From NCBI RefSeq assembly GCF_032854445.1, contig NC_088297.1:26035915-26099914 (forward strand): 64,000 bases of DNA. Direction: 5' to 3'. Positions within the stretch are counted from its first letter, which is position 1; each line of letters starts with the position of its first letter. Under the pieces are notes generated by a model. That model searched no databases. It had not been told where the DNA came from and saw only the letters and a list, made by a program, of their open reading frames with translations. Source of the stretch: Liolophura sinensis (Eukaryota > Mollusca > Polyplacophora > Chitonida > Chitonidae). The position numbers were made by a program, and so were the translations under genes. Shown here piece after piece: positions 1-64,000 of the stretch.

Positions 1-1607
1 CCACAGAACTGTTCTGACGGTTGTCCTACTGAACGTCATCACACAACTGTTCTGACGGTTGTCCTACTGAATGTCACTACAGAACTGTTCTGACGGCAGT
101 CCTACTAAACGTCACCACACAACTATTCTGACGGTAGTCCTACTAAACGTCGCCACAGAACTGTTCTGATGGTAGTCCTACTAAACGACACTACAGAACT
201 GTTCTGACTGTAGTCCTACTGAATGTCACCACAGAACTGTTCTGACGGTAGTCCTACTAAACGTCATCACACAACTGTTCTGACGGTTGTCCTACTGAAT
301 GTCACCACACAACTGTTCTGACAGCAGACATACTGAATGCCACCACACAACTGTTCTGACGGTTGTTCTACTGAACGTCACCACACAACTGTTCTGACAG
401 TAGTCCTACTGAATGTCACCACAGAACTGTTCTGACGGCAGACATACTGAATGTCACCACAGAACTGTTCTGACGGTAGTCCTACTGAACATCACCACAG
501 AACTGTTCTGATGGTAGTTCTACTGAACATGGCCACAGAACTGTTCTGATGGTAGTCCTAGTGAATGTTACCACAGAAACTGTTCTGACGGAAGACATAC
601 TGAATGCCACCACAGAACTGTTTCTGACGGTAGTCCTACTACTGAACGTCACCACAGAACTGTTCTGACGGTAGACCTACTGAACGTCACCACAGAAACT
701 GTTCTGACGGTAGTCCTACTGAAGGTCACCACAGAACTGTTCTGACGGTTGTCCTACTGAACATCACCACAGAACTGTTCTGACGGTAAGTCCTAGTGAA
801 TGTTACCACAGAACTGTTCTGACGGTAGTCCTAGTGAATGTTACCACAGAAACTGTTCTGACGGTAGTCGTACTGAAGGTCACTACAGAACTGTTCTGAC
901 GGTAGTCCTACTGAACGTCACCACACAACTGTTCTGACGGTAGTCCTCTGAAGGTCACTACAGAACTGTTCTGACGGTAGTCCTACTGAACGTCACCACA
1001 GAACTGTTCTGACGGTAGTCCTACTGAAGGTCACCACAGAACTGTTCTGACGGTAGTCCCTACTGAAGGTCACCACAGAACTGTTCTGATGGTAGTCCTA
1101 CTGAAGGTCACCACAGAACTGTTCTGACGGTAGTCGTACTGAAGGTCACTACAGAACTGTTCTGACGGTAGTCCTACTGAACATGGCCACATAACTGTTC
1201 TGATGGTAGTCCTAGTGAATGTTACCACAGAACTGTTCTGACCATTGTCCTACTGAACGTCGCGACAGAACTGTTCTGACGGTTTGTCCTACTGAACGTC
1301 ATCACACAACTGTTCTGACGGTAGTCCTACTAAACGTCACCACAGAACTGTTCTGACGGTAGTCCTACTAAACGTCACCACAGAACTGTTCTGACGGTAG
1401 TCCTACTAAACGTCACCACAGAACTGTTCTGACGGTAGTCCTACTAAACGTCACCACAAAAACTGTTCTGACGGTAGACCTACTGAACGTCGCCACAGAA
1501 ACTGTTCTGACCATTGTCCTACTGAACGTCGCCACAGAACTGTTCTGACGGTAGTCCTACTGAATGTCACCACACAACTGTTCTGACGGTAGTCCTACTG
1601 AACGTCT
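1..1607. repeat. 38-bp minisatellite, about 42 copies
   Basis: A 38-bp unit, roughly CCACAGAACTGTTCTGACGG followed by TAGTCCTACTGAACGTCA, fills the left edge of the window and probably runs beyond it. Copies differ by scattered substitutions (acagaact/acacaact, gaacgtca/gaatgtta) and single-base insertions. Each unit with the CAGAAC spelling holds the palindrome CAGAAC-T-GTTCTG. The array lies in an intron of the PRPP-synthetase-like gene, or just 3' of it, on the minus strand. No reading frame stays open through it. Confidence 0.95.
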
Positions 1608-1796
1608 CAGCCATTGAGTAAAATCTTAGAGACTGGAGTAAACCACAAACATTCTCCAAATAAACAAGGTCGAGTGGGGCAATTCAATCACACATCTCCC
1701 TCAAGGCACTTGTTCTCTCCACAAAACTGATTTCCTACACGACAACTGCAATGAATTTTCATTTTCATGAGGAAGAAAATGCCTTAAACCTCTTAC

Positions 1797-1925
1797 CATC
1801 TTTGACTTTGACATACGAGAATCTCCATTCCTGATCTTCGTGCACACAATTGTCGGAGCTGTCATAAAGAAGTTGTGGAATCGTTTCATCGCTCCATCGT
1901 CCGAAAGGCGAAGGCCATATTCTGT
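1797..1925 (-). CDS. PRPP-synthetase-like, exon 7 (last exon in the window)
   Basis: The acceptor is cattctgacag|ACAG (an alternative lies 4 bases further on) and the donor AAGATG|GTAAGA. It encodes [20 protein letters not shown] followed by [20 protein letters not shown]. It corresponds to the FPDDGAWKRF...PTIVCAKVRxGDKR segment of plant-type PRPP synthetases. The next exon should carry the VDDxVxSGGT phosphoribosyl loop; it lies beyond the left edge. Confidence 0.8.
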
Positions 1926-4900
1926 CTGTCAGAATGAGACTGTAACTCCTTCTGGAGTAGTGGAATGGCTGACATTAATCTGAAAGATCAAATGTATTGA
2001 TTGACTGATTTATTGATTGATTGGTGTTTCTATCGGGATTTTACTGTAGCTCCATCTGGAGAAAAGGGATGCCGACATCAATCTGAGAGACTGATTGACT
2101 GATTGCTGACTGGTGATTAATGTAATACTAAAGAATATTTCCCTTCCATGATGACATTGACTTTCTTGATGATACTGTATTACAGCCCTCTCACCTAGGA
2201 ATGATGGTGTCAGCAAAGTAAAACCTCTCCTGAAGAGCGTGGATATCAAATATTGTTATCTGAGCTGGGCCCCCTCGCAGGTCAATGGAATCGCTGACAA
2301 CAGCGTTGTTAAAGTCTGCAACATAGTTCATGATATGGTGCTCAGGTCTAGGAGTGGAGAAAATAATGGCATCTGGCCCAGTACCAGACAATCATCCTGA
2401 CATAAAGCCTTATCAAAATCAGCAGGTGCAGGATCTGAAGATGTGACCTCACTGTCTGATGAACTTGTCTTCAAGGATGGTCCCTGTCTTCAACATATAC
2501 TCATGCACAGAAAGTAAGGATCCTAAAACAGTTGCTTATATATACTAAATATAAAAAGTTTATATATACTGGTTTCTGTCCCTTTCTCAGCACAATTATC
2601 TCCCTTTATTGTCACTTTGATCCATCATTCCAATAGTAAGTAAGCCGAGTAATGAAACAGACAGATACAGTTTGTTGTATCCAGCTGTATATACCAGTGA
2701 GCAATCTCCTTAGTCAAGTCTTTAATTCCAAAATAAAAGAAACCCCGACTAGCAGGTCAATTCAAGGACTCGTAATTTTGATCTTTTCATATAAGACAAG
2801 AATGTAGAACATAGTTAACAAACGTAACCTTGGACCAGCTCTGACAGAATGCGGGTGCAGCTCTGATGGAGAACGAGACCAGCTCTGACAGAATGCGAGA
2901 CCAGCTCTGACGGAGAACGGGACCAGCTCTGACAGAATGCAAGGACCAGCTCTGATAGAATGCGGGACCAGCTCTGACCAACAACAGGACCAGCTCTGAC
3001 CAAGAACGGGACCAGTCTGGCAGAGAGCGGGACCAGCTCTGACCGAGAACGGGACCAGCTCTAACAAAGAACGGGACCAGGCTCTAACAGAGAACGGGAC
3101 CAGCTCTAACAGAGAACAGGACTAGTTCTGACAGAAAACGAGACCAGCTATGACCGAGAATGGGATCAGCTCTGACAGGGAATGGGGCCAGTTGTGACAG
3201 AGAAGGGGACCAGGCTCTGAATGAGAAGGGGACCAGGATCTGACCGAGAACGGAACCAGCTTTGACCGAGAACGGGACCAGCTCTGACAGAGACGGGACC
3301 AGCTCTGACAGAGAAACAGGATCAGCTCTGAAAGAGAACGGGACCAGCTCTGACCAAAAAGGGGTCAGAGACAGAGAACGGGACGAGCTCTGGCAGAGAA
3401 CGGGATGAGCTCTAACAGAGAACAGGATCAGCTCTGACTGAGAATGGGACCAGCTCTAACTGAGAACGGGACCAGCTCTAACAGGGAACAGGACCAGCTC
3501 TGACTGAGAAGGGGATCAGGGACCAGCTCTGACCAAGAACGGATCAGGGACCAGCTCTGACAGAGAACGGGTAAAACCAATTGCATAAATTCCATTCTTA
3601 CCTTTGCTGTAGCACCTGCCCTTCCATTTCTACCCTCTCCATCGTCCCCGTAGCAAAATACGGCAGAAGGATGTGAAATGATCTGGCCAAATATCTACCA
3701 AGAACAATAAGAATCATCTGGTTAGTTAAAAAATGTCATTTTTCGCATTAAGAGATTTCCAAAATTTCTGTGAACATTATGAATAACGAATGCAGATGTG
3801 GACTAAGGATTCCCTCATCAAAACATGGTGTAAGTTCCCACAAAGTTTCATTTACTTGCAAACAAAATATTGCACTTAAAGTAATAGTCACATGTTTGAA
3901 AACTCATTCAGAATTTACACTATATATTTACATACACGTAGTGTTGTATACTTGAATGATGATGTGAGCAATCTGGACCATAATTCAGCCATACACCGTA
4001 TAATTCAGCCATACACTGTACATTCAGCCATGCACTGTACAATTCAACCATACACTGTATAATTCACCCATAAATTGTATAATTCATTCATACACTGTAT
4101 AATTCAGCCATACATTGTATAATTCAGCCACACACTGTATAATTCAGCCATGCATTGTATAATTCAGCCATACACTGTATAATTCAGCCACACACTGTAT
4201 AATTCAGCCATACACTGTATAATTCAGCCATACATTGTATAATTCAGCCATACATCGTATAATTTAGCCATACATCGTATAATTCAGCCATACATTGTAT
4301 AATTCAACCATACACTGTATAATTCAGCCATACACTGTATAATTCAACCATACACTGTATAATTCTACCATACACCGTATAATTCAGCCATGCACTGTAC
4401 AATTCAACCATACACTGTATAATTCACCCATAAATTGTATAATTCATTCATACACTGTATAATTCAGCCATACATTGTATAATTCAGCCACACACTGTAT
4501 AATTCAGCCATGCATTGTATAATTCAGCCATACACTGTATAATTCAGCCACACACTGTATAATTCAGCCATACACTGTATAATTCAGCCTTACATTGTAT
4601 AATTCAGCCATACATTGTATAATTTAGCCATACATCGTATAATTCAGCCATACATTGTATAATTCAACCATACACTGTATAATTCAGCCATACACTGTAT
4701 AATTCAACCATATACTGTATAATTCTACCATACACTGTATAATTCAGCCATACATTGTATAATTCAGCCATACACTGTATAATTCAGCCATACCCTGTAT
4801 AATTCAGCCACACTGTATAATTCAGCCATACATTGTATAATTCAACCACACACTGTATAATTCAACAATACATCGTATAATTCAGCCATACACTGTATAA

Positions 4901-7413
4901 TTCAGCCATACATCGTATAATTCAGCCATACACTGTATAATTCAGCCATACACTGTATAATTCAGCCATACATTGTATAATTCAGCCATACATTGTATAA
5001 TTCAGTCATACACTGTATAATTCAGCCATATATTGTATAATTCAGCCATATATTGTTTAATTCAACCATACACTGTACAATTCAGCCATACATTGTATAA
5101 TTCAGCCATACACTGTAAAATTCAACCATATATTGTATAATTCAGCCATATACTGTATAATTCAGCCATACATTGTATAATTCAGCCATACACTGTATAA
5201 TTCAGCCACACACTGTATAATTCAGCCATACACTGTATAATTCAGCCATACACTGTATAATTCACCCATACACTGTATAATTCACCCATACACTGTATAA
5301 TTCAGCCATACATTGTATAATTCAGCCATACACTGTATAATTCATCCATACATTGTATAATTCACCCATACACTGTATAATTCATCCATACATTGTATAA
5401 TTCAGCCATACATTGTATAATTCAGCCATACATCGTATAATTCAGCCATACATTGTATAATTCACCCATACATTGTATAATTCAGCCATACACTGTATAA
5501 TTCAGCCATACATTGTATAATTCAGCCATACACTGTATAATTCAACCATACACTGTATAATTCAGCCATACATCATATAATTCAGCCATACATTGTATAA
5601 TTCAGCCATACACTGTATAATTCAGCCATATGTTGTATAATTCAGCCATATATTGTTTAATTCAACCATACACTGTATAATTCAGCCATACATTGTATAA
5701 TTCAGCCATACACTGTAAAATTCAACCATATATTGTATCACAAATATTTTCCTCTTCTTCATTGTTCATTTATGAACAGAACATTACGATATAGTCTTCA
5801 ATGGTCTATTAGACAACTATTTCAGAAGAATTTCAGTTTCCACTGATTTTCCAGATTTAAATCTTTCCTTTCCTCAAAATATAACACCGGTAGCTTTCTG
5901 CCTTGACACAGGTAACAGTAAATTCACTGCCCTTTACACTGCTTAATGGCACTCACCTGGGAAGCATATAGAGCACGGATAACTGTTCAAAGATGATATC
6001 TGGTGAGTGGAAACTGCTGAGGAATATTACTGAAATGTCACACAACAGAATAATTGATTTGATTTATTTATATGATTGATGTTTTACGTCATACTCAAGA
6101 ATATTTCACTTATATGATGGCGGCCATTATATTATGATTGGAGGAAACCGGGCAATGCTCAGGGGGAAACTCATGACCATCCGCTGGTTACTGACAGACC
6201 TTACCACGTACGGCCAGAGAGGAAGCCAGCATGAGCTGGACTTGAACTGACAGCGAGTGCATTGGTGAGAGGCTCCTGGGTCATTGTGCCGCGTTGGTCT
6301 GCTAACCACTTCGGCCAGGGAGGCCCCCAAACAGAATAAAACTGTAACTGAAATATCACACAAAGAGAATAAAACTGTAACATATCTTTTCTTCTGGCTA
6401 CGAGACCACTTCTCTTTGATGAAAGGCTCTACCTCAAGTCATAACTAATTTATTCCACATATTATTATTTTTCTCACAAAAGGACAGTGCAAATGGGAAA
6501 AGTAAGACTTCGCAGTGCGGCAGCAGCTCCACTGTATTGAAGCAGTCCACTTGGCAAAATATATGAAGTCAGTTCACAATAAACATATGAGTATACCACA
6601 TCACAGTCAGAATCTTCTACAGATTGCTATAAACTTTATTTTTCTCAGTTTACACTTCAGGATATTAAATTTGAGAAAGCGTGTTGAAATCGACTGTAGG
6701 CACTAAGTTACCATCCAGGCCCTATGTAATATAGTTTGCCTTTTATAATTTTAACATGATTGCCAAAAAACTCGTACAGGAGTCTTCTGGTATAGGAGTA
6801 GTTACCATCCTTGCCAGCCATGCTGCACACATCATTGATGAAGACATTAGGAAAGCCATCGGGAAATTTACTCCAGCTGATTGTCTCATGGAATTCCACA
6901 GGCCTCTGTTTTGATCCTCCCTATCAGACAGAGAAAAATACACTGAAATTGTGGTAACACCAAATTAGACCACATTCACGTGAGAAATCTATAAAACATG
7001 GCTAGCTATAGTCTAGCAAAATTAAATTAAACGTTTATGTCTATTTTAACAATTTATGACACCAGATAGTAGATAAATGTATGCCTAAATAGCGGGTGCC
7101 GTGCAAAACAGACCAGATAAAATCCGCTGACAGCTAGTGTGCTAGTACTAGTTCAAATTTTGACATTCATCGGGGCAACATGAAACATTACCACATTACT
7201 CTTGATCTCTAGTTACAGTGTAACATTAGCTTTCAAAAGATTAAACAATTAAAAAACAGCCCGTGTTACCGCCAGCAACCCTTCTCCATGAGGTTTGAGT
7301 TCAGAATTTGACTTGCTGACATCCGCACACCGGCTGACAATCTGACGCGCCAAATGCTTCATGGACGGATGAGCAAACAGAAGGACAGGGTCCCTCGAGG
7401 ATTCGCCTGACAT
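1797..7413 (-). CDS. PRPP-synthetase-like protein, plant-type (class II); 5' part of gene, continues off the left edge
   Basis: The family makes 5-phosphoribosyl-1-pyrophosphate from ribose-5-phosphate and ATP, the entry point to nucleotide, histidine and NAD synthesis. I joined exons 7270-7413, 6806-6920, 5957-6029, 3602-3682, 2195-2347 and 1797-1925; a small exon near 2045-2098 is doubtful. Phases agree across the first five. The protein shows, in order, [62 protein letters not shown] and SDDGAMKRF. As I recall them, these follow the plant class II enzymes block for block. Canonical animal PRPS has a different ATP-binding segment and DLHA where this has DIHA. The pyrophosphate/ribose-phosphate loop should come next and is not in the window, so activity cannot be judged. 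The start is the ATG at 7411-7413, with G at -3. Introns hold 22-bp and 20-bp arrays and a SINE. Confidence 0.8.
1990..2180 (-). mobile_element. Degenerate SINE-tail fragments
   Basis: GATTGATTGGTGTTTCTATC and, 100 bp on, GGTGATTAATGTAATACTAA followed by AGAATATTTCCC resemble the reverse complement of the main SINE tail (GAAATATTCTTGAGTACGGC then GTAAAACACCAATCAAATAA). They flank and partly overlap the doubtful small exon. Confidence 0.35.
2045..2098 (-). CDS. Possible small exon 6 of the PRPP-synthetase-like gene (boundaries doubtful)
   Basis: Between exon 5 and the last exon the minus strand reads [13 protein letters not shown], which fits the xxSGIPLLKxRL segment expected here. An acceptor aatcag|TCAATCAG would join exon 5 in phase, and CTACA|GTAAAA could be the donor. 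The outgoing phase then does not match any acceptor I can find for the next exon. The exon may therefore be misplaced, decayed or use a non-standard site. Flanking sequence carries degenerate SINE-tail fragments. Confidence 0.35.
2195..2347 (-). CDS. PRPP-synthetase-like, exon 5 (DIHA metal-binding segment)
   Basis: A 153-bp exon between acceptor tccactcctag|ACCTGAG and donor CCTAG|GTGAGA, phase 2 in and 2 out. It encodes a linker ([20 protein letters not shown]) and then [20 protein letters not shown] and ADTIIP. The [13 protein letters not shown] block is nearly invariant in plant-type PRPP synthetases; its histidine matches the metal-binding His of the DLHA motif in classical enzymes. Confidence 0.9.
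2830..3575. repeat. 22-bp minisatellite, about 32 copies
   Basis: The unit is roughly GGACCAGCTCTGACAGAGAACG with frequent one-base indels. It lies in the intron after exon 4 of the PRPP-synthetase-like gene and stops about 25 bp from that exon's donor. Because of the 22-bp period the minus strand shows three overlapping repetitive frames ([11 protein letters not shown] and similar), which are artefacts of the repeat. Confidence 0.93.
3602..3682 (-). CDS. PRPP-synthetase-like, exon 4 (ATP-binding segment)
   Basis: An 81-bp exon between acceptor atatttggccag|ATC and donor CAAAG|GTAAGA, phase 2 in and 2 out. It encodes [20 protein letters not shown] followed by GQVLQQ. It corresponds to the LPFFPTGT-ERxEDEG segment of plant-type enzymes. 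In canonical PRPS this position carries the YARQDKK-type ATP loop, so this exon is the best evidence for the subfamily. Confidence 0.85.
3978..5738. repeat. 20-bp minisatellite with higher-order structure, about 88 copies
   Basis: The unit is AATTCAGCCATACACTGTAT, containing the palindrome ATACA-C-TGTAT. Block duplications are visible: the segment starting at 4022 recurs at 4382 (shift 360 bp, 18 units), and the variant run near 5021-5140 recurs near 5621-5740 (shift 600 bp, 30 units). It fills most of the intron between exons 3 and 4 of the PRPP-synthetase-like gene. Confidence 0.97.
5957..6029 (-). CDS. PRPP-synthetase-like, exon 3
   Basis: A 73-bp exon between acceptor gacatttcag|TAATATT and donor CCCAG|GTGAGT. 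Joined to exon 2 it reads [24 protein letters not shown]. The SPxxxFEQxSVxxxLP pattern is conserved in plant-type PRPP synthetases. It is too short to stand out as an open frame and was found by motif and phase. Confidence 0.85.
6055..6335 (-). mobile_element. tRNA-derived SINE, main family, near full length
   Basis: Read on the minus strand it starts GGGGGCCTCCCTGGCCGAAG, passes a B-box-like GTTCAAGTCCAGCTC block, and ends with the shared tail AAGTGAAATATTCTTGAGTA followed by A/T-rich DNA. It sits in the intron between exons 2 and 3 of the PRPP-synthetase-like gene, in the same orientation as that gene. Confidence 0.85.
6806..6920 (-). CDS. PRPP-synthetase-like, exon 2
   Basis: The acceptor is ctgtctgatag|GGAGG and the donor AAGGATG|GTAACT. 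It enters in phase 0 and leaves in phase 1. It encodes [20 protein letters not shown] followed by [13 protein letters not shown]. The KFPDGFPN block is a hallmark of the plant-type PRPP synthetase family and lies just before the first structural strand of domain 1. Confidence 0.85.
7270..7413 (-). CDS. PRPP-synthetase-like, exon 1
   Basis: It encodes 48 residues beginning [20 protein letters not shown] and ends in phase 0 at donor GCG|GTAACA. The segment [17 protein letters not shown] corresponds to the N-terminal strand and helix of plant-type PRPP synthetases. The frame stays open upstream to a TTG near 7455, so a slightly longer N-terminus is possible, but the ATG at 7413 is the first good start. 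Confidence 0.75.
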
Positions 7414-8185
7414 CCCGCCCTCAAAATAATATTCTAAACAACTAAAGACAAGCAATTGTAAAGCCGATCAGAGTAACTTGTGATTCACAATTTCAGTTTT
7501 GTTTTCATTTACTCCATACCCATTCCTACCTCCTTCTGCAGGAGAGCTCTGTACTGAAGGGAAGAAACTATGGTTTTGACAATTACCAACAAACGCAACA
7601 CTGTATGATAAAATTAAATTTAAATTGTATAATACGACAACGGTGACCACCAAAATACTGGTCACCGTCGTAGTGAAATATTCTTGAGTAGGCCTATAGC
7701 TTAAAACGCTGAATCAAATAAGTAAATAAATAAATAAAAAAATAAATAAATATTTATTCCTGTAGGGAATATCTCCTTCATCATCAGGATATTAACCTGC
7801 AGCATTTTGTAATTCTGATGATAGTATAGCCAATGCCCTGCTCAAACATCATGTAAGCTTTTCCACTTGTACATATTTTTTTTCAGTTTCCCACGAAAAA
7901 AGTTACGAGATACTCTGTCTCTGACTGGCTTGTGAATCATTGTGCCTCGGTAGGGAATCGGCAGGCTTAGATGTACCACGCGTTTATCCCACTACACAAT
8001 ACACTACAGGTAAATATCACCCACATATGCTTCCTGTAGCCACACTGGCACACAGCCTATAGCCTATTATAGAACACGCATCGTTGATACTTAAGAAATG
8101 CTCAAGTTCGTTATAAATGAGGTAGAAAGAAAAGCTTTGAGAAACAAGGATAAAATCTGGATGTATTAACTGTTGTAAAGCTGTA
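7414..8185. other. Upstream region of the PRPP-synthetase-like gene
   Basis: No coding exon is seen. The region should hold the promoter and 5' UTR of the minus-strand gene, but I can place no core element with confidence. A SINE-tail fragment (GTGAAATATTCTTGAGTA followed by an AAATAAATA-rich tract) lies at about 7665-7752. Confidence 0.5.
7660..7752 (+). mobile_element. SINE 3' tail fragment
   Basis: Only the 3' end of the main SINE family remains: GTAGTGAAATATTCTTGAGT, then a mutated spacer, ATCAAATAAGTAAATAAATA and an A-rich tract. Confidence 0.6.
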
Positions 8186-8189
8186 TGGT

Positions 8190-8935
8190 TTGTCTGTTTG
8201 ACTGGTGTGTCTGTGGTGTGCCGGTTACTGGTTTGTTGTATCTGTAGCCTGTCTGAAGTTTGCCAATGGCGTGTCTGTGATTTGTTTGTTACTGGTTTGT
8301 TTTGTCTGTTGTTTACCAGTAGTTTGCCAATGGTGTGTCTGTGGCGAGCTGACTACTGATCTGTTGTGTCTGCAGTTTGCCTGTGCTTGCAAGGTGGCTG
8401 TTACTGATCTGTTTTGTCTGTTGTTTACCAGTAGTTTGCCAATGGTGTGTCTGTGGCGTGCTAGCTACTGGTCTGTTGTGTCTGCAGTTTGCCTGTAGCT
8501 TGCCAATGGCATGTTTGTGGTGTGTCTGCTACTGGTCTGTTGTGTCTGTAGCTTGCCAATGGTGTGTCTGTGGTTTGCCTGTTACTGTTCTGTTGTGTCT
8601 GTAGTTTGCCAATGGCCTGTCTGTGGTGTGCCTGTTACTGGTTTGTTGTGTCTGTGGCTTGCCCGTGGTGTGTCCATGCTTTGCCTGTTACTGGTCTTTT
8701 GTGTCTGCAGTTTGCCTGTGGTGTGTCTGTGGGGAACCTGTTACTGGTCTGTTGTGTCTGCAGTTTGCCTGTGGTGTGTCTGTTACTGGTCTGTTGTCTC
8801 TAGTTGCCTGAGGTGTGTCTGTGCTTTGCCTACTATGGGTCTGTTGTGTCTGTAGTTGCCTGCGGTATGCTTGTGGTTTGTGTATTACTGGTCTGTTGCA
8901 TCTGTAGTTTGCCTGTGCTGTGTCTGTTGCAAGTT
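8190..8935. repeat. Degenerate G/T-rich tandem repeat, 45-60 bp units
   Basis: Blocks such as GTTACTGGTCTGTTGTGTCT and GCAGTTTGCCTGTGGTGTGT alternate with uneven spacing. The plus strand is open in several frames with a low-complexity Cys/Val/Leu/Trp product. That is what a T/G-rich repeat without stop codons gives, so I do not call a gene. Confidence 0.85.
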
Positions 8936-9034
8936 TTCACATACCTGATAGTGCTCATTTTTTAGCGTGGAGGGAATTGGAGTGCCTGCAGTAAAACCGC
9001 CTACCTCGGTGACGTATACACACCATATTGGTGG

Positions 9035-9335
9035 AATGAATGAACGAATGCTTCGGGTTTAACGTCGTGCATAAAAATTCTCACTCATATGGTGACAAGG
9101 TGTCATTAGGTGTGTCTTCTTGTGGCCACAGAAGTATCATGCCAAGGACACCAGACATGACACAACACCCAGTGACATTATACTGACACTGGGCCAACCA
9201 CTTCTGTTTCCTATATACCCTAGCCTCTCAGCGCTGAGCGCCATGCGAGGCAGCAACAAGACTTTGGTATGACTTGACCTGGACTAGATCCCGGGTCTCC
9301 TGATTTCGAGGTGGATGCTCTACAAATGGGTGGAA
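9035..9335 (-). mobile_element. tRNA-derived SINE, second family
   Basis: The tail is at the left (GAATGAATGAACGAATGCTT then CGGGTTTAACGTCG) and the tRNA-like head at the right, so the element reads on the minus strand. It aligns by eye over its length with the copy at 59062-59430 (shared blocks: ATTATACTGA, CTGAGCGCCA/CTGAACGCCA, GCGAGG, GGTATGACTTGACC/GGTGTGACTCGACC, GATCC). This copy is the more diverged. Confidence 0.7.
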
Positions 9336-9355
9336 GACCAGTTGTTTTCATGATA

Positions 9356-12300
9356 ACATGCTCATTGTCCACTAAAATTTTGTCATCATGCATAGCCCCT
9401 GGAGTGGGATTATAGATAACCAGTAGTGGTGTTCATTAGCCATGGTCATCATGCACAGTCCTTGGGACAGTGGGAGTGGAGTGGGATTATAGACAACCAG
9501 TAGTGGAGTCCATTAGCCACGATCATCATCCACAGCCCCTGGAACAGTGGGAGTGGAGTGGGATTATAGATAACCAGTAGTGGAGTCCATTAGTCATGGT
9601 CATCATGCACAGCCCCTGGTACAGTGGGAGTGGAGTGGGATTATAGATAACCAGTAGTGGAGTCCATTAGCCACGATCATCATCCACAGCCCCTGGGACA
9701 GTGGGAGTGGAGTGGGATTATAGATAACCAGTAGTGGAGTCCATTACCCATGGTCATCATGCACAGCCCCTGGAACAGTGGGAGTGGACTGGGATTATAG
9801 ATAACAAGTAGTGGAGTCCATTAGCCATGGTCATCATGCACAGCCCCTGGGACAGTGGGAGTGGAGTGGGATTATAGATAACAAGTAGTGGAGTCCATTA
9901 GCCACGGTCATCATGCACAGCCCCTGGAACAGTGGGAGTGGAGTGGGATTATAGATAACCAGAAGTGGAGTCCATTAGTCATGGTCATCATGCACAGCCC
10001 CTGGAACAGTGGGAGTGGAGTGGGATTATAGATAACAAGTAGTGGAGTCCATTAGCCACGGTCATCATGCACAGCCCCTGGAACAGTGGGAGTGGAGTGG
10101 GATTATAGATAACCAGAAGTGGAGCCCATTAGTCATGGTCATCATGCACAGCCCCTGGAACAGTGGGAGTGGAGTGGGATTATAGATAACCAGAAGTGGA
10201 GTCCATTAGTCATGATCATCATGCACAGCCCTTGGAACAGTGGGAGTGGTGTGGGATTATAGATAACCAGTAGTGGAGTCCATTACCCATGGTCATCATG
10301 CACAGCCCCTGGTACAGTGGGAGTGGAGTGGGATTATAGATAACCAGTAGTGGAGTCCATTAGCCACGATCATCATCCACAGCCCCTGGGGACAGTGGGA
10401 GTGGTGTGGGATTATAGATAACCAGTAGTGGAGTCCATTACCCATGGTCATCATGCACAGCCCCTGGAACAGTGGGAGTGGAGTGGGATTATAGATAACA
10501 AGTAGTGGTGTCCATTAGTCATGGTCATCATGCACAGCCCCTGGAACAGTGGGAGTGGTGTGGGATTATAGATAACCAGTAGTGGAGTCCATTAGCCCAC
10601 GATCATCATCCACAGCCCCTGGGACAGTGGGAGTGGTGTGGGATTACAGATAACCAGTAGTGGAGTCCATTAGCCATGGTCATCATGCACAGCCCCTGGT
10701 ACAGTGGGAGTGGAGTGGGATTATAGATAACCAGTAGTGGTGTCCATTACCCATGGTCATCATGCACAGCCCCTGGGACAGTGGGAGTGGAGTGGGATTA
10801 TAGATAACCAGTAGTGGAGTCCATTAGCCATGGTCATCATGCACAGCCCCTGGGACAGTGGGAGTGGAGTGGGATTATAGATAACAAGTAGTGGTGTCCA
10901 TTAGTCATGGTCATCATGCACAGCCCCTGGTACAGTGGGAGTGGAGTGGGATTATAGATAACCAGTAGTGGTGTCCATTAGTCATGATCATCATGCACAG
11001 CCCCTGGGACAGTGGGAGTGGTGTGGGATTATAGATAACCAGTAGTGGAGTCCATTACCCTGGTCATCATGCACAGCCCCTGGGACAGTGGGAGTGGAGT
11101 GGGATTATAGATAACAAGTAGTGGTGTCCATTAGTCATGATCATCATGCACAGCCCCTGGAACAGTGGGAGTGGTGTGGGATTATAGATAACCAGTAGTG
11201 GAGTCCATTACCCATGGTCATCATGCACAGCCCCTGGGACAGTGGGAGTGGAGTGGGATTATAGATAACAAGTAGTGGTGTCCCATTAGTCCATGGTCAT
11301 CATGCACAGCCCCTGGATCAGTGGGAGTGGTGTGGGATTATAGATAACCAGTAGTGGAGTCCATTAGCCACGGTCATCATGCACAGCCCCTGGGACAGTG
11401 GGAGTGGTGTGGGATTACAGATAACCAGTAGTGGTGTCCATTAGTCATGATCATCATGCACAGCCCCTGGGACAGTGGGAGTGGAGTGGGATTATAGATA
11501 ACAAGTAGTGGAGTCCTTTAGCCACGATCATCATCCACAGCCCCTGGTACAGTGGGAGTGGAGTGGGATTATAGATAACCAGTAGTGGAGTCCATTAGCC
11601 ACGGTCATCATGCACAGCCCCTGGGACAGTGGGAGTGGTGTGGGATTATAGATAACCAGTAGTGGAGTCCATTACCCATGGTCATCATGCACAGCCCCTG
11701 GGACAGTGGGAGTGGAGTGGGATTATAGATAACAAGTAGTGGTGTCCATTAGTCATGGTCATCATGCACAGCCCCTGGTACAGTGGGAGTGGAGTGGGTT
11801 TATAGATAACCAGTAGTGGTGTCCATTAGTCATGGTCATCATGCACAGCCCCTGGAACAGTGGGAGTGGTGTGGGATTATAGATAACCAGTAGTGGAGTC
11901 CATTAGCCACGATCATCATCCACAGCCCCTGGAACAGTGGGAGTGGAGTGGGATTATAGATAACAAGTAGTGGTGTCCATTAGTCATGGTCCATCATGCA
12001 CAGCCCCTGGTACAGTGGGAGTGGTGTAGGATTATAGATAACCAGTAGTGGTGTCCATTAGTCATGGTCATCATGCACAGCCCCTGGAACAGTGGGAGTG
12101 GTGTGGGATTATAGATAACCAGTAGTGGAGTCCATTAGCCACGATCAACATCCACAGCCCCTGGAACAGTGGGAGTGGTGTGGGATTATAGATAACCAGT
12201 AGTGGAGTCCATTAGCCACGGTCATCATGCACAGCCCCTGGTACAGTGGGAGTGGAGTGGGATTATAGATAACCATTAGTGGTGTCCATTAGTCATGGTC

Positions 12301-13215
12301 ATCATGCACAGCCCTTGGAACAGTGGGATTATAGATAACCAGTAGTGGAGTCCATTAGCCACGATCATCATCCACAGCCCCTTGAACAGTGGGAGTGGAG
12401 TGGGATTATAGATAACCAGTAGTGGAGTCCATTAGCCACGGTCATCATGCACAGTCCTTGGGACAGTGGGAGTGGAGTGGGATTATAGATAACCAGTAGT
12501 GGAGTCCATTAGCCACGATCACCATGCACAGCCCCTGGAACAGTGGGAGTGGAGTGGGATTATAGATAACAAGTAGTGGAGTCCATTAGCCACGGTCATC
12601 ATGCACAGCCCCTGGGACAGTGGGAGTGGAGTGGGATTATAGATAACCAGTAGTGGTGTCCATTAGCCATGGTCATCATGCACAGCCCCTGGAACAGTGG
12701 GAGTGGTGTGGGATTATAGATAACCCGTAGTGGAGTCCATTAGCCATGGTCATCATGCACAGTCCTTGGGACAGTGGGAGTGGAGTGGGATTATAGATAA
12801 CCAGTAGTGGTGTCCATTAGCCATGGTCATCATGCACAGCCCCTGGGACAGTGGGAGTGGAGTGGGATTATAGATAACCAGTAGTGGAGTCCATTAGCCA
12901 CGATCATCATCCACAGCCCTTTGAACAGTGGGAGTGGACTGGGATTATAGATAACCAGTAGTAAAGTCCATTAGCCATGGTCATCATGCACAGCCCCTGG
13001 GACAGTGGGAGTGGAGTGGGATTATAGATAACCAGTAGTGGTGTCCATTAGCCATGGTCATCATGCACAGCCCCTGGGACAGTGGGAGTGGAGTGGGATT
13101 ATAGATAACCAGTAGTGGTGTCCATTAGCCACGATCACCATGCACAGCCCCTGGAACAGTGGGAGTGGAGTGGGATTATAGATAACCAGTAGTGGTGTTC
13201 ATTAGCCATTGTCAA
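9356..13215. repeat. 77-bp satellite array, about 50 copies
   Basis: The unit is constant at 77 bp (CATTAGCC at 9434, 9511, 9588 and so on): CATTAGCCATGGTCATCATG, CACAGCCCCTGGGACAGTGG, GAGTGGAGTGGGATTATAGA, TAACCAGTAGTGGAGTC. Alternatives recur at fixed positions in many combinations (ccatgg/ccacga, ggaacag/ggtacag/gggacag, gtggagtgg/gtggtgtgg, accagtag/acaagtag), as expected after repeated unequal exchange. No frame stays open. Confidence 0.97.
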
Positions 13216-13494
13216 CAGAACAACACAAATATAGTGAACACCAAAACTTCATTTATATGTAAACATATATATATTTTTATTTTTTTGTGTACCAGATTTT
13301 ATACTTTTTTTTATAAATAACTATTTAACATGGAAGTTAAAAACATCAACAAAGCCTTTGAAATTGGTGAAACTGGACACCTGAAACATGATAACCCTGG
13401 TAAATGAGATGAGGACTTACTGGGAGCAAACACCACCTCAGGTTTCATACACACACAGTACATTCACACACTGATTAGAACAGGGCCTGATTTA

Positions 13495-14645
13495 CACACC
13501 ATAACCGAGTGCACCAGTATGTGTGTGAACACAGGTGCTTATTCCAGTACAGTATGATGACGTTTCTACACCACACCTGCACTAGTGCAAACACAGGTGC
13601 TTATTCCTCGACACCTCAATGACATTTCTGCACCATACCTGTACATGTGTGAACACAGGTGCTTAATCCCTTACAGTCTGATGACATTTCTACACCTTAC
13701 CTGTGCTAGTGTGAACACAGGTGCTTATACCTTTACATTTTAATGACATTTCTACACCATACCTGTGCTAGTGTAAACACAAGTGCTCATTCCTCTACAC
13801 TTCAATGACATTTCTACACCATACCTGTGCTAGTGTGAACACAGATGCTTACACCTCTACACTTCAATGACATTCTTACACCACACCTGTATGTGTGTGA
13901 ACACAGGTGCTTATACCTCTACACTTCAATGACATTTCTACACCATACCTGTGCTAGTGTAAACACAAGTGCTCATTCCTCTACACTTCAATGACATTTA
14001 TACACCATACCTGTGCTAGTGTGAACACAGGTGCTTACACCTCTAAACTTCAATGACATTCTTACAACACACCTGTATGTGTGTGAACACAGGTGCTTAC
14101 ACCTCTACACTTCAATGACATTCTTACACCACACCTGTATGTGTGTGAACACAGGTGCTTATACCTCTACACTTCAATGACATTTATACACCATACCTGT
14201 GCTAGTGTGAACACAGGTGCTTATTCCTATACACTTCAATGACATTTCTACACCATACCTGTGCATTTTAAACCCAATTACTGATTCCTCTACACTTCAA
14301 TGACATTTGTACACCATACCTGTGCTAGTGTAAACCCAATTACTGATTCCTCTACACTTCAATGACATTTCTACACCATACCTGTGCTAGTGTAAACACA
14401 AGTGCTCATTTCTCTACACTTTAATGACAATTCTGCACCACACCTGTCCATGTGTGAACACAGGTGCTTATAACACTACACTTCAATGACATTTCTACAC
14501 AATACCTGTGCTAGTGTAAACACAAGTGCTTATTCCTCTACACTTCAATGACATTTCTACACAATACCTGTGCTAGTTTGAACACAGATGCTTACACCCT
14601 CTACACACCATATCTGTGCTAGTGTGAACACAGGTGTTTGTTCCG
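13495..14645. repeat. 62-bp minisatellite with an internal inverted repeat, about 18 copies
   Basis: The unit is CTCTACACTTCAATGACATT, TCTACACCATACCTGTGCTA, GTGTGAACACAGGTGCTTAT, AC. Within each unit ACCTGTG and CACAGGT form a hairpin-capable inverted repeat around a CTAGTGTGAA loop, which also puts an E-box-type CACCTG/CAGGTG on both sides. The first copies are more diverged. Confidence 0.95.
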
Positions 14646-15315
14646 GTTTATTGTTCTATTTACACAACAGACATACATGTAGATATTACCTCACATGGCA
14701 CTACTATGCCTTTTCTACATCTATGTGCCAATGATATGCCATGACTAAACATACATGTAACCATGCTGGTTTGGATTAAAAACACCCCTAAAAATTGACT
14801 TACTGGGTTCCTGGTCTAAAAGCCAGGTGTATAAGGAGAAAACAAAACTATTATCTGGAGCTCTGGATTTTACAACGGTATACTGAACCCTTGTTATTGT
14901 AACAAAATCTCAAAAGTTGCCACACCTTATATTACTGATGGTTGGTGATGGCTGATACATAATCATACATGTGCACTAATCTGAACACACAGGCACGGGG
15001 GACTAGGGGTGTGAGGGTGGGTGAGGTTTGAGGGGTCAGACAAAGCCCCACCTTCATAACCCACAATTATACTTTCAGATGTCTATGTCACTGGCTTGCC
15101 CCACCCTTTATAAAGCATCCAACCTGATGGACCTACAGTTCATATACACAGTTCTTAAACAAGTTATGTGCAACAAACTGCACCTAAATCAATATTGCTC
15201 TACAAATAAATTAAACAGAACTGACAATAAATTCAATCCATACAAAAATACCTATCTAGGACCTATATGAACAGCATATGTATATAAAGTTACAGGTGAG
15301 TGAAGTAACAAGTTA
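14646..15315. other. Unique sequence between arrays
   Basis: I see no exon, SINE or RNA gene here. The sequence is A/T-rich; an 80-codon plus-strand frame at 15028-15270 has no family features and is probably chance. Confidence 0.4.
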
Positions 15316-15317
15316 AT

Positions 15318-16385
15318 AAGTGTCACAGTATCAGCCTGGGGACATGTTCAACAGTGTCACAGTATCAGCCCAGGGACAGTTTCGCCAGTGTCACAGTATT
15401 AACCCGGGGACACGTTCACAGTGTCTCAGTATTAGCTCGGGGACACGTTCGCCAGTGTCACAGTATCAGATTGGGGACAGGTTCGCCAGTGTCACAGTAT
15501 TAGCTCAGGGACATGTTCGACAGTGTCACAGTATTAGCCTGGGGACATGTTTGACAGTGTCACAGTACCAGCCCGGGGACAGGTTCGCCAGTGTCACAGT
15601 ATAAGTCCTGGGACACGTTTAACAGTGTCACATTATCAGCCCGGGGACACGTTCGACAGTGTCACAGTATCAGCCCGGGGACACGTTCGACAGTGTCACA
15701 GCATCATCCTGGGGACACGTTCGCCAGTGTCACAGTATCAGCCCGGGGACATGTTCGACAGTGTCACAGTATCATCCCTGGGACACGTTCGACAGTATCA
15801 CAGTATCAGCCAGGGGACACGTTTGCCAGTGTCACATTATCAGCCCGGGGACACGTTCGACAGTGTCACAGCATCATCCTGGGGACACGTTTGCCAGTGT
15901 CACAGTATCAGCCCGGGGACATGTTCGACAGTGTCACAGTATCATCCCTGGGACACGTTCGACAGTATCACAGTATCAGCCAGGGGACACGTTCGACAGT
16001 GTCGCAGTATCAGCCCGGGGACACGTTTGACAGTGTCCCAGTATCAGCCCGGGGACTGGTTCGACAGTGTCACAGTATCAGACCAGGGACACGTTCAACA
16101 GTGTCACAGTATCAGCCCGGGAACACGTTTTTAGTGTCACAGCATCATCCCGGGGACATGTTTGACAGTGTCACAGCATCATCCCGGGGACACGTTTGAC
16201 AGTGTCACAGTATCAGACTGGGGACACGTTCGCCAGTGTCACAGTATCAGCCCGGGGACATGTTCGACAGTGTCACAGTGTCAGCTCGGGGACATGTCTG
16301 ACAGTGTCACAGCATCATCCCAGGGACAGGTTCGCCAGTGTCACAGTATAAGTCCTGGGACACATTCAACAGTGTCACAGTATCG
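15318..16385. repeat. 34-bp minisatellite, about 31 copies
   Basis: The unit is CAGTGTCACAGTATCAGCCC followed by GGGGACACGTTCGA. GTGTC and GACAC form a short inverted repeat around a CCCGGGG core. A five-unit block starting near 15690 recurs near 15860 (shift 170 bp). Three plus-strand frames stay open for 120-200 codons because the period is not a multiple of three and the unit lacks stops; none is a credible gene. Confidence 0.96.
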
Positions 16386-16431
16386 GCAGGCTAGAGTGTC
16401 AACAACTCATGGGCACCCAACAATGATGTGA

Positions 16432-18560
16432 ATATTGAGACACTTTACAAGGTTAAATAGGCTAGGCTACATACACAAGTGTTTGATCACAGTCATAAGA
16501 TAAGATCCCAAGGAATAACAGAAAGCAAGGTATAAATATAAGCAAGGTATAAATATACAAAGTTTGATCAAAATATACCCTGATTGCATGTATTGGTCAA
16601 AATTTGCTTAGGTGAGCGCAAAAATAAATAGAATCATATGGGCAGCATTTGTGAACAGGTTGTAGTTGATTTCATTTGATAAAATATCTCAATAAAGTGT
16701 CAAATTTATGGCTTCTGTACTTTGGTATTTTTAAACTAGTTTACAAATAGTCTAGGTTAAAGAGTACGGTAACAATGCAGTCAGTCTCCTCACAATGACT
16801 CCATGGTGTGTGTTCACGAGTTGTAAAGACCTTGGCAGCGATGTAGGTGTTGTCTGGGACTATCTTCATGGACACAATTTCAATTTGAATTAAAAGTTCA
16901 AAACTACATGGGCTAGTCTGGGTATTTTTTGATCAAATCTTGTATGTATGAGCAGTTTTTTTTTCAACACTGAAATGTACAAAATCAAATAAACATAACA
17001 AGACCTCTTGCTCTTCAGGAAGATGGACATGTTCTGGTGTATGTATTTAACACAAGTTTTATCACAAGTGCTGTCCACCTACGAGCTCTGACCTCAACCC
17101 CTATACAGCTGTTGAGTTACTTTGGATGTGTTGTATGGCAGGTCATGAATCCAGGTGAAGCAGGTAGATTGTATACATTGGAAGTGGGTTAACAGTAACA
17201 AAGTGGTCATACTGACAGCATACAAAAAGAGGTAACACAGCAAAAGGAGGTAACACTCTAACGCCAAACATGCAAACTGTATGTTAGCAGCTTGCTGTCT
17301 ATAATGTAAATGTACATATATATGTGAGGAAGTAATTTTGATTTATTTGCTTGGTCTCTGGAGTTAAAATTCTGAACACAATGTCAATACTGGCATATTG
17401 TTATACAGACTCAGGTGAGGTGAATAATAACACCTTACAAAAAGAACATATTTATACATCACATACCTTAAATGAAAGAGCTATACAAACTGTGTGGAAT
17501 TCTATCTTTTAGATTTTTAAAAAGTTTTTGCAAAAAACAAATGGTTTTGAACATCATGGTTTTCTAAAAAATCCATCAATTCGAGGTAAATTGAAAGTCC
17601 CGCCATGTTTTAGGCTTGTCCAATGAAAAGCCTCCTTTCTCCCACTTGAATATTCATTGTGCCATCAAGGTGCTTAAGGTTTTACTCCCACAAGGACCAA
17701 ATGATTGGCTCATTTCCAGCCTCGGCTAAATACATACATATATCGTGATCATCGTGGATTTTAAGGTCTGCAAAAACAACCCTTAAAAAGGAAGAGTTTG
17801 GTATGTACTAGAGAGTCATGCCTACATGCGTGGCTGTAGGCTGCCAACCTATGTCTGAAATGCCATGCCATGAACAGCTACTGCACAAAGCCAAGCACAA
17901 TGAGAACCAAGCCAAAGAAACATCTATGCCTTCAATGTTTAACTATCAAATTCTCAAATAACAAGCAATGCTGGTAGAAATCTTTTATTAACCTTAAGTA
18001 TAGTTCTTTCAGTTAAGGTATACACAGAATATTCCTTTTTTAAATTTTATATTTATAATCCAAGACAAGACAACTTACATTAGGGATTTCCCCATTTAAA
18101 TATGCACATGTAAAAAAGAAACCTGACAATATATTATAAGTTACACAGAATTCAAATTTATACATATATAAATATTTTTTTTTTCTCCACAATTTCTGTA
18201 AATTAACTAAAAGTCACTGACAGGCTATCCACATGAAATGTTGAGTCATCACATAGACAAACAAAATTGCATTCTTCTCAAAATTCTGATACATCTGATA
18301 TATACATGTCATTACTTAATATAAAACAAATTCGCTTATAAACAACTACAGGCCAATAGCTAGCCAAGGATATCCGTGCAATGTTGTGATATGTCAGACA
18401 GGAAATTTACTCCACATATACATGTACCTGTAATATGTACATTACAACAACACAACATGCACATTTCTGGTCAAATTATGACAAAATTGAATTCCGCTAA
18501 ACTGCCCCAGGTATTATCACAAGGGATCCTGTTGTACAAAACCACTGAAGCCCTACACGC
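16432..18560. other. Unique intergenic sequence
   Basis: No complete gene is recognised in these 2.1 kb. Three weak traces are noted separately: a codon-like stretch on the minus strand near 16800-16890, a possible transposase relic near 17085-17155 and a short THAP-like start at 17819. The rest is A/T-rich. Confidence 0.4.
17085..17155 (+). pseudogene. Possible relic of a Tc1/mariner-type transposase
   Basis: The plus strand reads SDLNPYTAVELLWMCCMA, which resembles the SPDLNPIExLWDxL block near the third catalytic acidic residue of Tc1/mariner transposases. Only about 20 codons are recognisable; I found no other catalytic blocks or terminal inverted repeats. The match could be chance. Confidence 0.35.
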
Positions 18561-18564
18561 TTGA

Positions 18565-19235
18565 AAGTGTGCAATATAGGCTTGTGTAACTCTTATGGGG
18601 ACGTAATACCTCCAGTACTGGCTGCCATGGAGCTGGGCACAGGACAATATAGGCTTGTGTTTCTCACATGGGGACGTAATACCCACAGAACTGGCTGCCA
18701 TGGAGCTGGGCACAGGACAATATAGGCTTGTGTTTCTCACATGGGCACGTAATACCTACAGAACTGGCTGCCATGGAGCTGGGCACAGGACAATATAGGC
18801 TTGTGTTTCTCACATGGGCACGTAATACCTACACTACTGGCTGCCATGGAGCTGGGCACAGGACAATGTTGGCTCATGTTTCTCACATGGGCACGTAATA
18901 CCCACAGAACTGGCCGCCATGGAGCTGAGCACAGGACAATGTTGGCTCATGTTTCTCACATGGGTACGTAATACCCACAGTACTGGCTGCCATGGAGCTG
19001 GGCACAGGACAATGTTGGCTCATGTTTCTCACATGGGCACGTAATACCCACAGAACTGGCTGCCATGGAGCTGGGCACAGGACAATGTTGGCTCATGTTT
19101 CTCACATGTGCACGTAATTCCCACAGTACTGGCTGCCCTGGAGATGGGCACAGGACAATATAGGCTTGTGTTTCTCACATGGGCACGTAATACCCACAGA
19201 ACTGGCTGCCATGGAGCTGGGCACAGGAGGCTCAT
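18565..19235. repeat. 73-bp minisatellite, 9 copies
   Basis: ACGTAATACC recurs at 18601, 18674, 18747 and onwards, every 73 bp. The unit includes CACAGAACTGGCTGCCATGG, AGCTGGGCACAGGACAATAT and AGGCTTGTGTTTCTCACATG. Two variants of one block (ATATAGGCTTGTG and GTTGGCTCATG) are each grouped, indicating local spread. Minus-strand frames through it are repeat artefacts. Confidence 0.95.
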
Positions 19236-20235
19236 GTTTTTTTGATAGCCAGATTTGGTCTGATTTGCTGCAAAATAAAATGCAATTTGTTGAGCAAAAC
19301 CAAAATGTGCTGACTGTGGCCAGACTGTGGATATACCGTGATAGCTACAGCTGTATGACAGACCTCTAGATGGGTACATGCATCCATCTTCACAGTGTAG
19401 AGATCTGCACTTCAGCACTCTGTCATTCCTCATACAATCTTTGACAGCACAACCACGCCACATAAATACGCAAGAGGTAGATTGCTAATGAATATTTATG
19501 ATTTCTGCAGCCAATCTGACTAGTGGCTCATTCTGATGTCTGAGACAGATGTACACTGTACAATAACGACACTGTGATCTCAGAGCGGATAACCAATAAG
19601 TTATTTTCTTCAGGATTAAACATCAGATCCTACTTAATGAAGTCAGATTTTGACCAGAAACATGCAGCCCGTTATTTCAGTATTAATCTCCAAAATATAC
19701 ACGCAGATGTAAGTATAAAACATGTAGAAATTCATCACAAGAAAATGCACAATCAACTGCATATAAAGTGCTCCGTAAGTCCAGTTGTCTTTTCCTGATA
19801 TCAGCATATATTAACCCCCGTCAAAGAAAATGCTTACACATACTTATTTACATACATAAATGATATGATGTCATGGGTTTGTCCATTATATGTAAACACC
19901 TGAGTGTAATTCAGTAAGGAATAAGAGAATTTTTTTCAGTACAGTTTTTTTAACTCAACAAAAATTCTGAACATTTACAACTGCTCAGAATCCCTAACGT
20001 GTTCTCAAACTAACAAGTCTCTAAAATGCAACAAACGTGCATCAAAATAAGCGCCTTTAAACAACTACATCATCTGCTGATATGTCCCTGGCAGCAAACT
20101 ATAACAGATCAATTGATCGTTGCTTAACATTGTACTCTTGAACTCACAAAACAATAAACCCCTAAAAACAACAGAACAAAATGAGTGAATTGTTAATGGG
20201 TATATACACGGGTTCACAAAACTACACATTCACCA
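19236..20235. other. Region downstream of the SLCO5A1-like gene
   Basis: No exon or SINE is seen. Part may be 3' UTR or terminator DNA of the minus-strand transporter gene, but I cannot choose a polyadenylation site. The small open frames here lack family features. Confidence 0.35.
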
Positions 20236-20588
20236 CATTCCACAGAATGGCATTACTGGGGATATATTTCACAGAATGATATTACTGGTGATATATTTCA
20301 CAGAATGGTATTACTGGGGATATATTCCACAGAATGGTATTACTGGTGATATATTCCACAGAATGGTATTACTGGGGATATATTTCACAGAATGGTATTA
20401 CTGGGGATATATTTCACAGAATGGTATTACTGGGGATATATTCCACAGAATGGTATTACTGGGGATATATTTCACAGAATGATATTACTGGGGATATATT
20501 TCACAGAATGGTATTACTGGGGATATATTCCACAGAATGGTATTACTGGTGATATATTTCACAGAATGGTATTACTGGTGATATATTA
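20236..20588. repeat. 29-bp minisatellite, 12 copies
   Basis: The unit is ATTCCACAGAATGGTATTAC followed by TGGGGATAT, with t/c and g/t alternates. Twenty-nine bases shift the frame by two each time, so the same peptide (TEWYYWGYISQNGITGDIFHR) appears in all three plus-strand frames. Confidence 0.96.
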
Positions 20589-20599
20589 AAACCTATACT

Positions 20600-21010
20600 C
20601 TTTTATAAATCTGTCAAAATGTGATCTACAAACACATGAGAAATAATCTGTCAAAATGTGATCCACAAACACATGAGAAATGATCTGTCAAAATGTGATC
20701 CAGAAACACATGAGAAATAATCTGTCAAAATGTGAGCCACAAACACATGAGAAATGATCTGTCAAAATGTGATCCAGAAACACATGAGAAATAATCTGTC
20801 AAAAAGTGATCCAGAAACACATGAGAAATAATCTGTCAAAATGTGATCCAGAAACACATGAGAAATAATCTGTCAAAATGTGATCTACAAACACATGGGA
20901 AATAATCTGTCAAAATGTGATCCACAAACACATGAGAAATAATCTGTCAAAAAATTATCGACAAATACATGATAAATAATCTGTCAAAATGTGATCGTCA
21001 AACACACGGG
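20600..21010. repeat. 37-bp minisatellite, about 11 copies
   Basis: The unit is AATCTGTCAAAATGTGATCC followed by ACAAACACATGAGAAAT. The array ends about 45 bp from the stop codon of the SLCO5A1-like gene and so probably lies in its 3' UTR. Confidence 0.95.
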
Positions 21011-21055
21011 AAATGGATGAAGTGTTTAACAGAGTCTACTGTATCAAAGCTACCA

Positions 21056-21247
21056 TTATATGGGTGTGGTGGAGTACACATCAGGGTTATCTCCCCTTGA
21101 GGTGGTGTCGACGGAGTCACCTGACGTCATAGGGTTCACCTCCAAGGTCAAACTGGTGGGACTAAGTGGAGTTTTCTGAGGACTGAATATGGGTTTGCTG
21201 AGGTCTAGGCGGTCGATGGAGGACATGGAGGCCACCAAATCACTCAT
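21056..21247 (-). CDS. SLCO5A1: SLCO5A1-like exon 11 (C-terminal tail)
   Basis: The acceptor is tcaatgttacag|ATGAGTG, phase 0. It encodes 63 residues and ends at TAA 21056-21058. The tail is rich in Ser, Thr and Pro (SPQKTPLSPTSLTLEV) with several SP/TP sites that could be phosphorylated, and ends VYSTTPI, where T-P-I fits a class I PDZ ligand. Such ligands tether several OATPs at the membrane; use here is an inference. Confidence 0.9.
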   Translation of the reverse strand: MSDLVASMSSIDRLDLSKPIFSPQKTPLSPTSLTLEVNPMTSGDSVDTTSRGDNPDVYSTTPI

Positions 21248-24200
21248 CTGTAACATTGACAAAAAAAAAAACGAGAGTTTGGAAATCAACTACACAAATA
21301 CATGCATGTGCAGAAAAAGTCTGCCAAATCACTCATGTGCAACAGGGAATGACAAAACTGAGCGTTTGGAATGACTTGTGATGGGGCTTACCAGCTGTGG
21401 ATTTGAACCAACAATCCCTGAGTTTGACGTTCATGCTTCTAGCACTACACTAAAGGGGAATTCCTTCCAATCCAGAAGTAGATAGCACTTATACACCACC
21501 CTGTTACATTCACCACTGTTTCCCTTGTCATGTTCTCCGGACTACCAAGGAAAAGTGAGTTTACCATATAAAGTCCATCAGTGCATAACGGCCTGCTACA
21601 TAAGCTACTCCAGCAACCATGATTGTAGTGCCAAAACTGACAGGGCTTACCTGCTCAGATTTGAACCAGCGAATTCCCTCCAATTTAGAGGTACATAGTG
21701 CTAAAACACTACTGCTACAGACAGAATCAAGCAAAAAGCTACCCAAAATTTGGAAGTTTCCATAAAGATGACACTAAAAGCAATGTTAAGAACCTCCAGA
21801 TACATTGTAGTGGAAGTGGCTGCGGTTTCTACAAACAGTGACCCTAACAACCCTGTACACTACATATAACATGTGCATGTACAACACTGGGAAGTAGAAT
21901 GCTTTTAATTCTTCTTATCAAACTTTTCTCAACAGAGCAAAGAAAGACCACATCATTGTACCTTTCAGTTTTCTCCTGTATTTACATCATGTCCTAAGCA
22001 AATCTTGGTCAGATAATGATGATTTCCCCTTGTACTAGGCTGGTGTCAATGCTGACACATCAGAAATGGGGACCTCCGTGGCTCAGTTGGTTAGCGCACT
22101 AGCGCTGCATAATGACCCAGAAGCCTCTCACCAATGCGGTCGCTGCGAGTTCAAGTCCAGCTCATGCTGGCTTTCCTCTCTGGTACATGGGAAGGTCTGG
22201 CAGCAACCTGCGGATGGTCGTGGGTTCCCCCGGCCTCTGCCCGGTTTTCACCCACCATACTGCTGGCCGCTGTCATATAAGTGAAATATTCTTGAGTACG
22301 GCGTAAAACACCAATCAAATAAATAAATAAACACAAAATCATCGGAAATGCAGCCTCACTATGTTGTGGACACTGGTTATGAAACTGACACTGAGCTGAC
22401 CAGTGCTTTAGCCTATACCCTTCTGTAGTTAAACAGCCAAGCCAGGAAGTAGAAATGACAGACTTACATTGGCCATGGCACCTGGACCTTCCTGTGTGTA
22501 ACGTTGTTTGATCAACAACCAGACCACAAAGAACAGGCCACACCCAAGGGCATTAAGAGCCGCTGATATGCCTGTCAGAACACAAACAAAAACACATATC
22601 ACAGGATTCACATAAAACATACAACATGCACTTTTCATTTATTGATTGGTGTTTAATGCCTATCTTTCACTTTAATACCTGTATACAAATGTTGTGATTA
22701 TCTGGGATGGAAACTGTAGAAACCCACCCACATTTAGCAAGGAACTGTAGAACTTCTTTCACCACTGACTTACAGGTTTTCACCCATAAATCTAGGTCAA
22801 TGTGTATGGGGTACAACTAATGAAAGTCAAATTCTACTGAAGCAAATTTGATGCTGAGAAAAAATGTGGTAGGCAAATGTGGCCTTGTAGGGCTTTCTTT
22901 ATTCCCATTTCTTCACACCATTTTCATGGTATCTTATTCTTCGTGTATAGGGATTTAAGGCTTTGTCAAGAATGTGTTGACGTGTATGATGAGTCACATC
23001 TATGAGTGGAGAGAAAACAGCACTTCTTGTGATAGCTGATAAGATCACATGATCACACATATAGATGTAATGTACTGTCTACAATTTGGTAAGCTCCTAG
23101 GAGCTATGACAAACCAGATGTCACTTGACTGTCAACTTACCCATATACTGTATTTATACACGTGAAGATGTAATGTACTGTCTACAATTTGGTAAGCTCC
23201 TAGGAGCTATGGCAAACCAGATGTCACTTGACTGTCAGCTTACCCATACACTGTATTTATACACGTGTAGATGTAATGTACTGTCTACAATTTGGTAAGT
23301 TCCTAGGAGCTATGGCAAATCACGTCACTTGACTGTCAACTTACCCATATACTGTGTTTGCACACATGTAGATGTAATGTACTGTGTGCAATTTGGCAGG
23401 AGCTATGGCAAATCAGATGTCACTTGACTGTGAACTTACTCTTATATTTATACATGTGTAGATGTAATGTACTGTCTACAATTTGGTAAGCCCCTAGGAG
23501 CTATGGCAAACCAGATGTCACTTGACTGTCAACTTACCCATATACTGTATTTGCACACATGTAGATGTAATGTACTGTGTGCAATTTGGCAGGAGCTATG
23601 GCAAATCAGATGTCACTTGACTGTGAACTTACTCTTATATTTATACATGTGTAGATGTAATGTACTGTGTGCAATTTGGTAAGCTCCTAGGAGCTATGGC
23701 AAACCAGGTGTCACTTGACTGTCAACTTACTCAGATATTTATACACGTGTAGATGTAATGTACTGTGTGCAATTTGGCAGGAGCTATGGCAAATCAGATG
23801 TCAATTGACTGTCAACTTACCCATATACTGTATTTATACACATGTAGATGTAATGTACTGTGTGCAATTTGGCAGGAGCTATGGCAAAGCAGATGTCACT
23901 TGACTGTCAACTTACCCATATGCTGTATTTATACATGTGTAGATGTAATGTACTGTGTGCAATTTGGTAAGCTCCTAGAAGCTATGGCAAATCAGATGTC
24001 ACTTGACTGTCAACTTACTCAGATATTTATACACGTGTAGATGTCATGTACTGTGTGCAATTTGGCAGGAGCTATGGCAAATCAGATGTCAATTGACTGT
24101 GAACTTACTCACATATTTATACATGTGTAGATGTAATGTACTGTCTACAATTTGGTAAGCTCCTAGGAGCTATGGCAAATCTCGTCACTTGACTGTCAGC

Positions 24201-27200
24201 TTACCCATATACTGTATTTATACACGTGAAGATCTAATGTACTGTCTACAATTTGGTAAGCTCCTAGGAGATATGGCAAATCACATGTCAATTGACTGTC
24301 AACTTACTCACATATTTATACACGTGTAGATGTAATGTACTGTCTACAATTTGGTAAGCTCCTAGGAGCTACGGCAAACCAGATGTCACTTGACTGTCAG
24401 CTTACCCATATACTGTATTTATACACGTGTAGATGTAATGTACTGTCTACAATTTGGTAAGCCCCTAGGAGCTATGGCAAACCAGATGTCACTTGACTGT
24501 CAACTTACCCATATACTGTATTTATACATGTGTAGATGTAATGTACTGTCTACAATTTGGTAAGCTCCTAGGAGCTATGGCAAACCAGATGTCACTTGAC
24601 TGTCAGCTTACCCATATACGGTATTTATACACATGTAGATGTAATGTACTGTGTGCAATTTGGTAAGCTCCTAGGAGCTATGGCAAACCAGATGTCAACT
24701 GACTGTCAACTTACCCATATACGGTATTTATACACATGTAGATGTAATGTACTGTGTGCAATTTGGTAAGCTCCTAGGAGCTATGGCAAACCAGATGTCA
24801 CTTGACTGTCAGCTTACCCAAATACTGTATTTATACACATGTAGATGTAATGTACTGTCTACAATTTGGTAAGCCCCTAGGAGCTATGGCAAACCACGTC
24901 ACTTGACTGTCAGCTTACCCATATACTGTATTTATACATGTGTAGATGTAATATACTGTGTGCAATTTGGTAAGCTCCTAGGAGCCATGGCAAACCAGAT
25001 GTCACTTGACTGTCAGCTTACCCATATACTGTATTTATACACATGTAGATGTAATGTACTGTGTGCAATTTGGCAGAAGTTATGGCAAATCAGATGTCAC
25101 TTGACTGTCAACTTACCCATATACTGTATTTATACATGTGTAGATGTAATGTACTGTGTGCAATTTGGTAAGCTCCTAGGAGCTATGGCAAATCAGATGT
25201 CACTTGACTGTCAGCTTACCCATATACTGTATTTATACACATGTAGATGTAATGTACTGTGTGCAATTTGGCAGAAGCTATGGCAAATCAGATGTCACTT
25301 GACTGTCAACTTACCCATATACTGTATTTATACTTGTGTAGATGTAATGTACTGTGTGCAATTTGGTAAGCTCCTAGGAGCTATGGCAAATCAGATGTCA
25401 CTTGACTGTCAACTTACTCAGATATTTATACACGTGTAGATGTAATGTACTGTGTGCAATTTGGCAGGAGCTATGGCAAATCAGATTTCAATTGACTGTG
25501 AACTTACTCACACATTTGTACATGTGTAGATGTAATGTACTGTCTACAATTTGGTAAGCTCCTAGGAGCTATGGCAAACCAGATGTCACTTGACTGTCAA
25601 CTTACCCATATACTGTATTTATACACATGTAGATGTAATGTAATGTGTGCAATGTGGTAAGCTCCTTGGAGCTATGGCAAACCAGATGTCACTTGACTGT
25701 CAGCTTACCCATATACTGTATTTATACATGTGTAGATGTAATGTACTGTCTACAATCTGGTAAGTTCCTAGGAGCTATGGCAAACCAGATGTCACTTGAC
25801 TGTCAACTTACCCATACACTGTATTTATACACATGTAGATGTAATGTACTGTGTGCAATTTGGTAAGCTCCTAGGAGCTATGGCAAACCAGATGTCACTT
25901 GACTGTCAGCTTACCCATATACTGTATTTATACACGTGTAGATGTAATGTACTGTCTACAATTTGGTAAGCCCCTAGGAGCTATGGCAAACCAGATGTCA
26001 CTTGACTGTCAACTTACCCATATACTGTATTTATACACATGTAGATGTAATGTACTGTCTACAATTTGGTAAGCTCCTAGGAGCTATGGCAAACCAGATG
26101 TCACTTGACTGTCAACTTACCCATATACTGTATTTATACATGTGTAGATGTAATGTACTGTGTGCAATTTGGTAAGCTCCTAGGAGCTATGGGAAACCAG
26201 ATGTCACTTGACTGTCAACTTACCCATATACTGTATTTATACACATGTAGATGTAATGTACTGTCTACAATTTGGTAAGCCCCTAGGAGCTATGGCAAAC
26301 CAGATGTCACTTGACTGTCAACTTACCCATATACTGTATTTATACACATGTAGATGTAATGTACTGTCTACAATTTGGTAAGCCCCTAGGAGCTATGGCA
26401 AACCAGATGTCACTTGACTGTCAACTTACCCATATACTGTATTTATACACGTGTAGATGTAATGTACTGTCTACAATTTGGTAAGCCCCTAGGAGCTATG
26501 GCAAATCACGTCACTTGACTGTCAACTTACCTACATATTTATACCGGAACTGTACAATGTCGTAAAAAAAACAAGCACCAACATTTTCACATTTCTGTTT
26601 CCACAACATACAAGTAGTGTCAATAATGTTGCCAAACATTATTGGGGCTGGAATATTAGCTGGAAAAAGATGAAGTTTAAATGAGAGCAAATACATTCTT
26701 CATTCCAAAACAGAATTGCTCTGATAAAGTCTACATTAACAGAATAGAGGTATTTTATTTAATATTTCATTGTATACATTGCATAAATCCATACATTAAA
26801 CACTTAATACATGATTTAACAAGACCTTTTGCTAAAGAGAATAGCGAATCTCAACCCAAAATATAATATATAAATTTCTTGGCAAATATAGAAACACAGC
26901 ATGGTCACATTCATACTGTTTACATCAAAATATATTTTTTATTTTGTTCAGTTTTCTTGTCAGAAAGGATGTTAATAAATATATGTTAATAAATATAACC
27001 TAAAAAATTACGTCTGTCACTCACCAAATAATCGGAGAATGACAAATTGCATTCCCAATGCAAATGCTCTCTCTTCTTCCGCCACACTTCTGCAACATCA
27101 AAACATTTCTACTCATTTAGTTTCTGGTAATCATACAAGTTGAGTCACTTCTACCCATTTAGTTTCTGGTAATCATACAAATTGAGTTATTTCTACCCAT

Positions 27201-30200
27201 TTAGTTTCTGGCAATCATACAAGTTGAGTCATTTCTACCCATTTAGCTTCTGGCAATCATACAAGTTGAGTCATTTCTACCCATTTAGTTTCTGGCAATC
27301 ATACAAGTTGAGTCATTTCTACCCATTTAGTTTCTGGCAATCATACAAGTTGAGTTATTTCTACCCATTTAGTTTCTGGCAATCATACAAGTTGAGTCAT
27401 TTCTACCCATTTAGTTTCTGGCAATCATACAAGTTGAGTCATTTCTACTCATTTAGTTTATGGCAATCATACAAGTTGAGTTATTTCTACCCATTTAGTT
27501 TCTGGCAATCATACAAGTTGAGTCATTTCTACTCATTTAGTTTATGGTAATCATGTAGGCTTTCACCAAAAATTTCAATCATATTCCATTCATTTCAGTT
27601 ATTATCAATGCTTCATTCGTATTGAGTCATTTCCACTCATTTAGTTTATGGTAAACACTGCAGCGTTTACCAAAGATTCATATGTTCTTTATGATCTTAG
27701 TTTATGGTAGTCATTTGGGGCTTTCATCTAAATTTCACAGACATCAAATCATTTCCACCCATTTAGTTTCTGGTAGCCATTGAGCTTTCCTTGCCTTCCT
27801 TGCCTTAATGATAGCCACTGTCATATAAGTGAAATGTTCTAGAGAACAGTGTAAGCACTAATCAAATAAATGAATAAATCAGAGCTTCTCATACTCAGAC
27901 ATTTCTATGGCTTTAGTTTATGGCAACAGAAGGCATTTACTTACCTAAGAGTGACCATGACAAAAGGCATGTGTGTACCAGAAACACAGAATGTCATGAC
28001 AACCAGCAGGATGAGGAACGACAAAAACTTACCTGAGAGTGACCATGACAAGGGGCATGTGTGTACCAGAAACACAGAATGTCATGACAACCAGCAGGAC
28101 GAGGAAAGACAACACTTACCTGAGAGTGACCATGACAAGGGGCATGTGTGTACCAGAAACACAGAATGTCATGACAACCAGCAGGATGAGGAACGACAAC
28201 ACTTACCTGAGAGTGACCATGACAAGGGGCATACATGTACCAGAAACACAGAATGTCATGACAACCAGCAGGATGAGGAACGACAACACTTACCTGAGAG
28301 TGACCATGACAAGGGGCATGTGTGTACCAGAAACACAGAATGTCATGACAACCAGCAGGATGAGGAATGACAACACTCACCTGAGAGTGACCATGACAAG
28401 GGGCATGTGTGTACCAGAAACACAGAATGTCATGACAACCAGCAGGATGAGGAACGACAACACTTACCTGAGAGTGACCATGACAAGGGGCATGTGTGTA
28501 CCAGAAACACAGAATGTCATGACAACCAGCAGGATGAGGAACGGTAACATGCTATCACAGGTTGTCTTACATGGCCCGTTGGTGGCCAGGGGGGACATGA
28601 TGACCTCTGGGGATACTGGTTCGTCACTGATACAGGAACATCCTGTGTAATTCTACAAAATATATTGTGTAATGCTCTACATACGCCTGGACAGGAACAG
28701 CATGTGACAACAGCTGCAACAGATAGTGCATGTACGGGCATAGGGTCAATGACCTTGAACAAATACGTCAATGCCAAACAACAGGGTTCTAAATAGGTGA
28801 ACATAAGTTGATGAAAATCACTTAAAAATTTCAAGCTATAGCAAGTTTGTATGCCAGTTGAAAAATATATGTTATTATTATATCTACTATATCTTATTAC
28901 ATTTATCTTACGTGTAAGTTGACACAGTTACTAACCAGGAGGCGCTCGTGCTGTACTACGGACTCGTAGTACCTCGTGCAGCCGGCATGACATGGTGAGA
29001 AATATGTGATCCCGTTCACGCCACAGATCAGCTCAAACTCGTTTGATGAACAGTCACAATCCAGGTTACATGAGGATGTAAGATTGGTCTTAGGTAGACT
29101 GTAGACAGACCTGCATAAACCGTCAACATTCTATCAATCAGCCTGATGAACAGTTACAATCCAGGTTACATAAGATGAGATGGGGGTCAGGTAGATTGTA
29201 ACCAGGTGGTTGAACCAATTAGTGAAATAGCATACCCGGCCCTCAAAGTAAATTTCTGACCTTGTACAACAAACTACATGCATAATAAATGAAATCAAAC
29301 ACTTCAACATAAATGTGCACTGACACACCCACTCCAAGGTGACACACCCACTCCAAGGTGACACACCCACTCCAAGGTTACACACCCACTCCAAGGTTAC
29401 ACACGCACTCCAAGGTTACACACCCACTCCGAGGTTACACATGCACTCCAAGGTTAACAAAACCTCTGATTACGAAACTTTCTCCCATCATCACATTGCA
29501 CTGATTTATGAAACTTTCCCCCGTCAACACGCTGCACTGATTTATGAAACTTTCTCCCGTCATCACACTGCATTGATTTATGAAACTTTCTCCCGTCATC
29601 ACACTGCATTGATTACGAAACTTTCTCGCAGCATCACACTGCATTGATTTACGAAACTTTCTCCCGTCATCACACTGCACTGATTACGAAACTTTCTCCC
29701 GTCATCACACTGCACTGATTACGAAACTTTCTCCCGTCATCACACTGCACTGATTTACGAAACTTTCTCCCGTCATCACGCTGCACTGATTAACGAAACT
29801 TTCTCCCGTCATCACACTGCATTGATTTACAAAACTTTCTCCCGTCATCACACTGCATTGATTTACGAAACTTTCTCCCGTCATCACACTGCATTGATTA
29901 CGAAACTTTCTCCCAGCATCACACTGCATTGATTTACGAAAGTTTCTTCCGTCATCACACTGCATTGATTTACGAAACTTTCTCCCGTCATCACACTGCA
30001 TTGATTTACGAAACTTTCTCCCGTCATCACACTGCACTGATTAACGAAACTTTCTCCCATCATCACACTGCACTGATTTACGAAAGTTTCTTCCGTCATC
30101 ACACTGCACTGATTTATGAAACTTTCTCCCGTCATCACACTGCATTGATTTACGAAACTTTCTCCCGTCATCACACTGCACTGATTAACGAAATTTTCTC

Positions 30201-33200
30201 CCATCATCACACTGCACTGATTTACGAAACTTTCTCCCAGCATCACACTGCATTGATTTACGAAACTTTCTCCCGTCATCACACTGCACTGATTAACGAA
30301 ACTTTCTCCCGTCATCACGCTGCACTGATTTACAAAACTTTCTCCCGTCATCACACTGCACTGATTTACGACACTTTCTTCCGTCGTCACACTGCATTGA
30401 TTTACTTATTACCATACCTTCTCAATTATTACAGACACTCAGTGATTGAGACACATTGGAAGAAAGTGGGTAGATCGCAAAAGTCGCCTGCGAAATACTC
30501 ACAGCGGGTGATACTGACATGCCAGCTGCCCAGCTGGAGTATACGCCTATCCTGGCCTATAAAGCCAGGCTTTCCTGACAGCTTGTAGACAGCACATTAC
30601 GATGTCACTTCTCAGTATAAACGCTTGTTTAAAAAGACATAAAAGACAAAAATACTGATACCGGAAAATCAACATAATGAAAATATCTCCCTACCCAAAA
30701 CACTCACCATGCCGTTTTCTCACTTGTGTTTTACAAACTATGCTTTCTTACATTGAAATTTGATGGTTGAATGGCACTATTTACAGGGAAGCATTCAACA
30801 CCCTACCGCACTAGGTACTTTATCTGCAGGATTGTCTTCAATCTACCGATCGCTTGCCTTCCTCCCCACTCATGTATGGGGCCCACATAAGAATGGAACA
30901 TGGATGACTGGCATTTGATCATTGAATTAACAATGCTGCCTTGCAAATGTGGATAAAACACCTGAAGTACATGTGTCTGATGTGTAGGTAGACTTCTCTT
31001 TTACTTCTGATCACTTGTCCACTTTGGCGGGAACACGACATAACTCTGATAGCCGAGTCTCAACGAGGGAAGGGGAGGGGGCTACATCCTTTTTAGATTA
31101 ATTTAAACAAAGATAGTTTGTAACATATTACCACAGGTATTTCAAGAAAAAGTTAGTAGTGCATGTACATTCCTGTATATATGTCATTAAATTAGCTAAA
31201 AAGGGCTTTATACTTTTATTACATACCAGATGACATAGAGAATATTGACTTCTGAATATATACATGTATTGCTCTGAATATATACAGGCATCGCTAATTT
31301 GACAGAAAGTATATAAACAATGTTCACCCGGAGAACAAAGTTCAAGTGGTTAGATCCAACTGAAAAGATGAAAGGCCTGATTTTCCAGTTCCTGGACGAG
31401 AATACAAACCATGTAGATTTCATCTGCTATCTGCAGGTCTGGGACGTGGGAGGCCCTTTAAAGCCGTTTACAGACACAAGATCATACATATATGTTCTGT
31501 GTTCAAATAAATGTCTGAAGTAAAGAGAAGAACTGCCAAATTCCCATGTGTATTAATCTTCCAATCACTCCAAGGGGATGCGGAAAAGTTACGAACGATG
31601 CAGAGTATGGAGCCGTCTCAGTAAATTCACCGCCACCTACCTCAACATCCTTTCCTTGGAAACCTCACTCAGTTTACTTCAACTTCAATTAAACAGAAGT
31701 ATCAGGTAAAATCTTCCATTAAACGTTCGTAAGACAAAATATGCAAAGCGCATACTGATTACAAAAGTCAAGACTGCATGCAGATCAGTGGCTACAGGTA
31801 CTGGCTTTAGAAATTATTACCAGATAATAAACTCCCCACAAAAAGCCGGCTTAATATAGTATGGAAATTCACAGCTTGTATGTATCTCGCTAATAATATA
31901 TTTTTAAGCAGCTTTCTCAAAATATTGGCACGCCTACAGGTACATATATTTGTGAATGAACGATTACCTACTGTGAAAAAACTTTTGAACCAGGTTTTAT
32001 TTTTAATGTTGCAATAAAAGCTTTGAATTCACAGGAAGCAGGGCTTTATCAGCAGGTGTCTCCAACACAAGCACCTGTTTCATCTGGACGGTAAGCTCAA
32101 GTTTCAGCCAGCCTATTAAAAGTATGAGAGGGGTGGCGACGACACAGTGATAGAATCTCAGAGTACTGTTTATCTCACTTGGATTGGTCAATCACCCCTA
32201 CAGCTTCAAGTGCCTGGCTCACAGTACTCCTGCTAGGTGTCCCCATGTATCATCCGTAGTAAATCCTCACAAGCATGAAACTAGTAGTAGCTGGATAAAT
32301 TCAAACTCCAACCGTCATGTTTGATGCAGTCCTCATGGCCCATACAAGGGAGATAACCACTGACACTACTAGCAACTAGCATATTTTGTACATCTTGTTT
32401 AATCTTTACTTAAATTGTTTGAGAAATTTTTTAGTGATCAATGTTGATTAAGGGTTCCCTCTAGGTTATTACTGGTGTGACCGATCCTAAATAATTAGCC
32501 CGTGCATGTCAAAAGGTCAGCCTAGTCTAGTAGCAGTTGTGGCAGTGATTCCACTCACTGTGACGGGTATGCATTCATAGACGGCCGTTGTAGTTCGAAT
32601 TTATGCAGTTTCCACCAGTTTCATGCTTGTCAGGATTTACTAGGGATGACAAACTGGGACATCTATCTGGAGTCGGTAGCTGAGACAACTACGAGTACAG
32701 ACAGAAGCATTATTTGGCAGCCAACAGTAGTGTACTGAAGCTAGTACGGGAAGTGCGGAGGTGTTTGTGGTAAGCTTATGGAACATGACAGGGCTGTGAT
32801 AGTATACATGATCACAGCCCTACAGAGCTAAGATGCAGGGAATGCCCAGCTAACACACACCACATGTTGTTGTGATAGAAATAGCCTTAAACAAGTAAGA
32901 ACTGTAACGGAAAACTTTAAGAAGTGGTTATTCGCTTGCCACTTCAAACACTCATCGAAGAGTCTGAAATTTGATCATATCAAATGCAGGGTCTGCAGGC
33001 CAACGACAATATGGGCCGAAATACAGGCGGAGACAGAATTTCATCTTTCAAAGTACAATTAATCGAACTGTTTGCTGGGACAGTACCGGTAATTACAAGT
33101 GTGCTTAGTCCATCTACACGGACTCGGCATTTCTTTCTTTCACATCTTGACATTCATCACAACACTGTGTCCATCCCTGCCTCTTACCACTGTTCAATGG

Positions 33201-36200
33201 AAAAATGTGAATCTTTCAAAAACCAGCATTATGTGTTTTTCGGCCTCTACCCCTCTTGCCAAACCGATGAGGCTCACTGAAGCATGACAGAGGTGTGGGC
33301 AGCTGTCACTGATCGACTACCGCTTCTCCCCACAGAAGACTTTACTACTTAAGGCAACAGCCCTCACAAGGCACTATGGTATACAGTTTCTGAAAATGCA
33401 TCTGTAATTATTGAGAAGGTACAGTAACAGTGAGTGACAAATACATATTAAATTGGCTTCAAAAACCAACAACTTACACATTACTAAGATGCCTGACATA
33501 TGGCTCTGTGGCACCCGCCAGCTTTAAATTATCACAACCCAGGAAAAAGAACACGGAAAATCCAGCCAATGAAATCAGGTTTAGGGCAAGGATCATCTGG
33601 ATGGCACCTGTCAATCACAAGGTCAAAGGTCAGACTTAAAATTTCTACTTTCTGTTCAGGTAATGGGGGCTTGCACTTTGCTGGTTACAAGTAAACTTTT
33701 AAAACAAAGTTAGAGTCTCTGTATGACTTATTGCCAGACGGATTTTAGATCACACTAATTTGGGCACACCTTGTATTGCAATATGTGATCTAAACTTGAC
33801 CACACCCAAAATTAAAAGGCACATTTTTTTACTTTAATTTTCAGGTCATTAAATGCATCAACTAGTTTGATCTTGTCAATAACTTGCCAAACTTTCAACG
33901 TGCATCTGTATTTTTTATTTATTTATTTACTTGATTGGTGTTTTATGCTGCACTTAAGAACATTTCGCTTATACAATGGCGACCAGCATTGTGGTGGGAG
34001 GACAACTGTATTTTTCAGTCCTCACTAAAAATTTCTCTGACTTTGTCTATTTATTGTCTATTATCACCAGACAGAGGAGAGTATACAAACCTTTAGGACG
34101 AAGTTGAAATCTCTTCAGGACATAACCCCCGACCATGATTCCCAGCACCGCCCCGGGGATTCCCACTCCACCTGAGCAAGACACAACAACATAAATACCT
34201 AGCCTCAACGTGTACATATAATTACAGCAGAAGTAAGTCGTTACAGGTATCTGAGCTGTTCAGCTCTAGGGCTTCACAGTGTAAATGTCAAACTGTTCTC
34301 AAGGGCTTGATGGCATGGCAAGGATTCCGATGAACTGCAGAAAACAGACGCATCACACAAGTTTGAAGTATGTTATGTTACTCACACATAGTAAACTAGC
34401 AGGTAATGATCCACACATACATAGATACAATGTTGTCCGAATCACTATGGCTATTCATTATCAGAGGAGATTTTGTGGAGAGAAACTAAAGCAGGGACTT
34501 TGATGTTTCTGACAGAAATATAATGATCCACACAAAGATGATTTCATGGAATCATAACAGATTTCAACATCTCCATAATAAGTCTGTGATTCTTTCACTG
34601 ACTTATCTGTTCATAGATTAGCCTGAGGTTTGTTGACAGACTTACCTGTGAATAGATTAGCCTGATGTTTGCTGACAAACTCACCTGTGAATAGATGAGC
34701 CTGATGTTTGCTGACAGACTCACCTATGAATGGATTAGCCTGAGATTTGCCGACAGATTCACCTGTGAATAGACTAACCTGAGATTTGCTGACAGACTCA
34801 CCTGTGAATAGATTAGCCTGAGCTTTGCTGACTGACTCACCTGTGAAGAGATTAGCCTGAGATTTGCTGACAGATTCACCTGTGAATAGACTAGCCTGAG
34901 ATTTGCTGACAAACTCACCTGTGAATAGACTAGCCTGAGCTTTGCTGACTGACTCACCTGTGAAGAGATTAGCCTGAGATTTGCTGACAGATTCACCTGT
35001 GAATAGACTAGCCTGAGCTTTGCTGACTGACACACCTGTGAATAGATTAGCCTGAGTTTTGCTGACTGACTCACCTGTGAAGAGATTAGCCTGAGATTTG
35101 CTGACTCCGAACTGAGTCTCCAGGTATTTGGGGATGAAGACAACAAAGCCACTGGTGACAGAGATTTCACAACAGATGCCCAGGCATAGAACAAAATACA
35201 CACGGTTCTTCATCAGTGCCAGTATTGACTTGGGAATGTCTGACAACAGGTCATAAATCATACCATTTATTATCAAATGTCTTAACAGATCATAAATCAT
35301 ACCATTTATTATCAAATGTCTTTTAACAGGTCATAAATCATACCATTTATTATCAAATGTCTTTTAACAGGTCATAAATCATACCATTTATACTCAAATG
35401 TCTGTACACAGGTCATACATCACACCATTTATACTTTTTTACTAAATTGTTTACTGAAGTAAACAACAAACATCATTTCTTTCTTAGAAAGTCTGCACAA
35501 AGCAGGTCACAAGCCACATATCATTTATATATCTCATATCTCCCAAGAGTTAAATTCAAAACAAAGAACAAAACTATGTGGAGGACCAGTGTACATCTAG
35601 GAGGAGTCTTAGTGGCCAACAGGTCACATAAACCTTCTGTTAAAAATAAACTGTTTTCAAAATTTAAATTGAATTCACACAATTTTAATTTGGAAAAAAA
35701 AACATACCTATTCTATTTTTTAACACGAATGTTTAGTGGTCTTTCCAAGCTGTTTACTTGTTTCTATCTATCACCACCAACAGATAATGATTTTCCCGAA
35801 CCCCTCATTCGTTTCTATCCATTATCACCTGCCTTTAAAGCTTTTCCCAAACCCCTCATTTGTCTCAATCAATGCCCACCCACCTTCAATGGTTTTCCCA
35901 AAACCATCATTTGTCTCAATCAATACCCACCCACCTTCAATGGTTTTCCCAAACCCCTCATTTGTCTCCACCTGTATCTACTACCACCCAACTTTAATGA
36001 TTTTCTTAAAATCCTCACCTTGTCACTCACCTTTAATGGTTTTCCCTAAGCCCTCTTTTGTCTCTATCTATTATCACCTACCTTTAATGGTCTTCCCAAA
36101 CTCCTCGTTAGCCTCATGATCTGCTGGTTTCAACAGATCTTCCTTCACCTTCAAATCCAGGAGCTTTCGCTGTTCTTTTATCAGTTTTTTGGGAAATGCG

Positions 36201-37893
36201 AGGAATGGCACGGAGAGCATGAGGAGTAGACCCCCACAGATGATGAACCCACCCCACCAGGCCCCCACCCAGCGGGGGTCTGATGGTGTCAGGTTAACAT
36301 CATACGAGAACAAGTCCACATAATACTGCAACAACAACGCTCCCAGTGTGAAACCCAACACTGGGCCCAGGGCGCCCATGGCGTAGATAAAAGCTGCAAG
36401 GGCAACAGAAAAAAACAATTACAGCTCCCTACCATTTTCACCTAATAAAACAGTAGAAACAATTAAAATCAGAGCACACACTTTATAAAGCACGTTTAGA
36501 GTTGTGGGGGCCTCCCTGGCTCAGTTGGTTAGCCCACTAGCGCAGCGTAATGACCCAGGAGCCCCTCACCAATGCGGTCGCTGTGATTTCAAGTCCAGCT
36601 CATGCTGACTTCCTCTTTGGCCAAAAGTGGAAAGGTCTGTTAGCAACCTGCGGATGGTTGTAGGTTTCCCTCGAGCTCTGCCCGGTTTCCACCCACCATA
36701 TTGCTGGCAACCATCATATAAGTGAAATATTCTTGAGTATGGTGTAAAACACTAATCAAATACATGTAAATAAAAAAAAATTTAGATTTGTTATTTATTT
36801 TTTTACTTGGCAGGTGTTTAAATGGTCATGAAAGCAGAGGAAACCAAAACAAAAGTTCCTGAAAAACTGACTTACAAGTTAAAACAGTCAACCCGCGAGT
36901 GCTGGGTTTGAGCCAGTGACCTTACTACACTTTTCAAGTCTTCATCAGCAGAATTTAGCCATAAAAACAGATCTTACCTAGATAAGCAGGTGCCTTTTCC
37001 TTGGGCACATGATCGTCCACGTAGGTTGTGCCCAGGGTCATGATGGGAGTGCCCCCTGTCCCTATCAGTACCTGAGCCACCACCAGAATCAATACGTACA
37101 CAAAGTTCCCAGAATGCTCGTCCACACAAAACGCCTCATCCAGGCGTGCACTGCCAGACAAGCGGCTGCAGATGTTCTCTTCTGTCGAGTTCAGGTCGAT
37201 GCCGCCACGCTTTGTGTACTTCTCCGCCATGATGTGAGGAAGCGCAAACAGAAGCGCCCCGATGCCCATACATACGACACCCAGGCCAATCCACTTTGGA
37301 ATGTGTCTACGGCCGCCTAGGTAGCTCACGAAGACAACGGCAACCAATGAACCAAACTCGTACGATGCAGCGATGAGGCCAGACGTGGAACTGCCGATTT
37401 CAAAGCGTTTCTCAATAGTTGTGATGACACTGTTGAAGTATCCCGCGGACAGCCCTGTGCTCACTGCAATCAGCATCGACGTGACAAAGATAAACATGCG
37501 GATATCGGCACAGGGCTGGAGACAAGACGGACGGAAGTGGCCGATGCCGCATTCTCTCTGCTTAGAGTCCTCACTCATGTCCTCAGCAAGCCTCTGTTGG
37601 ACATACTCATCCTTCTCTGTCTTACCCCTTAGGAACTCGTACTGACTGTTGAGGGTGTAACCACTGCTGGAACTGTCAATGGGGCTTGGGCAGCCCTCGA
37701 CATCTCCCACCTGCCTGCCGCTGAAATGTGACCCGTCACCCTCTACCAAAAGGGTACTTCTGGGCAGCTGATCATTGGAGAATATGAGCCTGTCTGTGGA
37801 AGGTGCGGGAGGTTCACCACACACTGGGTTCTCGGGATCATCTACAGAATCCCTCCTAAATGCCCGTGCCTCTTCACTCTCTGTGGTTTCCAT
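21056..37893 (-). CDS. SLCO5A1: Organic anion transporting polypeptide, SLCO5A1-like (complete, 11 coding exons)
   Basis: OATPs are 12-pass plasma-membrane carriers that move large amphipathic organic anions; vertebrate OATP5A1 is still an orphan. I joined 36978-37893, 36082-36393, 35075-35239, 34091-34171, 33478-33607, 28936-29110 (or 28912-29110), 28468-28652, 27025-27089, 26531-26659, 22468-22571 and 21056-21247. Every phase agrees and the product is 817 (or 825) residues. There is a cytoplasmic N-terminus of about 130 residues, the OATP signature DPRWVGAWWGGF in exon 2, a Kazal-like cysteine loop in exons 6-7, and a C-terminal T-P-I that fits a class I PDZ ligand. VTLRSVxEEERxFALGMQFV, IDTTCMLW and FGKTIKD are closest to SLCO5A1 from memory; SLCO4 members are next. 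Tandem arrays lie against the splice sites of most internal exons. Confidence 0.85.
22058..22332 (+). mobile_element. tRNA-derived SINE, main family, full length
   Basis: This is the best copy: tRNA-like A box GTGGCTCAGTTGGTTAGCGC, B box GAGTTCAAGTCCAGCTC, a body with GGATGGTCGTGGGTTCCCCC, and tail TGAAATATTCTTGAGTACGG followed by CGTAAAACACCAATCAAATA and AATAAATAAA. It lies in intron 10 of the SLCO5A1-like gene, opposite in direction. The two plus-strand frames in it are not genes. Confidence 0.92.
22468..22571 (-). CDS. SLCO5A1: SLCO5A1-like exon 10 (TM12)
   Basis: The acceptor is ttgttctgacag|GCATATC and the donor GCCAAT|GTAAGT, phase 1 in and 0 out. It encodes GISAALNALGCGLFFVVWLL followed by IKQRYTQEGPGAMAN, the last transmembrane span and the start of the cytoplasmic tail. 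Confidence 0.92.
23045..26545 (-). repeat. Array of about 104-bp units carrying the exon 9 donor sequence, about 34 copies
   Basis: Each unit holds TGTAGATGTAATGTACTG, CAATTTGGTAAGCTCCTAGG, AGCTATGGCAAACCAGATGT, CACTTGACTGTCAACTTACC and ATATACTGTATTTATAC. On the minus strand the last two segments read GTATAAATACAGTATATGG|GTAAGTTGACAG, matching the real exon 9 end GTATAAATATGTAG|GTAAGTTGACAG. A shorter unit type lacks part of the CTAGGAGC block (TTGGCAGGAGC) and alternates with the long one. Plus-strand frames of 60-178 codons here are repeat artefacts. Confidence 0.94.
26531..26659 (-). CDS. SLCO5A1: SLCO5A1-like exon 9 (TM11 and loop)
   Basis: The acceptor is catctttttccag|CTAATATT and the donor TATGTAG|GTAAGT, phase 1 in and 1 out. 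It encodes ANIPAPIMFGNIIDTTCMLW followed by KQKCENVGACFFYDIVQFRY and KYV. The IPxPIxFGxxIDxTCxLW block is an OATP hallmark. The donor region is included in the adjoining array of about 104 bp. Confidence 0.93.
27025..27089 (-). CDS. SLCO5A1: SLCO5A1-like exon 8
   Basis: A 65-bp exon between acceptor gatgttgcag|AAGTGTGG and donor TTATTTG|GTGAGT, phase 2 in and 1 out. Joined to exon 7 it reads RSVAEEERAFALGMQFVILR followed by LF, the highly conserved OATP segment leading into TM11. It is one of the stretches closest to SLCO5A1. Confidence 0.92.
27101..27785 (-). repeat. 42-bp tandem array against the exon 8 acceptor, about 11 copies plus decayed ones
   Basis: The minus-strand unit is GTATGATTGCCAGAAACTAA followed by ATGGGTAGAAATGACTCAAC and TT. 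The nearest copy merges into the exon 8 3' splice site (AGAAATGTTTTGATGTTGCAG). Units carry an internal TGATTGCCAG|A that could act as a decoy acceptor. Beyond 27550 the repeat is degenerate. The 122-codon plus-strand frame through it is an artefact of the 42-bp period. Confidence 0.92.
27795..27878 (+). mobile_element. SINE 3' tail fragment
   Basis: The stretch GCCACTGTCATATAAGTGAA, a mutated middle, then GCACTAATCAAATAAATGAA matches the 3' end of the main SINE family. It lies in intron 7 of the transporter gene between two arrays. Confidence 0.65.
27935..28545 (-). repeat. 87-bp tandem array made from the end of exon 7 and its donor, 7 copies
   Basis: The unit is 76 bp of exon 7 (from about CGTTCCTCATCCTGCTGG to CTCTCAG) plus 11 bp of intron (GTAAGTGTTGT). 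Copies are nearly identical. Donors lie at about 28467 (authentic) and then every 87 bp to 27946; one is GTGAGT and the rest GTAAGT. Reading on past a donor in the coding frame gives AGG-TAA, a stop, so use of a distal donor would truncate the transporter after TM10. Open frames in this interval are shadows of the repeat. Confidence 0.94.
28468..28652 (-). CDS. SLCO5A1: SLCO5A1-like exon 7 (end of cysteine loop, TM10)
   Basis: The acceptor is atattttgtag|AATTAC and the authentic donor CTCTCAG|GTAAGT, phase 0 in and 2 out. It encodes NYTGCSC, PVSPEVIMSPLATNGPCKTT and C, then TM10 (MLPFLILLVVMTFCVSGTHM) and PLVMVTLR. NYT is a likely glycosylation site. The TM10 part with its donor founds an 87-bp tandem array. 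Confidence 0.92.
28936..29110 (-). CDS. SLCO5A1: SLCO5A1-like exon 6 (Kazal-like cysteine loop)
   Basis: The acceptor is gtttatgcag|GTCTGTC. It encodes LPKTNLTSSCNLDCDCSSNE followed by FELICGVNGITYFSPCHAGC, the Kazal-like domain in extracellular loop 5 of OATPs, with an NLT glycosylation site. Two donors keep the phase: CTG|GTTAGT at 28936 and CAC|GTAAGA at 28912. The longer form would add VSNCVNLH, including one extra cysteine. Confidence 0.88.
29138..29205 (-). pseudogene. Degenerate partial copy of exon 6
   Basis: About 65 bp upstream of the real exon on the minus strand reads TACCTGACCCCCATCTCATC then TTATGTAACCTGGATTGTAA and CTGTTCATCA. It mirrors exon 6 positions about 29043-29103 with substitutions and small indels. 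The Cys codons of CNLDCDC are partly lost. It looks like a decayed tandem duplicate of the exon's 5' half. Confidence 0.75.
29316..29455. repeat. 19-bp minisatellite, about 7 copies
   Basis: The unit is CCACTCCAAGGTTACACAC with a g/t alternate. It lies in intron 5 of the SLCO5A1-like gene, about 200 bp upstream of the exon 6 acceptor. Confidence 0.93.
29466..30415. repeat. 36-bp minisatellite, about 27 copies
   Basis: The unit is CTGCATTGATTTACGAAACT followed by TTCTCCCGTCATCACA, with gattacg/gattaacg/gatttacg length variants of 34-36 bp. Because most units are 36 bp, long frames stay open on both strands (NQCSVMTGESFV on minus, ALIYETFSRHHT on plus). I treat these as repeat artefacts inside intron 5. 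Confidence 0.96.
30416..33477. other. Intron 5 of the SLCO5A1-like gene, non-repetitive part
   Basis: Between the 36-bp array and exon 5 I see no exon that fits the transporter phases, no SINE and no array. A 98-codon plus-strand frame at 32984-33280 is antisense and has no recognisable family feature. Confidence 0.45.
33478..33607 (-). CDS. SLCO5A1: SLCO5A1-like exon 5 (TM9)
   Basis: The acceptor is gtgattgacag|GTGCC and the donor AATGT|GTAAGT, phase 1 in and 2 out. It encodes GAIQMILALNLISLAGFSVF followed by FFLGCDNLKLAGATEPY, that is TM9 and the start of the large extracellular loop. The FLGCDxxxLAGxxxPY run is typical of SLCO3/5 members. Confidence 0.9.
33912..34010 (-). mobile_element. 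SINE 3' part
   Basis: On the minus strand the fragment reads CATTGTATAAGCGAAATGTT, CTTAAGTGCAGCATAAAACA and CCAATCAAGTAAATAAATAA, a mutated main-family tail. It lies in intron 4 of the transporter gene. Confidence 0.7.
34091..34171 (-). CDS. SLCO5A1: SLCO5A1-like exon 4 (TM8)
   Basis: An 81-bp exon between acceptor cttgctcag|GTGGAGTG and donor CCTAAAG|GTTTGT, phase 1 in and 1 out. It encodes GGVGIPGAVLGIMVGGYVLK followed by RFQLRPK, the glycine-rich TM8 hairpin of OATPs. The donor GTTTGT is weaker than the others in the gene. Confidence 0.9.
34611..35113 (-). repeat. 39-bp in-frame donor-site array at the 3' end of exon 3, 12 donors
   Basis: The unit covers the last codons of exon 3 plus its donor and is 39 bp, exactly 13 codons. 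Each unit encodes ESVSKSQANLFTG with small variations and ends ACAG|GTGAGT or a close form. From exon outwards I count twelve donors: seven GTGAGT (including the authentic one), three GTGAAT, one GTGTGT and one GTAAGT (the most distal). The frame of exon 3 stays open through 11 full extra units before a stop at about 34613. Confidence 0.93.
35075..35239 (-). CDS. SLCO5A1: SLCO5A1-like exon 3 (TM7 and following loop)
   Basis: The acceptor is cctgttgtcag|ACATTCCC and the first donor ACAG|GTGAGT, phase 1 in and 1 out. It encodes DIPKSILALMKNRVYFVLCL, the TM7 span GICCEISVTSGFVVFIPKYL and ETQFGVSKSQANLFTG. Both ends border tandem arrays: an acceptor-side repeat of about 49 bp and the 39-bp donor array. 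Confidence 0.93.
35236..35435 (-). repeat. Acceptor-side tandem repeat next to exon 3, about 49 bp, 4 copies
   Basis: The unit on the minus strand is about TGATTTATGACCTGTTAAAA followed by GACATTTGATAATAAATGGT. The copy nearest the exon holds the polypyrimidine-AG and the first exon bases (CCTGTTGTCAG|ACATT); the others keep CCTGTTAAAAGACATT. The repeat therefore spans the real 3' splice site. Confidence 0.85.
35750..36110 (-). repeat. 51-bp tandem array derived from the exon 2 / intron 2 boundary, 7 copies
   Basis: On the minus strand the end of exon 2 (TTTGGGAAGACCATTAAAG|GTAGGT) recurs every 51 bp or so into the intron with mutations. Copy 2 reads CCATTAAAG|GTGAGT, copies 4 and 5 CCATTGAAG|GTGGGT, and copy 6 TTTAAAG|GCAGGT. 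Copy 1 is the coding one. The decoy in copy 2 matches the donor consensus better than the authentic GTAGGT. Reading through intron copy 1 meets TGA at once, so use of a decoy would truncate the protein. Confidence 0.9.
36082..36393 (-). CDS. SLCO5A1: SLCO5A1-like exon 2 (OATP signature, TM5-TM6)
   Basis: The acceptor is cccttgcag|CTTTTATC; the authentic donor is ATTAAAG|GTAGGT. It encodes AFIYAMGALGPVLGFTLGAL (TM5), the superfamily signature DPRWVGAWWGGF and TM6, then a charged cytoplasmic loop ending EFGKTIK. The last part of this exon with its donor is the founder of a 51-bp tandem array that continues into the intron. Confidence 0.92.
36506..36778 (+). mobile_element. tRNA-derived SINE, main family
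   Basis: The head is GGCTCAGTTGGTTAGCCCAC and the body includes ATTTCAAGTCCAGCTCATGC. The tail is GTGAAATATTCTTGAGTATG then GTGTAAAACACTAATCAAAT. It sits in intron 1 of the SLCO5A1-like gene, antisense to it. Confidence 0.9.
36978..37893 (-). CDS. SLCO5A1: SLCO5A1-like exon 1 (N-terminus, TM1-TM4)
   Basis: Translation should start at the ATG at 37891-37893 (context AGTATGG, A at -3 and G at +4); a TAG lies in frame a few codons upstream. Residues 1-130 are polar and cytoplasmic. Hydrophobic spans fall near 132-152, 170-190, 201-220 and 263-283, matching TM1-TM4. NST at about residue 235 is a possible N-glycosylation site in the TM3-TM4 loop. The end, KEKAPAYLG, is the conserved OATP motif before TM5; the donor is CTAG|GTAAGA, phase 1. 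Confidence 0.9.
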
Positions 37894-39235
37894 ACTTCCT
37901 ACTGTAACCAATCTCTGCTATAATGTCAAATTCATATACGACCTGCTCCAACTCTGCCAAGTCTGTCCTGATGTAGAAATTGTAACATACACAGAGAACA
38001 CAGGCTGTGAAATTTCCGAGAGTTGCAAGAGGCTTCTGCAACTTTCAACAGACATAGTGGCTGACGGAGTGTGATCTCCACACGGTCAAAGCTGCATGGT
38101 CCCCTGATGTCCACAGCTCACAGGGTCAAAGCTCCACGATCCCCTGATGTCCACAGCTCACAGGGTCAAAGCTCCATGGTCCCTGATGTCCACAGCTCAC
38201 ATACCTATCTGCATTTCCCTCATCTGAAACAGCACAATTTACATACAAGAACATCAATTTTTGGCTTTTTAACAATTTATGTACAGTCCATGCACTTCTG
38301 AAGTTTAGACTAATACCTGTACATGTGCATGTATGGGTAGTTTAGTCTGAAAATTAAATATGCTGAACCTTCACAAAGTTCAGTACCAGAATACATAATA
38401 CATGTAAATTACAGATAACCTTACTACAGCAAACATAAATTGAGCAAGGCTTGTGAGGAACTGAACAGCTTCCCCATAGCATGGACACTTAGCACCTTTA
38501 AACCTGTGCATATCTCACGTCACGTTTAACAAAATACATGTGCTTAACCTGGCCAATCATAAGAGCATCACCGGAGCATGTGATTTAAATAAATCAGCAT
38601 TTATTAGCCTGTGAACATTGAGACTAACTCTCAAATGTCACTGGTTCAGCATAATCCTCACCAACATGTAATGTTAAACTCAGGCCTCAGCTAAAGAAAG
38701 TAAGGCAAAGTGCATGAGCCTTAAAGGATGCACCTCCTATTATTAAAAGCAAGCTTAAAAAATCTGACTTACCTGAAGTAGATTTAATATCATTGAAACC
38801 GCAATCCCATCTTACTTACAGTTATTATTATTGGGTGCTTTTGATGCAAATAAAGACTGGATAACCCATTAGCTTAGAATACTCTGTAAAGTGTATATTC
38901 TACATGTTAATGTTATAGCTGGTCAGTATAAGAGACTTCATTGTATGCCAAATTATCTGGGATTTTCTGAGATAAAAGTCAATACATTAACATGTATTGT
39001 TCTGCCTGAGTGGATTCAAGTGTAATACATATACTTCACATCTGTACATGCTCATGGGTGCACAGAGCATATCTATGCAGAATCAGGTGAAATTTCATTT
39101 CGACCCGCAGGTCAATCATTGCAGCAATCTTTGCTAATTACACACACTATTGACCAAGCAATGTTCACACAGTGCTTTATCTGACAACTCAGCAGGTGTA
39201 AATTTGTACACTATGAATTTACCTCTACCTGAATA
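37894..39235. other. Upstream region of the SLCO5A1-like gene
   Basis: The 5' UTR and probably a 5' UTR intron of the transporter lie here, but I can place no first exon or TATA box. A short repeat of about 46 bp (AGCTCACAGGGTCAAAGCTC and TGATGTCCAC) occurs three times at 38066-38205. The rest is unique and A/T-rich. Confidence 0.4.
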
Positions 39236-39239
39236 AAGT

Positions 39240-39345
39240 GTCACAGGCCTGTCCCTACACTAGTGTCTCACAGACCTGTCCCTACACTAGTGTCTCACAG
39301 ACCTGTCCCTACACTAGTGTCTCACAGGCCTGTCCCTACACTAAG
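39240..39345. repeat. 27-bp minisatellite, 4 copies
   Basis: The unit is GTGTCTCACAGACCTGTCCC followed by TACACTA. It is short and nearly perfect. Confidence 0.9.
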
Positions 39346-39789
39346 CAAATAAAGTACAATGATCAGACTAATGGCCTAACTGTAACTGTTTGATCTTTCT
39401 TTATACTAATTTCACTTTAAATTCACCTTTCAGAAGCACATAAACGCCTGCGAATTGTACTCTTGATGCCAACACTTAAGTTTTTCTTACAAGAAATTAA
39501 CAAAACATCAAAACTGTTGAGGCACCCTTTAAGGTGGATGAAGCCATCAGAATAAAGCAAAACATATCCCTTAAAAAATGGTAAACTTAAGGTGAAATAC
39601 AGTATTTGCAAGATGTCTATTCAAGCATTTTCTCAGAGCATTATTCTGTGTAAACTAACAAAATTATATTTCCTGTGAAGCCCTGCAATTGGAGAAACCA
39701 TCAAAGGTAGTTTTGTCTCCAAACCCAAATCAAAGGTGCATTTGTAATACCACTGAAGATATTGTTTCATGGGTGACAAGGCACCTGAA

Positions 39790-41190
39790 AGTTACTGTGT
39801 CATGGGTGACAATGCACACACAAGTACATATACACATGTACAATGTACTTGTAACTGTAACTACATACATGGGTATACAGACTGATACATACACATGTAC
39901 TATGTACCTGTAACTACATACATGGGTATACAGGCTGATACATACACCTGTACAATGTAACAGTAACTACATACATGGGTATACAGGCTGATACATATAC
40001 AATGTAACTGTAACTTCATACATGGGTATACAGACTGATACATACACATGTACTATGTACCTGTAACTACATACATGGATATACAGACTGATACATACAC
40101 ATGTACAATGTAACTGTAACTACATACATGGGTATACAGACTGATACATACACATGTACAATGTACCTGTAACTACATACATGGGTATACAGACTGATAC
40201 ATACACATGTACAATGTAACTGTAACTACATACATGGGTATACAGACTGATACATACACATGTACAATGTAACTGTAACTACATACATGGGTATACAGGC
40301 TGATACATATACAATGTACCTGTAACTACATACACAGGTATACAGACTGATACATACACATGAACAATGAACCTGTAACTACATACATGGGTATACAGGC
40401 TGATACATATACAATGTACCTGTAACTACATACATGGGTATACAGACTGATACATACACATGTACAATGTAACTGTAGCTACATACATGGGTATACAGAC
40501 TGATACATACACATGTACAATGTACCTGTAACAACATACATGGGTATACAGGCTGATACATACACCTGTACAATGTAACAGTAACTACATAAATGGATAT
40601 ACAGACTGATACATACACATGTACAATGTAACTGTAACTACATACATGGATATACAGACTGATACATACACATGTACAATGTAATTGTAACTACATACAT
40701 GGGTATACAGACTGATACATACACATGTACAATGTAACTGTAACTACACAAATGGGTATACAGACTGATACATACACATGTACAATGTAACTGTAACTAC
40801 ATACATGGGTATACAGACTGATACATACACATGTACAATGTAACTGTAACTACATACATGGGTATACAGACTGATACATACACATGTACAATGTAACAGT
40901 AACTACATAAATGGGTATACAGACCGATACATACACATGTACAATGTAACTACATACATGGGTATACAGACTGATACATACACATGTACAATGTAACAGT
41001 AACTACATAAATGGGTATACAGACCGATACATACACATGTACAATGTAACTACATACATGGGTATACAGACTGATACATACACATGTACAATGTAACTGT
41101 AACTACATACATGGGTATACAGACTGATACATACACATGTACAATGTAACAGAAACTACATACATGGGTATACAGACTGATACATACACA
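39790..41190. repeat. 53-bp minisatellite, about 27 copies
   Basis: The unit is ACATACATGGGTATACAGAC, TGATACATACACATGTACAA, TGTAACTGTAACT. Several units lack a block of about 13 bp (for example CTGATACATATACAATG), and two units near 40934 and 41042 lack CAGTAACT. TACATGTA-type palindromes recur in every unit. Confidence 0.95.
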
Positions 41191-41879
41191 CCCTGGGTAC
41201 ATCAAAAACATTGGTCAAGTCTACATTACCTCTACACAAACTTTACCTGTACAAACAGTACCACATCTCATCACAAATTAAAAACACCTAGACAATGCAA
41301 ATGTTTTAAACGGGCTGCTTACCGTCTTTGTGGTCTATCAAGTTACGGCCTAGTTTAAATATTTCAGGTCTGAACATGGCCATTAACATTGATGTCATAG
41401 CGGAGTCTGGTGTATGACAAACAACACGGCACCTAGCTCAGCATGTTAGGCCTTCTGTGTGGCATGCGCATGTCAGCTATCAACGTGCGTGGATAGGGGG
41501 AGGTAAAGGTCCATCTATCATTGTTAGCACATCATCAGGCAATTATCACATCAGTAATATTTACTGTTACCTGTACCTGTGCAGGTGTGTGGAGTGCTGG
41601 AGGTGAGCTCAGGACCGTACAGAGATGCAATGTACATGTATATGAAAGCCTTACATGTACTAGTAGGATTTTCTGCATCACAGATCAAAGTTTTGTCCAC
41701 AAATCTTTTTTGTTTGACAATTATGGAAATTAGAATCGCACTCTGAGTACTACTATTAAGCACTTCAGTGAAAATGTTTGTCAGAAAGATGTCAATGTTT
41801 CCTGAAAATATCATTAGGACACAAACATGTAATTCTGTACAGTCTATACGTACAGGTATCAAGTTATCCTCAACTACTT

Positions 41880-42112
41880 ATCTGACTGATTGATTTTTTG
41901 GATTGGTGTTTTACGCCCTACTCTAGAATATTTCAATTTTATGATGGTGGTCAGCCTCATGGTAGGAGAACCCTCTGCAGGTTGCTGGGAAATTTTACCT
42001 GATATGACCGCAAAGGAAGCTGGCATAAACTGGACTTGAACTCACACAGACCGCTTTTGTGACAGGCTCCTCCTGGATCATTGTGCTTGGCTAGTGTGCT
42101 AATCACTAGTCT
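41880..42112 (-). mobile_element. tRNA-derived SINE, main family, diverged
   Basis: On the minus strand the head matches the AGTGATTAGCACACTAGCCA and GTTCAAGTCCAGTTTATGCC blocks and the tail CTAGAGTAGGGCGTAAAACA followed by CCAATCC. It lies back to back with a partial copy in the opposite direction (42125-42262). Confidence 0.8.
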
Positions 42113-42124
42113 GTGAACGCCCGT

Positions 42125-42262
42125 TCCTCAACTACTGAAACCTGGGGATGGTCGTGGATTTCCCCCCGGCTTTGCCCAGTTTCCTCCCACAATAATGCTG
42201 GCCGCCGTCGTATAAGTGAAATATTCTTGAGTACGGCGTAAAACACCAATCAAATCCTTAAC
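42125..42262 (+). mobile_element. SINE 3' half, inverted relative to its neighbour
   Basis: It holds GGGGATGGTCGTGGATTTCC, a body with TAATGCTGGCCGCC, and the well preserved tail GTGAAATATTCTTGAGTACG then GCGTAAAACACCAATCAAAT. It abuts the minus-strand copy at 41880-42112, giving a long inverted repeat. Confidence 0.85.
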
Positions 42263-43120
42263 TATTGACAAGGGTAATACATGAACATGTAAACCTTATT
42301 GGCCCCCCTTATAAAGAAACTTGCAAATTAGCAACAAAAGTCCATGGACTCCGGATCCTTGTTAAGTGAATGGTTCTATTTAAAAGACAGGATGTCAGAA
42401 AGCTGGAGGCTGTCACCGACACACAGACAGACTGACAAGTTACAAGTAGAGCAGCTTGTCACAATCAAAACCTCCATATCAAAAACAAAACAAGGCCCTC
42501 AGAGAGCACTGAGACTAGAACAGCCCGACTTTCGTCTGTGTGCACAACAGCAAATTTGACAGCGCTTGCAGCGAGAGCCCTGTATACATCTTTTACATAT
42601 TAATGTCGATGTAGTTCAGGAGCTCAGGAGGGAATGGTAAATATGAGTCATAAAATACATGTACAGTATACATAAACGTAGTATGGGTATATTGACTCTG
42701 GAAACAGACCTTAGCATGTTAACACACGTACATGCCTGCCAGATCATAATTTAATTATGTGGCAGCCTTGTTGTTCGTTAGCGATAACATCCTGTGAGCG
42801 CTGATATGAGCCACACACTGCAGTGTTTTTCCTCCTGTACTGTACACTGTTTTATCGTGGTAGTGTTTATGGGATTTTCAGGTTTGCCCACTGGTAGCAT
42901 GTATATGGTGGCCATGTGGCTGAGGATGGGGCTAAGAGGAAAGTAAGATTGTGGTACACCAGTCATGCTGGGTTATTCTAACCACAGCTTATACAATCCA
43001 CAATCCCTCATTCAAACCCACCTGTTAGTGCATGTACAGGCTGTGTAGGCCTCACATGCAACAAAATAGAGCTGACCACACATGTGTTTGGTGTCCCCTT
43101 TTTACAACCACAGTGGCAGA
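42263..43120. other. Unique sequence
   Basis: No exon, array or SINE is recognised. Small open frames here lack any family feature. Confidence 0.4.
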
Positions 43121-43124
43121 TTAA

Positions 43125-43640
43125 GAAAGATATATGTCCTTGTCTTGACATCCGCGGTGTGAGATTAACACAGATATATGTCCTTGTCTTTACATCCACA
43201 GTAAGAGATTAACACAGATATATGTCCTTGTCCTTACATCCATGGTGCGAGATTAACACAGATATATGTCCTTGTCTTTACATCCACAGTGCAAGAATAA
43301 CACAGATATATGTCCTTGTCTTTACATCCATGGTGCGAGATTAACACAGATATATGTCCTTGTCTTTACATCCACAGTGCAAGAATAACACAGATATATG
43401 TCCTTGTCTTTACATCCATGGTGCGAGATTAACACAGATATATGCCCTTGTCTTTACATCCACAGTGCAAGAATAACACAGATATATGTCCAAGTCTTTA
43501 AATCCATGGTGCGTGATTAACAGAGATATGTGTCCTTGTCTTTACATCCACAGAGCAAGAATAACAGAGATAAATGTCCTTGTCTTTACATCCACGGTGT
43601 GAGAATAACAGAGATATATGTCCTTGTCTTTACATCCAGA
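43125..43640. repeat. 44-bp minisatellite, about 12 copies
   Basis: The unit is GAGATTAACACAGATATATG, TCCTTGTCTTTACATCCACA, GTGC, with alternates gcgagatt/gcaagaat that tend to alternate unit by unit between 43240 and 43560, giving an 88-bp dimeric order. Confidence 0.94.
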
Positions 43641-43784
43641 GCGGGATATTAACGTGGATATATGTTCTTGTACGAATCACCTTACACAATACTGATGTAA
43701 TTCGTGAATACTGGCTTTGTACAAGAGGTCTGTGTGTGTACATTCACAAGTATGGAAAATGAGTGTAAATAAGTGGGGCCTCAT

Positions 43785-44225
43785 GTCTGGTGTCGGTATA
43801 CTGGGACTGGGTGTCAGTATACTGTGACTGATTACAGGGTGTCGGGTGCCCTGTCTGATCTCCGTATGCTGTAATTGGGTGGGGCATCATGTCTGGTGTC
43901 AGTATACTGTGACTGGGTTGGGCGTTCTGTCTGGTGTCTGTATACTCTAACTGGGTGGGGCATTCTGTCTGGTGTCTGTATACTCTGACTGGGTGGGGCA
44001 TTCTGTCTGGTGTCTGTATACTCTGACTGGGTGGGGCATTCTGTCTGGTGTCTGTATACTCTGACTGGGTGGGGCATTCTGTCTGGTGTCTGTATACTCT
44101 GACTGGGTGGGGCATTCTGTCTGTTGTCTGTATACTCTGACTGGGTGGGGTGTCCTGTCTGGTGTCAGTTAACTTTAGCTGGGTGGGTTTCATGTCTGAT
44201 GTCAGTATAGTCTGACTCTGTGGTG
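43785..44225. repeat. 38-bp minisatellite, about 11 copies
   Basis: The unit is GACTGGGTGGGGCATTCTGT followed by CTGGTGTCTGTATACTCT. The central five copies are nearly identical and the edges diverged. Minus-strand frames (TRQNAPPSQSIQTPDRMPHP) result from the stop-free unit. Confidence 0.94.
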
Positions 44226-44431
44226 TATCAAGATATTAAATACATGTATATGCAATCAAACAAACAGAATACAAATGCACTGCAGAGTTACACATCTGTT
44301 TACCAGATATCCCTGTCAAATTTTTCTGCCTGATCACACACACACAGGAACTGTGGCACATGTTAATCAGTGCTGATGCTACCAGAGATCTTCTACCTGT
44401 AAGTTTTGTGACGTCACACTAGACAGATTAC

Positions 44432-44566
44432 ATGACCATCTGCAGGTCGCTGGCGGACCTTCCCAAGAGCTGGACTTGAACTAACAGCGACTGAATTGGT
44501 GGTAGGCTCCTGGGTCATTGTGCCGAGCTGGCATGCTACCCCCCGTGGCCAAGGAGGCACCTGCTA
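44432..44566 (-). mobile_element. SINE 5' head fragment
   Basis: On the minus strand it starts GGTGCCTCCTTGGCCACGGG and includes AGTTCAAGTCCAGCTCTTGG and GACCTGCAGATGGTCATG. The 3' tail is missing. Confidence 0.7.
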
Positions 44567-47500
44567 TGTAGGGATGATGATTTGCTATTTAATATGTTAT
44601 GGGGTATATGTGGTACACACACATATATATGTGTTCAGAATTTTTTGTAAACCTCCAACGGGATTTAATTCACTGTAAAGGAAAAGACTTCTAAAAACTG
44701 ACATAAGCATGACTAAGTAGGCCACATAAAACTACACATAAATACACTTTCCTTTATTTTTTTCCCGATTCTTGTGAAAAGAGTTTCATTGCATGTAAAT
44801 TACAGGTCCTTCAAAACATAATGGTGTTTACACTTTGAGTAGAATGTTGGAATGCTACAGTTTCAGAATCTGATGAGCAGAAAACACACCAGGCTTTTCT
44901 AGATTCAATCGGCACGTACATGGAACATTTGGCACATCAGCCAAGTTACGTATTAAATGTATGTGTCAGACTTCCAAATAAACAATATTAACTGCACTTG
45001 CACCATAATGATGGACACATGGTCATACAGTACTTACAGTGTTAATTGGAGCAGCCTGCGGTTGCCTCACTACTGTTCCCTGCCTACAGCATGTATGTGA
45101 TCGTTAGTGCTATCTCAAGAAATCCTGGCATAACCAACATTTATCTACAGCCCTACAATACACGGCTACATGTACCTGTGCCGTGTCGGCCAGTTCTGAA
45201 GTACACACGGACTGACATCAAGGATTTATCACAGAGCCAGCAGATACAGACAGCTAAAAACAACCAAACTTCCTCTAACTATAATACACACTTGAACAGA
45301 ACTGTGGAGACACTGGGTCAACCACTTGTACATGTTCGGGCTCTGCTTAATTCCCTTGTAGTCAGACCACATGTGCAACTAAATGAGTCACTTCAGGCAC
45401 CATGCTTTGCACATACTCTGTAGTTGTTACAAACATACTGTACATGTAAATTCCTGTTTCAATGTATATATACATGTAGACTCCCAGAAAAAAACACAAC
45501 ATCCACATACCCTTATACTGGTATTATAAGTATGTTCAACACACCTGTTGACGCAAATCTATATGCTGCTCCTTATTGACAACTGCCATCTGATGTCACT
45601 CTCGCGGCTGTTTTGACATGTTTTAAGATTGCATACACCTATCACCACATGTATACTGTAAAAAGGTCACACATAATTCTGAACACAAATGACAAAGTAG
45701 TAAAAGGCTGGTAACGTCATTCACATTGGGCCATTGTGTGAGAAAACACCTTACAGAAACTAATGAGAAACAACACTGTTTTCTCCTTAACAATTCTTAT
45801 GTAAATAGAAAGTTCTTGGAAAAAGCACAAAATCCTCATTATACTTCTTGGTAGAGAGTACATACATGTAGGTGACAGTATATACGGCAAATGTATATCT
45901 TTACAATATGTCAGTTTACAACGGATGCTATGGCTCAGATATCACTGACAAAACAATCAATACCCATTCATCCTCATATCATACAATGTGGCCTAAACAT
46001 GCATAACACTACTGATTATACATGAATATATATACATACAATACAATTGGTTGTAATTGGAAATCGCTAACAACTTAAGCCTAGGTACCTTTGGTAATCT
46101 ATTATTTGGTATTTGCTGATCCACAAATAAGTTTAATAGCATAATGCAAAAGCATAGATGGTCTGAAAGAAAAAAAACCCCAAAAAACAATGAGCGAAAT
46201 ATCTAAACGTCAAATATACAAAATAATAAAAAACTTCTCAGTTTTTTGAGAGTATCCATGTTTTACAGTGTTTGGTAATTGTAGAATACACATGTCGATT
46301 AAGAAATTAGTGGATGATTCACATGTAAAGCATTTGTGCAGATACATGTCTAAGTTTACTGATTTAAAATGAGAGCTAAATGTATACTCTATAACACTAC
46401 ACATTATTATACAACAAAATATCTATACTGAATTCAGGTGAAATATTACCCGTTCATGTATGAAGTATGTTTTTTACACTGAACTGCAACAGAAGAAATT
46501 ATTAAAAACTTAGCAAATGGTCTGGACATAAATTCATCTACTAGTAACTGCACACCTGAGCGCAGTCGGAGCATTAATACAAAGTTCCAGTAGTCCAAAA
46601 GTCCGCTGTACAGAAAAATGATCAGTTGGACATGACCACCCAAGCATAAACACACCACTGGTCAAACTACAATGCATACTGTTTTTGCAAAATACATATA
46701 AAACATTTCACTTTCTTTCTATGTCATATTCTATCAAGGATGCATATATATATGCGGTTTCGTCTGGATTTAGAAAGCTCTGCTTTATGTAGCAAAACTC
46801 GATTGGAACAACATGCTGTTAATTAGAACATGTTGGCTCTCACAGCTCCCCCTCCCCTTTCTCCCGTAACAAGCTACACATACACCTTGCTAGAAGACTA
46901 CATGTATATCTACATGTAATCCAGTCCTATTGATCACTGAACAGGGACAATCAATGGAAACCAGGTGATTAAAGACAGGCCAAAATAACACCTGGAGGAA
47001 CTAAAATGACAGCAACAGAGTAAGATATACAGCATCCCTCAGCGAGTTTGGTTGCTAGGTGGAGCTCAGGTATGGTGGGTAATTATACAACTTAAGAGCC
47101 AGAGCCCGATATCACAGGGGGGTTGATCTGACAACTTCTCTGTTCACTACAGGTGATGTTTCTATACGGCAGAAACCTGATAAATCACAGCATATACAGG
47201 CCTTTCCTTTCATTATTCTCTACTTGACTCTAATAAGATTCCTGCAGATTTGCATTAATATCACCAGAGCCTAAATCTAGTACAGCATTGATGCTGCTCT
47301 ATTAAGGTTTCATTGCATACAAAACCAAGCAGATTTTCATAACTTCAATGGTTTTGAAAACTATTTCTGTCATTCCCATATACTGTCATTTTGCACCTTA
47401 TTTTTATGACTCCTACAAGATAAATGAATCTCAGGTTAAGGCAGTTTTGATGATCTTCTGTCAAAGTGCAGGGAAGGGTTTCACAAAGCTTACTTACATG

Positions 47501-49585
47501 TAAAGGTAAGTTGCCCTTAGTTAAGTGCATTGTGTATCTCTACAGCATATGTTGCCATGGTAGCTAAGGGCTTACTTGGCCAAGTGAGCTTCATAAAACC
47601 GGCCCCTGATTGGTGTACTAACAGGATTAAGAAAAACTTCACAATTAAGGCAGCCATATTGATTATTCCCTGACTACACCAGCTGAGCGTACAGAAAAGT
47701 ACACAAGGCAGCGGGTTGTGTCACAACAGGAACTGTATCACTCATACACCTGTATGGTGTCAGGATTGTAGTTCTGTTTGCTAAACTCAGGTAGAACAGG
47801 AGTGTACGACTAATCACAGGACTTCAAGGGCAAATAACATCATTATTGTGTACTGTGGTCTAAATTATGGGTATTTGCCTGATTTGCATATTAAACTGTA
47901 TGAAGGAATATTTCCGTCCTAATGACTTGATACAAGCTCTGAGATCGGTTGGCCATGTGCCCAGGTTATAGCTTCCACATTACCTGTATTGCTGAAAACT
48001 AAGAATAAAATAGATCTCAGATTTAGCTTGATATATATATACATGTATGGCATTCAGGTTTCTGGACAAAGCCTATAACAAAGCCTAATGACAAATGTTG
48101 TGGCGTTACACAACAAAATGCATACATGTAGCTCGACCACAGGTGAGTTCACCTCATCCCTCCAGTATCCCTTTAGCTGAATCTATATGTAGATAGATGG
48201 AGTGTATCAATACACCTGAGGCAAGAGCTTAAGGACCCCGCACATCAACAGTATGTGTACAGGTAGCCTTGATCATCAGCTGGGTATTGTACAGGTGATA
48301 CAGTAACAAGACGGGTAGAGGGGTCTCACCTCTGATGATACCACTTCATTATCATGGGTCATCAGATACACATTTCAGCCTGTGTTTGATCTACTGTGGG
48401 CCTTGACAGCTGTGCACATATCAAAAAGACAAGGATAGAAACTCAAATAAATATTCTTGTTGAAACATTTCAACTTATGTGAGAAATAAAGATTTGCTGG
48501 ACCTACCCACTCAATATTTTTCCAAGTACACAGTTGTAAATAAACTAGTACACAAGTGACTTTATGGTAGTGTGCAGATTTATCTAAGTAGGGTCTACAG
48601 CGGCACTAGTACGATAAGAAAGGTTAAGTGAGCTCCTGGTCATCTGCCCTATCTGTGTCTACGCCAGGACACCGACATGCACAATCACCTATCTGTGTCT
48701 ACGCCAGGACAAGGACATGCACAATCACAACAAGGATGTACATGTGCATAATATCAAAACGAATGTCATCATAGGTGACATGCTTTTTCCATTTCTAATC
48801 AAAAACAAAAGCATTGTGACAAGCCCATGTAATGTTTATTGCCCTATAAATAATAATACATCTGGAGTCTTGTCTGAAAATGCCAGCAGGAATTCTGTGC
48901 CATAATACCGCATGTAACCACAGGTGGGGATACGTACCTGCACTATACATGTAACCATATGTCAAAACAATGTATGTATAAATTCCACAGGAAACAGTGC
49001 TTTGGTGGTTGAAAAGGTTGAAGATTTACAATAACACAGCTGAGTATACCAACCTTTTTTAAAAAGGAAGGTGTAGACTTGTGACTATCAAGCTGAAGAC
49101 GCTTACTTGTGACTATCAAGCTGAAGACGCAGACTTGTCAAGCTATCAAGCTGTTGTTGAAAGTGTAGATGTTACATGTTGTCCCTGAACAACACCAGCT
49201 GAATGACTTACTCTGTGGAATAATGCAGGAATAATGCAGGAATAATGCAAGGAAACTTGCCACACTTTTATTTCATTGTTCTGGTTTTGTTAATTTATGT
49301 TTTCCTTCCCTTCAACTTCACCTGTCCACACGTGTTGTACATATTTTGCCACTACGGAGTGGTGGAAGACAATGAATTGGTCCTCAACAAATGTTAGACC
49401 ATTAATTTTTTTACATCTATTCGACTGGCGTTTTACCTCTTAATTACACGATGATGACCAGATTAGACCATTAATGTCCTCAACCATGTTATATGACATC
49501 AAGATCCCACAAGCGAGGGACGGTAAAATTGAGATCTACAAATGTCTTGTCCAAGGTCAAACTGAACCTGCAACTCGTCTGTGAG
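44567..49585. other. Long unique stretch without recognised genes
   Basis: In these 5 kb I find no exon with family features. Short duplications occur at 48650-48730 (two copies of CTATCTGTGTCTACGCCAGG) and 49075-49135 (ACTTGTGACTATCAAGCTGA). A mutated SINE-tail-like trace (CGACTGGCGTTTTACCTC) lies near 49418. The largest frame, 45046-45423 on plus, begins at a non-ATG codon and looks like chance. Confidence 0.4.
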
Positions 49586-49589
49586 TCAC

Positions 49590-49865
49590 TGGGTGTCTAG
49601 CACCTTTACCATTACCAGCCACCTCCATCACTGGGTGTCTAACACCTTTACCATTACTGGCCACCTCCATCATTGGGTGTCTAACGCCTTTACCATTACC
49701 AGCCACCTCCATCACTGGGTGTCTAACACCTTTACCATTACCGGCCACCTCCATCACTGGGTGTCTAACACCTTTACCATTACCGGCCACCTCCATCAAC
49801 ACCTTTACCATTACCGGCCACCTCCATCACTGGGTGTCTAATACCTTTACCATTACCAGCCACCT
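49590..49865. repeat. 42-bp minisatellite, about 6.5 copies
   Basis: The unit is CACCTCCATCACTGGGTGTC, TAACACCTTTACCATTACCG, GC. One unit near 49796 has lost 14 bp. With a 42-bp period both strands stay open (HHWVSNTFTITGHL and MEVAGNGKGVRHPV); these are not credible genes. Confidence 0.94.
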
Positions 49866-50394
49866 CCAGCTGACATTATCACCTGCACATATTGACAGGT
49901 ACTGAACTCTGCCAATACCTGTGCAGATTTATTTCATGTCTACATGTATGATGAGTCTAACCTTAATGTTCACATTGATCAAGTACGATCTTGAAATTCT
50001 GCACATCCAGGTGACAATGAACTACCTGCACGTCAGAGCTCATTAGGTGCAGGATAAACCTGTCCACCTGTGGGATGAGATGGGATTACATCACTTTGGT
50101 CTCTGCTACAATGTATAATCCCTGTGGCCAGGTACTAATGTAAGACAAGACTTTTAATGGACATTAACATATTATGAAGTAAACCAATGCACTTCGTCCC
50201 AGGGATTATGCACGGTAGGTAGGTGGGGAACTACATGAGCACTCTTCACACTGTACAGGTATGATACATGTTCACTCGCAGGCACATTCTAGCCAATTCA
50301 AGCTTCAACTGCCACACTTGAAAAGGCCTAAAACTCCACGTAGATCAGAACCATTCTGTACGAGTGAGTAGACACAGTGTTGACCACAACATAC

Positions 50395-50935
50395 CTCTTT
50401 GACCATGACGGCCAGGGAAGGTCATCATTCCGCTCAAAGACAGCCCCATCACAATATTACCATAAAGATGCATCCTGCATTGAGAAATGCATGGGAAACA
50501 AACACAGACCAATTGCATCTTTGACCATGACGGCCAGGGCAGGTTATCATTCCGCTCAAAGACAGCCCCATCACAATATTACCATAAAGATGCATCCTGC
50601 ATTGAGGAATGCATGGGAAACAAACACAGACCAATTGCATCTTTGACCATGACGGCCAGGGCAGGTTATCATTCCACTCAAAGACAGCCCCATCACAATA
50701 TTACCATAAAGATGCATCCTGCATTGAGGAATGCATGGGAAACAAACACAGACCAATTGCATCTTTGACCATGACGGCCAGGGCAGGTCATCATTCCGCT
50801 CAAAGACAGCCCCATCACAATATTACCATAAAGATACATCCTGCATTGAGGAATGCATGGGAAACAAACACAGACCAATTGCATCTTTGACCATGACGGC
50901 CAGGGCAGGTCATCATTCCGCTCAAAGACAACTTT
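50395..50935. repeat. 122-bp tandem repeat, 4.4 copies
   Basis: GACCATGACGGCCAGGG recurs at 50401, 50523, 50645, 50767 and 50889, exactly every 122 bp, with only a few substitutions between copies. The high identity implies recent amplification. Frames on both strands repeat with it. Confidence 0.97.
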
Positions 50936-51598
50936 TGTATGCCATCATGATTGCTCTTAGAATCTTGTTCGCAAGAAACAGTTGACAGAGCTCTCTTCTG
51001 TTTGTCTTACATTGAGCAGGCTGGACACTGCTTGTCTCCATCAATATAAGGTACATGCAAGTGTATGTCAAATGTGAGGAGGAAAGCTTGTCCATAACTT
51101 CCCAATGGTCAGTGGTTTACTCTGGGCACTCCAGTATCCCAGACCCTCATGTATAAAAGTGGCTGCCTCCCGTGCTTCCTATACATGTATAAAGTGAAAT
51201 GGTCCTGTCAGAATATTAACCATCTGTCCGTTACATAATTGTGTACAGTACATGTACATATTATAGCCACTATGTTTCACATCTGGCAGCATATTTTAGG
51301 TACTGGTATACACCGAAAATGGTTTACCCACACACGTAATTGTATCAGTCTGGAATTTCCGGGGTAGATAGTTTGAGTGATCTAAAACATCAGGTTAACA
51401 CATGGCCAGATGGAAAGCTTCCTACTTCCTACTGTTTCGTGGAATGTCCAAACACAATGATTACCTATGGCGGACATTCGTTCCTCGTTATATATAGTGT
51501 GAGTAAAGGAAGCAGATTGGACTCCTGTAGGAGTAGATAAAGGCTCACTGTGCTCCAAACATACACATATAATGCTTGCTTTCAAGACTGAGATTTCA
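50936..51598. other. Unique sequence
   Basis: Between the 122-bp array and the next SINE I see no exon or RNA gene. Confidence 0.4.
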
Positions 51599-51599
51599 A

Positions 51600-51868
51600 C
51601 GCCTTTAACGGCCTTCAGTGACCCAGGAGCCATTCAACAATGCGGCCACTGTGAGTCTAAATCCTGCTCTACTGGCTTCATCTCCAGCTGGACACGAAAA
51701 AGTCTGTCAGCCACCTGTGGATGGTTGTGGGTTTTCTCTGGCCTCTCCTCGGTTTTTTCCCCAACCAATGCTGGCCACTGTCACACATGTATATATACAT
51801 GTGCATGTCAGTGAAATATTCCTGATAGTGGTGTAAAACACCAATGAAGTGAATAAAATAAATGGATA
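51600..51868 (+). mobile_element. tRNA-derived SINE, main family, 5'-truncated
   Basis: The body matches AGTGACCCAGGAGCCATTCA, GGATGGTTGTGGGTTTTCTC and CCAATGCTGGCCACTGTCA, and the tail GTGAAATATTCCTGATAGTG then GTGTAAAACACCAATGAAGT. A stretch of about 25 bp rich in CATGTATATATACATG is inserted before the tail. Confidence 0.8.
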
Positions 51869-51922
51869 CATACATGTACCTGAACAATGAGTACTTCTGA
51901 CTCTGAGAAAACTGGTGACAGA

Positions 51923-54900
51923 GGTCACACTGTAGATGTCAGGTGGCTGGAGCAACATCACTGGCTTACCTACATCCACAGGTGTCACACTGTAGATGTC
52001 AGGTGGCTGGAGCAACATCACTGGCTAACCTACATCCACAGGTGTCACACTGTAGATGCCAGGTGGCTGGAGCAACATCACTGGCTAATTTGCATCCGAG
52101 GTGTCACACTGTAGATGTCAGGTGGCTGGAGCAACATCACTGGCTAACCTACATCCACAGGTGTCACATTGTAGATGTCAGGTGGCTGGAGCAACATCAC
52201 TGGCTAATTTGCATCCGAGGTGTCACACTGTAGATGTCAGGTGGCTGGAGCAACATCACTGGCTAACCTACATCCACAGGTGTCACACTGTAGATGTTAG
52301 ATGGCTGGAGCAACATTACTGGCTAACCTACATCCACAGGTGTCACACTGTTGATGTTAGACAGCTGGAACAACATCACTGGCTTACCTACATCCACAGG
52401 TGTCACACTGTAGATGTTAGATGGCTGGAGCAACATCACTGGCTAACCTACATCCACAGGTGTCACACTGTAAATGTCAGGTGGCTGGAGCAACATCACT
52501 GGCTAACCTACATCCACAGGTGTCACACTGTAAATGTCAGGCGGCTGGACAAGCATCACTGGCTTACCTACATCCACAGGTATCACACTAAATGTCAGGT
52601 GGCTGGAGCAACATCACTGGCTAACCTACATCCACAGGTGTCACACTGTAGATGTCAGGTGGCTGGAGCAACATCACTGGCTAATTTGCATCCGAGGTGT
52701 CACACTGTAGATGTCAGGTGGCTGGAGCAACATCACTGGCTAACCTACATCCACAGGTGTCACATTGTAGATGTCAGGTGGCTGGAGCAACATCACTGGC
52801 TAACCTACATCCACAGGTATCACACTGTAGATGTCTGGTGGCTAGAGTAACATCACTGGCTAACCTACATCCACAGGTGTCACACTGTAGATGTCAGGTG
52901 GCTGGAGCAACATCACTGGCTAACCTACATCCACAGGTGTCACACTGTAGATGTCAGGTGGCTGGAGCAACATCACTGGCTAACCTACATCCACAGGTGT
53001 CACACTGTAGATGTCAGGTGGCTGGAGCAACATCACTGGCTAACCTACATCCACAGGTGTCACACTGTAGATGTCAGGTGGCTGGAGCAACATCACTGGC
53101 TAACCTACATCCACAGGTGTCACACTGTAGATGTCAGGTGGCTGGAGCAACATCACTGGCTAATTTGCATCCGAGGTGTCACACTGTAGATGTCAGGTGG
53201 CTGGAGCAACATCACTGGCTAACCTACATCCACAGGTGTCACACTGTAGATGTCAGGTGGCTGGAGCAACATCACTGGCTAATTTGCATCCGAGGTGTCA
53301 CACTGTAGATGTCAGGTGGCTGGAGCAACATCACTGGCTAACCTACATCCACAGGTGTCACACTGTTGATGTTAGACGGCTGGAACAACATCACTGGCTT
53401 ACCTACATCCACAGGTGTCACACTGTAGATGTTAGATGGCTGGAGCAACATCACTGGCTAACCTACATCCACAGGTGTCACATTGTAGATGTCAGGTGGC
53501 TGGAGCAACATTACTGGCTTACCTACATCCACAGGTGTCACACTGTAGATGTCAGGTGGCTGGAGCAACATTACTGGCTAACCTACATCCACAGGTGTCA
53601 CACTGTTGATGTTAGACAGCTGGAACAACATCACTGGCTTACCTACATCCACAGGTGTCACACTGTAGATGTTAGATGGCTGGAGCAACATCACTGGCTA
53701 ACCTACATCCACAGGTGTCACATTGTAGATGTCGGGTGGCTGGAGCAACATCACTGGCTAACCTACATCCACAGGTGTCACACTGTAAATGTCAGGCGGC
53801 TGGACAAGCATCTCTGGCTTACCTACATCCACAGGTATCACACTAAATGTCAGGTGGCTGGAGCAACCTCACTGGCTAACCTACATCCACAGGTGTCACA
53901 CTGTAGATGTCAGGTGGCTGGAGCAACATCACTGGCTAATTTGCATCCGAGGTGTCACACTGTAGATGTCAGGTGGCTGGAGCAACATCACTGGCTAACC
54001 TACATCCACAGGTGTCACATTGTAGATGTCAGGTGGCTGGAGCAACATCACTGGCTAACCTACATCCACAGGTGTCACACTGTAGATGTCAGGTGGCTGG
54101 AGCAACATCACTGGCTAACCTACATCCACAGGTGTCACACTGTAGATGTCTGGTGGCTAGAGTAACATCACTGGCTAACCTACATCCACAGGTGTCACAC
54201 TGTAGATGTCAGGTGGCTGGAGCAACATCACTGGCTAACCTACATCCACAGGTGTCACACTGTAGATGTCAGGTGGCTGGAGCAACATCACTGGCTAACC
54301 TACATCCACAGGTGTCACACTGTAGATGTCAGGTGGCTGGAGCAACATCACTGGCTAACCTACATCCACAGGTGTCACACTATAGATGTCAGGTGGCTGG
54401 AGCAACATCACTGGCTAACCTACATCCACAGGTGTCACACTGTAGATGCCAGGTGGCTGGAGCAACATCACTGGCTAATTTGCATCCGAGGTGTCACATT
54501 GTAGATGTCAGGTGGCTGGAGCAACATCACTGGCTAACCTACATCCACAGGTGTCACATTGTAGATGTCAGGTGGCTGGAGCAACATTACTGGCTAACCT
54601 ACATCCACAGGTGTCACACTGTTGATGTTAGACGGCTGGAACAACATCACTGGCTTACCTACATCCACAGGTGTCACACTGTAGATGTTAGATGGCTGGA
54701 GCAACATCACTGGCTAACCTACATCCACAGGTGTCACATTGTAGATGTCGGGTGGCTGGAGCAACATCACTGGCTAACCTACATCCACAGGTGTCACACT
54801 GTAAATGTCAGGCGGCTGGACAAGCATCACTGGCTTACCTACATCCACAGGTATCACACTAAATGTCAGGTGGCTGGAGCAACATCACTGGCTAACCTAC

Positions 54901-55430
54901 ATCCACAGGTGTCACACTGTAGATGTCAGGTGGCTGGAGCAACATCACTGGCTAATTTGCATCCGAGGTGTCACACTGTAGATGTCAGGTGGCTGGAGCA
55001 ACATCACTGGCTAACCTACATCCACAGGTGTCACATTGTAGATGTCAGGTGGCTGGAGCAACATCACTGGCTAACCTACATCCACAGGTGTCACACTGTA
55101 GATGTCAGGTGGCTGGAGCAACATCACTGGCTTACCTACATCCACAGGTGTCACACTGTAGATGTCAGGTGGCTGGAGCAACATCACTGGCTAACCTACA
55201 TCCACAGGTGTCACACTGTAGATGTCAGGTGGCTGGAGCAACATCACTGGCTAACCTACATCCACAGGTATCACACTGTAGATGTCAGGTGGCTGGAGCA
55301 ACATCACTGGCTAACCTACATCCACAGGTATCACACTGTAGATGTCTGGTGGCTGGAGCAACATCACTGGCTAACCTACATCCACAAGTATCACACTGTA
55401 GATGTCTGGTGGCTAGAGTAACATCACTGC
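51923..55430. repeat. 60-bp satellite array with higher-order blocks, about 58 copies
   Basis: The unit is GGTGTCACACTGTAGATGTC, AGGTGGCTGGAGCAACATCA, CTGGCTAACCTACATCCACA. About eight units are 59 bp long and read CTAATTTGCATCCGAG instead of CTAACCTACATCCACAG, shifting the plus-strand frame. A deletion variant (TATCACACTAAATGTCAGG) occurs at 52581, 53836 and 54852, each inside a similar run of variants, so blocks of 1.0-1.3 kb have been duplicated. The long plus-strand frames (up to 489 codons) contain only this repeat and switch between the HTVDVRWLEQHHWLTYIHRC and SHCRCQVAGATSLANLHPQV registers. Confidence 0.97.
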
Positions 55431-55449
55431 ATCTACATCTACATGTTAT

Positions 55450-55690
55450 ACATCCCAAACTACAGCTGCTGTGGTTCACCACCCACATGTATGGTGTATA
55501 AAACTATAGTGGCTGTGGTTCAACAGCTACATGTACGGTGTATAAAACTACAGCTGATGTATTTCACCACTCACATGTATAGTGTATAAAACTACAACTC
55601 CTGTGGTTCACCACCCACATGTATGGTGTATAAAACTACAGCTACTGTGGTTCACCACCCACATGTACAGTATATAAAACGTCCAGCACA
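55450..55690. repeat. 44-bp tandem repeat, about 5 copies
   Basis: GTGTATAAAACTA recurs at 55494, 55538 and 55582 and onwards. The unit also holds GTGGTTCACCACCCACATGT. It follows the 60-bp array directly. Confidence 0.9.
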
Positions 55691-56454
55691 AACTTGGCTG
55701 AAGGCCAAGAAGATCCCCGTACGTGGGTGTGTGGTGAGGCTCAAGCATGATGATGCAATCCTGATCACTGCATAATACAAGCACCTCCTCCATTCATAGC
55801 TTCCTACATCCATGTTCCCTGCAAAGAGCAGGTTGGGATAAATAACATGGAGCTTAATGTAAATGGGCAAAATGTTGATTTTTGCCGATTCCTGAAGTTT
55901 AATGTATAACAAGACACTGAAACTATCATATTTGAAGGTTAGGCACATTTTGATTACTTTTCTAGAGAGAATTTCTTACGTAAAAGCTGTATTTTCATTT
56001 ATATAATCATTTATACTCAAATTTTATACAAGGCCTATCTCACCTGGGTTAAATTTGGTTTGTTTTCACATCCAGTACTCTAGTCCCCTGATTAAAGAGT
56101 GTGCTGATGACTGGCTTCAAGCAACTATGACATCACTGCAAATCTATGAGCATCAAACCTAACAGGTCAGCTTGAGGTCAGTGTGCGGTCAGCGCATGGC
56201 GTAGCTGTGTCATAGTGGGAGACATGGAGCAAAGTTCACACACTACTGTACTTGTGCCAGCTGGCTCACCTGAATGCTAATGTTCTGGTCAGTTTGTCAC
56301 TGTTCTGTACCAGGTACATGCACCTACACACATACCTCTACACATGTACCTATGCTCATACCTCCTAGGTTGAGGTAAGGTCACTGCCCTATATCACAGG
56401 CATTACACTACCCGTGCCAGCTGGCTCACCTGATTCACCTGATATATTGTGGGC
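55691..56454. other. Unique sequence
   Basis: No gene is recognised. A 98-codon minus-strand frame (55652-55948) overlaps the adjoining repeat and shows no family feature. Confidence 0.35.
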
Positions 56455-56705
56455 TGGTCAGTGTGCCACATCTCTGTAGTCTGTAGGCTAAGTGGTGTGT
56501 CACATCTCTGTAGTCTGTAGGCTAAGTGGTGTGTCCCATCTCTGTAGTCTGTAGGCTAAGTGGTGTGCCACATCTCTGTAGTCTGTAGGCTAAGTGGTGT
56601 GTCACATCTCTGTAGTCTGTAGGCTAAGTGGTGTGTCACATCTCTGCAGTTTGTAGGCTAAGTGATGTGTCACATCTCTGTAGTCTGTAGGCTAAGTGGT
56701 GTAAG
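56455..56705. repeat. 34-bp minisatellite, 7 copies
   Basis: The unit is GTGTGTCACATCTCTGTAGT followed by CTGTAGGCTAAGTG, nearly perfect in most copies. Confidence 0.95.
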
Positions 56706-59060
56706 TACAGCAACACTCATAATAGCGTCATCGTTACAGAAGCCAGGGCCTGGGGTTGTATACACATGCAATCATCCAAACTTTGAGCACCCCTTGGTAT
56801 GATGTGCACTTTAGTTTAAACTAAAATTTATTACTGGACATTATTATTTTAAATTGAGGAATATTATTAATAAATTGATAACATTAATGTGAAAATATTT
56901 ATTTCCTGACACATTTCAGAACACTGTTGCTAGAACTTAATGCAATATTGTTCACCTGGATTATACACAGACAATAAAACAGAAGCAATGTTGAAGGCCA
57001 ACCAATGCTTTTATCTACATCATTGATTACAGGGTTATTCTCTGTTTCCATTGGTCAAGAGACGGTCGCATGATATTCTGCAAAACATGATGTACAACGA
57101 CAACGCGTCCAAGGAATGCAAGGTCACGCTCACAAAGTAATATCTAACATTCACAAGGCAATATTTAATGATCTCATGCTAATATCCAGTGATCACGTGC
57201 ATTGGTTCCATGACAGTTATCTTCCTTTGTTCACTCTCCAATGTTTGCTTGTCGTAAAGTAAACAACAGTTTATAGTTCTAGCTCTATTATCAACGTACA
57301 AATCCAGCGAAAACCACAGCCTGATATGGTAAACTGTTTTCTTTTTCTGGCATAATAATCCATATGATGCATGCTGTGGGATGGGATATGAGGAATTATC
57401 AGCTCTCCACAAGCGATATTCAACTCCCGCTTTGTCCTCGATGATATCCCTTCTCTCGAGCTGACAATTCCAGATATCCCATCTCACAGTACACACCATA
57501 TGTACAATATTGTTATTTCATAACATTTTATGTTATTCAAGACATATATCGTGGTTTCTAACAAAATTTATCCAAAAGACTTCAAACTGCATCTTATTAG
57601 TACTAGTATTTATATCATAAAAAGTATGTGTGCATACATGTAGCTTTGTTAGTGCAGTCTATCAGTGTCTGGTTATCTATCTTCTAACTGACAAGCGATC
57701 TTCTGCATACTTATTGTCATCAGCTGATAATATCTGCTACACTCTGTGCCACAAATAACTTTCATTGTACATGTACATTTACATGTATATATGAACAAAA
57801 AATATGCTTCCTTGGCCTTCACAAGTTTGCACTCTTTTGTTTCCCTTTAAAAATTTACATGTTATGTATAATCTATATCTATTACAATTACATGGGTTTT
57901 ATCAGGTACATTCTTCAAAGTGTCTGTGGTTTTTCAATATCCCAATACCTGGGCATATCCTTAGCATTTCCTGCTACCCTACAAGTACAAAGACACATGA
58001 AGATTCATCTTGATACCAGCTGTTCTGCTTGACTAATTTTACTGTCCTTAAATGTACTTCTGACAACTATGTTCTAAAGGTGATTTGCGTAAAAGGATGT
58101 TTCCCCTCTAGACTCTCCCAATAACTACAGGTAGTCACCCATATCAACAATACAGATGGGCATGATTTCCTGTTAAAATAGTCTTATTTGAGCATGAATA
58201 GGCCTTATGACTTTGTGATAATTACAGAGGGCACTCTCTGATCACGTTTTACTGAAGGACTATAAATATAACATGCACAGACTAGAGGTCATGACCTATA
58301 ATGACTGTGACATATATACACCATTCCCATACCTCAACAGACCTTAATTGTGACAAGTGATCAATGTACATATAATTACCTGACAAGTGATCAATGTACA
58401 CATAATTACCTGACATGTAAAAAAGCAGACACGCTGATGGTTGCTAACAGTGCATATTCACCTCAACGGCTGGTTCCTGAGACGGCTGCTAACAGTGCAT
58501 ATTGAACAAACTGGGTATAAGCTGAAAGATAACAGTGACCAAAATCAAGATCTCACAAAACATCTAGGTTTAGCCAGAGCAGACTGTCTCCGTGTCTTGG
58601 AGATGCAATATTCCAAAAAAAATGACATCAAAAAAATATGGAAAATACAACAAACCTTGGCAGACATTTAGATTACAAAATATGGCTAAATCTGCACAAA
58701 AGTACATGTAGCTGATAATAGAAAAGACAAATTCCATAGTGCAACCTACTGGCAGAAATTTATAAATGTATGATGTTAAGAATAAGCAAGCAAAAAGATG
58801 AGTTCCAACCCAAGTTGGCTGATTGTGATGGAAACAAACTGGCTCACCTGGGGTCAGAAATTGTACAGATAGTAACACTTAGGTTGGCAAAATATGTGCA
58901 TTAAAATAAAAGTGAAGTGGTAATTTAAACAGAAGCCAATAGCTCGTACTAAGCTACATGCAGATCATGAACATGACAAGAGAGAAAATGTGCATTGTAC
59001 CCATCCATGAATATATCATGACTGTTTGTTTGGAAACTGGTGATCAAGTTAATATATGAC
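56706..59060. other. Unique sequence with one unassigned small ORF
   Basis: No array or SINE is seen. The minus-strand frame at 57179-57499 starts at an ATG and encodes 106 residues (beginning MVCTVRWDIWNCQLERRDII) of ordinary composition, but I recognise no domain and see no splice or promoter context, so it is not called as a gene. Confidence 0.35.
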
Positions 59061-59061
59061 A

Positions 59062-59430
59062 TGAAATGAGTGAGTGAGTGCTTGGGGTTTAATGTCTTAC
59101 TCAACAATTTTTCAGTCATATGACGACGAAGGAATCATTAGGGTGCATGCACGTGTAATGTGCCTCCTTGTTACAGGACGGATTTCCACCGCTCTTTTAT
59201 TTAGTGCTGCATCACTGAGACGGCTTACCGAAGGCAAGTAAGCCGCCCTGCCCGAGCCATTATACTGATACGGGTCAACCAGTCGTTGCACTATCCCCTT
59301 CATGCTGAACGCCAAGCGAGGAAGTTACAACTTCCTCTTTTAAAGTCTTAGGTGTGACTCGACCAAGGATTGATCCTGGATCTACCGGTCCCGAAGCGGA
59401 CGCTCTACCAACTGTGCTATCCGGGCCAGT
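59062..59430 (-). mobile_element. tRNA-derived SINE, second family, well preserved
   Basis: The head on the minus strand reads GGCCCGGATAGCACAGTTGG then TAGAGCGTCCGCTTCGGGAC, a clear tRNA-like A-box region, followed by GATCCAGGATCAATCC as B box. The tail, at the left on plus, is GAGTGAGTGAGTGCTTGGGG followed by TTTAATGTCTTACTCAACAA. A direct repeat GACATGAAATGA on both sides could be the target-site duplication. The 9035-9335 element is a diverged relative. Confidence 0.9.
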
Positions 59431-59774
59431 GACATGAAATGACATGAAATTGTTGTCACTGATGCCACCATTTATATGGTGTCAACCATAGATTTCATGA
59501 GCACCAATAGCATATGCTGTCTTCATAGTATATGGCCCAGGTAATGTAGTTTAGCTATTTTGAAAAAAATAATCAATGTAGACCATGCACATAAAACAAC
59601 TCTACAGCATGTAAGGCACTTTTCTGATGGGATTCGAATAGCCAAGACTCATGCCGTTTATGAACTTTGTGCTGAAGAAGTTCCAAGTATATGCAGTTTC
59701 CAGTTGCACCAGAACCACTTGCTAAGTTGGGAGGAGCTGGGGAGGGGAGAGAAGAGGCTAGGTTAGCCCGAGTA

Positions 59775-60085
59775 TACTAACTGTTGGTTGAGAAATATTC
59801 GGCTATGTCACATTCATGGCTGCCATAACACAGTCAGAGTCAAACAAGTTTGTCTCCATGGTGTGGCACGGGTAGCAGCCCCAATAACCACTACACCTAC
59901 CTCTAGCTGCCTAAATCCATATCGTAACATCTCCCCTTCTATTCGCCATACAAATTTTTTTTATGATTATCAATAAAAAATTGTTTCATGCGTAATATGC
60001 CTCCAGACCACAACCTACCATCGCGTTTTCAAGATGCCCACCATGTATTTAAAATGGGTGAATACAATTTTGGGAACGTATCCTT
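59775..60085 (+). mobile_element. Unnamed dispersed repeat, copy 1
   Basis: It starts near ACTGTTGGTTGAGAAATATT and includes GTTTGTCTCCATGGTGTGGC, ACGGGTAGCAGCCCCAATAA, CCACTACACCTACC, AGCTGCCTAAATCC and, at the end, CCATGTATTTAAAATGGGTG. Copies 2 and 3 share this order. It shows no clear tRNA-like head, transposase or long terminal repeats. Confidence 0.8.
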
Positions 60086-60169
60086 TCCTTTCTAACAGTG
60101 ATAATCTTAGTCTCGTGCATTACTTTTTGCAGTGCAATTTTTCAATTTGTGTCATTTATCATATAATAA

Positions 60170-60380
60170 TTTACAAATAATAATTACAAAAATTTGTGTG
60201 GTGAATGGAAGGGTATGTGTTACCAATTGGATTTAAGCAGCTAGAGGTAGGTGAAGAGGTTATTGAGGCTGCTACCCATGTCACGCCATTGAGACAAACT
60301 TGATTGACTCTGACTGTGGTTGAGCAGCCATGAATATGGTGTATCTGAGTATTGCTCAACCAACAGTCAGCATACTCTGA
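60170..60380 (-). mobile_element. Unnamed dispersed repeat, copy 2 (inverted, 3'-truncated)
   Basis: Read on the minus strand it carries GACTGTTGGTTGAGCAATAC, AGTTTGTCTCAATGGCGTGA, GGTAGCAGCCTCAATAACC and AGCTGCTTAAATCC. It lacks the last segment of about 80 bp found in copies 1 and 3. Together with copy 1 it forms an inverted pair. Confidence 0.78.
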
Positions 60381-60999
60381 CTAGGGCTAGATATCAACTT
60401 AAAGGAGGGTCCAGGGGCCGACCTATGAAAAATGGATTCTGGGAAAAGGGTGACCTGTGGTTCGGCCACCTCTGAAAAAATTTATCAGCTTCCGATGAAA
60501 ATCTGAACAATGTGACACCATATGAGTGAACAGTACTTAGACTCACTGATAGCAGACTGGCCCTCATCCTGTGACATATAGGGTTCAAGGTTCGGACTTC
60601 AGAAATGTAAACAAACGCCTCTAAATACAAAATACAGCTATACATGCTAATCTCTAGCTAGGTTATACAAACTGGTATAACACATTACAATGAAGAGTGC
60701 ATGGTGAACATTTCTATTACATGCCCATATATACTGGATATATGTGTTCTGAACTTTCACATACAATGCTGCAGATTTGATCGACACAAAATCTTATCCA
60801 CACCATCAACTTAAGAGTTATCTTCAAAGCGTTTCGACGAATATTTACACACAAAAACATATTCATTTTCATCCACAGAAAGACTGAAAACAAATCAAAC
60901 ACATCCATACCCAGATCGATCAGTAATCTGTCTCCCCACACTTCAGTGCGTCTGAATTCTCTATTTTCACTTGCTGCACTGTGATGCTGCCCTTTCCCT

Positions 61000-61140
61000 T
61001 TCTTCCATTTTGTATTTTTGACAGCTGTCCGAACTCTCTACCGCCAACCACTCTGATTGGTAAAAATTCACCCCCAGGTGTCACGTGATCTGTTACGCGG
61101 GAAATTCGCCATGCCCATGACACTGACTGAGTTCGGGGAA
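61000..61140. promoter_or_regulatory. Possible promoter-like segment
   Basis: The minus strand carries ACCAATCAGAG (CCAAT-box form) close to TCACGTGAC (E-box/CRE-like) in a stretch richer in CpG than its surroundings (GTTACGCGGGAAATTCGCC). It could be the start of a minus-strand transcript, perhaps a distant first exon of the transporter. There is no direct evidence. Confidence 0.2.
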
Positions 61141-61311
61141 GTTGATGGCCGCACAGGTTTTATCCGTTGATTAAGATGTCATGTTGGTGAGAATTGGATG
61201 TCAGATTATCTTTGATATCATTAATATAGAAGCGAAACGTTATACGCTGTCCCCCCAAAACATGACAGGTTCCCACTGTTCGCTTTATTTCTTCATGACC
61301 GCCCATCAAAA

Positions 61312-61392
61312 CAGACACTCGCCACGATATGGCTGAAATATTGCCGATGTGGCGTTAAACCATAATCATTCATTCATTCATTCATTCATTCA
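61312..61392 (+). mobile_element. Tail of a third SINE family
   Basis: CGATATGGCTGAAATATTGC, CGATGTGGCGTTAAACCATA and (ATTC)n are the typical 3' end of a widespread molluscan SINE type. The head is not recognisable upstream. Confidence 0.7.
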
Positions 61393-61609
61393 AAACAGAC
61401 ACAGTAAGGGAGGTGTCAATATTTACCACTATGTAAGTACGCTGGCATAATTCACTGGCACAACTAGAGGGCTAGCCTAAACAGTCTTGCCCTACCACTT
61501 CGTTGGGCTTTAACCTGGCGAAATGAGATCCTCATGAAGCGCTTGCACCTTAAAACAGCGTCACTCTTCGGACAGTCAGGGCTTGTAATCACTAGAAGTC
61601 GTAGTCCGA

Positions 61610-61920
61610 GTACAATGACTGTTTGTTGAGAAATATTCGGATACGCCCATATTCCATGGGTGCACAACTACAGTCAGAGTCGAGAAAGTTTGTCTCCATG
61701 GTGTGGCACGGGTAGCAGCCCCAATAACCACTACACCTACTCTAGCTGCTTAAATCCCCATCATAACATCTTCCATTATATTCGCCACACAGCATTTTGT
61801 GATGGTAATCCAGTAAAGTGTCGTTTCACATGTAAATTGCCTCCAGGCTATGTGGCACGCCATGTTTTTAAGACAGCTGCCATGTATTTAAAATGGGTAA
61901 TAAAAATTTTATGGCCAAAA
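61610..61920 (+). mobile_element. Unnamed dispersed repeat, copy 3
   Basis: It begins near GACTGTTTGTTGAGAAATAT, shares GTTTGTCTCCATGGTGTGGC and ACGGGTAGCAGCCCCAATAA with copy 1, and ends with CCATGTATTTAAAATGGGTA. The full shared length is about 310 bp. Confidence 0.8.
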
Positions 61921-62399
61921 GCTGATTTTTTTTTTAATGGGTGTGTTGAGGAAACTCGCCAGAGGCCCATTATAGAGGCATGAAAAATTGTGAAGAAATT
62001 GCCGGAAGCAGTTTTACCAAAGTATGATGTGTGCGTGCACTTAACCAGAGTAGACCGTGTGTCATGGTCAAATATGAGCTTCCCTTCATGGTGTTTTCTC
62101 CATTCCTTTGTTGGGATTTGTTGGTTATGTTTATGTATTGAATAAAAATTTTAATTATGTTTGGAGTCCGTACTTTCATTTATTGTTTATTTAGTTTTGT
62201 GCCACAAAACACTGGAGCACTAAACTAAGATATGTTAACCGGTCTTAACATACACCCATCTATCATACATGTATCACATTGTCAGGTTTTCATTTAAAGT
62301 GGAGAAGGAGGTCAGAGTTGAAAAGTAGACGGCTGAATTGAAAGTAATTAGGCCACAATTACTAGTGATTTAAATACTAAGACTATTCAAAGTAGGCGG

Positions 62400-62682
62400 C
62401 AACGGGGACAGCAGTAGACAGCTGTCTGCAGCCTGCTACAGGGACAGCAGTGGACAGCTGTCTGCAGCTGCTACGGGGACGGCAGTAGACAGCTGTCTGC
62501 AGCCTGCTACGGGGACAGCTGTCTGCAGCCTGCTACGGGGACAGCAGTAGACAGCTGTCTGCAGCCTGCTACGGGGACAGCAGTAGACAGCTGTCTGCAG
62601 CCTGCTACGGGGACAGCAGTAGATAGCTGTCTGCAGCCTGCTACGGGGACAGCAGTAGACAGCTGTCTGCAGCCTGCTACTT
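62400..62682. repeat. 36-bp minisatellite with a perfect palindrome, about 8 copies
   Basis: The unit is GGGGACAGCAGTAGACAGCT followed by GTCTGCAGCCTGCTAC. AGACAGCTGTCT in each full unit is a perfect 12-bp palindrome. One unit near 62511 is shortened by loss of the CAGTAGACAG block. Confidence 0.95.
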
Positions 62683-63375
62683 GCCCTTTTTAAACACCCT
62701 GCATTGTGATGGATTTATTTCATTCCTCATATCACCCATGAATTCAATCTCCACTGTGGAGATAGTTGTGTAAATATAATGATCTAAGTCATTCTCCATT
62801 TATTTGCTTCATATTATGGGACAGGTTGCTTGGTAAAAAAGCCCAAGTTTGCATTCAAGCCATATCGGTGGAAGGTTAGGAAGACGAGCAAATTAGTATG
62901 ATTTCGTCGTACATGTATAAGTGAAAAAACAGATCATTTCCCCCCCCCCCCCCATTCGTTTTGTTTTTCTTTTTACTCTCCACAATATTCTTTTTGTCAC
63001 AGTACCAGTTTTGCCAGTGAAAACCCTTGTACTGTTGGCCTGGGATGAGAAGATCAAGAGGTACGTACTGTACCTCAATACAGCTCGTACTCATGGTAGT
63101 CCAAAGTACAAAGCCTTTTGTTTTAATGGGTGTTTTGTTTCGACAGTATGGTTCAACACCCTTTGTGCAGCTTTGGCATTGACTGAAGGTGGGAGAGTTC
63201 AGTGATTTGCTGAAGGTGAGTGGTTTACTTTGGTTTGCTCCATGCAAAAAATGATTGACATCATATATACACGTACATATACATATACACGTATATAAAT
63301 TTTGTGAGTATTTAGTTAAAACAGCAATCGAAGAAAAAAAGTCATGTTTATTCTGAAGTACCTTGTCTTCCTTTC
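62683..63375. other. Unique sequence with a C14 run
   Basis: A run of 14 C lies at 62940-62953. A plus-strand frame (62921-63205) downstream of a pyrimidine-rich stretch ending TTTTTGTCACAG is codon-like (VPVLPVKTLVLLAWDEKIKR), but I recognise no family. Confidence 0.3.
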
Positions 63376-63379
63376 TGGT

Positions 63380-63905
63380 TGTATAGGCCTCTGTGACCGA
63401 GGACTAAGTGTGCAAGTGAAGAGCAATGACTCAGGAGCCTTTTGCCATTGTGGGCACTGTGAGTTCAAGTCCAGCGCTTGCTGGTTTCCTTTCTGGTTGT
63501 AGAGGTCTCTGTGACGGAGGACTAAGTGTGCAATTGAAGAGCAATGACTCAGGAGACTCTCACCATCGTGGTTGCTGTGAGTTCAAATCCAGCTCCCGGT
63601 TGTAGAGGCCTGTGTGGCTGCAGGGTTAAAGTGCAAGTAAAGAGCTATAACTCAAGCCTCTCACCATTGTGGTCACTGTGAGTTCAAGTCCAGCTTATGG
63701 TGGCTTCTTCTGTGATGGTTGTGGCATACTTGGCGGAGGGCTTAGTGTGCAAGTGCAGCCCATTGAGTCGGGAACCTCTAACCAGTGTATTCGTTGAGAT
63801 TCCAGCTCATGTTGGCTTGCTCTGCTTGGTTTCTTTCCACCATAATGCTGGCTGTTGTATATTTTGGTGCATGCCGCAAATAAATAAATTAATAAATCAA
63901 TCAAC
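63380..63905 (+). mobile_element. SINE with a tandemly repeated head (four head copies, one tail)
   Basis: Heads of about 105-120 bp follow each other from about 63383, 63499, 63602 and 63715. Each has an A-box-like GGCCTCTGTGACCGAGGACT region and a B-box-like GTGAGTTCAAGTCCAGC region. Only the last is followed by a body and tail (CCACCATAATGCTGGCTGTT then CGCAAATAAATAAATTAATA). The spacing suggests unequal exchange within the head of an inserted main-family SINE. Confidence 0.75.
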
Positions 63906-64000
63906 TGAGGCCATCCTTGGAAATGTTCTTTGTTGGATTTAACCGAATCTTGGCAGAAAAGCTAGGGTTCATATAGGTCATTGATATGCTTTGTTTTTCT

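Follow-up and report, generated by a model that had tools for sequence, protein, structure and literature searches.

In the chiton Liolophura sinensis, the boundary between exon 3 and intron 3 of an SLCO5A1-like gene is spanned by a tandem array in which the splice donor recurs at 39-nt steps. This array is a mirage-type repeat, in a phylum for which no report of such repeats was found among the matches listed from the open-licence literature. It is best explained as a neutral intronic minisatellite that was seeded at the edge of exon 3 and is spliced at its first donor, a reading to which we assign a probability of roughly 0.82. The analysis covers a 64,000-nt stretch of DNA, called here the window, from an assembly whose authors corrected the species name L. 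japonica to L. sinensis (PMC12441733). A distance of 1.4 Mb separates the window from the scaffold end. Arrays detected by TRF (period of at least 9, at least 2 copies) occupy 42% of the window; the corresponding share in 20 OATP stretches of this genome is 0-45%.

The preliminary description had named the gene SLCO5A1-like, and this identity holds: the public protein P0001 is the solute carrier organic anion transporter family member 5A1-like of L. sinensis (817 aa), its mollusc relatives carry the SLCO5A1 name, and a PF03137 family match at the gene (best E 3.2e-50) places it among the OATPs. P0001 maps exactly to 11 coding exons at 21059..37893 on the minus strand, as are all the window features that follow. 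Exon 3 (DIPKSILAL...SKSQANLFT+G; 35075..35239), which is the source of the repeat unit, is followed by the authentic donor GTGAGT (35069..35074) used by the public protein model. Exon 4 (G+GVGIPGAVLGIMVGGYVLKRFQLRPK; 34091..34171) begins after the acceptor TTGCTCAG/GTGGAG, where the slash marks the splice boundary. The model joins the last base of exon 3, at 35075, to the start of exon 4, at 34171, and skips the array, which falls within an intron 3 of 903 nt. This is the sole intron position in the public model at the array, and no new intron position is seen. For the whole gene, donor use is read from this public gene model, which is not junction evidence.

TRF reports the 39-bp array at 34613..35105, with 12.6 copies, 88% matches, 0% indels, and a score of 755. 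A full unit comprises about 30 nt of the exon 3 tail and 9 nt of the start of the intron, so that the array spans the exon-intron boundary. The splice signal AG/GT stands at 12 of 12 unit boundaries (11 CAG, 1 TAG), and the GT donors are located at 35074-39k for k=0..11, i.e., from 35074 to 34645. The last donor in register is a GTAAGT at 34640..34645. The tally of donors given previously, with seven GTGAGT, three GTGAAT, one GTGTGT, and one GTAAGT, is accurate. Among the 11 full units, 13 of the 39 columns are variable and 26 are invariant. Units 2 and 5 match the final 30 nt of exon 3 perfectly in their exon-derived part, and the mean identity between units is 92.9% at lag 3 (8 pairs) versus 88.7% at lag 1 (10 pairs). 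No second copy or alternative haplotype was found in the 609-Mb assembly, where a 641-bp query matched only itself in a search whose method skips common words.

We infer that the array began as a short tandem duplication across the exon 3 donor, which would have copied some 30 nt from the end of the exon together with 9 nt of intron and would then have expanded, in part by blocks of about three units, as the higher identity at lag 3 than at lag 1 suggests. Selection on the protein would keep the exon copy, while the remaining units would drift as intron. The spliceosome would probably take the first donor, the one that flanks the exon, and if this donor is used, the array is normally removed within intron 3.

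As had been claimed, the 11 full units are open in the frame of exon 3, and the outgoing phase is 1 at each of the 12 donors; the open frame is closed in the twelfth unit by an in-frame TGA (34611..34613). Across the 12 units, there is one stop in the frame of the exon, one in frame +1, and 22 in frame +2. The open frame is thus a weak signal, since frame +1 also has only one stop. It may be traced to three accidents, namely, a unit of 39 nt, about 30 nt of coding sequence that keep the frame of the exon, and a phase-1 junction without a stop. In effect, the GTGAGTC junction reads GGT GAG TC(N), which contains no stop. The role of chance was assessed with hypothetical tandem units of many sizes, each made of an exon tail and an intron start, at the ten donors of the gene. 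Such units are open in frame in 17.6% of all sizes and in 52.7% of those that are multiples of three, and 99% of the multiple-of-three sizes are open at exon 3. By arithmetic from the 17.6%, at least one of the four donor arrays of the gene would be expected to be open by accident about half the time.

The differences between units point in the same direction. The Ka/Ks comparison of units that had been proposed as a check reveals no clear coding constraint. There are 15 distinct changes among the units, of which 12 are non-synonymous, 3 synonymous, and none a stop, close to the proportions expected from random change (0.68-0.74, 0.24-0.30, and 0.026, respectively). As only about 0.4 stop changes would be expected among 15, the finding of 11 of 11 open units is not exceptional. 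The NG86 dN/dS between units is 0.71 in the frame of the exon (55 pairs) versus 1.10 one frame over (45 pairs), values that rest on few changes; this is a weak hint of coding constraint, which goes against the neutral reading. The GT columns are invariant across units, but no special constraint on donors is seen: as many as 26 of the 39 columns are invariant, and columns 5 and 6 of the donor are variable. On present evidence, the open frame of the exon 3 array looks accidental.

The best control for the exon 3 array is provided by sister arrays in the same gene, which are closed by stops. For instance, the tail of exon 2 and its donor (EEFGKTIK/G) are repeated in a degenerate 51-bp array with stops at 35786..36107, of which TRF covers 35786-35968 only, the additional copies being recognized by eye. 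At exon 7, an 87-bp array at 27939..28543 combines 76 nt of exon tail with 11 nt of intron, and read-through past the first donor meets a TAA at once. The intron after exon 7 holds six extra copies of the 76-nt tail plus donor, five in exact register and the sixth off by one, and the U1 pairing of these donor copies ranges from -11.8 to -14.1 kcal/mol. A 103-bp array from the exon 9 donor extends over 23055..26531, with 21 exact GTAAGTTGACAG-type matches; its units consist of the donor and downstream intron with little exon tail, 103 bp is not divisible by three, and read-through stops after four codons. Two further arrays lie at acceptors: one of 41 bp at 35245..35432, which adjoins and resembles the exon 3 acceptor, and one of 42 bp at 27104..27554, which stops some 15 bp short of the exon 8 acceptor.

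The evidence that arrays are enriched at the gene's donors is not firm. Three of its ten donors lie inside TRF arrays, for which p is 0.006, 0.056, or 0.80 when the null allows an exon overlap of up to 40, 80, or 200 nt, respectively. In a test based on distance to the array edge, p is 0.23, 0.39, 0.02, and 0.08 at 10, 20, 30, and 50 nt, and among the three matches behind the value at 30 nt, that at exon 8 consists of a short repeat of 14 bp.

Similar arrays are present elsewhere in the genome. The homologous exon was read at 17 loci, and at two OATP paralogs it bears an array of its own. At L029, this is also a 39-bp donor array (about 1303-2159, reverse complement), with in-frame stops, and at L026, it is a 50-bp donor array, also with stops. 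The L029 unit matches the window unit at 18 of 39 positions, a value reached by 266 of 2000 shuffles; being no closer to the window unit than shuffled sequences, it suggests an independent origin. In a survey of paralogs that took in 82 of 94 OATP exon matches within the stretches examined, copies of the exon tail were detected on the donor side of seven exon matches, whereas random tail windows gave such copies in 2 of 4000 cases (four windows were tried per exon). Reading confirmed four of the seven at the exon end: window exons 2 and 3, L026, and L029. The donor-side copies at L012 and L010 were not counted because their matches run past in-frame stops, and that at L027 was not counted because it is a single copy. 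Window exon 9 escapes this test; its units contain little of the exon tail. Acceptor-side copies were detected at four OATP exon matches. At L028 (exon match C9:24457534-24457635), the acceptor side carries one copy of roughly 70 nt, which takes in the exon start and lies about 114 nt upstream. At L021, L023, L025, and L013, no more than about 40 nt separates the end of an array from the start of an OATP exon match, so acceptor-side arrays occur too.

The phenomenon extends to another gene family. Among 40 of 81 myosin matches, which were chosen by hand, one myosin-head exon (L044) has a clear 66-bp donor array of about eight copies (123-717, reverse complement), with units ending in ATCAG/GTATGTG and a stop in five of six full units; the myosin exons at L052 and L058 show marginal, single-copy cases. 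Thus, boundary repeats recur at exons 2, 7, and 9 of the same gene, at L026 and L029, and at L044. Donor-overlapping minisatellites recur in the chiton genome and, apart from that of exon 3, those that were read cannot be translated through.

How the first donor would come to be chosen is less evident. The U1 pairing computed for the 12 donors is -12.2 kcal/mol for six of them, including the authentic one, -12.1 for one, -10.6 for one, -8.4 for three, and -7.7 for one. In consequence, eight of the 12, including the authentic site, are within 1.6 kcal/mol of it, and four are weaker; the ten real donors of the gene span -5.4 to -14.0 kcal/mol. Given such similar pairing, a preference for the first donor would call for an explanation. 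Exon definition may provide one, as the spliceosome would be presented with an exon of 165 nt versus one of up to 594 nt.

Boundary minisatellites might be general in this genome, and arrays whose unit length and phase happen to suit, such as that of SLCO5A1-like exon 3, might, through a ladder of donors of similar strength, give rise to a low-level series of transporter isoforms with added 13-residue blocks that depends on copy number. We regard this as doubtful. If it were true, the isoform series would be raw material for the evolution of variable protein segments or new introns. A stronger version, in which several donors are used so that 0 to 11 extra 13-residue blocks appear between TM7 and TM8 and vary between individuals, was the one put forward in the preliminary description, and we consider it unlikely. 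Its arithmetic stands, in that twelve donors lie in register and all in frame, and the U1 scores given above favour it as well, with six donors equal to the authentic site (itself included) and two more within 1.6 kcal/mol. In a competition between two strong donors, the choice often falls on the intron-proximal one, which also counts for it. The use of inner donors, by contrast, is not supported. The public model takes the 35074 donor only, and the 119 other homologs listed lack extra residues there.

The comparison with homologs is based on the best 120 of 611 proteins. The junction stretch is 27 residues long in 117 of these 120, P0001 included, and the remaining three comprise one of 26 residues, one partial, and one gapped. 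Put differently, a longer junction occurs in none of the 119 other homologs listed and the same length in 116 of them. No longer isoform was found among the matches listed in three protein searches, one of which is that of the best 120 of 611. The other two, for which the queries were the spliced exon 2-5 protein and the read-through frame of the array, returned only proteins of at most 74% identity, none of them from this gene; as no sequence of the gene was matched, they neither support nor exclude rare isoforms. Seven of these proteins were read, and five pass the end of exon 3, three running into intron-like sequence and two into exon 4, with repeats in none. The neutral differences between units and the closure by stops of the sister arrays, and of the array in the paralog, also count against the use of several donors. 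In amphioxus, RT-PCR of globin mirages and data on Adh3 suggest regular splicing, according to the available portion of PMC3087553.

In a different scheme, the array would be spliced recursively, with units removed as pieces of intron and the donor regenerated each time, leaving the mRNA unchanged. This is very improbable. Each unit ends in AG/GT and has a CTAAT-like branch motif, and the pyrimidine content before the AG is 0.61-0.67 in 11 units, within the 0.44-0.83 of the acceptors of the gene (to which exon 11 adds nothing). Given AG/GT at each boundary, any piece removed from inside the array would leave a new donor behind, with the frame unchanged. Nevertheless, only about 11 nt separate the branch motif from the AG, and what resembles an acceptor is no more than coding sequence of the exon. 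A unit of 39 nt is also below the usual length of animal introns, which counts against such removal. Ratchet points, in which an acceptor and a donor are juxtaposed, are described from long introns in the text available of PMC8605326, and intron 3 is short, at 903 nt. The chiton units resemble them in the juxtaposition of acceptor-like and donor sequence at each boundary; they differ in being tandem, exon-derived, and located in a short intron, and the likeness is one of sequence form only. Finally, that the assembler collapsed or expanded the repeat is close to negligible as an explanation: although the assembly holds a single copy without a second haplotype for comparison, the array measures 493 bp against a mean PacBio HiFi read of about 8.3 kb (a table in PMC11068029), and its units differ at 13 of 39 columns.

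Twelve donors at 39-nt steps at one exon, beside closed sister arrays, would constitute a natural experiment on the fidelity with which a single donor is chosen. The same series of donors would also bear on the possible beginnings of new introns or coding repeats. Among known systems, human internal tandem repeats have a mean unit of about 30 bp and may cause novel introns when located at exon-intron boundaries; 66% of the intron modifications attributed to them have transcript support for a repeat retained in the exon, as given in the accessible part of PMC2812944. Unlike these, the chiton array is known from the genome and from a protein model that skips it. Intron gain through tandem duplication of AG/GT proto-splice sites has also been discussed, in the portions available of PMC3087553 and PMC4974935. 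The chiton array is likewise made of tandem copies of an AG/GT boundary inside a gene, but it comes with no new intron position in the public model.

The closest parallel is found in amphioxus. No 'mirage' boundary repeats outside amphioxus, molluscs included, were found among the matches listed from the open-licence literature, and the terms 'tandem repeat' and 'minisatellite' are absent from the main text of the eLife chiton genome paper. In amphioxus, mirages are tandem repeats over exon-intron boundaries with units of 10-160 bp, and the genes that carry them include Adh3, the globins BflGb6 and BflGb9, troponin C, and PGBD5. Many have AG/GT signals, their length can vary, and regular splicing is judged to be undisturbed; all this is stated in the available parts of PMC3087553 and PMC3902484. 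As in those mirages, the unit of the chiton array crosses the exon-intron boundary and splice signals of the AG/GT type are repeated with it. Unlike them, the array is found in a mollusc, and its unit is a multiple of three that is open in the frame of the exon. The repeated occurrence of such arrays in the chiton suggests that cephalochordates are not peculiar in the tandem growth of repeats across splice sites.
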